Positions 1 through 64,000 of a DNA stretch of 64,000 nt are shown here, piece by piece. The stretch spans positions 186,001-250,000 of the forward strand of contig NZ_JAMHFY010000003.1 in assembly GCF_023897015.1 (NCBI RefSeq). Direction: 5' to 3'. Numbering within the stretch: position 1 is the stretch's first letter; every line of letters begins with the position of its first letter. The notes below the pieces were generated by a model. The model was not told the DNA's origin. It saw only the letters and a program-made list of their open reading frames with translations, and ran no database searches. Source of the stretch: Desulfosporosinus nitroreducens. GTDB lineage: Bacteria; Bacillota; Desulfitobacteriia; Desulfitobacteriales; Desulfitobacteriaceae. The translations under genes were made by a program, and so were the position numbers.

Positions 1-572
1 CTAAAATAAAAGACCCTATCAGCGCTAAGGAGACTTATGATGCGTCAGGCGCACTTGTAACAGCGATCTATGAAATGAAAAAACCGGTCATAGCGGCACT
101 TAATGGAGTGGTAGCAGGTGCTTCCGTAGCCGCATGTATGGCTTGTGACTTGATTATTGCCTCTGAAAAAGCGCGTATTGGTTTTACCTTTATGCAATTG
201 GCATTTTGTCCGGATAGTGGTGCCTCGCATTTTCTAATTCAGAAAGTAGGCTATCATAAAGCTCTGGAATTACTGTGGTTCGGTAAAATCATTAATGCCG
301 AGGAAGCAGAAAAGTTGGGATTAATAAACAAGGTGGTCCCGCATGAAGAGTGCTTGCCTGAAGCTATAAGATGGGCAGAAAGGTTAGCTTTGCAACCATT
401 AATGGCAGTAAGTCTGGATAAGAAATTATTGCGCGAGGCCGGCAAAAATGATTATTATCAACAGACTGAGTTGGAGGCAATGTATCAAGTTCTGACTTGG
501 TCTTCCGAGGATTTTAAAGAAGGCTGTGCGGCATTTGCCGAGAAACGAAAACCCGTGTTTAAGAATAGATAG
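1..572 (+). CDS. Enoyl-CoA hydratase/isomerase family protein, 3' end only
   Basis: Crotonase-fold protein whose reading frame is open from base 3, so the true start lies before the window. Seen: the oxyanion-hole segment AALNGVVAGASVAACMACD, then CPDSGASHFL, the equivalent of the second catalytic loop. An Asp sits where hydratases usually carry the second catalytic Glu, and no Glu occurs at the first position (FTFMQLAF). That pattern is typical of the isomerase or PaaG-like branch rather than classical crotonase (family knowledge). The C-terminal helical part ends normally with KRKPVFKNR and a TAG stop. A role in CoA-thioester isomerisation or hydration during fatty-acid or aromatic-acid degradation is inferred; the substrate cannot be read from this fragment. 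A very strong hairpin follows at 638-698. Confidence 0.9.
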   Translation, partial: KIKDPISAKETYDASGALVTAIYEMKKPVIAALNGVVAGASVAACMACDLIIASEKARIGFTFMQLAFCPDSGASHFLIQKVGYHKALELLWFGKIINAEEAEKLGLINKVVPHEECLPEAIRWAERLALQPLMAVSLDKKLLREAGKNDYYQQTELEAMYQVLTWSSEDFKEGCAAFAEKRKPVFKNR

Positions 573-851
573 CATAGCAAACTTGAAAAGCAGATTGATT
601 TAATGGACTCATTTATGAACTAATCCCTAGATAGTGTAAGGACCCGCAAAACTACAGTTGCCCATTAATTATGGGTAACTGTAGTTTTGCGGGTCCTTAA
701 TTATTTAATCATACTAAGTAGAAAGGGCTATGGAATCCAATCGATGTTTTAAGTTGTGCAAAGAGTGGGAAGAGTATCGGGATTTACTTTAGGGGAAGTT
801 AAGGGTATATTTAGGTTCGAGCGTATGTCATAGGATATCAAGGAGGAAAAC
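573..851. other. Intergenic region between hydratase and cyclase genes
   Basis: Apart from the hairpin at 638-698 I see no gene here. A strong Shine-Dalgarno (AAGGAGGAAAAC) at 840-851 belongs to the next gene. No promoter with convincing -35/-10 boxes was recognised. Confidence 0.6.
638..698. terminator. Long perfect-type hairpin, bidirectional terminator
   Basis: Arms at 638-664 and 672-698 are complementary over 27 bp with a single G.U, and the loop is 7 nt. A T-rich tail (TTAATTATTT) follows on the plus strand. The arms begin AAGGACCC, as does the terminator stem at 50668-50716. It ends the hydratase gene. At 27 bp the stem is unusually long for an intrinsic terminator. Confidence 0.8.
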
Positions 852-1496
852 ATGAAAGTAACTGATTTAACGCATATAATTTATTCGAGTATGCCTGTTT
901 TCCCAGGAACTGAAGGACCACTCTTTCAGAAAGCAAACACGATAGAAAAGGATGGTTTTCAAGAGGTAAAAATCACAATGTACTCCCATACAGGTACACA
1001 TATAGACGCACCAGCACACATGCTCCAGAATGGATTGTATTTAGATGATTTCGAAATTGATAAGTTTATTGGGAAAGGTGTTATTCTTGACTTTTCAGAT
1101 TCCAAAGAATCATCAATAGAACTTGATAGTTTAAGATCCTATGAAGAAAAAATAAAGAATGCAGAATTTATTATATTAAAAACAGGATGGAGTAATTATT
1201 GGGGAGACGAAAAATACTATGCAGATTTTCCTGCTTTAAGTGAAGAAGCCGCCAAATGGTTAGCCCGATTTAAGTTAAAGGGAATTGGTATAGATGCAAT
1301 TTCAATTGATAATATGAATACAGAGACATTTCCAGTTCACAAAATATTCTTGGCGGAAAACATCCTAATTATTGAAAACCTTACGAACTTAGAATCAATT
1401 ATGGAAGAAGCCTTTATTTTAAGTATCATGCCGCTGAAAAACAAAGCTGCAGATGGTTCACCAGTTCGAGCATTTTGTATCGAAGACGAAGTTTAA
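852..1496 (+). CDS. Cyclase family protein (kynurenine formamidase-like metal hydrolase)
   Basis: 214 residues, normal length for the putative cyclase/KynB family (PF04199). The family's metal-binding signature is seen as SHTGTHIDAPAHM at about residues 56-68; the His and Asp residues bind Mn or Zn, and family members hydrolyse formamides, isatin or related amides. The second conserved region, KLKGIGIDAISIDN, precedes a His (PVHKIFL) that normally completes the site. The start is fixed by AAGGAGG eight bases upstream. The gene stands alone: it follows a terminator and precedes a differently regulated gene. The substrate is unknown; tryptophan catabolism is possible, but no kynureninase or dioxygenase lies nearby. 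Confidence 0.9.
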   Translation: MKVTDLTHIIYSSMPVFPGTEGPLFQKANTIEKDGFQEVKITMYSHTGTHIDAPAHMLQNGLYLDDFEIDKFIGKGVILDFSDSKESSIELDSLRSYEEKIKNAEFIILKTGWSNYWGDEKYYADFPALSEEAAKWLARFKLKGIGIDAISIDNMNTETFPVHKIFLAENILIIENLTNLESIMEEAFILSIMPLKNKAADGSPVRAFCIEDEV

Positions 1497-1605
1497 GTTA
1501 TTAGGGATAACTCAAAATTAACATAATATAACTTAGATGTTCATAGGAGGATATAAACCTTTATTTTACAAGTGCATAGTAGAGATAAGTATTCACCTTC
1601 CTGGA

Positions 1606-1635
1606 GATTTTAAATTTAGATCTAAATTTAAAATC
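1606..1635. promoter_or_regulatory. 30-bp perfect palindrome upstream of the VanX-CapA gene
   Basis: The half-site GATTTTAAATTTAGA (1606-1620) is followed directly by its exact reverse complement (1621-1635), with no spacer. It lies a few bases before the Shine-Dalgarno of the next gene. It could be an operator or a leader hairpin that controls translation. There is no T-run, so it is not an ordinary terminator. Confidence 0.6.
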
Positions 1636-1653
1636 AAAGGGGGGTGATCTTTT

Positions 1654-3165
1654 GTGTTTAACCGATTCTTAGCTTTCCCCATAACTTTAATTCTCGTTTT
1701 TGGGTTTTCTGCCCAAGTTCGAGCAGAAGATACAATTACGCTCAGCCAAACAGGTGATGTCAAACAAAAAACGGATTTTGTAGATATCCAGCAAATAATA
1801 CCTAATATAGAGTTAGATATAAAGTATGCGACCACTGACAATTTTACTCATTCGAAACTTTATGATAGTCCACAAGCGCTTCTCCGCCAAGGGACCGCCG
1901 AGAAACTTAAAAAGGTTGCCGACGAAGTAGGAGAAAAGGGATATCGATTAAAGATTTGGGATGCTTACAGGAGTCCTGATGCCCAGTTTGCGATGTGGAA
2001 GCTTATACCGGATCGACGGTATATCGCAGACCCATATAAGGGCTATTCTAACCATTCTCGAGGGTCTGCAGTTGATTTGACCTTGGTGGACAAACAGGGT
2101 AATGAGCTTCCCATGCCTACGAGCTTTGACAATTTTACGGAAGAAGCAGCTCGGTCCAATAAGAATGCAAAATACTTACGAGAAGCTATGGTGAAACATG
2201 GATTTAAGCCTTTGGCGACGGAATGGTGGCATTTTGACGATAAAGATGCCTATCAACCTGCTAAGGCAGTTAAGGTTTCACCAGTCTTGCCAAAAGAGGC
2301 TGTTATTACTATTAGCGCAATAGGAGATGTTACCCTGGGCCAAGATGAACGTTTTCTATATGAAGGAAGTTTCAATCAGTATTACAACCTAAAAGGACCT
2401 GAATATTTTTTCTCAGGAGTCAAGAAAATCTTGAGTGAGGATGATCTGACGATTGCTAATTTAGAAGGGACACTGACTGAGGCAACCGAAAAACCCAATA
2501 AGAGTTCACAAGGAAGTAGGGCGTTCTTCTTTAAAGGAAATCCGTATTATACAGCTATCTTGAAGGATGGAAGCATTGAGGCTGTAAACCTCGCAAATAA
2601 TCATTATATGGATTTTTTAAGCAGAGGGTTCATGGACACTTTATCAACCTTGGATCATGCGGGGATATCTTGCTTCGGGGATCAAAAAGTTGTAATCTTT
2701 GATAAAAAAGGTGTGAAAATTGGATTGGTAGGAGTTAATACTTTAGGGCCATTAGAAGAAGGAGTTGACTCTGAAAACCTGATATCTGAGTTAAAAGTTA
2801 ACATAGAGGCTTTACGTGAAAAAACTTCTCTAATAATAGTAAGTTTTCATTGGGGGATAGAAAATAAATACAACCCAACCGAAGAACAACGTAAACTTGG
2901 CCGATTGGCGATCGACCAAGGGGCAGATTTAGTACTTGGTCATCATCCCCACGTTATTCAACCATACGAAATATATAAAGGTAAATGTATAGTCTATAGT
3001 CTGGGAAACTTTGTATTTGGGGGCAATTCAAATCCATGGTATAAAGACACGGAAATATTTCAGCAACAGTATAGCTTTGTAAATGATAAACTAGTCGAAA
3101 TAAGTTCACCAGACATTATACCATGTCGTTTAACGTCTAGTTTCAAGCCAGAACCGTTAAAATAA
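1654..3165 (+). CDS. Secreted VanX-type D-Ala-D-Ala dipeptidase fused to a CapA-family metallophosphatase-fold domain
   Basis: 503 residues starting at GTG with GGGGGG seven bases upstream. A signal peptide is visible (hydrophobic residues about 5-22, then QVRA). Residues about 40-225 are a VanX/D-alanyl-D-alanine dipeptidase domain with zinc ligands His134 and Asp141 (SNHSRGSAVD), catalytic Glu190 and ligand His193 (EWWHF). Residues about 230-460 are a CapA/PgsA-type domain: IGDVTLGQD, ANLEGTLTE, NLANNHYMDF, SFHWGIE, LVLGHHPHVIQP and YSLGNFVFGG are the family's metal-site motifs. Both activities appear intact. A role in trimming cell-wall peptides or poly-gamma-glutamate-like polymer outside the membrane is inferred. 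No vanH or vanA partner is present, so vancomycin resistance is not implied. Confidence 0.93.
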   Translation: MFNRFLAFPITLILVFGFSAQVRAEDTITLSQTGDVKQKTDFVDIQQIIPNIELDIKYATTDNFTHSKLYDSPQALLRQGTAEKLKKVADEVGEKGYRLKIWDAYRSPDAQFAMWKLIPDRRYIADPYKGYSNHSRGSAVDLTLVDKQGNELPMPTSFDNFTEEAARSNKNAKYLREAMVKHGFKPLATEWWHFDDKDAYQPAKAVKVSPVLPKEAVITISAIGDVTLGQDERFLYEGSFNQYYNLKGPEYFFSGVKKILSEDDLTIANLEGTLTEATEKPNKSSQGSRAFFFKGNPYYTAILKDGSIEAVNLANNHYMDFLSRGFMDTLSTLDHAGISCFGDQKVVIFDKKGVKIGLVGVNTLGPLEEGVDSENLISELKVNIEALREKTSLIIVSFHWGIENKYNPTEEQRKLGRLAIDQGADLVLGHHPHVIQPYEIYKGKCIVYSLGNFVFGGNSNPWYKDTEIFQQQYSFVNDKLVEISSPDIIPCRLTSSFKPEPLK

Positions 3166-3180
3166 AAACTGTCGGGTTGC

Positions 3181-3224
3181 AAAAAGGCTCCTCATTCACA
3201 TGCTGTGAATAAAGGAGCCTTTTT
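3181..3224. terminator. Bidirectional terminator between convergent genes
   Basis: Arms AAAAAGGCTCCT (3181-3192) and AGGAGCCTTTTT (3213-3224) pair perfectly. The loop contains a second small pairing (ATTCACA/TGTGAAT). A T-run on one strand and an A-run on the other allow it to serve both the VanX-CapA gene and the lactate permease gene. Confidence 0.92.
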
Positions 3225-3253
3225 AACTATAAATATCTTCGGTTATAAGTGAA

Positions 3254-5035
3254 TTATTTTAGAGGAAGATTCTTAAGTCTGCTGTTATTCGTTGCAATAA
3301 TATAGACTGCAGCAGCCCAAATTAAAGCTACGATAATCGTTCCGGCATTGAAGAACCCTTTTTGGGCTGTATAGAGGATGGAATATCCGAGTGCTCCTGG
3401 GAGTAAAGCATAATATGAGAATACTACTAATGTCTTACGAATAATATAGCCTTCTTTTCCGAGGAGACCAACAACTGCTGAAGCAGCGACAACATTGTGT
3501 ACGCAGATAACATTACCAGCTGCACCACCAATGGCTTGAAGTGCCACAATCCAAGTAGGGTCAACCCCAATTCGCTCTCCAACACCGAACTGGAACAAGG
3601 AGAACATCATGTTGGAAACCGTGTTACTTCCGGCTACGAAAGCACCAAGACCACCAATTAAAGGAGCAAAGATCGGCCATGCAGATCCTGCTAACCCAGC
3701 AACAGCATCAGCGAGGACAATCGGCATACTATCGAGACCAGCTGCGCCTCCTTTTGAATTCATGAACACTTGAACCATAGGGACGGTGAAAATAAGAGCC
3801 GAACCGGCACCGAGCATTGTTTTTGCGGAGCCTTTCCATGCTCTGGCATAGGCTACCCCATTCATCTTATGCATAAAGAATGTAATGAGGGAGACTGCGA
3901 TAAAGACCGTACCTGGTAAATACAGAGGTTGGAAGGAGGCTGTGATACCTGTTCCGAAAATTTTCGGCCAAACAACATTCCAACTCTTGACCCAACCTAA
4001 GAAGGGTAAGAAACTGAGCCGAGTGAGAACAAGGAACAAACCTACGAGTACATAAGGCATCCAAGCCATAAGGCCACTCATCTTAGTCTTAGCGGAGATA
4101 TCCTTAATTTCAATCGAACCAGTCCAAGATGGATCCCAGTTTTCTTTTGGTTCGAAATCCCAAGCTTCTCCTTTAGGCATGAGGAAACCTTTTTTAGCAG
4201 CAGTTACAACAATTGCCAGACCTGTTAATCCACCGATCATGGAAGGGAATTCAGGTCCGAGTAATTTAGCAACGGTAAGGTAAGGTATTGTCATCGAGAA
4301 CGCTGAAAAGAGTGCGAATTTCCAAATCTTGAGGCCTTCACTAAAGGATTTGTTTTTACCAAAGTAACGAGTCATGAAAGCAACAACGAAGAGAGGAATA
4401 AAGGCACCTGCCACAAAATGTAGCATAGCGACTTTGGCCGCGATGGCAAATCCGACGAAAGCATTCCAGTCGGTATAGCCTAAAGATTGAGCATAAGCTT
4501 GTAATTCAGGAGTTTTGAGACCTGTTCCGACTCCTACGAGCATGGGCGTTCCAACAGCACCGAAAGATACGGGAGTACTTTGAATCATCATTCCAGCGAC
4601 GACGGCAGCCATAGCTGGGAAGCCGAGTCCAACCATCAAAGGAACAGCCACTGCAGCAGGAGTACCGAATCCTGATGCACCCTCAATAAAGGATCCAAAG
4701 AGCCAAGCGACAATGATAACTTGAATTCTTCGGTCGGCGGTGATTCCAGTGAAGCCTCTCCGAATGGCTTGGATTGCTCCACTTTCTTGTAATGTATTTA
4801 ATAGAAGAATAGCACCAAAAATAATATATAAGAGTGTACCAGCAGTAATAATACCATTAACAGTTGCAGCACCTACTTGGTTGCCGGGGACTTTCCAAAC
4901 AAAAAGTGCGAGAACAACAGCAGTTACAAATGAGAGGGGCATTGCTTTACTTGCAGGCCATCTCAACCCGACAAGGAAAACTGCTACAACCGCTATAGGG
5001 AGTAGTGAAAGAATGGCTAATAATCCTGTGCTCAT
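3254..5035 (-). CDS. lldP: L-lactate permease (LctP/LldP family)
   Basis: 593-residue polytopic membrane protein with about 14 hydrophobic segments, matching the lactate permease family (PF02652), which imports L- or D-lactate and glycolate with H+ or Na+. Family hallmarks seen include [24 protein letters not shown] near residues 110-135 and [18 protein letters not shown] near 470. It is somewhat longer than the roughly 550-residue enterobacterial proteins, mostly in a central loop (about 275-320). GAGGAGG upstream of the ATG on the minus strand supports the start. It is monocistronic. With the GlcD/GlcF/LarA operon at 18.5-22.5 kb it points to lactate as a main electron donor. Confidence 0.95.
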
Positions 5036-5498
5036 CTAGAAACCTCCTCAATAATTTTATTGATAAATTAATATAATTCCTTATTGCATAATTCTTACAT
5101 AACCAACCCCTTTCCTAATAGGAACCTCCTTCAAATGGTAGAATGGTTTACCTATCATACCACACTGTTAAAAAAATTAAACTAAGAACCTATTCATATA
5201 TTATACTAAATGAAAAATATTTTCAATAAATTGAGTTTATTTTCACTAATAAATAATTCTATATAATAGTATAAGTGTTTTGAAAATAATTTGCCTTCAT
5301 ACTACAGATACTTTGAAAGATTCTGAATCTTATTTTGAAACAAATAAAAATAAAAGAATCTGTAATATAAGTTAAAGTAGAGGTTACAAGTTAAGGAGCT
5401 TATTGAATTGCTAGCCTAAAAAATGCGGCGGAGCCTCTAATGTTTTAGAAACCTTTGTATATAAGATGTTGTTTCCTGCAATGTTCTTAATTCACTGA
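5036..5498. other. AT-rich divergent intergenic region
   Basis: Very AT-rich spacer upstream of the permease gene (minus strand) and of the TetR remnant (plus strand). Possible -10-like hexamers occur on both strands (for example TATAAT near 5271), but no pair with good spacing stands out. The 5410-5498 part is probably the decayed N-terminal coding sequence of the TetR gene. Confidence 0.5.
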
Positions 5499-6008
5499 TT
5501 TCATTTTAGAAAGACTATAGGATCGATATTTTTAAAAAATCAAATTTCACCAAAACATAACTATTTCTCCTCGAAGGAAGCTATAGTTAGTGAGTTTTTT
5601 CAAAGAATGAGTAGTGAGTATGTGGATTTAGTACTGACAGCTTTAGAAAAACAACCGAATACCCGCCTGAAAATCTTTGAAATGTTTCGCCAGCAGTTTG
5701 AGTGGAATGCTCAATACAGGGACCTTTTGCGGGTTTACTTTGTTTATCAGTTTCAATCCATGCTAAAGGCAGAGACTTACCAAGGAAGCGGTTTAGATAT
5801 TGTTTTGGCACAAATCATTAGGTACGGACAAGAAAATGGTGAAGTCCGCAAGGATATGCCAACTGAGTATCTTGCCAAACATCTAGAAATGATGTACATA
5901 TTGGAATTCTTAGTTTGGTTATTGGAACCTGAAACTTGGGATGCTGAGAAGAATCTTGGCGCGATGGTCGACTTGTTTATGCACGGCGTAGAAAATAAAA
6001 GAGAGTGA
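5499..6008 (+). pseudogene. TetR-family regulator, N-terminally truncated remnant
   Basis: The frame is open from 5499, after a TGA at 5496, but the first standard start is ATG 5607, which lacks a ribosome-binding site and would give 133 residues. In-frame codons before this ATG encode NYFSSKEAIVSEFFQRM, the well-known end of a TetR helix-turn-helix domain (the Y-x-F-x-S-K-E signature). The DNA-binding domain has therefore lost its beginning through a stop or frameshift. The remaining ligand-binding domain (residues from 5607) is intact and ends at the expected point. A normal TetR protein is about 190-200 residues. The stop is 10 bases before the radical SAM gene, so the two were probably co-transcribed. 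An alternative is a short regulator without DNA-binding function. Confidence 0.7.
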
Positions 6009-6018
6009 GGAACAAATC

Positions 6019-7380
6019 ATGAAGGTGATGTTGATTCAACCTCCCAGCAGTACTTCCTTTATGGACAAAGTATATATGTATGAACCCCTTGGATTGGAGT
6101 ACCTTGGGGCAGGCCTTAAAGAAGATGGTCATGAGGTTTTGCTTTTGGATGCTCGAATAGAACCTGACATTGAAGTCGTTTTTCGGTCCTTTCAGCCGGA
6201 CATCGTAGGAATAACAGGCTATACTAGCCACTTAACCATCATTAAAAATATGGCTATTCGGTTTAAAGAGATCAACTCGGAGGTATATATTATTATTGGG
6301 GGGCATCATGCCACAGTAAGGCCTAAGGATTATAATGTTGAAGGGATTGATTTAGTAGTAGTAGGAGAAGGGGTTTTCACCCTTCGAGAGGTTATTAAAC
6401 ATCGGCAGCTGCAACAATCACTAGATGATATACCGGGCTTGGCGATCCCTGGAATTGAAATGAAGTTTACCAAGGATCGCCCCTATACGAACCTCGACGA
6501 CTTGCCTTTTCCTGATCGTTCACTTACTGCCCAATATAGGGAATTATATTTTAGCGATTGGATGAAACCCTTAGCCTCAATTCGGACATCTTTGGGATGT
6601 TTTGGTCGGTGCAATTTTTGTGCACTCTGGTCGATTACTGGAGGTAAGTATTTACAACGTCAACCGGAAAGAATCGTCGAAGAGTTACAAAACATTCAAG
6701 AAGATTACGTTTTCTTCTGTGACGATGAATCCATGTGCGATACTCGAAGAATGGATAATTTGGCCGATTTAATCCGAGAGTCAGGAATACGAAAAAAGTA
6801 TTTTCTTTATGGCCGTGTCGATACAATTGTCAAGAACCCAGACCTTTTTGCCAAATGGAAAGAAATTGGTTTAACACAAGTTTTTGTAGGCTTTGAAAGC
6901 TTTTCAGATACTCGGCTTAAGGAATTAAATAAAGAAATCACTGTAGAACAACAAAAACAAGCGGTTAAGATTTTAAACGATCTTAAAGTAGATATCTATG
7001 CAGCGTTTGTGATCGATCCATCCTTCACCCGTCAAGAATTCAACCAATTAATCGACTATGTCACAAAGCTCAATGTATCCTATGCTGCCCTTTCAATTCT
7101 TACTCCCTTACCAGGAACGAAGCTATTTGAGCAAACCGAACATCAGCTTATAGCGAAAGACCCTGAATTCTTTGACTTTATGCATACCGTCTTGCCAACG
7201 ACCTTGCCCTTAGAAGAGTTCTACAGTGAATATGCCAGGACAATTATGAAATCCACTCCTACTCTGCGCTATCTTAAATACATTTCGAAATTCAACTGGA
7301 AGAGAAGGTTGCCAATCATGAAGGATCTCCTAGGTGTTGTGAAAGACGTTCGCGAAGGTTATAAGTGGCATCTATCTTAA
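6019..7380 (+). CDS. B12-binding-domain radical SAM protein (class B methyltransferase-like)
   Basis: 453 residues. The N-terminal Rossmann-type cobalamin-binding domain (about 1-135) has VMLIQPPSS, PLGLEYLGAGLKEDGHEV and GGHHATVRPKD; the classical DxHxxG motif is absent, as is common in this class. The radical SAM domain follows, with the 4Fe-4S motif CFGRCNFC (Cys194, Cys198, Cys201; CX3CX2C), VFFCDDESM and VGFESFSDTRLKELNK. Such proteins methylate unactivated carbons or rearrange lipids and cofactors. The layout is reminiscent of hopanoid- and lipid-modifying members, but the substrate is not readable. An ATG with GTGAGGAAC just upstream fixes the start. It lies 10 bases downstream of the TetR remnant, which presumably once regulated it. 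Confidence 0.9.
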   Translation: MKVMLIQPPSSTSFMDKVYMYEPLGLEYLGAGLKEDGHEVLLLDARIEPDIEVVFRSFQPDIVGITGYTSHLTIIKNMAIRFKEINSEVYIIIGGHHATVRPKDYNVEGIDLVVVGEGVFTLREVIKHRQLQQSLDDIPGLAIPGIEMKFTKDRPYTNLDDLPFPDRSLTAQYRELYFSDWMKPLASIRTSLGCFGRCNFCALWSITGGKYLQRQPERIVEELQNIQEDYVFFCDDESMCDTRRMDNLADLIRESGIRKKYFLYGRVDTIVKNPDLFAKWKEIGLTQVFVGFESFSDTRLKELNKEITVEQQKQAVKILNDLKVDIYAAFVIDPSFTRQEFNQLIDYVTKLNVSYAALSILTPLPGTKLFEQTEHQLIAKDPEFFDFMHTVLPTTLPLEEFYSEYARTIMKSTPTLRYLKYISKFNWKRRLPIMKDLLGVVKDVREGYKWHLS

Positions 7381-7525
7381 CTTTGTTTTCGAAAAATAGT
7401 TTTCTTAAGAAAGTTAGTAAATGAGAATGAGTACAAATTTATGATGCATAAGACTAACAGAGGATAGTGCATCAGGTAATTTCATACTTGAAAGGTAATG
7501 AAGTAGTAGATCTAAATAATAAAAC

Positions 7526-7828
7526 TTGCAGGAGGCGGTTGCGACGAATCGTTTGGTTCTAATCTTATTTGGAATTTCAGTATTCTTTTCGGGCCTAACC
7601 TATCTTTTAGGGCGAGTATCACCACGAATAAAGAGTGTCAAATATTTACCGGCCCTACTGTGCTTACTCGGTGGTATGTATTATCTGTACTTGGCTAAGA
7701 CTGTGCATAGTGGAGCTGGTTTTGAGGATCTTGCAAATGTGGTCATGTCAATGATGTTTCTGATAGGCTTTGCTTCGGGGGCAGTTACGGGTTTAATTCT
7801 AGATATTTCTCCTAAGTTTAAATCATAG
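7526..7828 (+). CDS. Small three-helix membrane protein of unknown function
   Basis: About 100 residues with three hydrophobic helices (LVLILFGISVFFSGLTYLLG, YLPALLCLLGGMYYLYLA and VVMSMMFLIGFASGAVTGL). No family was recognised. The start is unsure: the frame opens at TTG 7526, but the good Shine-Dalgarno AGGAGG (7530-7535) lies after it. TTG 7553 would give a 91-residue protein starting MVLILFG, though that spacing is long. It stands between the radical SAM gene and the MerR gene, with its own leader. Confidence 0.65.
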   Translation: MQEAVATNRLVLILFGISVFFSGLTYLLGRVSPRIKSVKYLPALLCLLGGMYYLYLAKTVHSGAGFEDLANVVMSMMFLIGFASGAVTGLILDISPKFKS

Positions 7829-7865
7829 GCTTGATAATTTTATATAAAAATATCTTAAAAACCTC

Positions 7866-7896
7866 TTTACATTGACGTTGCGTAAAGGTGTATAGT
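7866..7896 (+). promoter_or_regulatory. MerR-type promoter with 19-bp spacer and operator dyad
   Basis: A -35 box TTTACA (7866-7871) and a -10 box TATAGT (7891-7896) are separated by 19 bp, the overlong spacing typical of promoters that MerR proteins activate by untwisting. The dyad CTTTAC (7865-7870) / GTAAAG (7882-7887) lies between the boxes. The promoter is directly upstream of a MerR/TipA gene, so autoregulation is inferred. Confidence 0.75.
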
Positions 7897-7916
7897 TCAT
7901 TTCAGGAGGTGATCAC

Positions 7917-8678
7917 GTGGAATACACGGTGCAAAAATTAAGTCGTTTGGCAGGCGTCAGCACTCGTACTCTGAGATATTATGATGAGATAGGAATTCTT
8001 AAGCCGGCGAGAATTAATTCATCAAGGTATCGCATTTATGGCCAAGCTGAAGTTGATCGTTTACAACAGATTCTTTTTTATCGAGAGTTAGGTGTAGGCT
8101 TGCCGAGTATTAAAGATATAGTAACGGCCCCTTCTTTCGACGGAACAAAAGCACTGAGAGAACATCGTGAAAAACTTCTTGAAAAAAGAGAGCAGTTGGA
8201 TGCGTTGATTGCCAATGTTGACAAAACCATTGCGCTAACTGAAGGAGGAATTACCATGTCGGATAAAGAAAAGTTTGAAGGCTTTAAGCAAAAGCTCGTG
8301 GATGACAATGAAGCAAAGTATGGCAAGGAAATCCGCGAAAAATATGGGGATGAGACGGTTAATAAGTCTAATCAAAAAATGAAAGAGATGGCTCAAGAAC
8401 AATACGACGAAATGACGAAGCTTGCTACAGAGGTTAACGACACCCTTTACGCTGCGTTTAAAACAGGCGATCCGGCTGGAGAGCTCGCTCAAAAAACTGC
8501 AGATCTCCATCGTCAGTGGCTATGCCATTCTTGGGATAGCTATTCAAAAGAAGCCCATGCTGGACTTGCCCAAATGTATGTAGATGATCCGAGATTTACG
8601 GCATACTATGACGAGAAGCAACCGGGCGCTGCAGAATTTCTAAGAGATGCCATCTTCATTTATACGGGAAAGAAATAA
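7917..8678 (+). CDS. TipA-like MerR-family regulator with C-terminal TipAS ligand domain
   Basis: 253 residues starting at GTG with CAGGAGGTGATCAC upstream. Residues 1-70 are a MerR winged helix (YTVQKLSRLAGVSTRTLRYYDEIGILKPARI). A dimerisation coiled coil follows (about 75-110). Residues about 114-253 are a TipAS antibiotic-recognition domain (PF07739) with the conserved WLCHSWDSYSKEAHAGLAQMYV and YTGKK end. Such proteins (TipAL, Mta, SkgA) bind thiopeptides or other drugs and activate exporters. A second in-frame start with its own Shine-Dalgarno sits at 8256, exactly at the TipAS boundary. The next gene is an MFS exporter, a plausible target, although about 650 bp separate them. Confidence 0.95.
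   Translation: MEYTVQKLSRLAGVSTRTLRYYDEIGILKPARINSSRYRIYGQAEVDRLQQILFYRELGVGLPSIKDIVTAPSFDGTKALREHREKLLEKREQLDALIANVDKTIALTEGGITMSDKEKFEGFKQKLVDDNEAKYGKEIREKYGDETVNKSNQKMKEMAQEQYDEMTKLATEVNDTLYAAFKTGDPAGELAQKTADLHRQWLCHSWDSYSKEAHAGLAQMYVDDPRFTAYYDEKQPGAAEFLRDAIFIYTGKK
8242..8258 (+). promoter_or_regulatory. Internal ribosome-binding site and in-frame ATG for a TipAS-like short form
   Basis: AAGGAGGAATTACC is followed by ATG at 8256-8258, in the frame of the MerR gene and at codon 114. It would produce the ligand-binding domain alone, 140 residues starting MSDKEKFEGF. In Streptomyces the tipA gene is known to yield such a short TipAS form, which sequesters drug. Production here is inferred from the sequence. 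Confidence 0.7.
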
Positions 8679-8700
8679 GCTGAACGAACTGCAAGTTAAA

Positions 8701-8729
8701 GGCTACGCATAAATGCGTAGCCGTTTTTT
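8701..8729 (+). terminator. Intrinsic terminator of the MerR/TipA gene
   Basis: GGCTACGCA (8701-8709), loop TAAA, TGCGTAGCC (8714-8722), then GTTTTTT. A textbook rho-independent terminator. Confidence 0.95.
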
Positions 8730-8730
8730 A

Positions 8731-9331
8731 TCTTAAGAAAGTTACATACTTCTGGATCACGACACCTTGCCATCCATGGCGGTGTTACAACCTCGAACAT
8801 CCAAGCAAATTCTTTTTAGTTAAGGAAAATCTAATAATTGGTTTTCAAATACTTAAAGTCCCATATTAACATGGAACAAGAGAGATCACGTGAAAGGACG
8901 AAATAAATAAATGATGATCATAAAAATTTTTTAGGGAAGATTTCCGCTTGGGGTCCTCCTGTTCGAGTCAGGGGCATCGCCAATTGCTTAACGTCAACCA
9001 ATTTTTCTTTTGCTAGAAGGGTTGCTGAGGATTCGATTTTTTAGAATTATCTTGACTTAGTATCTCAAATAGTTTAGCCTATAGTAGTATTGGTTAAGAA
9101 AGGGTGACTATTAAAAAAATGCGCTACTAATTCTTGTTCACACAAAGATTCTTGTTAATATGACGAGTAATTTTTTCGGATAGGATTAGTATGAGCATTT
9201 TTAATAGATAATTGGGTTGCTTTGAGGAAAGGTTTTTGGCCTTTTCGTGCTATGCCGTGTTAAGGGTAGGCAACTCACTTCAATTATTAAGGTGTTTCTG
9301 CCTCCTGTCCAAAAATGGATAGGGGGCTTTT
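8731..9331. other. 600-bp intergenic region without recognised gene
   Basis: No open frame of credible composition or start is visible. A T-arm-like fragment (8957-8973, TCCTG/TTCGAGT/CAGGG) followed by GCATCGCCA resembles the 3' end of a tRNA, but no 5' half exists. The last 100 bases form the leader of the MFS gene, with AGGGGG just before its ATG. Confidence 0.5.
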
Positions 9332-10546
9332 ATGTTAAATTTAATCCGTAATCGGTTAGTGCAAGCGATTTTAGGATCTGTGTTATTTTTACAAATTGGA
9401 ATCTGGGTGCGTAATTTTGCTGTGTTACTCTTTGTCATGGAACAAACGAATGGGGATGCGTTTGCCATCTCTATGATTTCCGTGGCAGAATATGCGCCGA
9501 TGTTGATTTTCTCGTTTATCGGCGGAACCTTTGCGGACCGTTGGCGTCCTAAGAGAACAATGATCTGGTGTGATGTTCTCAGTGCAGTGTCAGTGTTTGC
9601 TGTTTTGCTCACCTTGGTATTGGGTACTTGGAAAGCCGTTTTTTTCACGACAATCATTTCGGCAATCTTATCCCAGTTTTCTATGCCTTCAGGTATGAAG
9701 CTGATAAAGGAAAATCTGCCAGCCGAGCAAATACAACCAGTAATGTCAATTTATCAGACGATCTTTACTATCTTTATGATTCTTGGACCAATTCTTGGCA
9801 CCTTTGTCTATCAGAAGTTTGGAATTATGATCTCCATTGGTGTAATGGGCCTGGCCTTTTTACTATCGGCGGGTACCTTGACATTTCTGCCTCCAGATCG
9901 TATGAACGTAGTAGAAAAGACCGGCACAACCCTTCGTCAGGAAATGATGGAAGGAATTCGATATGTATTGGGGAAGAAAATCTTGACACTCTTAGGCTTG
10001 TGCTTTTTGGCTGCTGGCTTGGGAGGGGGACTTGTTCAACCTTTAGGAATCTTTCTGGTCACAGAACGGCTTGGCTTGCCAAAAGAGAGTTTGCAATGGC
10101 TCTTGACCTTTAACGGAATAGGGATGCTTATAGGTGGAATCATCGTTATGATTTTTGCTAAAGCCATTGCTCCACAAAAACTCTTGGCCTTCGGGATGTT
10201 CATCGCTGCAATCTGTATAGCAATTAGTGGACTTTCGACGATCCCATGGTTGACATATCTAATAAATTTATTCATGGGACTAGTGCTTCCGTGCATTATG
10301 ATCGGAATTAACATGATGATGATGCAAAATTCCGAAAGTCAGTTTATTGGCCGAGTGAATGGGATTCTGATGCCCTTGTATACCGGAGCTATGGTTTTGT
10401 CGATGAGTGTAGCAGGACTGCTTAAAGAAACCTTTTCTTTAGTTGCTATGTATGAAGCAGCAGGAGTACTATATATTATTGGATTGTTGTTTCTGTTGCC
10501 GTTATTTAAAATGGAGGGTGATAAACCTCATTTTGAACGTGGATGA
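9332..10546 (+). CDS. MFS efflux transporter (MefA/EntS-type, MFS_3)
   Basis: 404 residues, 12 predicted membrane segments, matching the macrolide/enterobactin exporter branch of the major facilitator superfamily. Seen: motif A-like GGTFADRWRPKRTMIWCDVLSA at the loop between helices 2 and 3, and GPILGTFVYQKFG in helix 5. It probably exports a drug or small molecule by proton antiport. AGGGGGC nine bases before the ATG sets the start. It follows the TipA-like regulator and is followed, 24 bases later, by a Crp/Fnr regulator. Drug-responsive control is inferred. Confidence 0.92.
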   Translation: MLNLIRNRLVQAILGSVLFLQIGIWVRNFAVLLFVMEQTNGDAFAISMISVAEYAPMLIFSFIGGTFADRWRPKRTMIWCDVLSAVSVFAVLLTLVLGTWKAVFFTTIISAILSQFSMPSGMKLIKENLPAEQIQPVMSIYQTIFTIFMILGPILGTFVYQKFGIMISIGVMGLAFLLSAGTLTFLPPDRMNVVEKTGTTLRQEMMEGIRYVLGKKILTLLGLCFLAAGLGGGLVQPLGIFLVTERLGLPKESLQWLLTFNGIGMLIGGIIVMIFAKAIAPQKLLAFGMFIAAICIAISGLSTIPWLTYLINLFMGLVLPCIMIGINMMMMQNSESQFIGRVNGILMPLYTGAMVLSMSVAGLLKETFSLVAMYEAAGVLYIIGLLFLLPLFKMEGDKPHFERG

Positions 10547-10570
10547 AAGATTCTTAGAAGGAGAGCCCGC

Positions 10571-11218
10571 ATGGACCTGCTTAAAATGCCTGGCGTTGTT
10601 TATTGTGAATTTAAGAAAAAATCATATATTATCCGGCAAGGGGAAAAGGTTGACTCGATATATTATTTAGTCAGTGGTACCTGCTATCGGACAGCCATCA
10701 CAGAAAAAGGGGACGAAATCATTTATGGTGTTAAAGAATCAAATAATAACCTGATTTACTCTTTATTGGGGGTCCTAGTTTTATATAGTGATGGAATTAG
10801 CACGAATCAATTTGTTGCTAGAAGCAATTGTTGTTGCTATAAGATTCCTAAAGAAGTATTTTTCCAATATGTACAAGATAAACCCGAAATTTTAACTCAA
10901 ATGCTATATATGGCCATGTGGGAGCTGCGAGAATTAGCAGGCTCCTTTCAAGCTAGGCAAGAAGGCAAGGTTGCCAATCGCCTATGTAATCTTTTGTTGA
11001 AGAATGCTCAAACTAACCAAGGAAAACGATTGATTGATAAAGGGTATAGTAATTCGGAAATTAGCCGATTCTTAGGTATCCATAAAGTTACGGTGGCACG
11101 AATTCTAAGAGTATTAAAGGAGGAAGGTATTATAGATAAACAAAAAGAAGGTATTATCATCCTGGATGAAAAACGATTGGAAAACTACGCGAAAGCTGAA
11201 AAGATGATGGATTACTAG
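10571..11218 (+). CDS. Crp/Fnr-family transcriptional regulator
   Basis: 215 residues. The N-terminal cyclic-nucleotide-binding-type beta barrel (about 8-105) includes SYIIRQGEKVDSIYYLVSGTC. It lacks the cAMP-binding RS/E signature, so another effector is likely. The C-terminal winged helix has GYSNSEISRFLGIHKVTVARILRVLKEEGII as recognition helix and turn. Cys residues cluster at SNCCCYKI (about 90), which could matter for redox sensing, but no FNR-type N-terminal cysteine set exists. AAGGAGAG precedes the ATG by six bases. It is probably co-transcribed with the MFS gene. The anion transporter and arylsulfotransferase that follow on the same strand, beyond a terminator, are possible targets. 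Confidence 0.9.
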   Translation: MDLLKMPGVVYCEFKKKSYIIRQGEKVDSIYYLVSGTCYRTAITEKGDEIIYGVKESNNNLIYSLLGVLVLYSDGISTNQFVARSNCCCYKIPKEVFFQYVQDKPEILTQMLYMAMWELRELAGSFQARQEGKVANRLCNLLLKNAQTNQGKRLIDKGYSNSEISRFLGIHKVTVARILRVLKEEGIIDKQKEGIIILDEKRLENYAKAEKMMDY

Positions 11219-11252
11219 AATTATTGCCTATTACTAACAGATCTTCGAATAT

Positions 11253-11296
11253 ATAGAAGCTATGGAGTTTAAATTCCATAGCTTCTATCGATTTTT
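11253..11296 (+). terminator. Intrinsic terminator after the Crp/Fnr gene
   Basis: Perfect 14-bp arms ATAGAAGCTATGGA (11253-11266) and TCCATAGCTTCTAT (11275-11288), then CGATTTTT. Confidence 0.9.
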
Positions 11297-11847
11297 CCAC
11301 CTTAATATCCAACTCAGACTTTGGGCAATCCGCTAAGGATGGGCAGCCGGTATGAGGATGGAAATTTCAAAGAGGGGCCAAATGTTGCACCGGTGCAACA
11401 TTTGGTTTTAACTCCAGGTGCACGGTTTTAGACGCCAAAGGCTGTTTTTTCATGCACATTATTTATTAAAGACACTACCCGTAAACCCTTGCAAAATCTA
11501 GACTTTTCGATAAATCAGCAAGCCCTAGTTATAGCCATAAATCCTTAAGACGCAAATCTCTTTTATACGGTTCTTATAGAAAATTTGTCTTTCGAGGTAG
11601 CAATGGGTGTTGTAGTATTGGAGTCATAATCTCTAAGTTAGATGTCTGAAATATTATTTGACTGGTCGTTGGGAATAGAATAAAAACGTTAACATAGGTT
11701 ATCGTTTTTATTTAGGTTTTGCTGGTAAGATTGGCTTAACTGATAGATGGTATTAGTAATACTGATAGTTTGGAGGGCGGGATTTTCATAGAGAGATTGT
11801 ATCGAATTAGCGAAGAAGGATATTAACTACAGTATAATTTATATTTT
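11297..11847. other. 550-bp leader region of the anion transporter gene
   Basis: No gene was recognised. Besides the palindrome at 11378-11405 it holds a second dyad, AATAAAAACG (11679-11688) / CGTTTTTATT (11703-11712), and a small symmetric GTATTAGTAATAC near 11750. These are candidates for regulator sites of the divergently themed downstream operon. Confidence 0.5.
11378..11405. promoter_or_regulatory. 28-bp perfect palindrome
   Basis: CCAAATGTTGCACC (11378-11391) is followed immediately by its exact reverse complement (11392-11405). No loop base separates the arms, which favours a protein-binding dyad or cruciform. TTTT after the right arm leaves a termination role open. It lies 470 bp upstream of the anion transporter gene. 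Confidence 0.6.
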
Positions 11848-13338
11848 TTGCAAAAGGATGTGATTAAAATTACAAGTACAAATGCAAAGCCTAAAAAAAC
11901 AAACAATATTCTATATTATGTCCACTGTGTGATTGGTATTATTATAATGTTCGGTTTTGGGATGTTAGAGCCCTTTACTCCGGTGACTCCAGTAGGCATG
12001 CAAGTCTTAGGGATCTTTATCGGTGTAATTTATTTGTGGTCTTTTGTCGGTATCTTATGGCCCAGCTTATTAGGTTTGATTGCATTAGGAGTATCTGATT
12101 ATGCAACTATGCCAGAGGTTCTACTTAAATCCTTTGGTGATACGGTCCCTATCTTAGTGTTTTTCGCTATGATCCTCTTTGGCGCAATTCAGCACCACGG
12201 TATTACAAATTATATTAGCAGATGGTTTTTAACCAGAAAAGTTATCAATGGAAGGCCTGTCGTATTTAGCTTTATCTTTATATATACTACTTATGTTTTG
12301 GCAGCTCTTTCAGCTAATATTTTGCCAGCCTTGCTTTTGATGTGGGCGATTCTTTATGGCGTACTTGAAAATGTTGGTTATAAGAAGGGTGACGCATACG
12401 CTTCAATTATGGTTATTGGTACTATGTTTGGGGCTATCTCAGGTCAAGCTGCGAAACCATTTACTGGGTCAGCCCTAATGGTTGTAGCCTCTTTTGAAAA
12501 GGTGTCTAAAATGAAGCTCGATTATTTGCCTTATATGCTATTTGGTTTAGTTATGTCCACCTTGGCCATTATAGTATTTAGCTTATTGATTAAATTTGTA
12601 TTCAAACCGGATATGAGCAGAATTGCTAATATTAATACAGAGCAATTTGAGAAAGAAAAGCTACCAGCAATGGATTTGCGACAAAAAATATTATTTGGAT
12701 GTTTGTTTGGTTACCTAGGATTAATTCTCTTGCCAAGTATTTTACCCAAGACCATTAGCTTTGTTGCTTTAATCAATAAGATAGGGCCTTGGGGGGTTGT
12801 CATTGGGTTTATTGTAGGATTAAGTCTGTTTAAAATCAATAATAAACCAATTATCGATTTTAAAGAGATCACTGGGCGTTATGTTACTTGGGATGTCTAT
12901 TTCTTGGTAGCAATGGCTATGGTTATCTCTGGTGCCTTAACTCAAGATGCGACGGGTATTAAGCCATTTTTAGTCGAAGTATTAAATCCCTTACTGGGAA
13001 ATCGTTCGCCAATCGTCTTTACAACAATCCTCATCATCTTTTCGATGATAATTACTAATGTTGCCAACAATGGGGTAATGGGTGTCTTATTAATGCCCAT
13101 TGTATACTCTTTCTCCTTACAAAATGGCACCAATCCGATGGCGGTCGCGACAGCACTAACCTTTGCCTTGCATATAGCAATTTTGACACCAGCCGCTTCT
13201 CCTTATGCAGCTATTTTATATGGCAACAAAGATTGGGTGGAAGCGAAGGATGTTAGTAAATATGGATCGATTATTGTTGTCACCATGCTCGCGTTATATG
13301 TAATTGTAGGTTTTCCACTATCAAATTTCATTTTTTAG
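11848..13338 (+). CDS. DASS/SLC13-type anion (dicarboxylate or sulfate) transporter
   Basis: About 496 residues with 11-12 membrane segments. The conserved C-terminal region VANNGVMGVLLMPIVYSFS...ALHIAILTPAASPYAAILYGN resembles the DASS/CitT signature, and a paired ANILPALLLMWAI occurs in the first half; both fit an inverted-repeat elevator transporter for divalent anions. The start is unsure: TTG 11848 opens the frame, GTG 11860 is better placed in distance terms but only three bases after AAAAGGA. It lies 37 bases upstream of the arylsulfotransferase gene, so import of an organosulfate or export of sulfate or a carboxylate for that enzyme is a reasonable inference. Confidence 0.88.
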   Translation: MQKDVIKITSTNAKPKKTNNILYYVHCVIGIIIMFGFGMLEPFTPVTPVGMQVLGIFIGVIYLWSFVGILWPSLLGLIALGVSDYATMPEVLLKSFGDTVPILVFFAMILFGAIQHHGITNYISRWFLTRKVINGRPVVFSFIFIYTTYVLAALSANILPALLLMWAILYGVLENVGYKKGDAYASIMVIGTMFGAISGQAAKPFTGSALMVVASFEKVSKMKLDYLPYMLFGLVMSTLAIIVFSLLIKFVFKPDMSRIANINTEQFEKEKLPAMDLRQKILFGCLFGYLGLILLPSILPKTISFVALINKIGPWGVVIGFIVGLSLFKINNKPIIDFKEITGRYVTWDVYFLVAMAMVISGALTQDATGIKPFLVEVLNPLLGNRSPIVFTTILIIFSMIITNVANNGVMGVLLMPIVYSFSLQNGTNPMAVATALTFALHIAILTPAASPYAAILYGNKDWVEAKDVSKYGSIIVVTMLALYVIVGFPLSNFIF

Positions 13339-13375
13339 TATTTAAGTCAAACGAAATTTTAAGGAGCGATTACTT

Positions 13376-15241
13376 ATGACAGTGAAATTTAAAGAGTTCG
13401 AACACATCATTAGCGAGCAGTTTCGCACTGAAGAAGCTTTCTTAGCGGAATACCAAAAAGGAGACTACTCCTTTAGTAACCCTTATGTCAAGCTAAATCC
13501 TTATCTCATTGCACCATTAACAGCTCTTATTATGTTCAAAACACCAGAGCCTACAGATGTAACCATTACGGTTAAAGGAAAAGAAACTGCTGGAGATATC
13601 ACCTTTGAAATCAAAACAGCTACTGAGCATATGATTCCTGTCTATGGCCTTTATGCAGATTATGCGAACCAAGTGGAGTTAGTTTTGACTAATGGGGAGA
13701 AAACCGTTGTAACAATTCAAACCGAAGCGGCGCCTGATTCAGTCAAATTGCCAAGCAAAATAGAAACCACCCCTGAATACTTCGGAGACAATATGATGTT
13801 TGTCAGTCCCACCTCTCCTGCAAGCACTGCTGCCTATGACTATAAAGGGGATGCTCGCTGGTATGGTACCCTAAATACGGCTTTCGATATTAAGCGGGTA
13901 AAAAACGGCCGCTTATTGCTGGGGACGCATCGTTTGGTTACCCCTCCTTACCATGTTACAGGTCTCTATGAAATGGGGATGATTGGTAAAATATATAAAG
14001 AATATCGACTTCCAAGTGGTTATCATCATGACCAATTTGAAATGGAAGATGGCAATATCCTCATCTTAACTCAGGACTTACCCAGAGGGACTGTGGAGGA
14101 TATGTGCGTCTTAGTAGATCGTAAAACTGGCCAGATTCTGAAAAGCTGGGATTACCAAAAAGTATTACCGCAAAATGTTGCGGGATCGGGGAGTCATTCC
14201 AGCCATGATTGGTTCCACAATAATGCGGTCTGGTATGACAAAAAGACAAATTCCTTAACGTTATCCGGACGCCATCAAGATGCCATCATTAACTTAGATT
14301 ATGAGACAGGTGCTTTGAACTGGGTTATCGGTGACCCTCAAGGCTGGCCTCAAGAACTCGTGGATAAATACTTCTTTACTCCAGTAGGGGACGGTGAATT
14401 TGACTGGCAATATGAACAGCACGCTTGTGTCGTATTACCCGATGGAGATATTTTTGTCTTCGACAATGGACATTGGAGATCTAAGGTTAAGGAAAACTAT
14501 GTGGCGGCCAAAGACAACTTCTCCCGTGGAGTAAGATATCGAATTGATACCGAAAGAATGGAAATTGAGCAAGTCTGGCAGTATGGTAAAGAGAGAGGCG
14601 CTGAATTCTTCTCGACGTACATTTGTAATGTGGAGTACTATGCTGAAGGTCACTATTTAGTGCACTCTGGAGGTATCGGTTACTTGAATGGCGAGCCTAG
14701 TAATAGGCCACCTGTACAGTATACAGGCAAAGATAAAGAAAATACGATCTTTAATTCCATTACTGTCGAGCTAAAAGATGATGTTGTAATGTACGAAATG
14801 CAAATACCGGCTAACTACTATCGTGCTGAAAAATTAAAGCTATATTGTGCTGAAGATGTCTTGACTCTCGGCAAAGGAGAATTACTGGGAACCCTAGGCG
14901 TGACTGAAGAGTTCTTAACGATCCCACCAGCCGAGGAAGCAGGCTTGGTTCCTCAGCTATACAATGTTAAAATCGGTCTCGAAGAAGATAGAGTTATATT
15001 TAAAGCAACCTTTGAGAAAGGTCAAATGGTTCTGCTTCAGTTCGAAGGAGATACAACTCAAAGTTACTTTGTCCCCACAACCAAACGCCCATTCTTAGCA
15101 ATGTGTGTGGGTACGTTCCTCGAAAGCGATGATAGGGCCGTTGAATTCCCAGTCAGCAGAGAAGGGTTAACAGGTGAATTTAAAATTACCTTAATTATTG
15201 ATGAGAATAAATTCGAAACTGGTCTAACTGTTCAACTCTAA
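13376..15241 (+). CDS. Arylsulfate sulfotransferase (AssT family), leaderless
   Basis: 621 residues, PAPS-independent arylsulfotransferase family (PF05935), which moves sulfate from one phenol to another through a sulfohistidine. Active-site residues known from E. coli AssT have counterparts in order: His218 (GYHHDQ), His281 (HDWFHNN), Arg299 (SGRHQD) and His349 (YEQHACVVLPDGD), the last being the likely nucleophile. An N-terminal beta domain (about 40-120) precedes the propeller. Unlike the periplasmic enterobacterial enzyme there is no signal peptide: the start MTVKFKEFEH with AAGGAG upstream is hydrophilic, so a cytoplasmic site is inferred. It is co-directional with the anion transporter (37 bp) and followed by thioredoxin reductase and thioredoxin genes. 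Confidence 0.93.
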   Translation: MTVKFKEFEHIISEQFRTEEAFLAEYQKGDYSFSNPYVKLNPYLIAPLTALIMFKTPEPTDVTITVKGKETAGDITFEIKTATEHMIPVYGLYADYANQVELVLTNGEKTVVTIQTEAAPDSVKLPSKIETTPEYFGDNMMFVSPTSPASTAAYDYKGDARWYGTLNTAFDIKRVKNGRLLLGTHRLVTPPYHVTGLYEMGMIGKIYKEYRLPSGYHHDQFEMEDGNILILTQDLPRGTVEDMCVLVDRKTGQILKSWDYQKVLPQNVAGSGSHSSHDWFHNNAVWYDKKTNSLTLSGRHQDAIINLDYETGALNWVIGDPQGWPQELVDKYFFTPVGDGEFDWQYEQHACVVLPDGDIFVFDNGHWRSKVKENYVAAKDNFSRGVRYRIDTERMEIEQVWQYGKERGAEFFSTYICNVEYYAEGHYLVHSGGIGYLNGEPSNRPPVQYTGKDKENTIFNSITVELKDDVVMYEMQIPANYYRAEKLKLYCAEDVLTLGKGELLGTLGVTEEFLTIPPAEEAGLVPQLYNVKIGLEEDRVIFKATFEKGQMVLLQFEGDTTQSYFVPTTKRPFLAMCVGTFLESDDRAVEFPVSREGLTGEFKITLIIDENKFETGLTVQL

Positions 15242-15262
15242 GAGAACGGCTTTAATTGCTAT

Positions 15263-15304
15263 GAAGTGCCTCTTTTCCTAACTCATAAGGGACTGAGGTA
15301 CTTC
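15263..15304 (+). terminator. Probable terminator after the arylsulfotransferase gene
   Basis: GAAGTGCCTC (15263-15272) pairs with GAGGTACTTC (15295-15304) with one G.U. An inner pairing of TCTTTTCCTA with CATAAGGGA is possible. The T-run is weak, so partial read-through into trxB is likely. Confidence 0.5.
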
Positions 15305-15463
15305 TAAGTTTATGATCCATGTAGTTCGCAGACTTTAAAATTACTGACAGGAAAAGGGCGCAAAATATGTTAGCTTAGGCTATACCCTCCTTTTCCCTAC
15401 GCTGTTAAAATAATATTTAGGCGATAATTTGCGGACGACCATATTATTTTTGGAGGGAAGACA

Positions 15464-16381
15464 ATGATTCAGTATGATGTAGCAATCATCGGTGCGGGTC
15501 CGGCTGGAATGACCGCAGCTATATATGCAGCAAGAGCAAATTTGAAGGTATTACTTTTAGATAAATTGGCCCCAGGGGGGCAAATTGTTAATACCTTTGA
15601 AATCCAAAACTATACTGGAATGGGAACCATTAATGGCGCGGAATTAGCTATTAAAATGTTTGAACATACCCAAGAGTTGGAGGTTGCCTTTGATTATGGC
15701 ACAGTAATAGACATTCAAGCAGAAGGCAACTTAAAAAAACTAATTTGTGAAGAAGGCCACTCTTATGAGGCTAAAGCTGTTATTATTGCCACTGGTACTA
15801 AGCCAAGAACTCTTGGGGTACCTGGTGAAGATAAGTTTACGGGAACGAGTATCAGCTGGTGCGCTATTTGTGATGGAGCACAGTATCATAACAAAAAGGT
15901 AATCGTCACCGGCGGTGGCAATTGTGCCGTTGAAGAAGCCCTCTATTTAGCAGGTTTGGCAGAGGAAGTGACCATTGTAACGTTATTTAATTTAACCGCT
16001 GACCCGGTAGCTTGTTCTAAATTAAGAGCAATGTCCAATGTCAGAATTTATGAGTTTTATGATATTCTTGAATTCTTGGGGGAAGACAAATTCGAGGGAC
16101 TAAGGGCCAAATCGACGGTAACTAGTGAAGAGATCACCGTGCACGCAGACGGCGCTTTTGAATATATCGGGCTAGAACCGAAAGCGGAGGCGTTTAGAGG
16201 CTTAGGAATTTTAAATGAGCAAGGGTACATCGAGACGGATTCATACATGGCGACCAAAGCATCGGGTATTTATAGTGCAGGCGATATTACGAGTAAGCAC
16301 ATGAGACAGGTTATTACCGCGTGCAGTGATGGGGCTATTGCAGCACAAGCGGTTGCAAAATATATTGAAAACTTACACTGA
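15464..16381 (+). CDS. trxB: Thioredoxin reductase-like flavoprotein with CAIC active site and no NADPH-type HRR motif
   Basis: 305 residues, the full length of low-molecular-weight thioredoxin reductases. FAD-binding GAGPAGMTAAIYAARANL (10-27), PGGQIVNT, redox-active Cys133-Ala-Ile-Cys136 (SWCAICDG; usually CATC), second nucleotide-fold glycines GGGNCAVEEALYLAG (150-164), and the C-terminal SAGDITSKHMRQVITACSDG are all present. The HRRxxxR segment that binds the NADPH 2'-phosphate should follow EEVTIV, but the sequence is TLFNLTADPVA. The enzyme may use NADH, ferredoxin or flavin instead, as known for deep-branching clostridial reductases (inference). GGAGGG precedes the ATG. Thioredoxin is the next gene. 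Confidence 0.93.
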   Translation: MIQYDVAIIGAGPAGMTAAIYAARANLKVLLLDKLAPGGQIVNTFEIQNYTGMGTINGAELAIKMFEHTQELEVAFDYGTVIDIQAEGNLKKLICEEGHSYEAKAVIIATGTKPRTLGVPGEDKFTGTSISWCAICDGAQYHNKKVIVTGGGNCAVEEALYLAGLAEEVTIVTLFNLTADPVACSKLRAMSNVRIYEFYDILEFLGEDKFEGLRAKSTVTSEEITVHADGAFEYIGLEPKAEAFRGLGILNEQGYIETDSYMATKASGIYSAGDITSKHMRQVITACSDGAIAAQAVAKYIENLH

Positions 16382-16558
16382 ACTCGTCCGCATAGTAGAA
16401 AGGAAATCTCGCTTAAAGAGAGCAGGAGTTTAATAGTTACTTAATTAAGCGTCGCTCCCACCATCGTATGTACCGTGGGTATATAGCAGTTCAACAGGAA
16501 TTAATGCACTAATTTTGGAGTCAAAGAATCGTTCAAAAATGAAGGAGAGATAAGTAAA

Positions 16559-16870
16559 ATGGCGGTTGCAGTCAGAGAAATTAACGGGGTGGAATTAGAG
16601 CAATTAATTGCTGAAGGTAAGGTTTTAGCTGATTTCTATTCAAAGGTTTGCGGACCTTGTAAAATGTTAAGCTTTGTTTTAAATGATGTTGCCAAAAATG
16701 TAGATAATGTAGAGATTGTAAAATTAGATTTTGACGAAAATAAAGAAACGGTAGAGAAATACGGTGTAGTGGGCTATCCGACATTGATTCTTTTCAACAA
16801 TGGTCAGGAAGTAGAGCGGTTAAAAGGATTACAACAAAAACCAATTATCCAGCGAATGATTGAAAGATAA
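16559..16870 (+). CDS. trxA: Thioredoxin
   Basis: 103 residues, standard thioredoxin length. The active site is CGPCK (Cys31, Cys34) in SKVCGPCKML, and the cis-Pro loop is VVGYPTLILFNNGQEVERL. The Trp that normally precedes the first cysteine is Val here, an uncommon variant expected to shift redox behaviour. GAAGGAGAG lies nine bases before the ATG. It follows the atypical thioredoxin reductase by 177 bp and is the likely partner. Confidence 0.95.
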   Translation: MAVAVREINGVELEQLIAEGKVLADFYSKVCGPCKMLSFVLNDVAKNVDNVEIVKLDFDENKETVEKYGVVGYPTLILFNNGQEVERLKGLQQKPIIQRMIER

Positions 16871-16872
16871 TC

Positions 16873-17101
16873 CCAATTTTTGTGAACTGGTTCAGCTAAA
16901 GCTGAACATCGAGACTTCGGTGGGGGAGTCTACCTCCTTTGCGCCAAGTGTTCCTATTGGGAAAGGCGCTCGGCGATACTCTATCCTACGCCGGTAGGCA
17001 TTCCTATTGGGACCACGGCTTCGGCGATACTCTCCACCGGAGACTATCGTCACTGAAGTAGAACAAGGAACACCCATTTAAAGTGGGAGTCTCGGAATTG
17101 G
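16873..17101 (+). ncRNA. Structured repeat element resembling IS605/HEARO-type omega-RNA
   Basis: About 230 bases with the design of a folded RNA and no credible reading frame. The ends pair (CCAATT 16873-16878 with AATTGG 17096-17101), as do inner CGAGACT (16910-16916) and AGTCTCG (17088-17094). Local hairpins are GTTCAGC/GCTGAAC (16890-16907), CCTAC/GTAGG (16985-16998) and CCCA/TGGG (17073-17087). The 3' part, GAAGTAGAA...CACCC-hairpin-GGGAG, looks like right ends of IS200/IS605 elements, where the TnpB or IscB/IsrB guide RNA scaffold lies. An internal duplication occurs (see repeat at 16951). No tnpA, tnpB or iscB gene is adjacent, so it would be a solo or decayed element. The identification is by pattern only. 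Confidence 0.5.
16951..17033 (+). repeat. Two direct repeats at about 50-nt period inside the structured element
   Basis: TTCCTATTGGGA occurs at 16951-16962 and 17001-17012, exactly 50 bases apart. TCGGCGATACTCT occurs at 16970-16982 and 17021-17033. The units, about 32 bases, diverge between these blocks and are separated by a CCTAC/GTAGG hairpin. Confidence 0.85.
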
Positions 17102-17105
17102 TAAA

Positions 17106-17154
17106 TGAAATAACCCCTTGGGATTAATTGATATAATCACAAGGGGTTATTTCA
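17106..17154. terminator. Bidirectional hairpin downstream of the structured element
   Basis: TGAAATAACCCCTTG (17106-17120) and CAAGGGGTTATTTCA (17140-17154) pair perfectly over 15 bp; TTCTTCTTAATTAA follows. It probably ends the trx transcript. Confidence 0.8.
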
Positions 17155-17220
17155 TTCTTCTTAATTAAAAAATATCGTGGATGTTAAGACCGAATTAGCT
17201 AACAGGACTTAAGAGAACGG

Positions 17221-17248
17221 TTACATTACTGGTAAAACAAGGTATAAT
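17221..17248 (+). promoter_or_regulatory. Promoter for the MBL-fold hydrolase gene
   Basis: TTACAT (17221-17226), 16-bp spacer, TATAAT (17243-17248): a good sigma-A-type match, 86 bases before the ATG at 17334. Confidence 0.6.
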
Positions 17249-17333
17249 ATATTAAAGATACTTGTAACACATTAGTGCAGTCTTTTATACTAGTGTTACC
17301 CTTTCGATAGCGAATTAATTTGGAGGCATTAAA

Positions 17334-18299
17334 ATGATTACTGAAATCTATCCCAATATTTTCAAAAACGAAATACCTCTCCCTAAAAATCCTTTAAAGG
17401 CTATCAACAGTTACGTCATTATATCTGATAACAAGAATTTGATTATAGATACAGGATTTAACACTGCAGAATGCCAAAGTGAGTTAATGCGCGGCCTAGA
17501 AGAGCTAAACATCGACCTAAATAAAACGGATCTCTTTATAACCCATATGCATACTGATCACTCAGGTCTGGCACCTATGCTTAGAAAGCAGGGAGTACAT
17601 GCAATTTATTTTAGCAAGATTGATGGAGAAATTTTCAATCAAGCTTCCCAAAAGAATGTATTTTTTAAAGTTCTTAACAAACTATTAGGGTTTGAAAGCG
17701 AAAGCGTATCTAAGTTTGGCAAAGAGTTTGGGGTTAGAGAGACTGAGCTTCTTGAATTCAACCCATTATATGAAGGGGAAAAATTAGATATTGGAGATTA
17801 TAGTTTCGAAGTAGTGGATATTCCAGGGCACACGCCAGGCCACATCGGTTTGTATGAGAAAAAGCATAAACTGTTTTTTTCAGGAGACCATATATTGGAT
17901 GAAATAACCCCGAATATAACCTTTTGGGGATTCGAACAGGATATTTTAGCGACCTATTTCAAGAGCTTAAATAAGGTATTTGAGTATGAAATCGATTATT
18001 TGTTTACGGCTCATAGAACCATTATCAGGGATCATCGCAAAAGAATTACTGAGCTTCTGAGTCATCATGAAGAACGCCTCAATGAGATTAGGGGCATATT
18101 AAGAGATGGTGGAAAGACACCTGTTGAAATGGCAGCAACTATGCACTGGGATTTGAGTCATAAGAAATGGGCTGACTTCCCTTTTTCACAGAAATGGTTC
18201 GCTTCGGGAGAGGCATTATCTCACTTAGAGCATCTGGTACATATTGGAGTCGTCGAGCGGATAACTAAAGCAGAGGCGCTCCTTTACGAACTTAAATAA
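17334..18299 (+). CDS. MBL-fold metallo-hydrolase
   Basis: 321 residues. The metallo-beta-lactamase motif HMHTDHSGL gives His71, His73, Asp75 and His76; the later ligands lie in DIPGHTPGHIGLYE, FFSGDHILDEITPN and the final TAHRTI. A C-terminal winged-helix-like extension (about 250-321, VEMAATMHWDLSHKKWADFPFSQ...HLEHLVHIGVVERI) is the LACTB2/glyoxalase-II-like arrangement. It probably hydrolyses a thioester or a related ester with two metal ions; the substrate is not identifiable. TTGGAGGC eight bases before the ATG and the TATAAT promoter upstream set the start. It is monocistronic. Confidence 0.92.
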   Translation: MITEIYPNIFKNEIPLPKNPLKAINSYVIISDNKNLIIDTGFNTAECQSELMRGLEELNIDLNKTDLFITHMHTDHSGLAPMLRKQGVHAIYFSKIDGEIFNQASQKNVFFKVLNKLLGFESESVSKFGKEFGVRETELLEFNPLYEGEKLDIGDYSFEVVDIPGHTPGHIGLYEKKHKLFFSGDHILDEITPNITFWGFEQDILATYFKSLNKVFEYEIDYLFTAHRTIIRDHRKRITELLSHHEERLNEIRGILRDGGKTPVEMAATMHWDLSHKKWADFPFSQKWFASGEALSHLEHLVHIGVVERITKAEALLYELK

Positions 18300-18507
18300 T
18301 AAATCGCCATTCATTGAGAGGTAAACCGATACTCTCGATACTAAGATAGCAGTTAACGGTGTTTGGCTAATGAGATGGAGACTGGCATTTGTCGGTTTCC
18401 ATTCTTAGTTTTAAAGGATATTAGCTGTAAATAGCGAAATAATATATTATTCTTAGTATAATGAAGAATTCTGTAGAAAAAAGGATCCGACTCGAGGAGG
18501 GAACAAG

Positions 18508-19899
18508 TTGAGGCCAGAGATTATTCAGAAACTTAGCGAAATTGTTGGAAAAGACAACTTATATACAGAGTTGGAAGATTTGTATTGTTATACCTACGAC
18601 GCTTCATTTGTTAAGGCGGATTTTAAGAAGGATTTGGCGGGCGTAGCTGTGTATCCAAGTAACACCGAAGAAGTAGTACAGATAATCAAGCTGGCTAATC
18701 AAGAGATGATTCCGGTAGTTCCACGGGGGGCCGGAACAAATGTTAGCGGGGGAACTATTTCTGTAGGGGATTGTATTATCTTGGTTCTTAAAAGAATGAA
18801 CAAAATACTTGAGATTGACGGCAAAAATTTAATTGCTGTGGTGGAACCCGGCGTCATTACTGGCCAGTTACAGTGCGAAGTTGAGCGAATAGGCCTGTTT
18901 TATCCCCCAGATCCCGCCAGCCAGGCCTTTTCAACAATGGGCGGCAATGTGGCCGAATGTGCAGGAGGACCGCGTGGCGTGAAATATGGAGTCACTCGAG
19001 ACTATGTAATTGGGCTCGAGGTAGTACTTCCCACAGGGGAAGTTATTAATACCGGTGGAAGAACAATTAAAAATGTGACCGGGTATGATATGACAAAGTT
19101 ATTTACCGGTTCAGAGGGGACCTTATGTGTCATAACTAAAATCATCGTTAAACTTATTCCGTTACCAGAAGCTAAGAGCACTATGATGGCAGTTTTTCCT
19201 GAGATTGTTCAAGCCTGTGAAACGGTATCAGAAATCATTGCCACGGGACTAGTTCCCTGTTCACTCGAATTGTTGGACAACATTTACATTAGAAATATTG
19301 AGGAATATGCTAAAGTTGGGCTGCCCACAGAGGCGGGTGCCGTGCTCTTAATCGAAGTTGATGGGGACTCGGAAATATTGGCGAAACAGATTGGAAAGAT
19401 AGAAAAAATCTGCAGTAGATTAGGAGCAGTCCAGATCAGGGTTGCCAAGACTAAAGAGGAAGCAGAAGAATTGTGGCGCGCGCGCCGCTCGGCCTTCGCA
19501 GCCGTGTCGAGGTTAAGGCCGACCATTATCGGTGAAGATGCGACGGTTCCGCGCAGCAGTATTCCGGCAGCTGTGAACCGTATTCAAGAAATAGCGACTA
19601 AATATAACATTATTGTTGCGATACTGGGACATGCCGGAGATGGCAACTTGCATGCCACCATCCTTACTGATGAGACGGATCAGGAAGAGATGGCAAGGGT
19701 CGAAAAGGCTATCGACGAGATCTTTATAGCTACCGTAGAACTGGGTGGATCATTAAGCGGTGAGCATGGTATAGGGCGGGCGAAATCCAAATTCATTACA
19801 ATTCAGACTGGGGAGGCTGGACTGGAAGTTCAACGTCAAATTAAACAAGCACTTGATCCTAATAATATCTTAAACCCTGGCGTAATGTTTGGAGCGTGA
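18508..19899 (+). CDS. glcD: FAD-binding (D-)lactate/glycolate dehydrogenase, GlcD-type
   Basis: 463 residues of the VAO/PCMH flavoprotein family. The FAD-binding PCMH domain (about 35-215) has VVPRGAGTNVSGG and TMGGNVAECAGGPRGVKYG; the substrate-binding FAD-oxidase C domain (about 220-460) has ILGHAGDGNLHATI and GGSLSGEHGIGRAKS, the latter His-rich loop being catalytic. The start is TTG 18508 with GAGGAGGGAAC seven bases upstream. It is followed four bases later by an Fe-S partner and then by lactate racemase, so D-lactate is the most likely substrate, with glycolate the alternative. It feeds electrons into the GlcF-like subunit. Confidence 0.93.
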   Translation: MRPEIIQKLSEIVGKDNLYTELEDLYCYTYDASFVKADFKKDLAGVAVYPSNTEEVVQIIKLANQEMIPVVPRGAGTNVSGGTISVGDCIILVLKRMNKILEIDGKNLIAVVEPGVITGQLQCEVERIGLFYPPDPASQAFSTMGGNVAECAGGPRGVKYGVTRDYVIGLEVVLPTGEVINTGGRTIKNVTGYDMTKLFTGSEGTLCVITKIIVKLIPLPEAKSTMMAVFPEIVQACETVSEIIATGLVPCSLELLDNIYIRNIEEYAKVGLPTEAGAVLLIEVDGDSEILAKQIGKIEKICSRLGAVQIRVAKTKEEAEELWRARRSAFAAVSRLRPTIIGEDATVPRSSIPAAVNRIQEIATKYNIIVAILGHAGDGNLHATILTDETDQEEMARVEKAIDEIFIATVELGGSLSGEHGIGRAKSKFITIQTGEAGLEVQRQIKQALDPNNILNPGVMFGA

Positions 19900-19903
19900 T
19901 GAA

Positions 19904-21187
19904 ATGGATCGTTCATTAGAGTCTTGGCAAAAAGAAGTTATCCGATGTATTCGTTGCGGTGCCTGCCAAAATGTCTGTCCTGTTTTTAAAGAGTTGCAGG
20001 CAGAATCCACAGTCGCCAGAGGGCGAGTTAAGCTCATTCGAGGAGTCATAAGTAAAGACTTAGATTTAACGGAGGGTTTTATTGACAAGATGTCGTTGTG
20101 CTTAATGTGCAAGGCCTGCGTTGTGAACTGTCCGAGTGGAGTGAAAGTTGACAAGCTAGTAGAAGCGGCCCGTAAGGAGATCGCAGAGAAGAAAGGACTT
20201 TCTCCGCTTAAGAATCTAATCTTTCGCTTAGTTTTGAAAAACCGTTGGGTATTTAACACGGGAATGAGGACCGGACGAATTTTTCAAGGCTTAGTCTTCC
20301 GCAAAGGGCCTAATGGGCAAGGAATGCTGCCAAGAATGTCCTTGGGAATAGACAAGAGAAGACTCCTTTCTCCTCTCGCTCAAAAACCGTTTAAAAGCAT
20401 GTATCCCGAAGTGGTTAAAGTCCCTGAAGCAACCATGAGGGTATCTTTTTTTACGGGGTGCATGATCAACTATATTTATACAGATACCGGTCGGGCAGTT
20501 ATCAACGTCCTTAATCAAAACGGAGTGGAAGTTGTAATTCCTTCTCTCCAAAACTGTTGTGGTACTCCTGTTCGGATTAATGGGGACTACGAAACTGCTA
20601 AAACAATGGCGAGGGCAAATATAGATGTTTTCCTGAAAGAAAAGGTTGATGCTGTTGTCGTGGCTTGTGGCACGTGTGGTTTAAGCCTGAAGGAAGAGTA
20701 TGCTGAGTTACTTGAGGATGATCCGAGCTATGTTGAAAAGGCCAAGAAGCTTGGGTCCATGGTCAAGGATTTCACAGAACTGGTGGTTTCTTTGGAGGGA
20801 TTTGAGGGCAAAATGGGTCGGTTACCAGTTAAGGTCACTTACCACGATCCTTGTCACCTCGTCAGAGGGTTGAAGGTTAAAGAACAACCCAGACAGATTA
20901 TCAGAAGTATTCCTGGCGTGATTTTTGAAGAAATGACTAAAGTGGATACCTGCTGTGGCAGTGGGGGTTCTTTCAGCTTATATCACTACGAACTTTCGAC
21001 TAAAATCAATGACCATAAAGTGGAATCTATTCATCAAACTGGGGCAGAGATATTGGCTACAGGGTGCTCTGCCTGTCGAATGCATATCGCGGACGGTCTG
21101 AATCGCCAAGGGAATCCAGTAAAGGTGATGCATACCGCGCAACTATTGGAAATGGCTTATCGGGCCAGAGAGAATCCGGCCCTGTAA
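19904..21187 (+). CDS. glcF: GlcF-type Fe-S subunit of lactate/glycolate dehydrogenase
   Basis: 427 residues. Two 4Fe-4S motifs at the N-terminus (CIRCGACQNVCP, CLMCKACVVNCP) are followed by two cysteine-rich CCG domains (ACGTCG, NCCGTP and DTCCGSGGSFS, GCSACRMHI), the HdrB/GlcF arrangement that passes electrons to a membrane or soluble carrier. The frame also contains TTG 19889, but ATG 19904 with GGAG nine bases ahead, four bases after the glcD stop, is the better start. The tight coupling to glcD and larA supports a lactate oxidation operon. No EtfAB genes are present, so it is not the electron-confurcating LctBCD type. Confidence 0.93.
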   Translation: MDRSLESWQKEVIRCIRCGACQNVCPVFKELQAESTVARGRVKLIRGVISKDLDLTEGFIDKMSLCLMCKACVVNCPSGVKVDKLVEAARKEIAEKKGLSPLKNLIFRLVLKNRWVFNTGMRTGRIFQGLVFRKGPNGQGMLPRMSLGIDKRRLLSPLAQKPFKSMYPEVVKVPEATMRVSFFTGCMINYIYTDTGRAVINVLNQNGVEVVIPSLQNCCGTPVRINGDYETAKTMARANIDVFLKEKVDAVVVACGTCGLSLKEEYAELLEDDPSYVEKAKKLGSMVKDFTELVVSLEGFEGKMGRLPVKVTYHDPCHLVRGLKVKEQPRQIIRSIPGVIFEEMTKVDTCCGSGGSFSLYHYELSTKINDHKVESIHQTGAEILATGCSACRMHIADGLNRQGNPVKVMHTAQLLEMAYRARENPAL

Positions 21188-21217
21188 AACATGATAAAGG
21201 TTAAGGGAGGAAAAACC

Positions 21218-22501
21218 TTGAATAGCTTTAAACTTGCCTATGGTAAAGAAATCTTGTCTTTTGAAGTACCATCTGCAGTAAAGATTCAGGAGATTGAAGC
21301 GAAAGCCAGTCAGCCAATAATAGATATAGAAGAGGCTGTGCGCCAGGCAGTGGCTCATCCCCTAGGCACGGTTCCCCTGATAGAGGTGGTGAAACCTGGA
21401 GACAAAGTGGTAATTGTGGTTAGCGACATTACTCGGCTTTGGGTTAGGGCGGATGTTCTTTTACCTATCTTACTGGATGTCCTAAATGAGGCTGGTGTTC
21501 CAGATAAGGATATCTCCATCGTCACGGCAACTGGTGATCATCGTTTGCAGACGGTTGAAGAACACACGGCCATTTGTGGTGCAAAGGTCTTGGATAGAGT
21601 TCCAATTTACGATCATGAGTGTAATGCCCCTGATTTAGTTGATTTAGGTTTATCCAAACAGGGCACCCCTATCAAAGTTAATCGTCGGGTATGGGAAGCG
21701 GACAAGGTAATACTTACCGGAGGAATAGCCTATCATTTGCTGGCAGGTTTTGGTGGCGGACGTAAGTCGATTGCTCCTGGAGTCTGTGGCTACGAAATGA
21801 TCCAGAAAAACCATGCTTTGGCGCTTAAAGAAGCAGGGCCCTCAGGACTTAATCCAAACATTCAGACCGGAAAAATGGAAGGCAATCCAGTTGCAGAGGA
21901 TATGTTAGAAATCGCTCGTCTAGTAGGCGTAGATTTCATCCTTAATGTCGTTGTCAACGAGAAGAAGGAGTTTGTCTATATTGCGGCGGGTGAGTTACAT
22001 CAGGCTCATTTAGCGGGGTGCAGGGTTACTGAAGAAATCTTCGGCATTGAGATCAAAGAAAAAGCTGATTTGGTTATTGTTTCAAGCGGTGGGTATCCTA
22101 AAGATATTCAACTTTACCAATCAATTAAAGCCTTAGATAATGCTACTTACGCTGTGAAAGAGGGTGGCGTTATTATCCTGGTTAGTGAATGCTCAGATGG
22201 GATAGGTTCTCAACCTTTTCAGGATTATTTTAAATATGGCGAGGTAGAGGATATGAGTGCTAGGCTCCATGCTGATTTTACTATGCCTGGTTTTGTAAGT
22301 TTGAGAACAGCGAGCATTTGCCGAAAGACACCAGTTATTTTGATTAGTTCTCTACCAGAAGATGTGGTAAAACTGGTGAAGATGGTTCCCGCCCATTCTC
22401 CAGCAGAGGCATGGCAATTAGCGACCCAAATGCTTGGTCAGCAACCTGAATCCATCTATGTAATGCCTCACGGTGGAAATACCTTTCCGATTATGAGCTA
22501 G
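21218..22501 (+). CDS. larA: Nickel-pincer lactate racemase LarA
   Basis: 427 residues from TTG 21218, chosen over the in-frame ATG 21191 because AAGGGAGG lies eight bases ahead of it. With this start the catalytic and cofactor residues fall almost on the Lactobacillus plantarum LarA numbering: His108 (TGDHR), His173 (AYHLL), Lys183 (GGRKSIAPG, which anchors the nickel-pincer nucleotide) and His199 (QKNHAL). It interconverts D- and L-lactate, letting the stereospecific dehydrogenase upstream use both. It is the third gene of the operon, 30 bases after glcF. The cofactor-making larB, larC and larE genes are not in the window. Confidence 0.95.
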   Translation: MNSFKLAYGKEILSFEVPSAVKIQEIEAKASQPIIDIEEAVRQAVAHPLGTVPLIEVVKPGDKVVIVVSDITRLWVRADVLLPILLDVLNEAGVPDKDISIVTATGDHRLQTVEEHTAICGAKVLDRVPIYDHECNAPDLVDLGLSKQGTPIKVNRRVWEADKVILTGGIAYHLLAGFGGGRKSIAPGVCGYEMIQKNHALALKEAGPSGLNPNIQTGKMEGNPVAEDMLEIARLVGVDFILNVVVNEKKEFVYIAAGELHQAHLAGCRVTEEIFGIEIKEKADLVIVSSGGYPKDIQLYQSIKALDNATYAVKEGGVIILVSECSDGIGSQPFQDYFKYGEVEDMSARLHADFTMPGFVSLRTASICRKTPVILISSLPEDVVKLVKMVPAHSPAEAWQLATQMLGQQPESIYVMPHGGNTFPIMS

Positions 22502-22523
22502 GGCATAATATTTCTAAATGGTA

Positions 22524-22552
22524 TTGAATTTATGGTATAGGGGTGTTATTAT
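22524..22552 (+). promoter_or_regulatory. Promoter of the T-box transcript
   Basis: TTGAAT (22524-22529), 17-bp spacer, TATTAT (22547-22552), just upstream of the T-box leader. Confidence 0.6.
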
Positions 22553-22559
22553 CATATAA

Positions 22560-22830
22560 ACCGTTGAAGGGGAAGTAAAACCGCATGACCAACCTCACAG
22601 AGAGTCGAGTAAGGTGGAAGCTCGGCAGGTAATGGAGCGGGTAAATGGGCCCCAGAGGGTGGAACGAAAAAGCTCAGGCTTTAGTAGTTACCAACGCAGA
22701 GCCAGCGTTATTGGGCTAAGGGTGTGTTGGCACTCTGCATGAGGGGATGCATTATTATTTGTGCATTAACTAAGGTGGTACCGCAGATTAACGTCTGTCC
22801 TTATTTTAAGGATAGACGTTTTATTTTTAT
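22560..22830 (+). promoter_or_regulatory. T-box riboswitch with terminator, probable tryptophan specificity
   Basis: The antiterminator T-box motif GGTGGTACCGCAG is at 22774-22786, followed by the terminator ACGTCTGTCC (22791-22800) / GGATAGACGT (22810-22819) and a T-rich run. Stem I is recognisable: GGGG...CCCC base, AAGTA and AGAGAG internal motifs at the 5' side, apical TCGAG/CTCGG hairpin. The specifier loop reads GTAAATGGG (22641-22649), so the codon is either TGG (Trp, 22646-22648) or ATG (Met, 22645-22647). The downstream TrpX-like lipoprotein favours Trp. Binding of uncharged tRNA would switch on the downstream gene. Confidence 0.92.
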
Positions 22831-22901
22831 CTTCACCGTTCTGTTTGTAAGAATAGAACATGCAGTTGCCAGAAATATTAAATTAGAAGAGAGGTATTAT
22901 A

Positions 22902-23909
22902 ATGAAAAAGCAATTGGCAAGAATGATGATTTCCGTAATAATGACCATAACCTTATTGATTTCTTTAACCGCCTGCTCACCAAGTAAAACTGAAACTCCC
23001 GATAAGACTTCAGCAAAGAAGACTATCGGTATCGTCCAAATTGTAGAACATCCCTCATTGAATACTATCAAAGAATCTATTGTCAATCAGTTACAGGAGA
23101 AAGGTTTTAAAGATGGTGAGACTATTTCAATAGATTATCAGAATGCCCAAGGTGATCAGTCTACGCTAAAGACAATCGTCACTAAATTTGTAAACAATAA
23201 ATATGACCTTATCATCGCTATTGCTACACCCTCAGCACAGGCTGCTGTAAGTCAAACAAAGGATATTCCCGTGCTTTTCGCGGCTTGTGCTGATCCTTTG
23301 GGATCAGGAGTCGTGACTAATCTTGAAAAACCAGGCGGTAATGTAACGGGTACCTCAAATGCTGTTTCTGCTGAGAAAATAATGGAGTTGGCCAAGCGGA
23401 TCACCCCGAATTTTGAAACCATTGGCGCATTATACAATTCAAGTGAAACCAATTCTCTATCTGTAATTAAGAATCTAAAAGAGTATGCTAGTAAAAATAA
23501 TCTAACGATTATTGAATCGACCGTGACCAGTTCCGCTGATGTACAGCAGGCGGTCACATCTCTGGTAGGTAAAGTCGATGTTCTCTTCTCACCCAATGAT
23601 AACACAGTTGCTTCTGCGATGCCTTTAGTAGCCCAAATTGCCAATAACGCCAAGCTGCCTGTATATGTGGCAGCCGATTCAATGGTTAAGGATGGGGGGC
23701 TGGCAACCTACGGTATAGACTATACTGTGCTTGGGAAAGAGACTGCCGACATGGCTGTAGAGATCTTAAATGGAAAGAACCCTGGGGATATTCCAGTCAT
23801 GACCATGTCTGATATGCAGATTTATGCCAATAAAGACACAGCAAAGGCTATCGGAATTAATCTGCCGGATGATGTGTTAAAAGAGGCAGCTCAGATTTTC
23901 GGGAATTAA
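22902..23909 (+). CDS. TrpX-like ABC transporter substrate-binding lipoprotein
   Basis: 335 residues, COG2984/TrpX type periplasmic-binding fold. The lipobox SLTAC places the lipidated cysteine at residue 25. Family segments seen: IGIVQIVEHPSLNTIKESI, VLFAACADPLGSGVV, KPGGNVTGTSNAV and VDVLFSPNDNTVASAMPLV. In other Firmicutes such proteins work with TrpY permease and TrpZ ATPase to import tryptophan, often under T-box control. Here the gene stands alone after its T-box leader: the next genes are convergent, so the permease and ATPase must be elsewhere or are lost. GAGAGG precedes the ATG by eight bases. Confidence 0.93.
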   Translation: MKKQLARMMISVIMTITLLISLTACSPSKTETPDKTSAKKTIGIVQIVEHPSLNTIKESIVNQLQEKGFKDGETISIDYQNAQGDQSTLKTIVTKFVNNKYDLIIAIATPSAQAAVSQTKDIPVLFAACADPLGSGVVTNLEKPGGNVTGTSNAVSAEKIMELAKRITPNFETIGALYNSSETNSLSVIKNLKEYASKNNLTIIESTVTSSADVQQAVTSLVGKVDVLFSPNDNTVASAMPLVAQIANNAKLPVYVAADSMVKDGGLATYGIDYTVLGKETADMAVEILNGKNPGDIPVMTMSDMQIYANKDTAKAIGINLPDDVLKEAAQIFGN

Positions 23910-23948
23910 GGAAATTAAACTGCCTAAATAGTGGTGTAAAGAATAAGG

Positions 23949-23986
23949 GGCCTTCCAAACTTCAAGATGAAGCATGGAAGGCCTTT
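23949..23986. terminator. Shared terminator of trpX-like and livF transcripts
   Basis: GGCCTTCCA (23949-23957) and TGGAAGGCC (23975-23983), with TTT following; it lies between two convergent units. Confidence 0.8.
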
Positions 23987-24013
23987 GCATTCAAATAATA
24001 ATGCAATTGCTTC

Positions 24014-24709
24014 TTATACCAGCAAATACTTCGAACGCACTTCTTCATTTTCGGCTAACTCATCTACGGTACCTTCAAAGCGTACCTGTCCTCGTTCAAG
24101 AACATAACACCTATCGGCTAATTTTAAAGCAGATTTGAGGTTTTGTTCGGCTAAAAGAATCGATATCCCGGTTGAACGAAGCTGAATAATTTGTTCTTCC
24201 AATTCCTTTACGATTAAAGGCGCTAGACCTTCGGTAGGTTCATCTAAAATCAGAAGCTCTGGATTTCCAAGTAAGGCCCTGGCAATACTTAACATTTGCT
24301 GTTCTCCTCCGCTTAAGTTCCCACCCCGTCGGTTTTCTGTTCTTTTGAGTACAGGAAATAACTCGTGGACTTTGGCCAAATTCCAAACCCCTGTTTTGAT
24401 GCCATCGGCAATCTCGAGATTTTCACGTACAGACAAGTCTGCAAAAATCCTGCGGTCATCAGGGACAAAGCTAATCCCTAATTTAACCATCCGCTTAGTA
24501 GGGGTTTTCGCAATGTCTTGTCCTTTAAAATAGATTTGTCCGGATTTTGGCTGGGTAATTCCAATAATACTCTTGAGAGTCGTTGTCTTTCCGACCCCGT
24601 TACGACCAAGTAAGGATACGACCTCTCCTTGATTGACCTTTAAAGATAAACCAAACAGAACATGGCTTAATCCGTAGTAGGTATGAATGTCTCTAACGTC
24701 TAACATCAT
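24014..24709 (-). CDS. livF: Branched-chain amino-acid ABC transporter ATPase LivF
   Basis: 231 residues. Walker A GRNGVGKTT, signature LSGGEQQMLSIARALL, Walker B LLILDEPTEGLAP and the switch His equivalent in ILLAEQNLKSALKLADRCYVLERG match LivF. It is the last gene of the livKHMGF operon; its ATG overlaps the livG stop (ATGA). It powers uptake of leucine-type amino acids together with LivG; related systems carry urea, amides or aromatic compounds. Confidence 0.95.
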   Translation of the reverse strand: MMLDVRDIHTYYGLSHVLFGLSLKVNQGEVVSLLGRNGVGKTTTLKSIIGITQPKSGQIYFKGQDIAKTPTKRMVKLGISFVPDDRRIFADLSVRENLEIADGIKTGVWNLAKVHELFPVLKRTENRRGGNLSGGEQQMLSIARALLGNPELLILDEPTEGLAPLIVKELEEQIIQLRSTGISILLAEQNLKSALKLADRCYVLERGQVRFEGTVDELAENEEVRSKYLLV

Positions 24710-25443
24710 CCAGTTTCCCCCAAATAGGCATTTTGCACAGATTTATCATTTCTGATGTCTTGTGGCAGACCTTGAGCAATTGTTTTACCTTGGTGAAGTA
24801 CCATAATTTTTTGGGCAACATCAAAAACTAATTCCATATCGTGTTCAGTAAGCAGTATTGTAAGGCCTTTTTCACGAGATAAGTGCTTAATAAGATTGAC
24901 AATTCTGCGGGTTTCTTCTGATGACATTCCAGCTGTAGGCTCATCTAATAGAAGGAGTTCAGGTTTGCTCCCCAAGGCAATGGCAATTTCTAGGACTTTT
25001 TGGTCCCCATAAGATAAAGCACTGCACGAACGATCTTTAAAATCAAACAATCCGAAACTGTCCAGAATTTCCAATGTCTCTTCAATAAAAAGTTTTTTTG
25101 CAGGTCTGAAAAAGTTTTGATCTAAGCGATGTTTAGCAATGACTGAAGCTTGCACATTTTCAAAAACCGTAAGACTTGAGAAAATATTGATCAATTGAAA
25201 GGACCTGGCCATTCCTCTATGGCAGATTTTATAGGGAGCCATACTCGTGATTTCTTTACCTTGAAATCGGATATGGCCGGAGTCCGCCTGCAAGTGTCCA
25301 GTTATTAAATTAAATAACGTGGATTTTCCTGCGCCATTAGGACCAATAACTGCTACAACTTCACCCTTTGGAACCAAAAGGTTAGCATCTGAAATGGCTT
25401 GAAATCCATCGAACGATTTCTTGAGCTGTTCAACCTGAAGCAT
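24706..25443 (-). CDS. livG: Branched-chain amino-acid ABC transporter ATPase LivG
   Basis: 245 residues from ATG 25443, where GAGGAGAATATTA gives a good ribosome-binding site; a longer frame upstream is only overlap with livM. Walker A GPNGAGKSTLFNLITG, signature LSYGDQKVLEIAIALG, Walker B LLLLDEPTAGMSSEE, and the LivG-specific insertion AMARSFQLINIFSSLTVFENVQ. Its start follows the livM stop by one base. Confidence 0.95.
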   Translation of the reverse strand: MLQVEQLKKSFDGFQAISDANLLVPKGEVVAVIGPNGAGKSTLFNLITGHLQADSGHIRFQGKEITSMAPYKICHRGMARSFQLINIFSSLTVFENVQASVIAKHRLDQNFFRPAKKLFIEETLEILDSFGLFDFKDRSCSALSYGDQKVLEIAIALGSKPELLLLDEPTAGMSSEETRRIVNLIKHLSREKGLTILLTEHDMELVFDVAQKIMVLHQGKTIAQGLPQDIRNDKSVQNAYLGETG

Positions 25444-25444
25444 A

Positions 25445-26431
25445 TTAATATTCTCCTCTCTTATCCTGGCTTTTGTTATAAATCTCCATAAGATAACCAA
25501 GAATACCTTGAGGCAAGAACAATACCAGAAGGAGTAACAGCAGTCCAAGGACAAGAAGCCAGTACTCTGTGTACAGACCAACAACCATAGATAAAAGGAC
25601 TAAAATACCTGCACCCAACATTGGACCCATAAAAACAGTGAGTCCACCCATTAAACACATAATCAGAACCTCTGCCGATTCGCTCCAAAATAAAAGAGAA
25701 GGGGCAACAGAGCGTTCAACTAAGACAAATAAGACACCTGCAATTCCTGCAAAGAATCCGGCAATTACAAAGGCTGTCAAGCGATGCCTTTTGACATTGA
25801 CACCAACACTTTCAGAGCGAACAGGGTTATCACGAGTAGCAAGTAACATGAGTCCAAAAGGGGATTTGGTGATTATATATAGAATTATTAAAGAAATGAC
25901 TAGAATTAAAAGAGTTGCATAATAGACAGAATTGATTGAGGTAAGGAATTCCGGAACAGGTATTGCATGAATTCCGTTATCTCCATTGGTTAGTGCATTC
26001 CAGCGGTAGACAATGGCCCAAACCAATTGACCTAGTGCCAGTGTAAGCATACCGAAATACAGGCCTCTTAAACGTACACAAAACCATCCGATTACAAAGG
26101 CTATGAGAGCAGCAACCAGGGGGGCGAGCAAGACGGCAATAGCAAATGGCCATGAAGTTTTGGTTGTAACGATCGCCACTGTATAGGCGCCCACTCCGAA
26201 AAAAACGCCATGGTGGAGATGAAGCAGTCCACCGTATCCCAGAACCAAATTCAAACTTGTGGCGAGTAAAGCCGTTGTAAAAACAGTGGCTAGCAAGTAG
26301 ACATAATATTGGGTTAGAAACTCTGGGGCTAGCAAAAGAACTATAATGCCGACTGCTGCTATACCCAGGCCTAGATAGGTATTAAACTTTCCCTTCGGAT
26401 TTTCAATTAACTTAAAATTATTCGTGGACAT
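25445..26431 (-). CDS. livM: Branched-chain amino-acid ABC transporter permease LivM
   Basis: 328 residues with about ten membrane helices. LNLVLGYGGLLHLHHGVFFGVGAYT near residues 63-87 and the EAA-like loop ATRDNPVRSESVGVNVKRHRLTAFVIAG are LivM hallmarks. It pairs with LivH to form the membrane channel. AGAAAGGAAC lies upstream of the ATG; the gap to livH is 16 bases. Confidence 0.95.
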   Translation of the reverse strand: MSTNNFKLIENPKGKFNTYLGLGIAAVGIIVLLLAPEFLTQYYVYLLATVFTTALLATSLNLVLGYGGLLHLHHGVFFGVGAYTVAIVTTKTSWPFAIAVLLAPLVAALIAFVIGWFCVRLRGLYFGMLTLALGQLVWAIVYRWNALTNGDNGIHAIPVPEFLTSINSVYYATLLILVISLIILYIITKSPFGLMLLATRDNPVRSESVGVNVKRHRLTAFVIAGFFAGIAGVLFVLVERSVAPSLLFWSESAEVLIMCLMGGLTVFMGPMLGAGILVLLSMVVGLYTEYWLLVLGLLLLLLVLFLPQGILGYLMEIYNKSQDKRGEY

Positions 26432-26447
26432 ATCTGTGTTCCTTTCT

Positions 26448-27326
26448 CTACCAGGCAGATTTTAGTAAACCAGAAGGTCGTAGGATAAGCAGAACACCCG
26501 CTATAATATAAGGAATTATAATAGCAACTCCAGGGATAAATAATATCCCAAAGGCCTCCCCAACTCCCATAATAATTGAACTAATGAGTGCGCCCCATAT
26601 ATTGCCCAGGCCACCTACTACCACGATTAAGAAGGCATAAATGATAATACTGGCATCCATACCCATGGAGATGGTGGTTGTTGGAGCAATTAAAGCTCCC
26701 CCCAGACCGGCAAGCCACCCACCTAGCGCAAAAACCATGGCAAATACCTTGGTACTGTTAATACCTAAGACATCCACCATTTCGCGGTCCGTAGCTGTTG
26801 CACGACAAATCTTACCTAGATTAGTTTGGGATAAGAAGAACCACAAACCGAGTGCAACAACAGGTCCGACAACCAGCAAGAAAGCATTATACCAGGGAAG
26901 AGAAGCCCCCCATAGATTAAAGGAACCCCTTAAAGCTTCAGGAATATGCATAGATTTATATTCTGTTCCCCAAATTATTTTGACCAGATCCCCCGCGATA
27001 AGCACAAGAGAATAAGTCAATAGCATCTGTATTAAATGATCCCTGTTATAGATAAATCTGAGCAACCCGCGTTCGATCACCAAACTAATGAACATGACTG
27101 CGATAGGGGCAACCAGCAGGGCTAACCAAAAGCCATAAGGACCTTGCCCAAATAGAGTTGAGACTGAATAAGCAATAAATGCACCTACCATATAAAGTGC
27201 ACCGTGAGCAAAATTAGTAATTCTTAGGACCCCAAAGATGAGAGTGAGTCCTGCAGAAACAATAAAGAAAATCATTCCGCGACTTAGTCCAATGAAAAAC
27301 TGACTAGCGAGTGTAGCAAAATCCAT
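26448..27326 (-). CDS. livH: Branched-chain amino-acid ABC transporter permease LivH
   Basis: 292 residues, about eight helices. GLTLIFGVLRITNFAHGALYMVGAF at residues 26-50 and the cytoplasmic loop ICRATATDREMVDVLGINSTKVFAMVFALG are typical LivH features. GGGGGAG precedes the ATG. It follows livK after a 99-base spacer that contains a hairpin. Confidence 0.95.
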   Translation of the reverse strand: MDFATLASQFFIGLSRGMIFFIVSAGLTLIFGVLRITNFAHGALYMVGAFIAYSVSTLFGQGPYGFWLALLVAPIAVMFISLVIERGLLRFIYNRDHLIQMLLTYSLVLIAGDLVKIIWGTEYKSMHIPEALRGSFNLWGASLPWYNAFLLVVGPVVALGLWFFLSQTNLGKICRATATDREMVDVLGINSTKVFAMVFALGGWLAGLGGALIAPTTTISMGMDASIIIYAFLIVVVGGLGNIWGALISSIIMGVGEAFGILFIPGVAIIIPYIIAGVLLILRPSGLLKSAW

Positions 27327-27358
27327 GGGTTAATCTCCCCCGTCATTAATGATTGCAT

Positions 27359-27389
27359 AAATGGACGGTACCTAGCAGCACCGCCCATT
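27359..27389 (-). terminator. Intra-operon hairpin between livK and livH
   Basis: On the minus strand AATGGGCGGT pairs with ACCGTCCATT with one G.U and no T-run directly after. Such stem-loops after binding-protein genes often stabilise the upstream message or attenuate transcription so that LivK is made in excess over the permease (inference). Confidence 0.5.
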
Positions 27390-27425
27390 ATTTATCCCGT
27401 TATTTCTTAATTAACAAACCCCATA

Positions 27426-28661
27426 CTATTTTGACCGAGCCTTAAGGATTTGGTCAACAGAGGGCATAATTTCCTCGGAATTTAAGGTATGAAGGTCACC
27501 GCCTGTAAAGACGCCATTAACTTTGGCAACTACACCATAGGACATGGGAATAGCCACCTGATGATCCTCTTTTCGCAGGGTTGCTTTGCCGACCGGGGTA
27601 TCAATCGTTAATCCTTCCATAGCGTCAATGATCTTTTCTTTATCTGTACTTCCGGCTTTAGCAATCGCTTCACCAAGGAACTTGCCGCCCATGTAACCAT
27701 ATAAGGCAAATGCAGCGGGTTCACGATTATATTCCTTCTTAAACGCTTCAGCAAAGGCCTTGTTTTCTGGTGTGTCCGGATAATTATACAGATAAGGATT
27801 AGTACCCATGACACCCTCTGGAGCTTGGTCTCCCAAGGGTCTCAGAGTGGAAGGATCGTAGCTGGTGTGTGCCCAGACTGGGATTTCCTTATTTAGCCCG
27901 GTTGCTTTGACTGCTTTCATAAAGGCTACCATATCTGCTCCCCCAGTACCAACTACCAGCACATCAGGTTTTGCGCTGCGGATAGCGTTAATATATGGAG
28001 TGAAGTCTGTTTCTCCAACGCGCCACCAAGATTCATCCATTTTCTGAACATCGGGTTTAAGTGTTGTCAAATTGGACCATAGGTTATTGATCAAAGAGTG
28101 ACCATATTCATAATCACTTCCGGCTAACCAAACCTTTTTATAGGATGATTTGGAGAGTTGGGCGGCACCTGCTTTTCCTATGATCGCAGTATTTGGCAAA
28201 GTGCTAAATACATAACGATGTCCAGCTTCACCAGTGATTTTTTCACTCATTCCACCCCATACGATGAAGGGTACTTTGCTCTCTTTAGCATATTGTGAAA
28301 CAGCTAGTGAGCCTGCACTATTCGTAGTTCCTGCCAGAAAATCGACTTGTTCACGCATTACGAGTTCTTTAGCCCAGCTTGTTGATTTATCCGGCTTGAA
28401 TTCGTCGTCACGAGTAACAAATTCGATCTTTGGACCACCTTTATCGGCAAATTCTTTGACAGCTAATTTAAAACCGTCTAAAGAGTCACTGGCATATACA
28501 GCTGCACCGCCGGTATAAGTATCAATAATTCCAACTTTAACTGGTTTATCTTCTGTCTTAGCGGGTGAATTACTTCCACAACCTGAAGACATTAATGCTG
28601 TAATTAACAGCATGGACCCTAAGCGAATAAGTGATTTTTTCTTACCTACCATTCTAACCAT
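27426..28661 (-). CDS. livK: Branched-chain amino-acid-type ABC transporter binding lipoprotein LivK/LivJ
   Basis: 411 residues. Lipobox MSSGC gives lipidated Cys28. It is a type-I periplasmic-binding fold of the Leu/Ile/Val family (Peripla_BP_6): VGIIDTYTGGAAVYASDSLDGFKLAVKEF, DDEFKPDKSTSWAKELV, GTTNSAGSLAVSQYAKESKVPFIVWGG. First gene of the liv operon, reached from a roughly 300-bp upstream region with no other gene. The ligand cannot be fixed from sequence; amides or short-chain acids are also handled by this family, which matters given the neighbouring amidase. Confidence 0.94.
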   Translation of the reverse strand: MVRMVGKKKSLIRLGSMLLITALMSSGCGSNSPAKTEDKPVKVGIIDTYTGGAAVYASDSLDGFKLAVKEFADKGGPKIEFVTRDDEFKPDKSTSWAKELVMREQVDFLAGTTNSAGSLAVSQYAKESKVPFIVWGGMSEKITGEAGHRYVFSTLPNTAIIGKAGAAQLSKSSYKKVWLAGSDYEYGHSLINNLWSNLTTLKPDVQKMDESWWRVGETDFTPYINAIRSAKPDVLVVGTGGADMVAFMKAVKATGLNKEIPVWAHTSYDPSTLRPLGDQAPEGVMGTNPYLYNYPDTPENKAFAEAFKKEYNREPAAFALYGYMGGKFLGEAIAKAGSTDKEKIIDAMEGLTIDTPVGKATLRKEDHQVAIPMSYGVVAKVNGVFTGGDLHTLNSEEIMPSVDQILKARSK

Positions 28662-28958
28662 TCTGTTTTCCCCTCAATCTTTATTTTTTGTGTAAATAAT
28701 GAGTTTAGATCTTCTCTTTTTCTGAACTTTTCCTAGTTTATAAAAATAATTTTTCCGTCCTACCATACTTCCTTTCACTTAGGTTCTTCCTTTGAGCTTC
28801 ATTTGCGATAGTTTATTTGAGAGAGACGTAAAAGAATATGTATGAATTATAACAGGTGAGTGTAGAACAGACAATACTTAATTTAATGTGTATTAAAACA
28901 CTCTAATGGATAAAGTATCCAAAGTATCGGCTATTTTCATGCATCAGAAATCCAATTT

Positions 28959-29765
28959 TTAGTAGAGATCTTCTCTGCGTTGCTTCCAAACTGGCAGTGC
29001 ATCCCTATATTCTTCAATCTGAGCAAAATCAAGATCAACTATCAGAACTCCCGGCTTTTCGTCCAACTGTGCAAGTATTTGGCCCCAAGGATTGACGGCT
29101 ATGGAATGGCCGTAGGCAACATAGGAAGCCTCGGAATTGCGGGCTGGAGAAGTGCCCAGCATAAAGATCTGGTTATCTAGAGCACGGCTTCGAAATAATA
29201 ATTCCCAGTGAGCCGGACCGGTGGTCATGTTAAAAGCAGCAGGAACAATGACAAGGAGTGCCCCTTCTTTAGCCATTTTCCTAGTTAATTCAGGAAAGCG
29301 AATATCATAGCATATTTCCACACCGAATTTACCCCACGGTGTTTCAAATATTGTAGTGGTATTTCCCGCAGACAGTACTTGTGACTCCGTAAACTCAATC
29401 CCATTCTTGACACATACATCGAATAGGTGTGCCTTGCGATGCTTGGCAATAATCTCACCCTTTGGATCAAATACAATGCTCGTATTGTAAAGGAGTTCAC
29501 CGACCAATTCTGGAATAGATCCGCCAATGAGGAAAAGACCGTGGGTGCGAGCCAGGGCAGAGAGGTGGTTCACAGTTTCTCCAGAGAGTATATTTTCAGC
29601 ATAGTTCCTAAAGCAATGGATATCGTACGGGCAATTGAACATTTCTGGCAAAACTGCCAATTGTGCCCCGGCAGATGCAGCCTCTTGCACCATGATTGCA
29701 GCTTGGGTAAGATTTTCTTGCTTATCGGCTTTAACAGGCAGTTGGCATAATGCAATCTTTAGCAT
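28959..29765 (-). CDS. Carbon-nitrogen hydrolase, omega-amidase (Nit2)-like
   Basis: 268 residues, nitrilase superfamily. The catalytic triad is Glu41 (LPEMFN), Lys111 (KHRKAHLFD) and Cys152 (EICYDIRFPE). The pattern CPYD after Glu41 and KAHLFD are like Nit2/omega-amidase, which hydrolyses 2-oxoglutaramate or 2-oxosuccinamate, products of glutamine or asparagine transamination. An aminotransferase gene lies 0.5 kb away on the same strand, beyond the selenoglutaredoxin gene, so a transaminase/omega-amidase pair is a plausible inference. GGGGAGGCGC lies upstream of the ATG. Confidence 0.92.
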   Translation of the reverse strand: MLKIALCQLPVKADKQENLTQAAIMVQEAASAGAQLAVLPEMFNCPYDIHCFRNYAENILSGETVNHLSALARTHGLFLIGGSIPELVGELLYNTSIVFDPKGEIIAKHRKAHLFDVCVKNGIEFTESQVLSAGNTTTIFETPWGKFGVEICYDIRFPELTRKMAKEGALLVIVPAAFNMTTGPAHWELLFRSRALDNQIFMLGTSPARNSEASYVAYGHSIAVNPWGQILAQLDEKPGVLIVDLDFAQIEEYRDALPVWKQRREDLY

Positions 29766-29981
29766 AGATGAGTGCGCCTCCCCAGTATAGTATGGTTATT
29801 GATAATTGGAATTATAACTCTATCTAGTGTATATTATGAACTCGTCTCTCAATTCAAAACAGTAAGTGAAGATTTACCATGGAGTCAGTGTTGAGGGCTT
29901 GCAAATCGTATAGGATAAAACGAATGAAAACTGCAATTTATGTGATACTAATAATAAAATAAATAACAGGAGGATATAACA

Positions 29982-30209
29982 ATGAAAAATGTAACTATGT
30001 TTTCCAACAATACCTGACCATATTGCACAGTAGCGAAGAAGTTTCTTTCGCAGAACAATATTCCTTTTGAGGAGAAGAATATCAGTACTGATCAGGAAGC
30101 TTTAAAAGAGTTGCAAAGCAGGAACATTAATAGTGTTCCCACTTTCTTGGTGGGGGATGAAACTGTTGTAGGTTTTAACAAGGAAAAGATACTTGCCCTT
30201 TTACATTGA
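29982..30209 (+). CDS. Selenocysteine-containing glutaredoxin (Sec-Pro-Tyr-Cys active site)
   Basis: 75 codons from ATG 29982 (AGGAGGATATAAC just upstream) to TGA 30207-30209, with an in-frame TGA at 30015-30017. Read as selenocysteine it gives MFSNNT-Sec12-PYC15-TVAKKFL, precisely the CPYC active site of a glutaredoxin with the first Cys replaced. The rest is a complete glutaredoxin: NIPFEEKNIS, the cis-Pro motif SVPTFLVGDETVVGF, and the last helix NKEKILALLH. A SECIS-like hairpin follows the TGA. Without read-through only an 11-residue peptide would form, and the conserved sequence after the TGA would be unexplained. It probably reduces disulfides or peroxide-derived species with high reactivity; the partner is unknown. 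The Sec machinery genes are outside the window. Confidence 0.9.
30020..30061 (+). promoter_or_regulatory. Bacterial SECIS-like hairpin downstream of the Sec TGA
   Basis: Lower stem ATATTG (30020-30025) / CAATAT (30056-30061), upper stem GCGAA (30033-30037) / TTCGC (30047-30051), 9-nt apical loop GAAGTTTCT. The upper stem starts 15 nt after the TGA, within the distance expected for SelB-dependent elements, and the loop carries a G near its start with U residues following. Confidence 0.7.
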
Positions 30210-30225
30210 ATTCTCGTTGATAGGA

Positions 30226-30260
30226 AAAACCGCTGGGTACTTATAAAGCCCAGCGGTTTT
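30226..30260. terminator. Bidirectional terminator between selenoglutaredoxin and aminotransferase genes
   Basis: AAAACCGCTGGG (30226-30237) pairs perfectly with CCCAGCGGTTTT (30249-30260); loop TACTTATAAAG. It serves two convergent genes. Confidence 0.92.
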
Positions 30261-30290
30261 AAATTATAAATTTGAAAAAGGTAATTTTGA

Positions 30291-31466
30291 CTATCTGATT
30301 TTAAGTAACGAAGTTTCGATACGTTCTAAAGCTTTCTCGATATTCGCTACCGAGTTTGCATAGGAGAAACGGAGATATCCTTCACCGTATGATCCAAAGG
30401 CGGTGCCTCCCAGACAAGCAACTCCTGCATCGTACAAGAGGTGATCAGCTATTTCTTTTGTGTCTTTACCGAAGGATTTGAAATTAGGAAATACGTAAAA
30501 TGACCCCTCAGGCAATAGACAGCTCACTCCGGAAATAGAGTTTAAGCCATTAACCATTATGTCACGGCGCCTCTTAAACTCCGCTACCATATTTTCGACT
30601 TCTTTTTGTGGTCCCGTGAGTGCTTCCTTTCCAGCCATTTGAGTAAATGCGGAAGTACAGGAATTAGAATTGACCATAAGTTGAGCAATTCGAGCCGCAA
30701 TTTCAGGGTGCATTACCCCGTAACCCAATCTCCAACCCGTCATGGCATAGGTTTTTGAAAATCCGTCTAAGATAATGGTCCAATCCTTCATACCTGGCAA
30801 CGAGGCAATAGAAAGAAGGGGAGTGTCACTATACACGATTCGATCGTATATCTCATCAGAAAGAACAAGTATATCTTTTCCCCTCACCAGGTCTGCAATC
30901 GCTTTAATGTCATCACTTGTGAGAACACCACCGGTAGGATTTCCTGGGGAATTAATAATAAGCATTTTAGTTTTTGGTGTAATTAACTGGGCTAGTTCAT
31001 TAACATCTAATCGAAACTGATTTTCTTCTCGCAATGGGATAGGGACAGGTGTTCCTCCCACAAACCGAATTACGGATTCATATATCGGAAAGCCGGGATT
31101 CGGATAAATTACTTCATCGCCAGGATTCACAGTCGCCATGATGGAAAAAAACATAATCGGCTTTCCGCCTGGGACGATAACTACATCCTCAGCAGAGGCA
31201 TCAACCTTTTTATGATTGCGAATGTATCCAGCTATTGTTTCTCTGACTTCTGGGATACCGGGAGCGGGAGTATAGTGTGTATATCCGCTGGTTAGGGCAA
31301 GGCAGGCGGCATCAATAATATTTTTAGGGGTGTCAAAATCGGGTTCGCCAATTTCTAGATGGACGACATCTTTACCCTCAGCTTCTAACTTTTTAGCTTT
31401 TGCCAATACTTCAAAAGCAGTTTCTGTACCAAGCAAAGACATTCTGTCTGCAAATACTTTTTTCAT
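30291..31466 (-). CDS. PLP-dependent class I aminotransferase (AspC/AlaT-like)
   Basis: About 391 residues from ATG 31466 (MKKVFADRMS); an in-frame GTG four codons upstream lacks a ribosome-binding site. Fold-type I aminotransferase: EIGEPDFDTPKNI, YTHYTPAPGIPEVRE, NSPGNPTGGVL, SDEIYDRIVY, the PLP-binding lysine in DGFSKTYAMTGWRLGY, and YLRFSYANS with the carboxylate-binding Arg. Substrates may be aspartate, alanine, or branched or aromatic amino acids; the liv operon and hydroxyacid dehydrogenase next door suggest general amino-acid/2-oxo-acid exchange. The hydroxyacid dehydrogenase ends 36 bases upstream, so the two form an operon. Confidence 0.94.
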   Translation of the reverse strand: MKKVFADRMSLLGTETAFEVLAKAKKLEAEGKDVVHLEIGEPDFDTPKNIIDAACLALTSGYTHYTPAPGIPEVRETIAGYIRNHKKVDASAEDVVIVPGGKPIMFFSIMATVNPGDEVIYPNPGFPIYESVIRFVGGTPVPIPLREENQFRLDVNELAQLITPKTKMLIINSPGNPTGGVLTSDDIKAIADLVRGKDILVLSDEIYDRIVYSDTPLLSIASLPGMKDWTIILDGFSKTYAMTGWRLGYGVMHPEIAARIAQLMVNSNSCTSAFTQMAGKEALTGPQKEVENMVAEFKRRRDIMVNGLNSISGVSCLLPEGSFYVFPNFKSFGKDTKEIADHLLYDAGVACLGGTAFGSYGEGYLRFSYANSVANIEKALERIETSLLKIR

Positions 31467-31502
31467 TTGAAACACCACTTCCCATGTGAATTTAGTTGAA
31501 TT

Positions 31503-32480
31503 TTATTTTTTAAATACTTCTGGGTTTAAACAATTCGGAGGAAGTTCCCCTCTCATAGCCGCTAAAATATTGGTCACAGCGATGATCCCCATTTTGGTGC
31601 GGGTATCGATTGTGGCACTGGCAATATGAGGGCAAACGATAGCATTATCCAGTTCCAATAGTCCTTCAGTAAACTCAGGCTCGAATTCGTACACGTCAAG
31701 ACCCGCTCCCCATATTTCCCCGGATTGCAGAGCCTTCACCAGTGCGGATTCATCCACTACTGGACCGCGGGAGGTATTTATTAAAATTGCAGTATTTTTC
31801 ATTAGTTTAAACTCTTTTGTACTTATTAAATGAAAGGTCTCTGGGACAAGCGGAGTATGGATGGAAACAAAATCGGATTCTCTGAGAAGAGTTTCCAGAC
31901 TGACGTATTGACCCTCGGTTTCTTTTTCGAAATCCGGATTAGCTGCAACGTCCGAATAGAGTACTTTCATATCAAAGGCTTTTGCCCTTTTAGCAAATGA
32001 CAAACCAATTCTTCCAGCACCAATTACCCCAACGGTCTTGTTCATTACGTCCTGCCCTAAAAAAAGCATTGGACCCCAACCTTTATATTTTCCCATTCTG
32101 GAGTACTTATCTGATTCCACGACTCTTCGCGCCACAGAAAACAATAAAGCCCAAGCCATTTCTGCCGTTGTATCAGTAAGAACCCCCGGTGTGTTAGAGA
32201 CCATAATGCCTCTTTCAGTAGCGGAGGGGATATCTATATTGTTGTAACCTACAGCATAGTTAGCAAAAATTTTGGCCCCTTTTGCGGCATCCATCACCTC
32301 AGCATCGATAGGATCAGTAAGCAAACTTATGATAGCATCTCTGCCCTTAACCTTCTCTAATAAAACGGATTTTTCTAGAACATGGCCCGATCGATTAACC
32401 TCCATGTCGCAATACTCTTCGAGCATATCGAGGGCCGGTTTAGGAATCTCATTGGTGACATAAACTTTCCATCTACTCAT
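31503..32480 (-). CDS. D-isomer-specific 2-hydroxyacid dehydrogenase (glyoxylate/hydroxypyruvate reductase-like)
   Basis: 325 residues. NAD(P)-binding GxGxxG in VGVIGAGRIGLSFAKRAKAF; catalytic Arg in INTSRGPVVDE, Glu in GLDVYEFEPE, His in CPHIASAT. Substrate-binding NYAVGYNNIDIPSA matches the GyaR/GhrB group. The Asp after the Rossmann beta-strand (VLYSDVAAN) suggests NAD preference (inference). It reduces a 2-oxo acid such as glyoxylate or hydroxypyruvate. First gene of the unit with the aminotransferase; the divergent neighbour encodes a c-di-GMP enzyme. AGGTTAGAC upstream provides a modest ribosome-binding site. Confidence 0.93.
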   Translation of the reverse strand: MSRWKVYVTNEIPKPALDMLEEYCDMEVNRSGHVLEKSVLLEKVKGRDAIISLLTDPIDAEVMDAAKGAKIFANYAVGYNNIDIPSATERGIMVSNTPGVLTDTTAEMAWALLFSVARRVVESDKYSRMGKYKGWGPMLFLGQDVMNKTVGVIGAGRIGLSFAKRAKAFDMKVLYSDVAANPDFEKETEGQYVSLETLLRESDFVSIHTPLVPETFHLISTKEFKLMKNTAILINTSRGPVVDESALVKALQSGEIWGAGLDVYEFEPEFTEGLLELDNAIVCPHIASATIDTRTKMGIIAVTNILAAMRGELPPNCLNPEVFKK

Positions 32481-32761
32481 GTCTAACCTCCAATTATTAT
32501 AGTCTAGTAGATTCTATACGAGTAGTAATCCCAAATGCAAGAGGTATTATGAATTTATTACGAAATTTATCGTATCATCTAAGAATTCTGCATCTTCAAC
32601 TTTAGTTGAACGAGTTCACTAACTAGGTCTGTTAAAAGTGACAAAAAAGATATTTTTTTTCAGAAAAAAAGTTGGTCACATTATTTACTATTAGACAGTT
32701 AAATTTCTCTTCAAAACAATGATATAATTATCTAGTTACTGTGTTTTGAGGAGAGTTGCAC

Positions 32762-34732
32762 TTGGATAATAATAGTTTGTTTATAGTAATTTCATTAGTG
32801 TCTGTATTATTTTATACATTAGTTCGGTTGATGTCTAATTTGCGTCGCAAAAATGAAGAACTTCAAGCATATATACAACAAGTAACAGCAGCTCAAGAAG
32901 AACTTAGATTTCATTATAATCAGAATGTTGAAAGCGAAAAGAAGTTAAGTATAAGTGAAGAGAAATTCAGAACTATGTTTGAGCAAGCACCTTTAGGTAT
33001 TGCTTTAAGTGATACATTAACAGGAAAGCTATATCAGATAAATCCAAAGTTTGCGGAGATCATTGGTAGAAAAATGGAAGAAGTCGTTGGTATTGACTGG
33101 ATGTCCATCACTCATCCTGATGATGTTCAGGGAAATTTGAAGAATTCAGTTTTAGTTAATGACAAGAAGATAAAGGGCTTCAATATGAGTAAACGATATA
33201 TTAAGCCCGATGGTTCTGTAGTTTGGGCTAAGATAACAGTGGCCACCTTGAATCTGGAGTATAAAGGCAGTATAAGTGAAATATGTATGGTAGAAGATAT
33301 TACCGAACAAAAATTGAATGAGGATGCCTTAAAATCCAGTGAATATACTTTTCGCAAGTTATTTGAGGGTTCATCCGATGCAATATTATTATTAGAGGAT
33401 TATAAAGTTATCGATTGTAATCCAGCAGCAATTGAGTTTTTGGGCTATGATTCAAAGAGTAAAATTGTTGGTAAAACAACATGGGAGCTTTCACCTGAAA
33501 GGCAACCCGATGGAATTCCTTCTATGGAAAAAGCGCTAGATATTAATAAATACGCTCAAAATAAAGGTAAATACAAATTTGAATGGTGGCTTAAAAAGGA
33601 AAATGGCATTGAATTTCCAGTTGAGATAATGTTAACTCCGATATTGCTTAATGGTAAACAAGTTTTACATGCAATCTGGAGAGATGTCAGTGAACGCAAA
33701 CTATTGGAACAAAAACTGGAATATTTAAGCTATAAGGATGTATTAACAGGCCTATATAATAGAAGATTTTTTGAAGAGGAATTAAAGCGCCTAAACGTAC
33801 AGAGAAATTTACCTTTAACCATTGTTATGGCAGATGTTAATGGCTTAAAGCTTATTAATGATTCCTTTGGTCATGCCATGGGGGATGAACTCCTTAAGAA
33901 GGTCGGCCAGGTGATAGTTAGAGGGTGCCGAGCGGATGATGTTATCGCTAGACTTGGCGGAGATGAATTTGTCATACTGCTCCCCAAGACAGATACTAAT
34001 GAAACAGAACAAATTGTTAAGCGTATTAAAGCACATGCCTTAAAAGAAACAATAGGCTCCATTGAGATCTCTATTTCTTTTGGCTGGGAAACAAAAATTG
34101 ACAGAGAAGAAGATATCCGAGAAATCCTTAAAAAAGCTGAAGATTATATGTATAAGAGGAAATTATATGAGAGCCCAAGTATGAGAGGGAAAACGATCAA
34201 TGCTATTATTAGCACCCTTCATGAGAAAAATAAGCGAGAAGAACAACATTCACATAGAGTATCGGCTTTATGTGAATGTATGGGGAAAGCTTTAGGATTA
34301 CCTGAAGGAGAAGTCGAAGAACTTAAGACCGTTGGTTTACTTCATGATATTGGGAAAATAGCAATAGAAGAAACAACACTTAATAAGCCTGGTGCGCTAA
34401 CAGAGGATGAATGGGAAGATATTAAGCGTCATCCTGAAATTGGCTACAGAATACTCAGTACTGTCAATGATATGGCAGAAATAGCGGAATACATTTTATA
34501 TCATCATGAGAAATGGGATGGACAAGGGTATCCTAAAGGCTTAAAGGGAGAAGATATACCTTTCCAATCAAGAATCATAGCTATAGTTGACGCGTTCGAT
34601 GCCATGACCAGCGAAAGAAGCTATCGCAGTGCGTTGCCTGAAGAGGTCGCTATTGAAGAACTGCTGAAAAACTCTGGCATTCAGTTTGATCCTGAAGTGG
34701 TAAGTGTATTTGTTGAAAAGGTATTGAAGTGA
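32762..34732 (+). CDS. Membrane-anchored PAS-PAS-GGDEF-HD-GYP c-di-GMP signalling protein
   Basis: 656 residues from TTG 32762, which has GAGGAGA seven bases ahead; TTG 32756 is too close to it. One N-terminal membrane helix (about 6-25), a coiled coil (25-62), PAS domains at about 65-185 and 190-310, GGDEF domain (about 325-485) with the intact motif at residues 399-403 and an inhibitory RADD site five residues before it, then HD-GYP (about 490-650) with LLHDIGKIA and YHHEKWDGQGYP. It can therefore potentially both make c-di-GMP with feedback inhibition and hydrolyse it. PAS domains probably sense redox, oxygen or a ligand. A strong terminator follows. Confidence 0.95.
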   Translation: MDNNSLFIVISLVSVLFYTLVRLMSNLRRKNEELQAYIQQVTAAQEELRFHYNQNVESEKKLSISEEKFRTMFEQAPLGIALSDTLTGKLYQINPKFAEIIGRKMEEVVGIDWMSITHPDDVQGNLKNSVLVNDKKIKGFNMSKRYIKPDGSVVWAKITVATLNLEYKGSISEICMVEDITEQKLNEDALKSSEYTFRKLFEGSSDAILLLEDYKVIDCNPAAIEFLGYDSKSKIVGKTTWELSPERQPDGIPSMEKALDINKYAQNKGKYKFEWWLKKENGIEFPVEIMLTPILLNGKQVLHAIWRDVSERKLLEQKLEYLSYKDVLTGLYNRRFFEEELKRLNVQRNLPLTIVMADVNGLKLINDSFGHAMGDELLKKVGQVIVRGCRADDVIARLGGDEFVILLPKTDTNETEQIVKRIKAHALKETIGSIEISISFGWETKIDREEDIREILKKAEDYMYKRKLYESPSMRGKTINAIISTLHEKNKREEQHSHRVSALCECMGKALGLPEGEVEELKTVGLLHDIGKIAIEETTLNKPGALTEDEWEDIKRHPEIGYRILSTVNDMAEIAEYILYHHEKWDGQGYPKGLKGEDIPFQSRIIAIVDAFDAMTSERSYRSALPEEVAIEELLKNSGIQFDPEVVSVFVEKVLK

Positions 34733-34759
34733 CTACGGGTGTTCGACAAATGCTAAATA

Positions 34760-34800
34760 ACAAGGCTGGAAGCGATTATTATTGCTTCTAGCCTTGTTTT
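34760..34800 (+). terminator. Terminator after the GGDEF-HD-GYP gene
   Basis: ACAAGGCTGGAAGC (34760-34773) / GCTTCTAGCCTTGT (34784-34797), one G.U, then TTTT. The same ACAAGGCTG stem head is used at 42727 and 52481. Confidence 0.92.
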
Positions 34801-35003
34801 GAGTAAGTTTAAAAATAAGACAATGATAAGATTTTTAACGCTAGGAGGGATTTGCTCTAAGAAGTGGAAGATATCCATTAAGTACACTTATAGCAATCTT
34901 TTTGAAAAGGAAGGCATTCTGAAGGATAGGTGCGGAATGTCAGCTTAGGTTGTTTTAATCACATAACTGGCAACACAAGTTATTAAAAAGCAAGGAGATC
35001 AAC

Positions 35004-35729
35004 ATGGAGAAAATTGCAGTAATATCTGATATTCATGGGAATCTGCCCGCCTTAGAAGCTGTATTAGAAGATATTAAAAATAGAAGGATCGAGAGAATAT
35101 TTTGTCTTGGAGATCTAGCCGGAAAAGGACCAAGTTCAGCTGAGACCGTAGATATAATTAGACAACATTGCGAAGTAGTGATTAAGGGCAATTGGGACTA
35201 CTATTTGACAGAACAAACGGGGCATGAAATTTTAACGTGGCATCAGAGTATTCTGGGAGTCGAAAGACTAAACTATATGAAGGAGTTGCCAATCTATAAA
35301 GAATTTTATATAAGTGGAAAGCTATTAAGACTGTGTCATGCATCGCCGAATGATCTTTTTCATAGAGTCTACCTTTCAACTGAACAAAGCAAGAGAATAA
35401 AATTGTTTGAAGCGACATCAACACTTAATCTTGAAGCAGATGTGGTTGGATACGGAGATATACATGGCGCTCACGTAGATAATTTCGATGGAAAGACAAT
35501 TTTCAATGTTGGAAGTGTTGGCAATCCACTTGATATAACCGAAGCTTCATATGGAATAATTGAAGGGAATTTAGATGATAAAAATAAAGGTCCATTTACA
35601 ATATCACTTGTTAGGGTGCCCTATGATATTGAATTAGCAATTTTTCATGCTGCCTTAACAAATATGCCAGAGAAGCAAGAATATATTAACGAATTAAAGA
35701 CAGGGATATTCAGGGGGAGAAAAGCCTGA
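35004..35729 (+). CDS. Calcineurin-like metallophosphoesterase
   Basis: 241 residues. Metal-binding motifs in order: ISDIHGNLPALEAVL (D-x-H), CLGDLAGKGPSS (GDxxxxG), VIKGNWDYYL (GNxD/H), LCHASP and VGYGDIHGAHVDNF (GHTH-like, with D in place of T and the family His pair), ending NVGSVGNPLD. This is the YfcE/MJ0936-like group, which acts on phosphodiesters or phosphatase substrates with Mn2+. The exact substrate is unknown. GCAAGGAGATCAAC precedes the ATG. It is co-directional with the DUF218 gene 60 bp downstream. Confidence 0.93.
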   Translation: MEKIAVISDIHGNLPALEAVLEDIKNRRIERIFCLGDLAGKGPSSAETVDIIRQHCEVVIKGNWDYYLTEQTGHEILTWHQSILGVERLNYMKELPIYKEFYISGKLLRLCHASPNDLFHRVYLSTEQSKRIKLFEATSTLNLEADVVGYGDIHGAHVDNFDGKTIFNVGSVGNPLDITEASYGIIEGNLDDKNKGPFTISLVRVPYDIELAIFHAALTNMPEKQEYINELKTGIFRGRKA

Positions 35730-35795
35730 AAAGTACATTTGAATTAGGACTGATTCCGATGAATTTTAACTGGTATAAGGCCATAGAAAGGAGTG

Positions 35796-36584
35796 ATGAA
35801 AATCAATCGAAAAGTGAGAGGGCTTCTTTTCTTTTTAGGAACTATCGGTATTCTAGATACTTTGTTGCTCTTTTTATCTAATGGGGGAATTAATTTAGGA
35901 ACGATTTTACCAGGGGTCTTGGGAGGGATGTTGATTTTATCGGTTGTGGTCAAGGAACTTTTCTGGAAATCCATCCTTTTAAGAAAAGATAGACCATGGT
36001 TCATTAAGCTCCGTCAGGGTATTATTTCCTTATTCTTGATTGGATTGATCTCATTTCTGGTAATCGAGGGGGAGATCATTGCTAATTCTCGCCCAGATCC
36101 AGTTGTCGAGGTGGATTATTTGATTATTTTAGGGGCAGGTCTGAATGGAGAACAACTTTCCTGGACACTTTGGGAGCGGATGCAAAAGGGTCTAAACTAT
36201 TTGGAGGCGCATCCCAAGGTGAAAGTAGTCCTTTCGGGGGGGCAAGGTCCTGGCGAAGGAATTTCTGAAGCGGAAGGAATGCGCCGTTTCTTGGTGGATC
36301 ATGGGATTAAAGACGAACGCATTCTTAAAGAAGATCAATCTACAAGCACAATGGAAAACTTCCGCTTTAGTAAAGAAATATTAGCCCGTCAAGCGGGCTT
36401 TCAAAACTCAGAGACGGTTGCGGTGATCACGAATGACTTTCATCTCTTCCGCTCAAAAATTCTTGCTCAGCGCAATGGGTTAATCCCGGTGGGTATTCCG
36501 TCCCCAACACCCTGGTATATCGTGCCGAACGTTTATTTAAGAGAGTATTTTGCGGTCGTAAAATCCCTTATTTTTGATTGGTAG
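35796..36584 (+). CDS. YdcF/SanA-like DUF218 membrane protein
   Basis: 262 residues. Three N-terminal hydrophobic stretches (about 9-26, 31-52, 70-90) anchor a DUF218 domain: DYLIILGAGLNGEQLSWTLWERM, VVLSGGQGPGEGISEAEGMRRFL, STSTMENFRFSKEI, AVITNDFHLFRSKIL. Members are linked to envelope barrier function and may act on peptidoglycan or lipid carriers (family knowledge; mechanism unknown). AAAGGAG overlaps the GTGATG start region, so GTG 35793 or ATG 35796 may be used. Confidence 0.9.
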   Translation: MKINRKVRGLLFFLGTIGILDTLLLFLSNGGINLGTILPGVLGGMLILSVVVKELFWKSILLRKDRPWFIKLRQGIISLFLIGLISFLVIEGEIIANSRPDPVVEVDYLIILGAGLNGEQLSWTLWERMQKGLNYLEAHPKVKVVLSGGQGPGEGISEAEGMRRFLVDHGIKDERILKEDQSTSTMENFRFSKEILARQAGFQNSETVAVITNDFHLFRSKILAQRNGLIPVGIPSPTPWYIVPNVYLREYFAVVKSLIFDW

Positions 36585-36678
36585 CTTTCATTAAACAAGG
36601 TTGGAAATTGAAGTTATTAAAAAGGTATGAATTATGTGAAATAACCTTTATAAATATGAAAAGGTTGGAGTCTATGCG

Positions 36679-37299
36679 ATGGTTGATAGTATTAATAATA
36701 ATGAGGAATCAGTAATAATCGTTTTACACGAGATATATGGAATTAATCAGCATCTCAAATTGATTTGTGAACAATATTCATCGGCTGGATACCATGTTTT
36801 ATGTCCAAATTTTGTGAAGTCGGGCGATTATTTCGATTACAGTAGAGAAGAAGAAGCTTACCAGTACTTCATTGAACATATCGGTTTCTATACAATGGTG
36901 GATGAAGTTAAGTCAATACTGTTGAAAGCTAAATCAGACTATAAATATGTATTTCTACTAGGGTTTAGCGTAGGAGCAACCTCAGCATGGATTTGCAGTG
37001 ACCTTGAAAATTCGGTAGACGGAATAATTTGTTACTATGGTTCTAGAATAAGGGACTATGAAAGCATAACTCCCAATTGCCCGGTATTATTAATCTTCGC
37101 TGAAGAAGAAAAGTCATTTAATGTTCGGGAATTGACAAGTTCCCTTGGACAAAAGAAATTTGTAGATGTACACGTGTTAAATGGAAAACACGGATTTAAT
37201 GATCCATTTTCCAATCGCTACAACAAGAAATGTCAACAAATCGCTAAAGATCTGGCAGATGGGTTTTTAATAAGGGTAAAAGAAGGACCGGAGGGTTAA
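36679..37299 (+). CDS. Dienelactone hydrolase-like alpha/beta hydrolase
   Basis: 206 residues. Dienelactone hydrolase family layout: HEIYGINQHLKLICEQYSSAGYHVLCPN, then nucleophile elbow GFSVGA, acid in IFAEEEKSF and His in GKHGFNDPF. The nucleophile is Ser, not the Cys of classical dienelactone hydrolase, so a general esterase is more likely. GGAG nine bases before ATG 36679 sets the start; an out-of-frame ATG lies five bases earlier. It precedes the WYL regulator. Confidence 0.88.
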   Translation: MVDSINNNEESVIIVLHEIYGINQHLKLICEQYSSAGYHVLCPNFVKSGDYFDYSREEEAYQYFIEHIGFYTMVDEVKSILLKAKSDYKYVFLLGFSVGATSAWICSDLENSVDGIICYYGSRIRDYESITPNCPVLLIFAEEEKSFNVRELTSSLGQKKFVDVHVLNGKHGFNDPFSNRYNKKCQQIAKDLADGFLIRVKEGPEG

Positions 37300-37307
37300 T
37301 GATCTTA

Positions 37308-37329
37308 ATATGACATGCGGTTGTCATAT
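37308..37329. promoter_or_regulatory. WYL-regulator operator, copy 1
   Basis: ATATGAC (37308-37314), 8-bp spacer, GTCATAT (37323-37329). The identical half-sites and spacing recur at 38272-38293. A -10-like TATAAT sits at 37338-37343, just downstream, so the regulator would control its own promoter. Confidence 0.75.
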
Positions 37330-37359
37330 CCTTAAGGTATAATGATAACAGGTGATGAG

Positions 37360-38259
37360 ATGCAAATTAATAGATTGTTTGAAATCGTATATAGCCTTCT
37401 TAATTGCAAAACAATAACCGCTAAAGAATTATCTGAGCGGTTCGAGGTGTCTGTGCGCACAATTTACAGAGATGTTGAAGCCTTAAGCAACGCTGGGATA
37501 CCGGTGTATATGAGCAGAGGCAAAGGCGGAGGAATCAGCCTCCTTGACAATTTTGTGCTCAATAGATCAGTCTTGTCAGATACTGAACAGACTGAAATAC
37601 TAACTGCTTTGCAAACCTTAAATGCTATAAATTATCCTGACGTAGACACTATTATTGCTAAGTTAGGGGCACTCTTTAATAAAGAAGATTATAATTGGAT
37701 TGAAGTAGATTTTTCCAATTGGGGCAGTAAGGACCAAGGAACGTTCAATCTGTTAAAAACCTCAATTGTTAACAGAAGAGTTATTACCTTCAATTATTTT
37801 AGCTCCTACGGAGAAAAAACATTCAGAACTGTAGAGCCATTGCAACTGTGGTTTAAGGATAAAGCATGGTATTTGAAGGGTCGCTGTTTATTAAAACAAG
37901 CCTTTAGAATCTTCAAACTTAATCGAATGAAAAATCTACGAATGACTGAAGAATCATTTGAAAAAGAATCAGTGAAAGAACTTGTGAACGAGCCCGCCCA
38001 AGGAATCAATTTCCAGAGGGTTGACTTAAAATTGCGTTTTAAACCATCTGTCGCCTATCGTGTATATGATGAATTTGACGAAAATGAGATTGTTAAAAAT
38101 TCCGATGGAAGTTTTAATGTAAGTGTTTCATATCCTGAAGATGAATGGGTTTATGGATATATTCTATCTTTCGGCAGCTTTGTTGAGGTTATAGAACCTA
38201 AGCATATTCAGGATATTATAATTGAAAGGTTAGAAGATACTTTAAAACAATATAAATAG
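37360..38259 (+). CDS. WYL-domain transcriptional regulator (YafY/YobV-type)
   Basis: 299 residues from ATG 37360 (MQINRLFEIVYSLL). ATG 37342 is in frame but overlaps the -10 box, so it is unlikely. N-terminal HTH_11 domain (KTITAKELSERFEVSVRTIYRDVEALSNAGIPVYM) with the G-G-G-I-S-L wing, then a WYL ligand-binding domain (about 145-220: ITFNYFSSYGEKTFRTVEPLQLWFKDKAWYLKGRC) and WCX C-terminus. Such proteins repress or activate in response to small ligands. The twin dyads at 37308 and 38272 are its likely sites, and the GyrI-like/radical SAM pair its likely target. Confidence 0.93.
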   Translation: MQINRLFEIVYSLLNCKTITAKELSERFEVSVRTIYRDVEALSNAGIPVYMSRGKGGGISLLDNFVLNRSVLSDTEQTEILTALQTLNAINYPDVDTIIAKLGALFNKEDYNWIEVDFSNWGSKDQGTFNLLKTSIVNRRVITFNYFSSYGEKTFRTVEPLQLWFKDKAWYLKGRCLLKQAFRIFKLNRMKNLRMTEESFEKESVKELVNEPAQGINFQRVDLKLRFKPSVAYRVYDEFDENEIVKNSDGSFNVSVSYPEDEWVYGYILSFGSFVEVIEPKHIQDIIIERLEDTLKQYK

Positions 38260-38271
38260 TCCATAGGGGTA

Positions 38272-38293
38272 ATATGACACTATGTCGTCATAT
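38272..38293. promoter_or_regulatory. WYL-regulator operator, copy 2
   Basis: ATATGAC (38272-38278), 8-bp spacer, GTCATAT (38287-38293), inside longer 12-bp arms GGGTAATATGAC / GTCATATTACCC (38267-38298). Placed upstream of the GyrI-like gene; it can also act as a hairpin ending the regulator transcript. Confidence 0.75.
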
Positions 38294-38382
38294 TACCCAT
38301 GGTATCCTTTGTATATCAACGATCTACACGGAGGAACTGATCATTAAGTACCGTGTGACGTTAATCAAAGGAGGGCGAGACT

Positions 38383-38844
38383 ATGGATTATGAAGTTGTT
38401 CTTGTGGAAGAAAAGACAGTAGTCGGGCTTATGGTTACCACCACCAATGAAGAAAACCGGGCAATGACAGATATAGGAATGCTTTGGGGAGAATTCTTGC
38501 AGGCAGGGGTCTATGATTCTATATCTAATAAGATTAATGCCAAAGGGATTGGGCTCTATACTGACTATGAAGGAGACTTTACAAAGCCTTATAGGTTTTT
38601 AGCGTGCTGCGAGGTTAGCGAAGCCACTGACATAGCAAAGATGGTTGTAAAAATGATCCCGCGTGGGAACTATGCCAAGTTCATTGTCAAGGGGCACATG
38701 CAACATGCAGTAGCCGAATTTTGGTCAAATCTGTGGGGATTATCGCTGGACCGTAAATACAGCTCAGACTTTGAAGAATATCAAAATAATTCTAATGATA
38801 TGGAAAATCAAGAAATACATATTTATATTGCTGTGAATGATTAG
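38383..38844 (+). CDS. GyrI-like small-molecule-binding (AraC effector-binding) protein
   Basis: 153 residues of the GyrI-like/SOUL fold without a DNA-binding domain: YEVVLVEEKTVVGLMVTTTNEE at the start, GIGLYTDYEGDFTKPYRFLACCEV in the middle, YAKFIVKGHMQHAVAEFWSNLW and EEYQNNSNDMENQEIHIYIAV at the end, the conserved Glu near DFEEY being the usual ligand-binding residue. Stand-alone members often act as ligand scavengers or hydrolases for hydrophobic cations. AAAGGAGGGCGAG precedes the ATG. It is controlled presumably by the WYL protein and followed 15 bases later by a radical SAM gene. Confidence 0.9.
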   Translation: MDYEVVLVEEKTVVGLMVTTTNEENRAMTDIGMLWGEFLQAGVYDSISNKINAKGIGLYTDYEGDFTKPYRFLACCEVSEATDIAKMVVKMIPRGNYAKFIVKGHMQHAVAEFWSNLWGLSLDRKYSSDFEEYQNNSNDMENQEIHIYIAVND

Positions 38845-38859
38845 AGAAAGGGCTTTAAT

Positions 38860-39744
38860 ATGGATTTCATACCGGCAAAAGCTATTTTATCCGGTTATAG
38901 TGGGGACAATAATTGGTTTGGAAACAACTATAACATGAATATTTACAAAGGGTGTAATCACGGGTGTATCTATTGCGATAGCCGAAGCGAGTGTTACCAT
39001 GTTGAAAACTTTGATAAGGTGAGAGCTAAGGAAAATGCTCTTACCTTAATTCATCGTGAGCTTAAGTCAAAGCGCAGAACGGGAGTCATAGGTACAGGCG
39101 CAATGAGCGATCCATACAACCCTTTTGAAAAGGAATATAAACTGACGAGAGGTGCCTTAGAGCTTATTAACACTTATCGCTTTGGCGTTTCGATTGCTAC
39201 AAAAAGTGATTTGATTACACGGGATATAGATCTGTTAAAAAAAATACGCCAGCATTCTCCTGTTCTCATTAAGCTGACAATTACCACTTGTGATGATGAG
39301 CTTTGCAAAAAGATCGAGCCTAATGCGGCAGTATCCTCGAAGCGTTTTTCTGCCCTTAAACAGTTGTCTGAGAACGGTATTTTTGCGGGGGTACTGCTGA
39401 TGCCAGTTTTGCCGTTTATTGAGGATAATGAGGAGAACATTAGTGGGATTATTCGTATTGCCCATGAAAACAGTGCAAAATTTATATACCCTGCCTTCGG
39501 CGTAACACTCAGGCAAAATCAAAGGGATTGGTATTACAAAAAATTAGATGAAATTTTTCCGAATCTTAAAGAGAGCTACATTCGTAAATTTGGTAATTCT
39601 TACGAGTGCAGTTCACCAAAAGCCGATCAGCTTTGGAAGTTGTGTAAGAGTGAGTGTGAAAGGCTGGGAATTCTTTTTAAAATGGATGAAATTATAAAAG
39701 GTTACAAGCGAGGGTATGGCGAACGTCAGCTTACGCTGTTTTAG
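38860..39744 (+). CDS. SPL-family radical SAM protein (Rv2578c-like)
   Basis: 294 residues. Radical SAM motif CNHGCIYC (Cys32, Cys36, Cys39; CX3CX2C) after NIYKGC, then GTGAMSDPYNPFEKEYKLTRGALELI, the signature of the spore-photoproduct-lyase-like Rv2578c group. Ends KRGYGERQLTLF. The reaction is unknown for most of this group. It is the second gene of a two-gene unit with the GyrI-like protein. Confidence 0.9.
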   Translation: MDFIPAKAILSGYSGDNNWFGNNYNMNIYKGCNHGCIYCDSRSECYHVENFDKVRAKENALTLIHRELKSKRRTGVIGTGAMSDPYNPFEKEYKLTRGALELINTYRFGVSIATKSDLITRDIDLLKKIRQHSPVLIKLTITTCDDELCKKIEPNAAVSSKRFSALKQLSENGIFAGVLLMPVLPFIEDNEENISGIIRIAHENSAKFIYPAFGVTLRQNQRDWYYKKLDEIFPNLKESYIRKFGNSYECSSPKADQLWKLCKSECERLGILFKMDEIIKGYKRGYGERQLTLF

Positions 39745-39835
39745 GGGTTGTTATAAGACAGTTAAGAGTATAACATTATCACCGAAAGTGCCCTAAAGCA
39801 GTGAAAGATACAGTATAAAACTGAAGGAAGCATAG

Positions 39836-39880
39836 AAAGAGCATTAACAAACTAATTCAAGTTTTGTTAATGCTCTTTAA
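39836..39880. terminator. Bidirectional terminator
   Basis: AAAGAGCATTAACAAA (39836-39851) and TTTGTTAATGCTCTTT (39863-39878) pair perfectly over 16 bp. Serves the radical SAM gene and the small minus-strand gene that follows. Confidence 0.92.
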
Positions 39881-39920
39881 TTAAGCACATGCGATTATCA
39901 TTTTCTAAACGAAGAAATAT

Positions 39921-40076
39921 TCATGGAAGATCTGGATGAATAGTTGTCCATTGGGAGGCGTGTTGATATGCCTTATGCTCTTTTCCTGCAAACATTTTTG
40001 TCTGAGAGTCAGTGTCTAATGGCTCGATACATTCTTGGTAAAGATCTAAAGAAATAAATTCGTAATCAGTTGACAT
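39921..40076 (-). CDS. Small hypothetical protein, 51 residues
   Basis: Too short for ordinary gene callers but plausible: ATG at 40076 on the minus strand, preceded by AGAAGGATTGGGAAAA, stop TGA at 39921-39923, then a strong terminator at 39836-39880 in the right orientation. The product starts MSTDYEFISLDLYQECIEPL and ends WTTIHPDLP; it is acidic, soluble, with one Cys and no membrane segment. I do not recognise a family. Confidence 0.5.
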   Translation of the reverse strand: MSTDYEFISLDLYQECIEPLDTDSQTKMFAGKEHKAYQHASQWTTIHPDLP

Positions 40077-40288
40077 TTTTCCCAATCCTTCTTTCAAGTA
40101 ATTAACGTTTAGGCGAATATTTAGTTAGGTCATTTTAAATTGTGTAAATATCATTGGAATTATGCATGATGCATGATAGATACGAAGACAATGAAAGCTC
40201 TCAAACACTGATATACTGGAGCTTACTAATATTCATGCTATAATATACTGAACAGGTTATATTAATCTTAGAAGAAAAGGTGAATGCA
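40077..40288. other. Divergent promoter region upstream of the AraC gene
   Basis: AT-rich. A tandem ATGCATGATGCATGAT lies near 40165 and a TATAAT at about 40240; no convincing -35 partner was seen. No gene. Confidence 0.45.
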
Positions 40289-41005
40289 TTGGAGTGTATT
40301 AAATGTGAACGCAGGGTATATGATTCCAGACTTAATTCACACGCACATACGTATGCACAATTAATTTTACCCATGCATGGGATGCTTTATATAGAAACTA
40401 ATTCTAAAAAACTAACTCTAAGAGAAGACCATTTGTTTTTTCTCCCACCTGATTGCCAACATACGTTTGGGTCTGAGCAGAGTAACGAATTCTTGGTTTT
40501 AGATATATCCGATAAGATGCTTAATAAATATGATATGGAAAAAATGATGGGTGGGAGGGAGTTTTTATTCGATGATAGATGGAAAGCAATAAGATATTTA
40601 TTGTTAAATGAAGCTGATAACAAAGAAGGTACTGGTTCACTTAATGACTTATTCCTTTACTGCTATCATTTTATTGCCGATGGAAATATACCTCCTTCAA
40701 TCAAGTACATCAACGATCATTTTACGGAAGATATAGACCTAAAAAAATTAGCAGATATTGAACACTATAATATCTGTTATTACAGTGAATGGTTCAAAAA
40801 TAACCTGAAGGTCTCACCAGTTGAATATATTCAGAATTTGAGAGTGAAAAAAGCAAAAGAACTGCTTTTAAATACAAACCTTTCCATTTTACAAATTACT
40901 CAAATAATAGGGTATAAACATAATTCATCATTTACGAGAGTATTCAAGGATTTGGAAAAGATCACACCTGCAGAGTTTAGAATTAGAAATCTAACAATAT
41001 GCTAA
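40289..41005 (+). CDS. AraC-family transcriptional regulator with cupin sensor domain
   Basis: About 238 residues. The start is TTG 40289 (AGAAAAGGTG six bases ahead) or the in-frame GTG 40280. N-terminal cupin (SHAHTYAQLILPMHGMLYIET...HLFFLPPDCQHTF) followed by two C-terminal helix-turn-helix motifs (IDLKKLADIEHYNICYYSEWFKNN and LSILQITQIIGYKHNSSFTRVFK, PAEF end). It probably activates the EamA transporter and B3/4 protein genes downstream in response to a small molecule. Confidence 0.92.
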   Translation: MECIKCERRVYDSRLNSHAHTYAQLILPMHGMLYIETNSKKLTLREDHLFFLPPDCQHTFGSEQSNEFLVLDISDKMLNKYDMEKMMGGREFLFDDRWKAIRYLLLNEADNKEGTGSLNDLFLYCYHFIADGNIPPSIKYINDHFTEDIDLKKLADIEHYNICYYSEWFKNNLKVSPVEYIQNLRVKKAKELLLNTNLSILQITQIIGYKHNSSFTRVFKDLEKITPAEFRIRNLTIC

Positions 41006-41136
41006 AAGACAACTGTATTTTAGAAAAGACTATTACTGCTAAAGGAGCTATAATTATAAACAGGTTTATCAAAAAACTATCTTAGAATAGTTTTTTATTT
41101 TTTTCCAGCCAATTTATTATTAGGAGTGCATTACAG

Positions 41137-42072
41137 TTGGAATTACGGTTATTAAAAAACAAAAAAAATATAGCCTATACTAATTTAGTTCTTTGCATTT
41201 TATTATGGGCCTCTATACCCGTAGCAACAAAAAAAATGCTATTGGAGCTGGATAGTTTACAGATTTTGTTTTATTCGACATTCTTCTCAACGCTAGTACT
41301 TGGGATATTAATAATATTCCAGAAGAAAGTTAATTTCTTGAAAATATATACCAAGAGTCAATATAGTATGATGTTTCTGCTTGGCTTCCTGGGGAATTAT
41401 TTGTATTATGTTTTTTTGTACGGAGCACTCAGTAAAACAACAGCTTCCGAAGGTTTTATCTTGGCCTACACTTGGCCTATTATGGTGCTCGTCTTGTCCT
41501 TTATAATACTTAAAGATAAGCTCACGATACAAAAGGTTGTAGGAATTTCGATCAGCTTTTTTGGGATAATTGTAATAACTACTAAAGGAAATATAGCAAC
41601 ATTTAATTTAACCAATTTCCAAGGAGATCTATTGGCACTTAGTGGAGCTTTTGTTTTTGCATTGTTCTCTGTGCTAGGTAAAAAGTATAACTTTGACAAA
41701 ACAATAAGTGTTTTTATCTATTTCTTATCGGCATTAATATTCATTATTCCAACGGTATTGATGTTTTCAGAAATTATTTTGCCAAGCTTTAATGTTTGGC
41801 TATGGATTATTTATAATGGAGTCTTTGTTAATGGTATTTCTTATATATTTTGGTTTAAAGCTTTAGAAGAGGGAGAGACTCATATTATCTCTAATTTACT
41901 TTACCTGACTCCGTTTATATCCCTAATTTACATTTCAATATTTTTAGATGAGAAGATACTAATGAGTGCAATAATTGGTGGCGTAGTGATTGTTATGGGT
42001 GTTTCATCCCAATATATACCATTGAATAGGAATAAGGAGTTAGATGAAATTGATAGACATTATGATATGTAG
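41137..42072 (+). CDS. EamA/DMT-family permease
   Basis: 311 residues with ten membrane helices forming two EamA repeats (first: VLCILLWASIPVATKKMLLELDSLQILFYS; second: GDLLALSGAFVFALFSVLGKKY). Drug/metabolite exporters of this family move amino acids, purines or metabolites; the substrate is unknown. TTG start with TAGGAGTG ten bases ahead. Its 3' end overlaps the next gene by 29 bases, showing translational coupling. Confidence 0.92.
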   Translation: MELRLLKNKKNIAYTNLVLCILLWASIPVATKKMLLELDSLQILFYSTFFSTLVLGILIIFQKKVNFLKIYTKSQYSMMFLLGFLGNYLYYVFLYGALSKTTASEGFILAYTWPIMVLVLSFIILKDKLTIQKVVGISISFFGIIVITTKGNIATFNLTNFQGDLLALSGAFVFALFSVLGKKYNFDKTISVFIYFLSALIFIIPTVLMFSEIILPSFNVWLWIIYNGVFVNGISYIFWFKALEEGETHIISNLLYLTPFISLIYISIFLDEKILMSAIIGGVVIVMGVSSQYIPLNRNKELDEIDRHYDM

Positions 42073-42712
42073 CGAATTAAAGATAATTTGTCCTAATATT
42101 AAACTTGGATGTATTCAAGCAAATGTAAAGGTTGACAGCAGTGCTGACAGTCTATGGGAGGAAATAAATAATTATTGCGATGTTCTAAAACGGCAAATAC
42201 ATATAGAAGAATTAGAAGCCTTACCCGGGATTAATGATGGAAGAGAAGCTTATAAAAGATTAGGTAAAGCGCCCAGTAGATACAGGCTGTCTTCAGAAGC
42301 ATTAATTAGAAGGGTCTTACAAGGAAAAGGAGTTTATAGAGTAAACAATATTGTTGACATTAATAATCTAATATCATTGAAGTCAATGTTACCGGTCGGG
42401 TCGTATAATGTCGAAAACTTGCATTCTCCTATCTCCTTGAGGATAGGTAAAGAAGGAGAACAGTACAAAGGCATCGGTAAAGACCTTGTAAATATAAATA
42501 GTCTTCCCGTGTTAACAGATTCAATTAGTAGTTTTGGAAGTCCTACAAGTGATTCGGAGAGAGCAATGATCACAAATAATGTCAGCCAAATACTGATGTG
42601 TATTTATTCTTTTAATGTCAAAATTAATATTGAAGAATATCTTCAACATGCCGGAGAACTCTTGAAAAAATATGCTAATGGAACACAGATTAAGACGAAA
42701 ATAATTGAGTAA
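42044..42712 (+). CDS. B3/4 domain protein (phenylalanyl-tRNA synthetase beta-like, COG3382)
   Basis: 222 residues. The B3/4 editing-type fold is recognisable from WEEINNYCDVLKRQIHIEELEALPGINDGREAYKRLGKAPSRYRLSSEAL, VNNIVDINNLISLKSMLPVGSYNVENLHSPISLRIGKEGE and DSISSFGSPTSDSERAMI. Free-standing members may bind or deacylate misacylated tRNA or free amino-acid-like ligands (family knowledge; unproven here). It overlaps the EamA gene, which suggests a shared substrate such as an amino-acid analogue. A strong terminator follows. Confidence 0.88.
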   Translation: MKLIDIMICSELKIICPNIKLGCIQANVKVDSSADSLWEEINNYCDVLKRQIHIEELEALPGINDGREAYKRLGKAPSRYRLSSEALIRRVLQGKGVYRVNNIVDINNLISLKSMLPVGSYNVENLHSPISLRIGKEGEQYKGIGKDLVNINSLPVLTDSISSFGSPTSDSERAMITNNVSQILMCIYSFNVKINIEEYLQHAGELLKKYANGTQIKTKIIE

Positions 42713-42726
42713 GAGTTCCTTATGCA

Positions 42727-42771
42727 GAACGACAAGGCTGAAACGAATTTGTTTCAGCCTTGTCGTTCTTA
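42727..42771. terminator. Bidirectional terminator between B3/4 and HtrA genes
   Basis: GAACGACAAGGCTGAAAC (42727-42744) and its exact complement (42751-42768), loop GAATTT; TT follows. Contains the recurring ACAAGGCTG stem. Confidence 0.92.
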
Positions 42772-42791
42772 TTCCGCTAACGATTGATTTT

Positions 42792-44015
42792 TTAAGTCGA
42801 AGATAATTCTCCTAGAATTGCTTCTGCTTGCTTAGTTTGTCCATCCCGGATATAGGTTATGGTTACTTTGTCGCCTACCTTGTTTTTATAGAGCTCACGA
42901 ATTAGGTCCGAAGAATTTTGAATTTGGACATCGTTAATCTTGGTAATGACATCGCCCTGTTGAATTCCGGCCTTTGCGGCTGGACCATTTTGCGTTACTC
43001 CTGAAATGTAGGCCCCTTGGGGTTTATTGTTAGTTTTAGCGTAAGTGTTGTATTGATCATCGGTGCTGACTAAAAGGGCTGGATGCGTGGCTACTCCTGA
43101 AGCGATCAGCTGTTGAATTGTTGGCAAGGCGTCTGAAATTGGAATTGCGAAGCCCATTCCTTCAAAGCCTGTTTCGGCATATTTCACCGAGTTAATGCCG
43201 ATAACCTGTCCTTGATAATTCACAAGCGGTCCGCCGCTATTACCAGGGTTTATGGCTGCGTCTGTTTGAATTAGATTGTAACTCGCTACGCCTTGGAGGT
43301 TTAGGGTGCGATTGGTGGCTGAGATGACTCCCGTGGTTACGGAACGTGCAAATTCATCGCCGCCAGGATTTCCAATTGCAACCACAGATTCACCTACTTC
43401 AACTTTTGAAGAATCTCCTAGCGCTACTGCGGTAAGGTTTGTTGTATCCGAAATCTGCAATACCGCAAGATCTGTACGTGGATCAGCGCCAATGAGTTTC
43501 GCATCAAGAGTACGCCCATCGCTTAGACTGACGGTGATTTTTTGGGCACCCTCAATCACATGATTATTGGTCGCAATATAGCCTTTTTCAGCATCAATGA
43601 TAAAACCTGAGCCGCTTCCAGCCTCCTGGAGATTGGAGTTTCCTGAAAAACCTCGACTCGATTGGAGGTTTGAAACCCCCACAACTGCGGGACCAACATT
43701 TTTAGCAATTTGCGCTACAGGGTAAATAGTTGCATCGGCTGTATAATTAGCAACTTGTGTAAACGAGGAATTAGTTGTCTGCAGTGGTGAGGAAGTGTTT
43801 GCCGGGTAAATATAAGGGACTGTTGCAACAGTAGTCAGGCCGCCAATGACGGCACTGATTAAACAGAGGCTTGCGTAGGCAACAACCTTTCTCTTCGGTT
43901 TATGGTGGGGGATAGGTTGTTGTACGGCGGACAATATTTCGATTTCCTTTACCGCGTTAGTGTTATCTGAAGAGCCGTAATTATCATTGAACGTTGAGCG
44001 AAATTCTTCTTCCAT
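42792..44015 (-). CDS. htrA: HtrA/DegP-type membrane-anchored serine protease with PDZ domain
   Basis: 407 residues. Cytoplasmic N-terminus, one membrane helix (about 44-68), trypsin-like protease domain with the triad His152 (NNHVIEG), Asp182 (RTDLAVLQ) and Ser260 (NPGNSGGPL), and a C-terminal PDZ domain (about 300-400, GAYISGVTQNGPAAKAGIQQGDVITKINDV). It degrades damaged proteins outside the membrane and responds to envelope stress. AAGGAGGAAC lies before the ATG. Monocistronic; no CssRS-like two-component genes lie nearby. Confidence 0.95.
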   Translation of the reverse strand: MEEEFRSTFNDNYGSSDNTNAVKEIEILSAVQQPIPHHKPKRKVVAYASLCLISAVIGGLTTVATVPYIYPANTSSPLQTTNSSFTQVANYTADATIYPVAQIAKNVGPAVVGVSNLQSSRGFSGNSNLQEAGSGSGFIIDAEKGYIATNNHVIEGAQKITVSLSDGRTLDAKLIGADPRTDLAVLQISDTTNLTAVALGDSSKVEVGESVVAIGNPGGDEFARSVTTGVISATNRTLNLQGVASYNLIQTDAAINPGNSGGPLVNYQGQVIGINSVKYAETGFEGMGFAIPISDALPTIQQLIASGVATHPALLVSTDDQYNTYAKTNNKPQGAYISGVTQNGPAAKAGIQQGDVITKINDVQIQNSSDLIRELYKNKVGDKVTITYIRDGQTKQAEAILGELSST

Positions 44016-44365
44016 AATATGTTCCTCCTTTATTTTCTGGATTTAATTAGGATCGTAGAGATTATGGCAATCAAAACAATTCTGGTAGAGTATTATTTTG
44101 GAGTTCTCTTCGTCTGACTAAGTGCTACTTCCTAAGGATATCCGAAATATGTTAAAGGAAAAGGTGCAAATTGTGAAAGTTTATTGGGCTTGAAGTCTAG
44201 ATTCTGTGAAATGGGGGGAAGAGGGTGACTAAAAGAAATAATCTTTGCTTTGCATATTAGAAGGACTAAACAAGTTTTTGCCGAATTGTGAGGATTAAGG
44301 AAAAGTGGCTATACGGGGGCAGGTTTGTGAATACAGTGATGAATATTAGATAGGAGTGTCAAACT
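44016..44365. other. 350-bp intergenic region between htrA and a membrane protein gene
   Basis: No gene, hairpin or repeat of note was recognised. It must contain divergent promoters. TAGGAGTG at the end is the ribosome-binding site of the next gene. Confidence 0.5.
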
Positions 44366-44755
44366 ATGTTATATAATAAAAGGTATCTGGGAACTTCTTT
44401 GGCAACCCAGATGATTCTTATACCATTTTTGCTCACCATAGGACTTCTCATGGTTTCGTCGATCACAGATGGGCTAAGGTTATACGAGCTTGGCAGGGAT
44501 GCAAGGAAGTTGATTCTTTCATTAATAGCCCTAACAGGTTCAGTTATGGTGGGGATTTTTGTTGGTTACTTTTTTGCAAGATTGTCCAAACATAAGCCCG
44601 ACAGCGCAAAGGAAAGGTATTTCCCCGCCCTTGTGCCAATTATCTATGCTCTGGTCTTTGCTATTGTTGCATTAACATTTTCAAAGGGGAATTTCAATTC
44701 AGGTTGGTGGGGAGTGTATGCTCTTAAGAACCCAATGCTTTTGATCGCAAAATAG
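44366..44755 (+). CDS. Small membrane protein of unknown function
   Basis: 129 residues with three membrane helices (about 15-34, 49-70, 88-104) joined by short charged loops, and a WWGVYALKNPMLLIAK end. ATAGGAGTG precedes the ATG. No family is recognised. It is not obviously tied to the oxidoreductase gene downstream. Confidence 0.75.
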   Translation: MLYNKRYLGTSLATQMILIPFLLTIGLLMVSSITDGLRLYELGRDARKLILSLIALTGSVMVGIFVGYFFARLSKHKPDSAKERYFPALVPIIYALVFAIVALTFSKGNFNSGWWGVYALKNPMLLIAK

Positions 44756-44950
44756 AAACTAGGGAAAATAAAATTTCTATAAAAGTAAGGATTCTGGACA
44801 AATATGAGGAGTTACCAGCAGAAAAGGAGCTAATAATTTTATATAATGGTTTTATACTGTACAGGCATCTCCAAATGTCGAAATCGGTGTAAAAGAACGA
44901 TAAAGAATTTTATGCTTATCAAAAAACTGTGTTTAAAGAGGAAGTGTAGT

Positions 44951-46969
44951 ATGAATTCTGAAGTAAAACGCTCAGTTTGCCCTTACGATTGTCCTGACGC
45001 GTGTGGGCTTTTAGTTACAGTTGTTGATGGACAAGCCGTAAAGGTGACGGGTGATCAGGAACACCCTTTTACTAAAGGTACTTTATGTCCCAAAATGGTT
45101 CATTATGAACGAACAGTTCATTCCCCACAGAGGTTGACACGTCCGCTCCTGCGCATTGGTGAAAAAGGAGCTGGCCATTTTAAACCTATTTCATGGGAGG
45201 AAGGGATTCAACATATTGTCAACCGTTGGAGGGGAATCATTTCTGATTATACGGCGGAAGCTATCTTACCTTATTCCTACGCGGGAACCATGGGTGTTGT
45301 TCAACGGAATTGCGGGGAGGCTTTTTTTAATAGATTAGGAGCCTCCAGGTTGGCCCGCACTATATGTTCCTCAGCTAAGGGTTATGGTTGGGCATCTGTT
45401 ATGGGGAAGACCCTCGCACCTCATCCTGATGAAGTTGAAAAAAGCGATTTTATTCTTTTGTGGGGCACGAATGCGCTGGCTACAAACATCCACCTTCTGA
45501 ATAAGGTCCGTGAAGCCAAAAAACGTGGTGCGACAGTTTGGCTCGTTGACACCTACGAAAATCCCACAGTGCAGATTGTTGATAAGGTAGTGTTAGTAAG
45601 ACCTGGAAGAGATGGTGCTTTGGCCCTCGGTATAATGCATATCCTGGCTCGTGAGGGTTGGATAGACCAACCTTTCATTACTAGGTATGTCCAGGGATAT
45701 GAACAGCTTGGAACAGAAGTTTTGCCCGAATATACGCCGGATAGAGTAAGCCAAATTACTGGGATTGAAGTGGGTTTGATCGAAGAAATGGCGCTTCAAT
45801 ACGGCAAAGCTCGTGCACCTTTTATTGCTTTGGGATCAGGGCTTTGCCGTTATGGGAATGGTGCAATGACGGTCAGAACAATTACTTGTCTTCCTGCACT
45901 AATCGGAGCTTGGGGTAAGTCGGGAGGCGGGTTGCTGGCAAGTGTTTCTTCCGGCTCGGCTTTTGACACGAGTCAAGTAACCCGTGAAGATTTCTTGCCT
46001 GAGCCAACCCGTGTCGTGAATATGAATCAGCTGGGGTATGCCCTGACGGAATTATCAAAACCGCCGATCATGAGCATGTACGTGTACCACTCCAACCCGG
46101 CCGTTGTAGCCCCTGATCAAACGATGGTTATCAAGGGACTAATGCGAGAGAATCTGTTTACGGTCGTTCATGAACGATTTATGACTGATACAGCTCGTTA
46201 CGCGGATATTATCTTGCCGGCTACCAGTTCCTTAGAACACCCGGATATATACAGGGCCTATGGGCATTATTGCATCCAGCGAGCGGCGGCGATTATACCA
46301 CCTGTAGGCGAAGCTAAGTCTAACTGGGAGGTTTTTCAGTTGCTCGATCAGGCTATGGGCTTTGAAGAGGCTTTCTTTGCTCAAAAGGCCGATGACCTGA
46401 TTAATCGACTGATTGATCCGCCAACACCTTGGCTGGAAGGAGTAGACCGAGTGAAACTCCAAGCAGGCCATCCAGTAGAACTTTCTTTGCCCGAGAACTA
46501 CAAAACAGCCTTTATTACTCCTTCTGGTAAAATTGAATTATACAATCCCAATGAAGCTGAGCCATTACCACGCTATTTTGATCCTTACGAGGATGATGCC
46601 CCCTTTTATTTAATGAGTTCCCCCAGTTTATATTCGTTAAATTCTTCGTTTAACGAGCGACCTGATTTACTGCAGAAGAAGGAAGCGCCCTGTCTCCAAA
46701 TGAACCCCAAAGATGCGGAATACAAGAAATTGCAAGACGGGCAGAGGGTGATCGCCTTTAATGAGCGAGGAGAGGTAGAGTTTAATCTTAAGTTAACGAC
46801 TGCTGTTCCTCAAGGGGTCGTGGTAACGGAAGGCCTGTTCTCAAAGGAAAATATGCCAGGAGACAGTTCAGTAAACGCTCTTACATCCCAACGCTTAACG
46901 GACCGAGCAGAAGGGAGTACACTCTACGATGTGAAAGTGGATGTCAAATCAGGGGAGGCTAAACCATAA
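44951..46969 (+). CDS. Molybdopterin-dependent oxidoreductase (DMSO reductase superfamily, YoaE-like)
   Basis: 672 residues from ATG 44951, preceded by AGAGGAAGTG; the longer frame starting at 44846 has no start signals. N-terminal 4Fe-4S motif CPYDCPDAC (Cys10, Cys14, Cys18) with the fourth Cys in GTLCPKM, the Mo-bisPGD cofactor domains (about 60-540: LWGTNALATNIHLLNKV, WLVDTYENPTVQIVDKVVLVRPGRDGAL, PATSSLEHPDIYRAYGHY) and the molydop-binding C-terminal barrel (about 555-668). No Tat signal, so cytoplasmic. No electron-transfer subunit adjoins it. The substrate is unknown; B. subtilis YoaE/YyaE are relatives of undefined function. Confidence 0.92.
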   Translation: MNSEVKRSVCPYDCPDACGLLVTVVDGQAVKVTGDQEHPFTKGTLCPKMVHYERTVHSPQRLTRPLLRIGEKGAGHFKPISWEEGIQHIVNRWRGIISDYTAEAILPYSYAGTMGVVQRNCGEAFFNRLGASRLARTICSSAKGYGWASVMGKTLAPHPDEVEKSDFILLWGTNALATNIHLLNKVREAKKRGATVWLVDTYENPTVQIVDKVVLVRPGRDGALALGIMHILAREGWIDQPFITRYVQGYEQLGTEVLPEYTPDRVSQITGIEVGLIEEMALQYGKARAPFIALGSGLCRYGNGAMTVRTITCLPALIGAWGKSGGGLLASVSSGSAFDTSQVTREDFLPEPTRVVNMNQLGYALTELSKPPIMSMYVYHSNPAVVAPDQTMVIKGLMRENLFTVVHERFMTDTARYADIILPATSSLEHPDIYRAYGHYCIQRAAAIIPPVGEAKSNWEVFQLLDQAMGFEEAFFAQKADDLINRLIDPPTPWLEGVDRVKLQAGHPVELSLPENYKTAFITPSGKIELYNPNEAEPLPRYFDPYEDDAPFYLMSSPSLYSLNSSFNERPDLLQKKEAPCLQMNPKDAEYKKLQDGQRVIAFNERGEVEFNLKLTTAVPQGVVVTEGLFSKENMPGDSSVNALTSQRLTDRAEGSTLYDVKVDVKSGEAKP

Positions 46970-47155
46970 GTAAGAAGCTCGTCAGATTCATTTCATTTAG
47001 AGGTAACGCTTTTATCAAAAATCAATAACCTACCAATTCAATATTCAGGTTGGCGGCAAACATTTGCCGTCATTTTGCTTTTCTATAGGCGCGAGTATCA
47101 TTCTCTGAACATAAATTAGCAGAAGGGAGTTTTACTAGCTTAGAGGAGGATTTTT

Positions 47156-48439
47156 ATGCAAATTCATGTGGTAAAGTCTGGGGATACTCTCAGCAAGGTT
47201 GCCCGAGATTATGGGATATCCGCTCAGGAGATTGCGGATGCCAATCAGATTCCAAATCCTAATCGATTGGTCGTTGGGCAAACGTTTGTAATACCGATAA
47301 CAGGGCGATATCATTTTATTCAACCGGGAGAAAGCCTATGGTTAATCAGCCGCCGTTATAATGTCTCAGTAGCAGAGTTAGTCAGAATCAACAAGATTCC
47401 AGATCCTAATAATATTCCGGTTGGTTTACGGCTTTATTTGCCTCAGAAACCAAAGCAACCCATAGAAACAAACGCATACATCGATCCGAGAATGACCAGA
47501 GGCCGTTCGGCCGAGGCTGTCGACAAAGTAGGCGAGCACCTGACATATCTGGCTATTTTTACGTATGCGGTTAATCGGGATGGGAATCTAACCCCCGTTG
47601 AGGATCAGCCATCGCTTAATGCTGCTTTTAAGGACAGAGTCTTACCTCTTTTGGTTTTAACCAATTTTGAGGAGGGACAGTTCAGCACAGAAATTGCCAC
47701 TGCAATTTTGACGAGCGAAACTTTGCAAGATCGAGTGCTGAATCAAGTGCTTCAGATTATGAATGAGAAAGGATACAGGGGTCTTGACTTTGACTTTGAG
47801 TATTTGGGAGCTGAAAATCGAGTGCGGTATGTTCGATTTTTACAGAAGGCCCGGCAATTATTAAAGTCTCGTGGGTATTACATTTCTGCTGCACTGGCAC
47901 CAAAGTATAGGGAAGAGCAACGCGGAGTTCTTTATGAGGGTCATGATTATAAGGCGATCGGTCAAGTCGTTGATTTCATCTTTTTCATGACATACGAATG
48001 GGGATGGTCCGGTGGAAAACCAATGGCAGTATCGCCATTGCCTCAGATGAGAAACGTAATGCAGTATGCCGTATCTGTTGTACCGAAAGAGAAGATCATG
48101 ATGGGGATGCCTTTATATGGATATGACTGGACCCTGCCTTATGTAGCTGGAGGTAAGTTTGCTAAGTCTATTAGCCCGCAACGAGCTTTGGAACTAGCCC
48201 TTCGTTACGGTGTAAGTATTAACTATGACAAAGTCTCTCAAGCTCCGTGGTTTAGATACACAGATGAAGAGGGAAAACAACATGAAGTTTGGTTTGAGGA
48301 TGCAAGGAGTATGCAAGCCAAGTTTGATTTAGTCAAAGAGCTTGGGATTAGAGGCTTCTACTATTGGGTTTTAGGAAACGACTTTCCACAGAATTGGCTT
48401 CTGATTGAAGACAATTTTGTGGTACGCAAACTGATGTAG
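47156..48439 (+). CDS. LysM-GH18 spore peptidoglycan hydrolase (SleL/YaaH-like)
   Basis: 427 residues. Two N-terminal LysM repeats (2-46: HVVKSGDTLSKVARDYGISAQEI; 50-95: HFIQPGESLWLISRRYNVSVAEL) then a glycosyl hydrolase family 18 domain (about 100-425) with catalytic GLDFDFEYLG near residue 208. Related YaaH/SleL proteins cut muramic-lactam-containing cortex during germination. There is no signal peptide, as in SleL, which fits deposition from the mother cell. TTAGAGGAGG nine bases before the ATG. It supports a spore-forming host. Confidence 0.94.
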   Translation: MQIHVVKSGDTLSKVARDYGISAQEIADANQIPNPNRLVVGQTFVIPITGRYHFIQPGESLWLISRRYNVSVAELVRINKIPDPNNIPVGLRLYLPQKPKQPIETNAYIDPRMTRGRSAEAVDKVGEHLTYLAIFTYAVNRDGNLTPVEDQPSLNAAFKDRVLPLLVLTNFEEGQFSTEIATAILTSETLQDRVLNQVLQIMNEKGYRGLDFDFEYLGAENRVRYVRFLQKARQLLKSRGYYISAALAPKYREEQRGVLYEGHDYKAIGQVVDFIFFMTYEWGWSGGKPMAVSPLPQMRNVMQYAVSVVPKEKIMMGMPLYGYDWTLPYVAGGKFAKSISPQRALELALRYGVSINYDKVSQAPWFRYTDEEGKQHEVWFEDARSMQAKFDLVKELGIRGFYYWVLGNDFPQNWLLIEDNFVVRKLM

Positions 48440-48495
48440 TGAAAATCCCAAAAGATGACGACTACTCGTGAGGGGATGTAATGAAACTTGCCACG

Positions 48496-48532
48496 AAACC
48501 GCTAGAACCGAAAGGTTAAGGCGGTTTTTCTT
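48496..48532 (+). terminator. Terminator after the LysM-GH18 gene
   Basis: AAACCGC (48496-48502) pairs with GCGGTTT (48521-48527) around an inner AACCGAAAGGTT hairpin; the T-run and CTTTT follow. Confidence 0.8.
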
Positions 48533-48556
48533 TTGGAAAAATCCCTGAGAGCTGCG

Positions 48557-48588
48557 TGAAACCGCAACGGCTGACCGATGCGGTTTCA
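48557..48588. terminator. Second hairpin, likely for the nrf transcript
   Basis: TGAAACCGCA (48557-48566) pairs with TGCGGTTTCA (48579-48588). It lies about 60 bases beyond the nrfA stop. The same AAACCGC core occurs in the preceding terminator. Confidence 0.6.
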
Positions 48589-48649
48589 AGTGGATATCAT
48601 GTGTTAAATATTTAAAAGTTTTTAGATGATCAACGTATGCTTCTAAAGC

Positions 48650-50005
48650 TTATTGTTTTGGCGCTGTACCTGGACCGGCGGCATCCACCGCTGTGCCTGA
48701 ACCAGGAGTTTTCCCTGCGTTAGGATCAGACGAACCTTCAACGGCTGCCCCTACCCCCAAATTTGCTTTGAGTTGTGCTTGCCGTGCTAAGTCAAGCCCT
48801 TCACCTAGTATCCTCAAGGCTTCTTTAGGGCTGTGCCATCCCATGCTATTTTCAGCAGATACATAATCCCATCGCCACTGGGCTTGGCGATGCAAAGTTC
48901 TGGACTCATTCATCATATCTGCTTTGGCAGCAGGGTTTTTGGAGGCAGTTGTGATGGCATTGATGGCGTCTGTGAGCGCAGTCTCTAATGCAACTTTTGC
49001 TTTAAACACAGTATCCTGGGTGCCTATAACTTGATTCCTTAAGTATTCTTCACTTTGTTTATGACAGGTTTGACAGGATTGAGAGATAGAGTTAAGTGGA
49101 CTTTGAAGATGATGTGAGGAAATTTTGCTTTGACCTTGTTTTACATAGGGCATATGGCAATCCGCACACGCGACACCGTTTGCTGCGTGAACGCCTGTAG
49201 AGAAGAGTTCATAATCTGGGTGTTGAGCTTTAAGCATTGGAGCCTGGCTTTCTTTATGATCCCAGTCTTTGAAGCTTATCTCAGTATATAACTTTTCTGC
49301 ATCATCCATTTTTAGACCGTAGTTCCAAGGAAAGGTGACTTTCTTGTTATCTGGTTTAAAGTAATACTCAACATGGCATTGAGCACACACCATAGTCCGC
49401 ATCTCTTGCCGACTAAAGTTTGCAGGGTCAATTCCTCTGGTTTTCAGGGCATCGAGAAGGGGTACACTGGTAATAGTGAGGGCCATAGTTTTTTGGTCAT
49501 GACAGTTCGCACAGGAGATTGGGTGCTTAATTTGATCTTTTAAATCGTTAAAAGGAGTTGACCAGAAGGAATCTCCCATTTTGTCGACGAGTGGTTTAAC
49601 ATTGGGGCTTTTGCAGTTCCAGCAAGAACTGATAGTTTTTGGGCCAACACGCAGTGTTCCTGTAACATCTTCCAAAGCCCAAACGTGGCCCCGTTCCTCG
49701 TTATAATCTTCCGAAAAAGGGTATCCTGCAAATAGTTTCACTTGAGCCGGAGATTCTTTCAGATGAGATTCAGGGAGGGAACCTCCGTATTTAGAATTTC
49801 CCTTTGTTTCTTCTTTTTGCTTTTGGTAGCTGGCATATTGATCAGGGTATGCTTTCCCCCAGACGGCTGGATCGAGTTCTCCCTCTGGTATCGTTGCTGT
49901 TGTTGGAGGAGTTGGTGATGAATCTTGGTTGCAACCAAGTATTAAAAATCCTGTTAGTATCAGCATAAGACTAATTAAAAGAGAGCTACGCCAAAATTTT
50001 TGCAT
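48650..50005 (-). CDS. nrfA: Cytochrome c552 nitrite reductase, ammonia-forming (NrfA)
   Basis: 451 residues. Lipobox FLILGC gives a lipid-anchored Cys25. Five haem sites: the catalytic CWNCK (CX2CK, lysine-ligated haem 1) and four CXXCH (CANCH, CAQCH, CADCH, CQTCH). This is the full NrfA set; six-electron reduction of nitrite to ammonium occurs on the outer face of the membrane. A Pro/Gly/Ala-rich tail of about 40 residues at the C-terminus is unusual. nrfH lies 18 bases upstream. No nrfBCD genes, so quinol oxidation is by NrfH. Confidence 0.96.
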   Translation of the reverse strand: MQKFWRSSLLISLMLILTGFLILGCNQDSSPTPPTTATIPEGELDPAVWGKAYPDQYASYQKQKEETKGNSKYGGSLPESHLKESPAQVKLFAGYPFSEDYNEERGHVWALEDVTGTLRVGPKTISSCWNCKSPNVKPLVDKMGDSFWSTPFNDLKDQIKHPISCANCHDQKTMALTITSVPLLDALKTRGIDPANFSRQEMRTMVCAQCHVEYYFKPDNKKVTFPWNYGLKMDDAEKLYTEISFKDWDHKESQAPMLKAQHPDYELFSTGVHAANGVACADCHMPYVKQGQSKISSHHLQSPLNSISQSCQTCHKQSEEYLRNQVIGTQDTVFKAKVALETALTDAINAITTASKNPAAKADMMNESRTLHRQAQWRWDYVSAENSMGWHSPKEALRILGEGLDLARQAQLKANLGVGAAVEGSSDPNAGKTPGSGTAVDAAGPGTAPKQ

Positions 50006-50023
50006 TAAAAGTTACCTCCATTA

Positions 50024-50509
50024 TTAACGAATTGCCGTATGAATTTGTTGACTGCTGAAAGGCTGAGTGGGAGAATCGTGCGGCTCTCCACGATGGCACT
50101 CAAAACATTGTTTTCCATCACTGGTGTTAATTCGAGCAACGACCGTAGAATGACAATTAAGGCAGTTGCGTTGAAGTATGTTTCTGCTCCATTCTGTTGT
50201 ATGTAACACATCGGGTGGGGCAAAGGTGTTTTTATAGTAATCCCTGGCACCTGAATATCCTTTGTATACAATCTGTTCGACGATATTATTATGTGGAATG
50301 TGGCATTCTTTACAGCCTACCCCGTTTGTTTCACGATGAGTACTGTGAAGAGAGGTTTCGTACGGGGGGTTCATAATATGACAGGTCGTTCCGCAGTAAT
50401 ATGTGGTCGAAGTCCGCTCATACTGTGCTACGATGAAAATGCCAAAGATAACTAATAGGGGTATGCCAATGAGAAGCCACTTTTTTGCTTTTCGTGATAA
50501 GTTTTTCAT
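50024..50509 (-). CDS. nrfH: NrfH-type tetrahaem quinol dehydrogenase
   Basis: 161 residues: one membrane helix (about 11-28) then a NapC/NirT domain. Haem motifs are CKECH (66-70), CLNCH (116-120), CFECH (135-139), and a first site reading Cys39-Gly-Thr-Thr-Cys43-His44, a CX3CH rather than CX2CH; the Met in CHIM nearby is the expected unusual axial ligand of NrfH haem 1. It passes electrons from menaquinol to NrfA. GGAGG lies before the ATG. First gene of the nrfHA operon; its promoter is in the 270-bp spacer upstream. Confidence 0.95.
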   Translation of the reverse strand: MKNLSRKAKKWLLIGIPLLVIFGIFIVAQYERTSTTYYCGTTCHIMNPPYETSLHSTHRETNGVGCKECHIPHNNIVEQIVYKGYSGARDYYKNTFAPPDVLHTTEWSRNILQRNCLNCHSTVVARINTSDGKQCFECHRGEPHDSPTQPFSSQQIHTAIR

Positions 50510-50667
50510 AGGAACCTCCTTTCAATTCAATATTTTTAGTATGAAATTTTTTCTTTGCTTTTATGTACTTATGAACTATTAACAAAGGTTATTACGGCGT
50601 AGCAGTCAATTGAGTAAATACTGACTAATGGCGGGCATAAAGGGAAGCGAGTTGCACAATTAAATAT

Positions 50668-50716
50668 AAAAGGACCCTTGACTGGCATCTCTTTACTTCC
50701 AGCTAAGGGTCCTTTT
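50668..50716. terminator. Terminator downstream of the Ca2+/H+ exchanger gene
   Basis: AAAAGGACCC-type arms 50668-50685 and 50699-50716 pair over 18 bp with a small mismatch (GACT against AGCT). On the minus strand the right arm leads into a T-run (the plus-strand A-run). It ends the exchanger transcript that comes from the right. Confidence 0.88.
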
Positions 50717-50782
50717 AGTAAGCAGAAAATTCATTTCGGGGGAAAAGAATTCTTTCTTATGAGATTATATGGTTATTAGTAA

Positions 50783-51817
50783 TTAAACAAAAAGAAAAGC
50801 TAAGGCCATAATGAAATAGGCTGCTAAAAGTTGTGCACCCTCTAACCAGTTGGAACGGCCATCCATGCTTATAATCGCCGTGATTACAGTAGCCATAATA
50901 ATAACGATGAGTTCATACCCAGAGAACAATAGGTCGAGGGGTTGCCCAATAAAGTATCCCAGGAAAACCAACAGAGGTGCGACAAAGAGCGCAATTTGAG
51001 TACTTGAGCCTATAGCAATTTCCAAACTGATATCCATCTTGTTCTTCATGGCCATTAATACGCTGGTAGAATGCTCTGCGGCATTGCCGATGATCGGAAT
51101 GACGATGACCCCAATGAAAAGCTCACTAATACCCAAGGTTTTAACGACAGGGTCGATTCCTTCGACTAGAAATTCACTCTCAATGACTACAAAAAAAGTA
51201 GCGATGAGCAGAATCGAAAAAGCTTTAAGTTTTGACCAATTTGGGGAATCTGAACATTCTTGACTAGGTCGAAAAACATCCTTGTGTGTATGAAGAGAAA
51301 AAATTAAACTAAGTATATAGACCGTCATTAAAATTCCAGCAACTCCAAGGCTTAAGGGCTCTGCAGCAGGATTAGAATGTGTATTGAGAAAGACTGCAGG
51401 TATAATCAATCCCGTCACGGCCATAAGGAGCATGGAAGTATGCATACCAGCGGCTGCCCTGTTAAATTTTTGGGTCTTATATTTAAAACCGCCGAGAAGC
51501 ATGCTTAGTCCTAACACTAAAAGAAGATTCCCGATAATAGATCCTGTAATGGAGGCTTTGACCACTTCGACAAGTCCTGCTTTTAGAGCAAAAATAGTAA
51601 TAATAAGTTCTGCGGCATTACCAAAAGTGGCATTCAGCAAACCGCCTACTCTTGGGCCAACATAAATAGCAATTTCTTCTGTGGCTTTGCCCATATAGCC
51701 GGAAAGAGGTATTATACTTAAACAGGCAGTAACAAAAAGTAAGACAGGCGAGTAATCCGTCAGATGTACGAAAATGCTGATTGGGATAGCCAAAAGTAAT
51801 GGGTTGAGATATTTCAA
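50783..51817 (-). CDS. cax: Calcium/proton exchanger, CAX/ChaA type
   Basis: 344 residues, about 11 membrane helices. The two inverted Na_Ca_ex repeats are seen: GLLNATFGNAAELIITIFALKAG (about 57-79) and IIPIIGNAAEHSTSVLMAMKN (about 237-256), with acidic E in GNAAE as the cation-binding residue. It exports Ca2+ against H+. The TGAGGAGGTTAGG upstream is a good ribosome-binding site. It is divergent from a GNAT gene; an inverted repeat lies between. Confidence 0.94.
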   Translation of the reverse strand: MKYLNPLLLAIPISIFVHLTDYSPVLLFVTACLSIIPLSGYMGKATEEIAIYVGPRVGGLLNATFGNAAELIITIFALKAGLVEVVKASITGSIIGNLLLVLGLSMLLGGFKYKTQKFNRAAAGMHTSMLLMAVTGLIIPAVFLNTHSNPAAEPLSLGVAGILMTVYILSLIFSLHTHKDVFRPSQECSDSPNWSKLKAFSILLIATFFVVIESEFLVEGIDPVVKTLGISELFIGVIVIPIIGNAAEHSTSVLMAMKNKMDISLEIAIGSSTQIALFVAPLLVFLGYFIGQPLDLLFSGYELIVIIMATVITAIISMDGRSNWLEGAQLLAAYFIMALAFLFV

Positions 51818-51858
51818 AACCTAACCTCCTCAAATTATCTAACCATCATTAAAAGTCT

Positions 51859-51897
51859 ATTTGATTAGGTATGTCAATTAGATTGCTCTAATCAAAT
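51859..51897. promoter_or_regulatory. Inverted repeat between divergent cax and GNAT genes
   Basis: ATTTGATTAG (51859-51868) and CTAATCAAAT (51888-51897), perfect 10-bp arms with a 19-bp spacer. A regulator binding site or looped dyad for both genes is possible. Confidence 0.5.
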
Positions 51898-51919
51898 AAG
51901 AAATTAATAAGGAGAGAGT

Positions 51920-52429
51920 ATGAAAGAATTAATTGACACATGTTTGTCGGATTTCAAATTGCGATTCGCTGAAATTGAAGATGTTTCACTTATTTTAGGT
52001 TTTATTAAGGAATTGGCAGACTATGAAAAAATGTTGCCTGAAGTTGTAGCTACTGAAGAAGTTTTAAGAGAATCTCTCTTTAAACAAAAAAATGCAGAGG
52101 TGATTATTGGGGAATACAAAAATGAACCAGCAGCTTTCGCCTTGTTTTTCCACAACTTTTCTACATTTTTAGGAAGACCCGGTATATACTTGGAAGATTT
52201 ATACGTTAAACCTGAAATGAGAGAAAAAGGGATGGGGAAGATTATCTTGTCATACCTGGCTAAATTAGCTATTGACAGAAAATGTGGCAGATTGGAATGG
52301 TGGTGTTTAGATTGGAACGAGCCTTCGATTAAATTCTACAAAAAGGTTGGGGCAGTTTCCATGGATGATTGGACGGTATACCGAGTAGCGGATGAAGCTT
52401 TGTATAAACTAGCGAGCGATTCGAATTAG
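51920..52429 (+). CDS. GNAT acetyltransferase, diamine (spermidine/spermine) N-acetyltransferase-like
   Basis: 169 residues. The acetyl-CoA-binding Q/RxxGxG/A equivalent is EMREKGMGKIILSYLA; LEDLYVKPE and WWCLDWNEPSIKFYKKVGA are strongly like the SSAT/thialysine acetyltransferase group, which acetylates diamines or small polyamines. AAGGAGAGAG lies six bases before the ATG. It is divergent from cax and ends with a terminator at 52483. Confidence 0.92.
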   Translation: MKELIDTCLSDFKLRFAEIEDVSLILGFIKELADYEKMLPEVVATEEVLRESLFKQKNAEVIIGEYKNEPAAFALFFHNFSTFLGRPGIYLEDLYVKPEMREKGMGKIILSYLAKLAIDRKCGRLEWWCLDWNEPSIKFYKKVGAVSMDDWTVYRVADEALYKLASDSN

Positions 52430-52482
52430 TAGGATAAAGGCCAGAAGTTGGGTTAAGCAATTTCAAGAATTAAAGATGAAAC

Positions 52483-52520
52483 AAGGCTGGAATGCGCTAA
52501 GAGCTTCCAGCCTTATTTTA
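52483..52520 (+). terminator. Terminator after the diamine acetyltransferase-like gene
   Basis: AAGGCTGGAA (52483-52492) pairs with TTCCAGCCTT (52505-52514), followed by ATTTTA. Shares the ACAAGGCTGGAA sequence with 34760. Confidence 0.9.
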
Positions 52521-52621
52521 TTAAATTTGAAAGTCCTGGCAGAGACGATATGGCAGGCTGTATTTAACTATAAGTACAAAAATGAGGACTGAGTAACTAT
52601 ACGTTGAGTAACACAAGAGTG

Positions 52622-53551
52622 TTATTTTAGAAAGCCATTAAGGATGGTATCTTCTGCTTCCTGCTCTGAGAATCCCAGAGACATTAATTTGATTAACTGT
52701 TCCGATTCTATTCTGCCAATGGCGGCCTCATGAACAAGCTGTGCTTCACTATGATGAGCAGAAATCCTCGGTGTAGAAAGAACCTGAGCATTATGCATGA
52801 TTATGGCATCACATTGTATATGACCACGACCTTTATTTCGGCCAATAAGATCAAAATAAAATACTTGCTTTGAATCGTTTTGAGCAACCGAACGGGAAAT
52901 TATTTGTGCGGAAGAATCTACTCCTAATAATTCTACGGTTATATTTGATTCAGCTTCTTGATCTTGATAGGTGAGAAGCCTTTCAGTAACTACGAGCTTT
53001 GCATTATCCATTAGACGAATTTCTGTATCCCGTTTTGTTTGGTCAATCCCTTTTATTTGGATCAGTTCTAGTTCGACTGCAGCACCCTCTTCTACTTCGA
53101 TAATCGTCTTAGGATTTAAAACTCGTTGGCCTTTTCCCTCACCTTGCCCGTAGTGCTTTTCTACATATTTCAGTTTGGCGCCTTTTCGAACAAAAAAAGT
53201 GTGAATTCCGTCGTGCTGAGATTTGTGGTGTCCTGAATTATGTATTCCACATCCAGCAACAATCACAACGTCTGAATATTCGCCAACCTCAAAGGTATTA
53301 TAAACAACATCATTAATGTTTTCTTCTGTAACAATAACCGGAATATGAACGCTTTCTCCTTTTGTGTAGGGTTTTATGATCACGTCAATTCCTGACTTGT
53401 CAGTTTTGGTGATAATGTCAATATTAGCAGTTGTATTGCGCTGAACTCCAGCTCCGTTTTTACGAATGTTAAAAGCCCCTTGTGGAATCTCATGAAGATC
53501 GGCCACTTTCTCCAGCATCAGCTTATCCAACGCATTCAGCACTTTGACCAA
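52622..53551 (-). CDS. sufB: SufB/SmsB-like Fe-S cluster scaffold protein
   Basis: 309 residues, SufB/SufD beta-helix core (about 80-290): VVIVAGCGIHNSG, IHTFFVRKGAKLKYVEKHYGQGEGKGQRVLNP, DSKQVFYFDLIGRNKGRGHIQCDAI, RISAHHSEAQLVHEAAIGRIESEQLIKLMSLGFSEQEAE. The length is shorter than classical SufB (about 465), as in the minimal SmsCB or SufBC systems of methanogens and clostridia. One scaffold gene only, no sufD. The start overlaps the sufC end by 29 bases, so they are translationally coupled. The conserved GH-Q and Cys (VAGCG) could hold the cluster. Confidence 0.93.
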   Translation of the reverse strand: MVKVLNALDKLMLEKVADLHEIPQGAFNIRKNGAGVQRNTTANIDIITKTDKSGIDVIIKPYTKGESVHIPVIVTEENINDVVYNTFEVGEYSDVVIVAGCGIHNSGHHKSQHDGIHTFFVRKGAKLKYVEKHYGQGEGKGQRVLNPKTIIEVEEGAAVELELIQIKGIDQTKRDTEIRLMDNAKLVVTERLLTYQDQEAESNITVELLGVDSSAQIISRSVAQNDSKQVFYFDLIGRNKGRGHIQCDAIIMHNAQVLSTPRISAHHSEAQLVHEAAIGRIESEQLIKLMSLGFSEQEAEDTILNGFLK

Positions 53552-54275
53552 CCCCTTTCACACATTTAGTACTACATGCACAAGAATCATTATTCATAAT
53601 TCCAGCAAGGATTATATCACGTTCCGATTGCGCGCTCACCATGCCACTGGACATAATGATTATTTCATCGGCGAGCTCCATAATGCGTTCTTGATGAGAG
53701 ATGAGGATGATTGTTGTATCATATTTCATATGAATATTTCTAAAGGTTTCAGCGAGTTTTTGAAAACTCCATAAATCAATCCCTGCTTCAGGTTCATCGA
53801 ATACCGCGATTTTTAGATTTCTCGCAAGTACAGTGGCGATTTCAATTCTCTTCATTTCTCCGCCTGAGAGACTGGCATCCACATCCCTGTTCAGATAGTC
53901 CTGTGCGCACAATCCAACATCATAGAGGAGATCACAGATATTTACTTTTTCCGGATTATGTGAGGCCGCCATTTTTAGTAGTTCCCTGACTTTTATTCCT
54001 TTAAAGCGTGGGGGACTTTGAAAAGCATAGCCAATACCCATACGAGCTCTCTCAGTAATACTCATAGATGTAATATCTTGTCCATCAAGTAGGATTTGGC
54101 CTGAGGTAGGATTATAGACACCCATAATAATTTTGGCCAGAGACGATTTGCCTCCGCCATTTGGACCAGTAACAACATATATTTTTTTCTCATAAAACTT
54201 TAAATTGATATTCTTGAGAATCTCAAAACCTTTATCTCCTTGTATTTCTAGAGATACTTTTTGTAGCTCAAGCAT
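53523..54275 (-). CDS. sufC: SufC/SmsC-type ABC ATPase with Cys-rich tail
   Basis: 250 residues. Walker A GPNGGGKSSLAKI, Q-loop, signature LSGGEMKRIEIATVLA, Walker B IAVFDEPEAGIDLWS, and switch SHQERI. It supplies ATP-driven conformational change for Fe-S cluster assembly on SufB. Beyond the usual SufC end (about residue 222) a tail carries CACSTKC and a further Cys (QSAEC): four Cys within 20 residues. GGAGGAG precedes the ATG by five bases. The two-gene sufCB operon is the whole local Fe-S assembly system; no cysteine desulfurase is nearby. Confidence 0.94.
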   Translation of the reverse strand: MLELQKVSLEIQGDKGFEILKNINLKFYEKKIYVVTGPNGGGKSSLAKIIMGVYNPTSGQILLDGQDITSMSITERARMGIGYAFQSPPRFKGIKVRELLKMAASHNPEKVNICDLLYDVGLCAQDYLNRDVDASLSGGEMKRIEIATVLARNLKIAVFDEPEAGIDLWSFQKLAETFRNIHMKYDTTIILISHQERIMELADEIIIMSSGMVSAQSERDIILAGIMNNDSCACSTKCVKGVGQSAECVG

Positions 54276-54325
54276 TCATACTCCTCCTTTGTGTCGACAT
54301 GCCTATGTTCAACAATAACATAATT

Positions 54326-54341
54326 CTACAATTTATTGTAG
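54326..54341. promoter_or_regulatory. Dyad upstream of sufC
   Basis: CTACAATTTATTGTAG, with CTACA/TGTAG arms and a nearly symmetric centre, in an AT-rich region about 50 bases upstream of the sufC start. Outer AATT/AATT symmetry extends it. A binding site for a Fe-S-responsive (Rrf2-type) regulator is possible but not shown. Confidence 0.4.
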
Positions 54342-54435
54342 TTGAATTATAAAAGTAGTTCATATAAAAAAGGCTGAAAGCGGGAGCGCTAACAACTTCC
54401 TGTGAAAAACTCTAAGTAATAACTTTTATGTAGGG

Positions 54436-54456
54436 CAACGGCCAAAGAGGCCGCTG
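54436..54456 (-). terminator. Hairpin after the 86-residue hypothetical gene
   Basis: Minus strand CAGCGGCC, 5-nt loop, GGCCGTTG; no clear T-run, so termination is uncertain. Confidence 0.4.
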
Positions 54457-54463
54457 CAGATTA

Positions 54464-54724
54464 CTAAGCGAATTCCACTCTTCCACCAGCTGATTGAACT
54501 GCACTAACGATAGAATCCAGATTCATAGCGTTACCAGATCCGCCACCGAGGAAAGGCAAACGAATAATTAAGCAAATTCCACTAGGTGAAGCAACCTCAA
54601 CAAGGTTTAATAGATTGATAACAGCGCCGGGCGGTATAAAAATTCGCAACAGTGTTCCAGGAAGTTGACCGCATTGGGGTATAACAGGTTTTGGTTTGCA
54701 GATATTAGATCTTCGGTAAAGCAT
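54464..54724 (-). CDS. Hypothetical protein, 86 residues
   Basis: ATG 54724 with AAGGGGAGTGATGTT directly ahead (MLYRRSNICKPKPVIPQCG). A longer frame begins 14 codons earlier without a ribosome-binding site. The product has two Cys in the first 20 residues, Pro- and Gly-rich turns, two hydrophobic beta-like stretches (TLLRIFIPPGAVINLLNLVEV, GICLIIRLPFLGGG) and a final VSAVQSAGGRVEFA. No family recognised; small Cys/Gly/Pro-rich proteins of this shape occur among spore-coat proteins, but that is only a guess. Confidence 0.7.
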   Translation of the reverse strand: MLYRRSNICKPKPVIPQCGQLPGTLLRIFIPPGAVINLLNLVEVASPSGICLIIRLPFLGGGSGNAMNLDSIVSAVQSAGGRVEFA

Positions 54725-54946
54725 AACATCACTCCCCTTATTCATAGGACTGTTTGCACAGTCCATAAGACGACTAACACTAGAGGAAGAATGTTACGGA
54801 AGTGAAAGATCTTGCCTTACCTGGTTTATAGTATGATTGATTGTCCAATAAGGTTACACCTGTAAAATGTGTTTTTTAAAACGTTCTCTTAATCACTGCC
54901 TTTGAGGATACGTTTCATAAGAAACGGATGCAATCCCGCATCTTCT

Positions 54947-55588
54947 TTACAGAGTATTGCTAATCCATTCAATAAATGATTCAACCATCTCAAAGGCGCA
55001 GACAGGATTAGCAGCCAACACTTTATGGATCTGTGCGGTTTCAGCCCAAAGCGCACTAATGGATAAAACACCCACTTCCTTAGCAGCATGTACATCATAT
55101 GCTATGTCACCCACATAAGCGACTTCTTCAGGTGAAAAATGCCAAAGATCCAGGATTTGGCGAATATGATCGGGTTTACTGGCTCGATGCTCTGAACCGG
55201 TTATAATTTTTTCGAAAAAATGTTCTAATCCCGAGTGCTTTAAAGATATTTCCATGCTTCCAGCACCCTTGCCGGATACAAGGGCTAACTTAATTTTTCG
55301 TTCTTGCAGGAGATTCAGAGCTTCAATTATACCTGGAAAGGGCTCAGCATAGTCTACATGAAGACGGTCATATTCGTCTAGATAAAACTGCAGACTTTCC
55401 CTCCATAAATCTGGATAAAGTTTCTTGAAGATTCCTTCCTCAGATGGCCCAAATAAGGAAGATAATTCTTTGTCAGAGTATTCACGACCAGAAAACTTTA
55501 ATAGCGTACGACCAAAACTAGTTCGTACGACTGGCAGTGAATTGATTAATGTCCCGTCCAGATCAAAAATAAATCCTTTAAGTTTCAT
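54947..55588 (-). CDS. HAD-family hydrolase (phosphoglycolate phosphatase-like)
   Basis: 213 residues. Motif I FDLDGTLINS (Asp9 nucleophile, Asp11), cap region with FSGREYSDKELSSLFGPSEEGIFKKL, motif II VSGKGAG, motif III Lys in HRASKPDHIR, motif IV YVGDIAYDVHAA. The Gph/PpaX-type subfamily I cap fits phosphoglycolate or pyrophosphate hydrolysis. AAAGGAG precedes the ATG. Single gene. Confidence 0.93.
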   Translation of the reverse strand: MKLKGFIFDLDGTLINSLPVVRTSFGRTLLKFSGREYSDKELSSLFGPSEEGIFKKLYPDLWRESLQFYLDEYDRLHVDYAEPFPGIIEALNLLQERKIKLALVSGKGAGSMEISLKHSGLEHFFEKIITGSEHRASKPDHIRQILDLWHFSPEEVAYVGDIAYDVHAAKEVGVLSISALWAETAQIHKVLAANPVCAFEMVESFIEWISNTL

Positions 55589-55722
55589 ATATACTCCTTT
55601 AACTTATTAGCATCTCTGACTATTTCTGTTATTTTATAACATATTAAATACAAATACCATACCTGCTAATGATAAGTGAATGGTCGTTTTTTGGATATTA
55701 GTAAAAAAAGTTTAAATGTTCT

Positions 55723-57357
55723 TTGAGGCCTTGGAAAAAGAGTCTAATTGGTTTGATTTATGAATACTATAGATTGTACAAGTTAGCAGACAAGTATAAA
55801 GGATGTGTTAAGTTGGAGTCTAATTCTAATCTTAAGGCAAACTTATTTTACTTAGATAATGGTTATTATCTGTCTAAAAACGATCCATTATTTTGGAAGA
55901 AGCTATTGCAGAGGCAAGCCGACAATGGGGAAGCAATGTTTCACGTTGGAATGGACGCAGAGTTAGAGGCCAAGAAATACTTAGAGAAATTCTACACCAC
56001 AAGAATAGACAAGTATTTAATTTTATATCACAAGGCAGTAACACGCTCTTTTAATTTAGTAAAACATTCTTTCAACAAAGGGTTTGTACCTGCTAGAATA
56101 GAAGCGCTAAGAATTGAGCGAGAGATGAAACTAACTGAAAAGAAAATATCTGAGATTACTAAACCTGCGAGATTTAGTAACAAACAAATAATCCTGTTGT
56201 TTATTACAGCCATTATCTTCAGCGTTCTTGGGGCGTTCCTTTTCTTGCCGTTTGAAGAATCAAGAACGCTGAATTATTCTAACCACAATTATACTTATAT
56301 GTTGCCTTATGAAATTATAGAGATGAAGCCCAACAGTATTGCGTTTCTCCCTAAAAATCAATCTGTCATAATCATTCCCGAAAAAGATTTGAACAGAGAA
56401 AAACTAGTTAATGAACTTGTTGGAAAGCTAAAAATAGAATACGAGTTGAATCCCAGAACTGCCAAACAAGTATTGGCGATGGACGAAAAGAGTAATGAAA
56501 TTGGTATGGCAGTATGGGAAGGCGGAGATAGGAATATCCAAGTTTATATTTATCTTCCAGACAATCAGGTTGCCATGAATAACAAAGAACGTCAATTATG
56601 GGAGACTGCAACTGTAGTTAGGAGTGCTTTATACCAGTTTGTTAAGGAAAATGGGTATATGCCTAAAGATTTAAAGGTTCTCGGTCAGGCGTTCCCTTAT
56701 AATTATTTAACCGAATTACCCAAGGAACCCTACGAGTTAAAGAATGCTGTCACTACTTTTCCGACAAGAGACGGGGGGTGGCTTTTTTCGCTTGTAGAGT
56801 TATCGAATGAAAAGGACTTAGTTTCTGTAGTGAAAGATGCCCTAAAGCCTAATCTTCTCTATGATAAGGATATTCCTTTTATGCCCCTGTCCATTGCCAT
56901 TGATAAGGAAAGTAATAGTTTATCCGTTATATCAGAAGATAAAATTATTCGTAACTATAAGGTTGCCCTGGGTAAAGCTGACACAACTCCAGAAGGGATT
57001 CTGCGCATATCCAAAAAGGTTGTGAATCCGGATAAGAATATTCTTAAAGCAGATAATGTGTATGGGACAAGAGCAATGGAATTGTCAAATATGAATTATG
57101 CAATACATGGTACGAATACTCCTGCGACTATTGGTGAAAATGTTTCTCAGGGCTGCATTCGATTGAATAATTCGGACATGGAAGAATTATATGCGATGAT
57201 ACCGCTCAATACAGCTGTTGAAATATCGAAGAATTTATCTCTGAAGAATCCGAAGGAAAAGGAATGGATCCTTTATTCCCCTAATAAGAACCTCTATAAC
57301 TCCCTTGGTGATCCAATGGAAGAAGACCTCTTTACCAAGTATCATTGGGCTAATTAA
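55723..57357 (+). CDS. Membrane-anchored L,D-transpeptidase (YkuD) with large N-terminal cytoplasmic domain
   Basis: Up to 544 residues from TTG 55723. No good ribosome-binding site supports this start; TTG 55813 (AAAGGA ahead) would give a protein 30 residues shorter. Residues about 1-150 are soluble and Lys/Glu-rich with no family seen, one helix at about 155-177 spans the membrane, then an extracytoplasmic linker domain, and the C-terminal YkuD domain (about 385-505) with His462 (YAIHGTNTPATIG) and catalytic Cys478 (SQGCIRLNNSD). It forms 3-3 cross-links or tethers in the cell wall. It follows a divergent HAD gene. Confidence 0.88.
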   Translation: MRPWKKSLIGLIYEYYRLYKLADKYKGCVKLESNSNLKANLFYLDNGYYLSKNDPLFWKKLLQRQADNGEAMFHVGMDAELEAKKYLEKFYTTRIDKYLILYHKAVTRSFNLVKHSFNKGFVPARIEALRIEREMKLTEKKISEITKPARFSNKQIILLFITAIIFSVLGAFLFLPFEESRTLNYSNHNYTYMLPYEIIEMKPNSIAFLPKNQSVIIIPEKDLNREKLVNELVGKLKIEYELNPRTAKQVLAMDEKSNEIGMAVWEGGDRNIQVYIYLPDNQVAMNNKERQLWETATVVRSALYQFVKENGYMPKDLKVLGQAFPYNYLTELPKEPYELKNAVTTFPTRDGGWLFSLVELSNEKDLVSVVKDALKPNLLYDKDIPFMPLSIAIDKESNSLSVISEDKIIRNYKVALGKADTTPEGILRISKKVVNPDKNILKADNVYGTRAMELSNMNYAIHGTNTPATIGENVSQGCIRLNNSDMEELYAMIPLNTAVEISKNLSLKNPKEKEWILYSPNKNLYNSLGDPMEEDLFTKYHWAN

Positions 57358-57899
57358 ATTAAGTCTAACAAGTGAATTAGAGTAAACTAGAATAGATGTA
57401 ATAATTACCAGAGTATTATAAGTGACTTAGTTTATACTATTGATTATAAGGGTACGTATTGGTTGAGCCAAGATTTATATATGCTCCTCAAGGGGTGTAT
57501 AATTAATCGGCCAAAGACTTTATATAAGGTGATAAACGCTTATATAAAATCGGAGGGAAGATTTTCAAGGGTGGGGAAAAGCTTTTTTGCAGTCCACAAG
57601 GATTGTTTTAAGAAGGTTCCAACTTATCCTAAAAAATCGAGCTAAGACTTTATTAGGTGTTGAGTTTTTCTTACTCAACCATATGTCTGAGGATATATGC
57701 ATGTGTAAGAAATCCGGTTATATTCAGCCGAGAGGGTGTGTGTAGCTGGGTAGATATCTTATAAGGTTGAACAAACCATCAATTTGAGTGGTGATTTGCT
57801 CAATTATTATCGTAAGATAATAGTTAGGGTAATAAACGATTTTAATTGGTGTTAGGTGAGATCAGTACGTGCTCTTATTTATAAACCCCTAGAAATTTA
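57358..57899. other. 540-bp intergenic region with structured segments
   Basis: A 60-codon frame (57463-57645, TTG start) has no clear ribosome-binding site and an unremarkable product; I do not call it. At about 57803-57820 the hairpin TATTATC-GTAA-GATAATA has a GNRA-type tetraloop, and CAGC...GCTG pairing is possible at about 57724-57747. A small RNA is conceivable; no known family was recognised. Confidence 0.4.
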
Positions 57900-57924
57900 A
57901 ATGCCAGCACATTGTGCTGGCATT
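57900..57924. terminator. Terminator-like hairpin downstream of the ArAE-type gene
   Basis: AATGCCAGCAC (57900-57910) / GTGCTGGCATT (57914-57924), 3-nt loop. On the minus strand it is followed by TTAAATTTCT; it lies 24 bases beyond the stop of the minus-strand gene. Confidence 0.7.
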
Positions 57925-57947
57925 CGATGTTTAGGAGCATAAGGGAA

Positions 57948-59033
57948 TCAGACACTTTTCTTTAGTTTCTTTTCAGATTGTTTGTTAATCATATTCAGCA
58001 AGTTTATGGTACGCCGATTTGCCCAACGCAGTTCAGTTGCAACAACAGATACTTCCATTAAAGCCCGTAAATAGAAGACCCCACAAACTTTACGATTCCA
58101 ATCATCAATGGCACGGTCAAATGATTCCCAATACCCTATATCCTCCGTATAAGAACCGGAACCTTTCTTCTCGGTAACTCCAGAGGAGAGAGAGTCAATA
58201 AGTCCGGCAAGCTTCTCATATCCAAGAGACAAGATATCCAGAATTTCTTTGAATTCCGCCGTGATCTCTTGCAGTTCTTCGGGGGAATAGGACTCTCTTC
58301 TTCTTGTTACTCGTTGTGCAGTCATTTGATTAATGCTTTCTCCGCGTTCGATAAAGCCTCGACAGATCTCCAATAGTCGTTCAATAAAGGGAGGATGATC
58401 GTCCATTGTCATTTCTTCTCTGGCATGCTCGTAGAGGTTAGTCACCTCATCAAGCAGGTTTTGTTGCTCTTGAGGATCAGGCCTCTGATAGTAGGTGAAA
58501 TTTCCTGCATGAATGAAGGTGTTAAGGCTTTCTAAGAAATACTTTGATGTGAGTTGGACAAGATCGTTTAGAGTACTCATAAATTTGGATTTATATCTTG
58601 GCGGGGCCAGAATTCGGTTAATAAGTAAGGCCACCCCAAGACCGACAAAGATACTGAGGGATCGGGAAAGAGCGTGGATAAGAAAGGTTTCTCGAGGAGA
58701 ATCGAGGATGAATATGATTGAGACAATTCCCATAACGATTCCGTTAGGCCAACCTATCCAGTTGCAAAAGATAATAAGAAATACAACCGTAGTGCCTATG
58801 AAAATGGGATTTGTACCAAAGAGCAAACCCATAATTAGGGAAAAAACGATGGCCAGCAAATGGACGCCAATCTGTTCCCAGGCATTATTTATTGATTTGC
58901 TAACAGAAGGCTGCATATTTACCACTGCGGTAATGGCTGCAAAAGACGCAGGTTCAATACTAAATACATTACAGATAAAGAGTGTTGTGGCGACAGCAAG
59001 TCCGGTTTTGACAGTTCGTGCTCCAATAAGCAT
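57948..59033 (-). CDS. Aromatic-acid exporter-like membrane protein (ArAE_1/YgaE/FUSC type)
   Basis: 361 residues. Four or five membrane helices in the first 145 residues (IGARTVKTGLAVATTLFICNVF, EPASFAAITAVVNMQPSVSKSINNAWEQIG, LALLINR-like end with LGVALLINRILAPP) and a helical cytoplasmic C-terminal half. The pattern is that of the Firmicute ArAE_1 family (PF06081), related to exporters of aromatic acids such as AaeB; function in this group is not proven. Single gene. Confidence 0.9.
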   Translation of the reverse strand: MLIGARTVKTGLAVATTLFICNVFSIEPASFAAITAVVNMQPSVSKSINNAWEQIGVHLLAIVFSLIMGLLFGTNPIFIGTTVVFLIIFCNWIGWPNGIVMGIVSIIFILDSPRETFLIHALSRSLSIFVGLGVALLINRILAPPRYKSKFMSTLNDLVQLTSKYFLESLNTFIHAGNFTYYQRPDPQEQQNLLDEVTNLYEHAREEMTMDDHPPFIERLLEICRGFIERGESINQMTAQRVTRRRESYSPEELQEITAEFKEILDILSLGYEKLAGLIDSLSSGVTEKKGSGSYTEDIGYWESFDRAIDDWNRKVCGVFYLRALMEVSVVATELRWANRRTINLLNMINKQSEKKLKKSV

Positions 59034-59351
59034 AATTATTTCCCGCCTTTGAGCTAGTAATTGAAATAGTTTATCACATATTGGTCAGGAAATAAATTAG
59101 TCAATTCTCGATGAGGGTGAATCTTTTTGGCCAAATTATCAAGGAATCATTTTGTAAAAGAAGGGGACAATGTTGCTTATAAGGAAAACTATTATCTCTA
59201 TATTATTGATATAAATAAAGGAATTTTAGTATACCTTGCCGAATAGCAGTACGTTATTCATAATGTACTAAAATAAGAAAATTAAACCATTAAACTAGAA
59301 GTAAGATAAGTTTGCTTATTTTGGGCTAAGGGGAAGGAGAACACAAAAGCT
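59034..59351. other. Upstream region of the trk operon
   Basis: A near-perfect dyad AGTACGTTAT / ATAATGTACT (59248-59269) lies about 80 bases before trkA. There is no ydaO-type c-di-AMP riboswitch pattern that I can recognise. GGGGAAGGAG before the ATG is the ribosome-binding site. Confidence 0.5.
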
Positions 59352-60683
59352 ATGCGCATTGTCATAGTTGGAGCCGGAAAAGTTGGATTTAGTTTGGCCC
59401 AGCGATTATCTGAAGAGGGACATGAAATTACAGTGATTGAGCAGGATGAAGAGCGACGTCTCATCGTTCAGAACAGCTTGGATGTAATGACGATCAGCGG
59501 TAACGGAGCTAGTCCCCAAATTCTTGCGGATTTCGGTTTGTTGAAAGCGGACCTAATGGTTGCAGTAACGGATCGGGATGAAGTTAATATGATCGCCTGT
59601 ATGGCAGCCAAACAAGCAGGGATATCCCGAACCATTGCTCGTGTAAGAAATCAGGAATACGCAGGGAGAAATCAGCTTGATTTTAATAAAGCCTTGGGGA
59701 TAGACTTGACGATCAATCCGGAAATGGTAACAGCGGTTGAAATTAGTCGCATTCTTCTCACACCTGCGGCTTTGGATGTTGAAGATTTCGGAGATGGTAA
59801 AGTACGCTTATTGGAAGTTCGGGTTAGAGCTGAGTCTCCGTATGTCAATATAGAACTTAAGAGATTGACTTTACCGGATCAAATACTCGTTGTTGGAATT
59901 CTACGTCAGAATCGAATGATAATACCCCATGGCACGGATTGCTTGTTACCGCAGGACAGTGTTTTTTTTGTTGGGGCACAGGCTGCTATTGAGGAATTCA
60001 GCGAACATTTCTCGGAGACAAAAACAAAGATACAACGTGTAATGATCATTGGGGCTGGTCGCATCGGGAGACATCTGGCAAAAATCTTAGATCAGGTAGG
60101 AATTTCAGTAAAAGTCATTGAGAAAAGTCGAGAACGCTGCAATGAATTGGCCAAGATCATAGATAAGGGACTTGTGCTCTGTGGTGATGGCACGGATATT
60201 GATCTGTTAATCGAAGAAGGGGTTGGGGAAACAGATGCTGTGGTTTGCCTAACGAGCGATGATAAACTGAATTTATTACTTGCCCTTTTAGCTAAAGACT
60301 TGGGAACCCAAAAGACGATAGTCCGTGTAGGTCGTTCTGAATATATGTCTCTCATGGGTAAAGTGGGAGTTGATGTGATTCTTTCTCCAAGACTCCTAAC
60401 TGCTGGAGTTATTTTGCGCCAGGTACGTCAAGGGGAAGTCGTTTCTGTGTCTCTGTTGGAAGGTGCCAAAGCGGAAGCAATGGAAATTGTGGTTTCTGCA
60501 AAGTCTTCAATTATTGGTCGTAAACTTAAAGATGCAAAAATTCCAGACAATATTTTGATTGGTGCTCTTGTTCGAGGAAATGAACTTATTATTCCTGATG
60601 GAAACACGATACTTCAAGCCGGAGATCGCGTTGTAATCTTTACGCTCCCAAATTTAGTTAAAAAAATATGTAAAACATTTTAA
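59352..60683 (+). CDS. trkA: Trk potassium-uptake regulatory subunit TrkA
   Basis: 443 residues, duplicated RCK design: RCK_N 1 (IVGAGKVGFSLAQRLSEEGHEITVIEQDEE), RCK_C 1 (about 140-220), RCK_N 2 (IIGAGRIGRHLAKILDQVGISVKVIEKSRE), RCK_C 2 (about 375-440). The GxGxxG loops bind NAD(H) or ATP and gate the TrkH channel. AAGGAGAAC lies upstream. trkH starts 14 bases after the stop. The two form the trkAH operon for K+ import. Confidence 0.96.
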   Translation: MRIVIVGAGKVGFSLAQRLSEEGHEITVIEQDEERRLIVQNSLDVMTISGNGASPQILADFGLLKADLMVAVTDRDEVNMIACMAAKQAGISRTIARVRNQEYAGRNQLDFNKALGIDLTINPEMVTAVEISRILLTPAALDVEDFGDGKVRLLEVRVRAESPYVNIELKRLTLPDQILVVGILRQNRMIIPHGTDCLLPQDSVFFVGAQAAIEEFSEHFSETKTKIQRVMIIGAGRIGRHLAKILDQVGISVKVIEKSRERCNELAKIIDKGLVLCGDGTDIDLLIEEGVGETDAVVCLTSDDKLNLLLALLAKDLGTQKTIVRVGRSEYMSLMGKVGVDVILSPRLLTAGVILRQVRQGEVVSVSLLEGAKAEAMEIVVSAKSSIIGRKLKDAKIPDNILIGALVRGNELIIPDGNTILQAGDRVVIFTLPNLVKKICKTF

Positions 60684-60697
60684 GGCAGGGTAAGAAA

Positions 60698-62149
60698 GTG
60701 AACTATTCATTTGTAGAAAACATTCTTGGCCGTCTGATGATTGCCTATGCTGGGTTTATGGGAATCCCTTTTCTAGTGGCTTTGATTTGGCAAGAGGGGG
60801 ACATCCTTTCGTTTTCTCTCTCAATAATTATAACCTTAGTTGCAGGGCTCATACTGGTAACTCACGGACAAAAAGAAGGCCGCATGGGTGTGCGGGAAGG
60901 ATTTGTTATTGTTGCTGGTGCGTGGCTATTGACGGGTTTGGCCGGTGCATTACCCTTTGTTTTAAGTGGAGCAGTTCCAACATTTCTTGACGGTTTGTTT
61001 GAATCAGTTTCAGGTTTAACGACCACAGGCGCAAGTGTCATTGACAATGTGGAGATTCTCCCTAAGAGCATTCTCCTTTGGCGAAGCCTAACACATTGGC
61101 TTGGGGGAATGGGAATCATTGTCTTATTTATTGTCTTTCTGCCTAATATGACCGGTGCAGTTCATCTCTTTAATGCAGAGGTTACGGGTCCGACTTCCGA
61201 AAGAGTTCTCCCTAGAATCCGAGATAATGCCCTGAAACTGTGGCAAATCTACTTGGGCTTTACAGTAGCGCAATTTTTCCTACTGATGCTCGCAGGTATG
61301 AATTGGTTTGATGCTATTAATCATTCCTTTGCAACGATGGCGACGGGAGGATTTTCTACAAAAAATGCCAGCATCATGTACTATGATAATTTGGCGATCG
61401 AACTCATTATTATAATTTTCATGATTATCGCTGGAGTTAACTTTGGACTATATTTTCAGGCGTGGCGCTCTGGGATAAACAAGATTTTCAATGATATTGA
61501 GTTTCAGTTTTATCTGCTGATTATTGTAGTCTCGACTCTTCTGATTACCCTAAGTTTGTGGTGGACTATGGGCACTGGGGGAGGCAATTCGTTGCGACAG
61601 GCGCTCTTTGAGGTTGTTTCAATCATGACCACTACCGGGTTTACTGCAGCGGACTATGATCAGTGGCCGTCTGTAAGCAAGATCATCCTTCTGTGCCTTA
61701 TGTTTATCGGTGGATGTGCGGGTTCTACGGCAGGAGGAATGAAAGTGTCTAGAATTATTCTTCTTTTTAAACTTGGTTGGGTAGAGTTGAGAAGAGCAAT
61801 TCATCCTAAGGCGGTTATCAATGTACGCTTTGCTAAAAGGACAGTCGATCCTGTGATTTTTAATACAGTAGCAGTTTTTTTCTTTCTCTTTTTATCGATT
61901 TTTGCATTTGCCACGCTTCTTCTTGCTGCAACAGGATTAGAACCGTTTGATGCGATGAGCGCAGTAGTTGCCACTTTAGGGAACATTGGTCCGGGTTTTG
62001 GAGTGGTTGGCCCGACCACTACGTTTTCTTCAATCAACGCCTTTGGTGAAAGCGTCCTTATTCTATGCATGTTACTGGGGCGATTAGAGCTCTTTACTTT
62101 GTTGGTACTTATACAGCCAGAATTTTGGCGCAGTCGTAAAGGGTGGTAG
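60698..62149 (+). CDS. trkH: Trk potassium-uptake channel subunit TrkH
   Basis: 483 residues with the four-fold SKT membrane-pore-membrane plan: selectivity-loop segments SVSGLTTTGASV, TMATGGFST, VVSIMTTTGFTAADY and TLGNIGPGFG are visible, the conserved glycines forming the K+ filter. GTG start 60698 with AGGCAGGG ahead. Forms the pore to which TrkA docks on the cytoplasmic face. Confidence 0.96.
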   Translation: MNYSFVENILGRLMIAYAGFMGIPFLVALIWQEGDILSFSLSIIITLVAGLILVTHGQKEGRMGVREGFVIVAGAWLLTGLAGALPFVLSGAVPTFLDGLFESVSGLTTTGASVIDNVEILPKSILLWRSLTHWLGGMGIIVLFIVFLPNMTGAVHLFNAEVTGPTSERVLPRIRDNALKLWQIYLGFTVAQFFLLMLAGMNWFDAINHSFATMATGGFSTKNASIMYYDNLAIELIIIIFMIIAGVNFGLYFQAWRSGINKIFNDIEFQFYLLIIVVSTLLITLSLWWTMGTGGGNSLRQALFEVVSIMTTTGFTAADYDQWPSVSKIILLCLMFIGGCAGSTAGGMKVSRIILLFKLGWVELRRAIHPKAVINVRFAKRTVDPVIFNTVAVFFFLFLSIFAFATLLLAATGLEPFDAMSAVVATLGNIGPGFGVVGPTTTFSSINAFGESVLILCMLLGRLELFTLLVLIQPEFWRSRKGW

Positions 62150-62237
62150 GATTTCAGTTTGCGAGACTCTTATTATTAATTAGACTAATTGTGTCACTGT
62201 TTAGTTAATGCAGGCGTTTTGCGGAAGGATAAGAAAA

Positions 62238-62726
62238 ATGATTGAGATTAGAAAAGCTCAAGGATCAGACTTCCAACAAATATGGACTATTTTGCAGGAA
62301 GTTTTTCAAAAAGGGGATACATATGCTTTCTTTCCTAACATCACTAAAGAAGAAGTATTCCAAATTTGGATGGAAATACCTTTAGCCACATATGTTGCAG
62401 TCGAGAATGAACTCATTCGAGGTACCTATTATTTAAAACCTAACCAACCGGGTTTAGGTTCTCACGTTTGCAATGTTGGCTATGCTGTAAGTTCTAATGT
62501 CCGTGGTAAAGGAATCGGCAGACTGATGTGTGAGCATTCTCTTAACGAGGCTAAGGCTTATGCATTTAAAGCAATGCAGTATAATTATGTAGTAAGTACA
62601 AATCAAGCCGCCGTTGAATTATGGAAAAAATGTGGTTTTAAGATTGTCGGTACACTTCCCAAAGCATTTAACCACAAAGAAAAGGGATTAGTTGATGCTT
62701 TTGTGATGTATCAATGGTTTAATTAA
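62238..62726 (+). CDS. GNAT-family acetyltransferase
   Basis: 162 residues from ATG 62238 (MIEIRKAQGSDFQQIW), with GGAAGGAT eight bases ahead; an in-frame ATG at 62208 has no such signal. GNAT core: CNVGYAVSSNVRGKGIGRLMCEHSLNEAKA (acetyl-CoA loop RGKGIG), STNQAAVELWKKCGFKIVGTLPKAF. The substrate is unknown (amino acid, antibiotic or protein N-terminus). Single gene, convergent with a cytochrome gene. Confidence 0.92.
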   Translation: MIEIRKAQGSDFQQIWTILQEVFQKGDTYAFFPNITKEEVFQIWMEIPLATYVAVENELIRGTYYLKPNQPGLGSHVCNVGYAVSSNVRGKGIGRLMCEHSLNEAKAYAFKAMQYNYVVSTNQAAVELWKKCGFKIVGTLPKAFNHKEKGLVDAFVMYQWFN

Positions 62727-62765
62727 TAATAAGGCGATAAGGTATCCAATTCTCTTTAAATAAAA

Positions 62766-62799
62766 AGGCCTTTAACTTGGTTTTAAACAAGTAAAGGCT
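62766..62799. terminator. Bidirectional terminator between GNAT and cytochrome genes
   Basis: AGGCCTTTAACTTG against CAAGTAAAGGCT, 11-12 bp with a bulge, loop GTTTTAAA. Confidence 0.6.
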
Positions 62800-62819
62800 A
62801 ATTAATTTTCTGTCCAGCT

Positions 62820-63329
62820 TTACTGTTTTGTTGATTCTTGACTATGTCCCACATTCAGATGGCAAGTAAGACAAGAAGTCTTATTCTTTATAATTTCTGC
62901 ATGCGGAAACTTTGGCGCAAGATCTCCGGAAGTAAGGAGAAGATTCTTTGCCTTGGGAAAATCGCTGCCAGTATGGCAGGAAATACAAGCTTCAGTATTT
63001 AACCTTGCCTCTATCTTGTTAGGAACCTGGTTAGTAACATGTAAATATACTTCCTTTAAACCACCGACTTTTCGCTTAACGTAACCGATTGTACCAGGAT
63101 CGGCATGGCATTTTAGACAAGTAACATCTTTGTGTTTTCCTTGGGCCCATGAGGTTACAGATGGACTAATTTGATGGCAACTTGCGCAAAAGTTTGGTTG
63201 TGAGGTGTAATGCATACCAATTAAAGCTAATATACCCAGCAGAACCACGGCCAGAGTAGAAATTATTACTACTTTTTTGGTCTTTCTACTTAGCTTTTGT
63301 TCTTTATAGGCATCTTCAGCATTGGTCAA
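62820..63329 (-). CDS. NapC/NrfH-like membrane tetrahaem cytochrome c
   Basis: 169 residues. Cytoplasmic start, one membrane helix (about 18-39), then four CXXCH sites (CASCH 48-52, CLKCH 71-75, CISCH, CLTCH) in the NapC/NirT layout. It oxidises quinol and hands electrons to an extracellular or envelope acceptor. No terminal reductase is adjacent, so the partner is unknown; NrfA 13 kb away is possible but it already has NrfH. AAGGAGCTGAGAAC precedes the start. Confidence 0.93.
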   Translation of the reverse strand: MTNAEDAYKEQKLSRKTKKVVIISTLAVVLLGILALIGMHYTSQPNFCASCHQISPSVTSWAQGKHKDVTCLKCHADPGTIGYVKRKVGGLKEVYLHVTNQVPNKIEARLNTEACISCHTGSDFPKAKNLLLTSGDLAPKFPHAEIIKNKTSCLTCHLNVGHSQESTKQ

Positions 63330-63447
63330 AGTTCTCAGCTCCTTCTTTAAGTAATAACGTTTAATCTTTCATATTTTTAGATAACGAAATTATAGTTCCC
63401 TTATTCCTTGAATTATATCTATTGAAAAATTAAGGAGGTTTTTTCAA

Positions 63448-63834
63448 ATGCCAAGAAAAGCTTACACTGCTGAAGGGGCGGTTGCAATCGGCCCGTATTC
63501 CCATGCCGTAGAATCGGGTGATCTCATTTATCTTTCGGGGCAAACCCCTATAGATTGCACAACAGGAAAGCTTGTTTTAGGTGATATCACTACTCAAACT
63601 GAACAATGCTTTCAAAATCTATTCAATGTTTTAGTTGCTTCCGGTTTGACGTCAGATGATGTTATTAAGGTGAACGTTTTTCTAACAGACATGGTAAACT
63701 TTGATGCTATGAATTCAGTCTATAAAGCTAAGTTTTCTTCACCTTATCCTGCCCGTACTACAATTGGTGTCTCCTCATTGCCTCTTGGGGCTCAAGTGGA
63801 GATTGAAATGATTGCAAGAAGAGGAGATCGCTAA
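63448..63834 (+). CDS. ridA: RidA family reactive-intermediate deaminase
   Basis: 128 residues, standard RidA/YjgF length. GPYSHAVESGDLIYLSGQTP at the start, catalytic Arg103 in YPARTTIGVSSLP, Glu120 in VEIEMIA. It hydrolyses 2-aminoacrylate and other enamines made by PLP enzymes. AAGGAGGTTTTTTCAA lies before the ATG. 74 bases upstream of the TehA-like gene. Confidence 0.96.
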   Translation: MPRKAYTAEGAVAIGPYSHAVESGDLIYLSGQTPIDCTTGKLVLGDITTQTEQCFQNLFNVLVASGLTSDDVIKVNVFLTDMVNFDAMNSVYKAKFSSPYPARTTIGVSSLPLGAQVEIEMIARRGDR

Positions 63835-63908
63835 ACATACTCAATAAAAAAGATTTGGATTATAAGGTCAATTTTAAAGGCGACAATTATAGAGGGGATT
63901 TTTAGGAT

Positions 63909-64000
63909 ATGCTTGAGCGTCACGTCATAAAACACTTAGCACCTGGATGGTTCGCTGTAGTCATGGGTACAGGGGGACTTGCAAATATCTTATATCAATG
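63909..64000 (+). CDS. TehA/SLAC1-family (TDT) transporter, 5' end only
   Basis: ATG 63909 with AGAGGGGA about 11 bases ahead. The first 30 codons read MLERHVIKHLAPGWFAVVMG, then TGGLANILYQ; the PGWFAVVMGTG segment is the usual first membrane helix of the C4-dicarboxylate/tellurite-resistance (TDT) family, so this is the start of such a transporter. The gene runs out of the window. Confidence 0.8.
   Translation, partial: MLERHVIKHLAPGWFAVVMGTGGLANILYQ

Follow-up and report, generated by a model that had tools for sequence, protein, structure and literature searches.

Within the 64,000-nucleotide stretch of Desulfosporosinus nitroreducens DNA that was analysed (hereafter the window), a glutaredoxin gene interrupted by an in-frame TGA lies at 29982-30209 on the forward strand. 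Read under translation table 11, the frame comprises 11 codons and then TGA, and the standard-code ORF list of the window holds no ORF of at least 60 amino acids in this frame; the gene, here called grx1, is overlooked by a plain ORF search. When the TGA at 30015-30017 (+) is taken as selenocysteine (Sec) at codon 12, on the basis of its recurrence in relatives and of the Cys codons in homologues, translation continues to a TGA stop codon at 30207-30209 and yields a 75-residue product (MKNVTMFSNNT-U-PYC...LLH) with the active site U12-P-Y-C15. The Shine-Dalgarno sequence AGGAGG occupies 29968-29973 (+), 8 bases upstream of the ATG, and purine-rich sites resembling it, as judged by eye, precede most relatives of grx1. 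The product matches the Pfam family Glutaredoxin (PF00462; E 9.1e-15, 55.1 bits, cut-off 22.9), and membership of this family is further indicated by the predicted thioredoxin-type fold, the UxxC motif and a cis-Pro in V52-P53-T54. Residues C15, V52-P53 and G64 are unchanged in 14/14 sequences. The observation that opened this analysis, a glutaredoxin with Sec12-Pro-Tyr-Cys15 that conventional ORF calling leaves blank and that carries a proper Shine-Dalgarno and cis-Pro, is thereby confirmed.

The gene stands alone on its strand, and its neighbours on the opposite strand encode a carbon-nitrogen hydrolase, a class I/II aminotransferase and a 2-hydroxyacid dehydrogenase. As first noted, grx1 lies amid amino-acid metabolism genes with no linked partner gene; the neighbours differ in some species. 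Of the stretches fetched around the short-form loci (L034-L051, 18 in all), 13 contain the aminotransferase gene and 10 the hydrolase gene, and those of L044, L047, L048, L050 and L051 contain neither, indicating that grx1 is not tied to these neighbours. A terminator had been predicted 3' of the gene, and a strong inverted repeat of 13 pairs is found at 30226-30260 (no strand assigned; fold -21.9 kcal/mol, z -5.0). This is a probable terminator that may be shared with the convergent aminotransferase gene; a terminator scan with loops of at most 8 did not list it and returned one other site, 30121-30139, inside grx1. Sigma-70-like sites occur at chance level (2 found against 2.0 expected). Upstream of grx1, at about 29922-29929 of the window, the element GAATGAAA is kept in 8/8 species amid variable surroundings and was matched to no known box in the upstream alignment of these 8 species. 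Elsewhere in the window, a T-box leader lies at 22555-22805 (+; 98.2 bits).

An AlphaFold model of the grx1 product, built with 14 sequences, has a pLDDT of 92, and its best structure match is PDB 7c10 (TM-score 0.94, rmsd 0.7, 49% identity). This structure is of dithiol cGrx1 from Clostridium (Alkaliphilus) oremlandii (PDB 7c10, 7c12 and 7c13). In PMC7642778, cGrx1 is described as a selenoprotein in its native form, the motif being U(or C)PXC. A phmmer comparison of the grx1 product with cGrx1 gave an E-value of 4.9e-20, and the two proteins share a UPXC-type site and the same length class. Sec-glutaredoxin (Grx, UxxC, WP_010943784) is also catalogued among selenoproteins and is listed with Geobacter sulfurreducens, Moorella thermoacetica and Alkaliphilus metalliredigenes (PMC13188914, PMC9312934, PMC1794560), and it has been reported from a limited number of species (PMC13188914). 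The grx1 product shares the UxxC active site and PF00462 with this bacterial family. Given the cGrx1 match and the prior cataloguing of a UxxC Sec-glutaredoxin, the grx1 product belongs to a known selenoprotein glutaredoxin family. Desulfosporosinus is not named alongside Sec-glutaredoxin in the parts of PMC13188914, PMC9312934 and PMC1794560 that treat it, and a literature search covering titles and abstract openings returned no report on a Desulfosporosinus glutaredoxin. In a search of NCBIfam, no model passed its cut-off: the best was TIGR02196 (YruB), with 72.3 bits against 88.55, so the product does not qualify as a YruB-family member, and the fourth was NF041212 (Uxx_star), with 49.5 bits against 66. 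For UXX-star families 1 and 2 the listed motifs are UxxT and GxGU (PMC13188914), whereas the grx1 product has UPYC.

A set of 29 Desulfosporosinus genomes, assigned to the genus through named records, and an order-level set of 73 genomes, 44 of them outside the genus, were searched. Whole-genome searches found some match to grx1 in 27/29 genus genomes, and in 23/29 a Sec form of at least 62% identity (62-99%) with one in-frame TGA each and a frame that is otherwise open, which is more than chance. These 23 include five longer, tailed loci (L052-L056), which could represent paralogues and not orthologues of grx1; the remainder are the short-form loci. Across the order, a grx1 match at E <= 1e-12 is present in 38/73 genomes, and a Sec form is present in 10/44 genomes outside the genus, with the TGA read in all ten. 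Nine of these ten relatives carry a C-terminal CxxC...CxxC tail, which the grx1 product does not have. Scanning named genomes yielded 22 loci, of which the nine closest (72-99% identity; eight labelled Desulfosporosinus and one a Bacillota MAG) all have TGA at codon 12 and the 13 more distant ones all have a Cys codon at this position. Cys is also encoded by four paralogues: L063 in genome G008, L149 in G003, L057 in G018 and L058 in G019, the last cut by N; G008 and G003 also keep a Sec paralogue. An in-frame UGA conserved in relatives is thus accompanied by Cys-encoding homologues, and the Cys/Sec exchange at position 12 for which an alignment of homologues had been proposed is present. Selenoglutaredoxins had been called known but rare; the first part stands, since the family is catalogued, and the second does not hold in this lineage. 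The Sec form is missing from six genus genomes (G013, G015, G018, G019, G021 and G025), four of which have a tRNA-Sec, so grx1 is dispensable.

Two further Sec-glutaredoxins are encoded in the D. nitroreducens genome, about 101 and 110 kb from grx1. One, at C33:114956-115177 (-) and beyond (locus L084; L148 in a sister genome), carries at its C-terminus a CxxC...CxxC tail similar to a zinc ribbon; the best Pfam match for such tails is Zn_ribbon_4 (E 2.4e-06, reached by one of the two sequences tested and below the Pfam cut-off). The third, at C33:105780-105974 (+; locus L033), is divergent, with the motif VPLUPYC and a different hairpin. Weak matches to this third group elsewhere in the genus have a TGA in some genomes, G018, G019 and G021 among them, and none in others.

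Bacterial SECIS elements are hairpins that lie just 3' of the UGA and present a G in the apical loop. A SECIS-type hairpin, GCGAAGAAGUUUCUUUCGC, is found at 30033-30051 (+), starting 15 bases past the TGA, with an apical G at 30041 and an unpaired base at 30047, and its pattern is unique within the window; a consensus SECIS model is mentioned in PMC9312934. Across 37 distinct sequences, AGUUUCU is invariant and the apical G is unchanged (37/37). The codons that form the hairpin are frozen in the 23 genus sequences (Ala GCG, Phe TTT and Ser TCG, each 23/23), and the observed/expected ratio of synonymous-codon identity in this set is highest at codons +5 to +11 (2.16), a few single codons being frozen outside the hairpin too (among them ACC directly before the TGA and AGT at +23). 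With 36 sequences, codons +5 to +11 are the gene's top 7-codon window for synonymous identity, at 0.825, compared with 0.396 on average and 0.457 at most when this window is taken from 200 synonymous shuffles, and at most 0.595 for any 7-codon window in 60 of these shuffles; the shuffles ignore relatedness, which the comparison with other windows of the same genes keeps.

Pairing is similarly well kept. In the 37 sequences, 98.0% of cells pair in the lower stem and 94.6% in a 7-pair version of the stem, and pair 20-36 is CG in 35 sequences and GC in two, with none broken. Pair 24-31 is non-standard in 11/37 sequences, where the register seems to shift. Covariation is thin, being confined to one pair in two sequences, and one such pair was also reached in 51/500 shuffles. 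If the 3' side is shifted by -2 columns, the covariation score rises from 0.053 to 0.059 and three pair types are seen instead of one, but only 74.3% of cells then pair against 98.0% in the proposed register. Folding energy is not significant, with z-scores of -1.2 over 19 nt and -0.7 over 60 nt. In the Cys paralogues, both the apical G and pair 20-36 are lost in 4/4, and much of the stem is retained (74.3% of cells pair over five rows that include the Sec reference). Judged from position, apical G, synonymous constraint, pairing and decay where Cys is encoded, the hairpin is under selection. A model, R1, was built from the glutaredoxin hairpins and spans 60 coding bases. In the D. nitroreducens genome it found only two glutaredoxin genes among the 150 of 3274 first-look candidates that were scored, a coverage that does not demonstrate the absence of such a hairpin from other genes. 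The two Sec genes score 79-84 bits and the Cys paralogues 34-38 bits, a gap that, given the 60 coding bases covered, does not test the hairpin by itself; the third glutaredoxin scores 18.8 bits (E 0.18) among the fetched stretches.

The machinery for Sec incorporation is present in the host. The original prediction called for selA, selB, selC and selD, and all were found: selA, selB and selD each have two copies over the cut-off, and three places exceed the Rfam cut-off for tRNA-Sec, two of which ARAGORN identifies as tRNA-Sec (UCA) and the third and weakest as tRNA-Ser. The two selD genes (C55:173868-174794 and C22:28795-29712) each contain an in-frame TGA near the N-terminus. In 14 control genomes, matches below the cut-offs were obtained in all for tRNA-Sec, selB and selD and in four for selA; over the cut-offs, tRNA-Sec matched in five, selB in two, selD in two and selA in one. 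With 100 candidates scored per genome, tRNA-Sec at E <= 1e-9 is present in 25/29 genus genomes and in 21/23 that carry the Sec form, and the two Sec-form genomes with no match (G005 and G026) are fragmented drafts, with about 970 and 250 contigs, respectively.

Opal-suppressor tRNAs that resemble tRNA-Sec are known, and the two tRNA-Sec-like genes with anticodon UCA could in principle allow the UGA to be decoded as another amino acid by a near-cognate or suppressor tRNA, for example one charged with Cys. This is very improbable, as both are tRNA-Sec by ARAGORN and over the Rfam cut-off, one is located some 7 kb away from the core selB and the other adjoins the second selB, clustered with selA and two Sec-type reductase genes; moreover, a hairpin under selection whose apical G is missing from the Cys-encoding paralogues is not expected of such decoding. 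That the TGA is a sequencing error for TGC or TGT, or a pseudogene mutation of the Cys codon found in the distant named loci, had been raised as a ground for refutation and can be rejected with near certainty, because independent genomes across the genus and the order repeat the TGA in a frame that is otherwise open. An 11-codon regulatory leader peptide that terminates at the TGA, the closely following hairpin then serving another purpose, is likewise rejected as extremely unlikely, since the frame past the TGA shows glutaredoxin conservation and ends at codon 76 or, in relatives, runs into the CxxC...CxxC tail.

The selenoglutaredoxin interpretation is therefore supported, and grx1 is very probably a core-genome selenoprotein gene in which UGA codon 12 is decoded as Sec via SelB and the hairpin, giving a selenol-thiol glutaredoxin. 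SelB would deliver Sec-tRNA-Sec to codon 12 because, as proposed here, it binds the hairpin 15 bases downstream. By analogy with the family, Sec12 would attack a disulfide or sulfenic acid of a client protein and Cys15 would resolve the mixed bond, with re-reduction by a thioredoxin-reductase-type flavoprotein or a small thiol. Glutamate-cysteine ligase PF04262, the one ligase family covered, has no match in the genome (the same search matches 2/14 control genomes), which points away from glutathione as the donor and makes a donor of the thioredoxin-reductase type plausible. The window contains a thioredoxin pair at about 15.4-16.9 kb, which had been taken to suggest a wider Sec-based thiol chemistry; read by eye, its thioredoxin has a CGPC motif and no in-frame TGA, so that this extension does not hold. 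Candidate clients include MsrA/B or a peroxiredoxin. cGrx1 is the proposed reductant of a Sec-containing MsrA (PMC7642778, PMC4479559), whereas the single MsrA found in the grx1 host is of Cys type, fused to MsrB and encoded about 64 kb from grx1, and the Sec-to-Sec partnership of C. oremlandii is thus not seen here.

The second set of Sec genes lies in an island at C95:84000-102000 of the D. nitroreducens genome (L081), with counterparts in genomes G010 (L151) and G020 (L152). The island is a betaine/sarcosine/glycine reductase cluster with its own selA, selB and tRNA-Sec, in the order selC-selB-trxB-trxA-grdA-(reductase C subunits)-selA-(B subunits)-BCCT transporter. NCBIfam cut-offs are passed by selenoprotein A, both C subunits, selenoprotein B (TIGR01918), TrxA, TrxB and the betaine transporter, and the other B subunit falls below its cut-off; grdA and the B selenoprotein each contain a TGA. 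Gene content and order, compared by eye from ORF lists, are the same in G010, on one contig, and in G020, for which ORFs of at least 150 amino acids were used. The island type of tRNA-Sec, of 92 bases against 94, is present in 3/29 genus genomes with 100 candidates scored per genome. Island SelB is 37% identical to core SelB and is found at 88-100% identity in the same three genomes only, out of 73 in the order, which suggests, from sequence distribution, acquisition from outside the order; the other matches among those listed, including the core SelB of the three genomes, are 35-44% identical to it. Sec-glutaredoxin is present in 20 genus genomes in which island SelB was not found, so the core set must read the grx1-type gene if it is translated there. 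The hairpins after the TGAs of SelD, GrdA and GrdB are single-sequence folds, which precludes an assignment of either SelB to a hairpin. It is doubtful that the two Sec systems are insulated, with the core reading the AGUUU-loop hairpins of the glutaredoxins and a horizontally acquired island set reading only its own reductase genes. Two tRNA-Sec in Desulfosporosinus orientis DSM 765 are already in print, with 13 selenoproteins (Table 3 of PMC5330540), and two complete operons are given for Photobacterium profundum 3TCK in the same paper. A literature search on two selB/selA/tRNA-Sec sets found no paper.

Among the sulfate reducers of this lineage Sec-glutaredoxin is common, not rare, and the natural Sec/Cys paralogue pairs in G003 and G008 are useful for asking how selenium benefits a glutaredoxin. 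The second selABC set, carried by the island, offers a way to test SelB-SECIS specificity, and the two sets, if insulated, would constitute a natural orthogonal pair of Sec-decoding systems in one cell.
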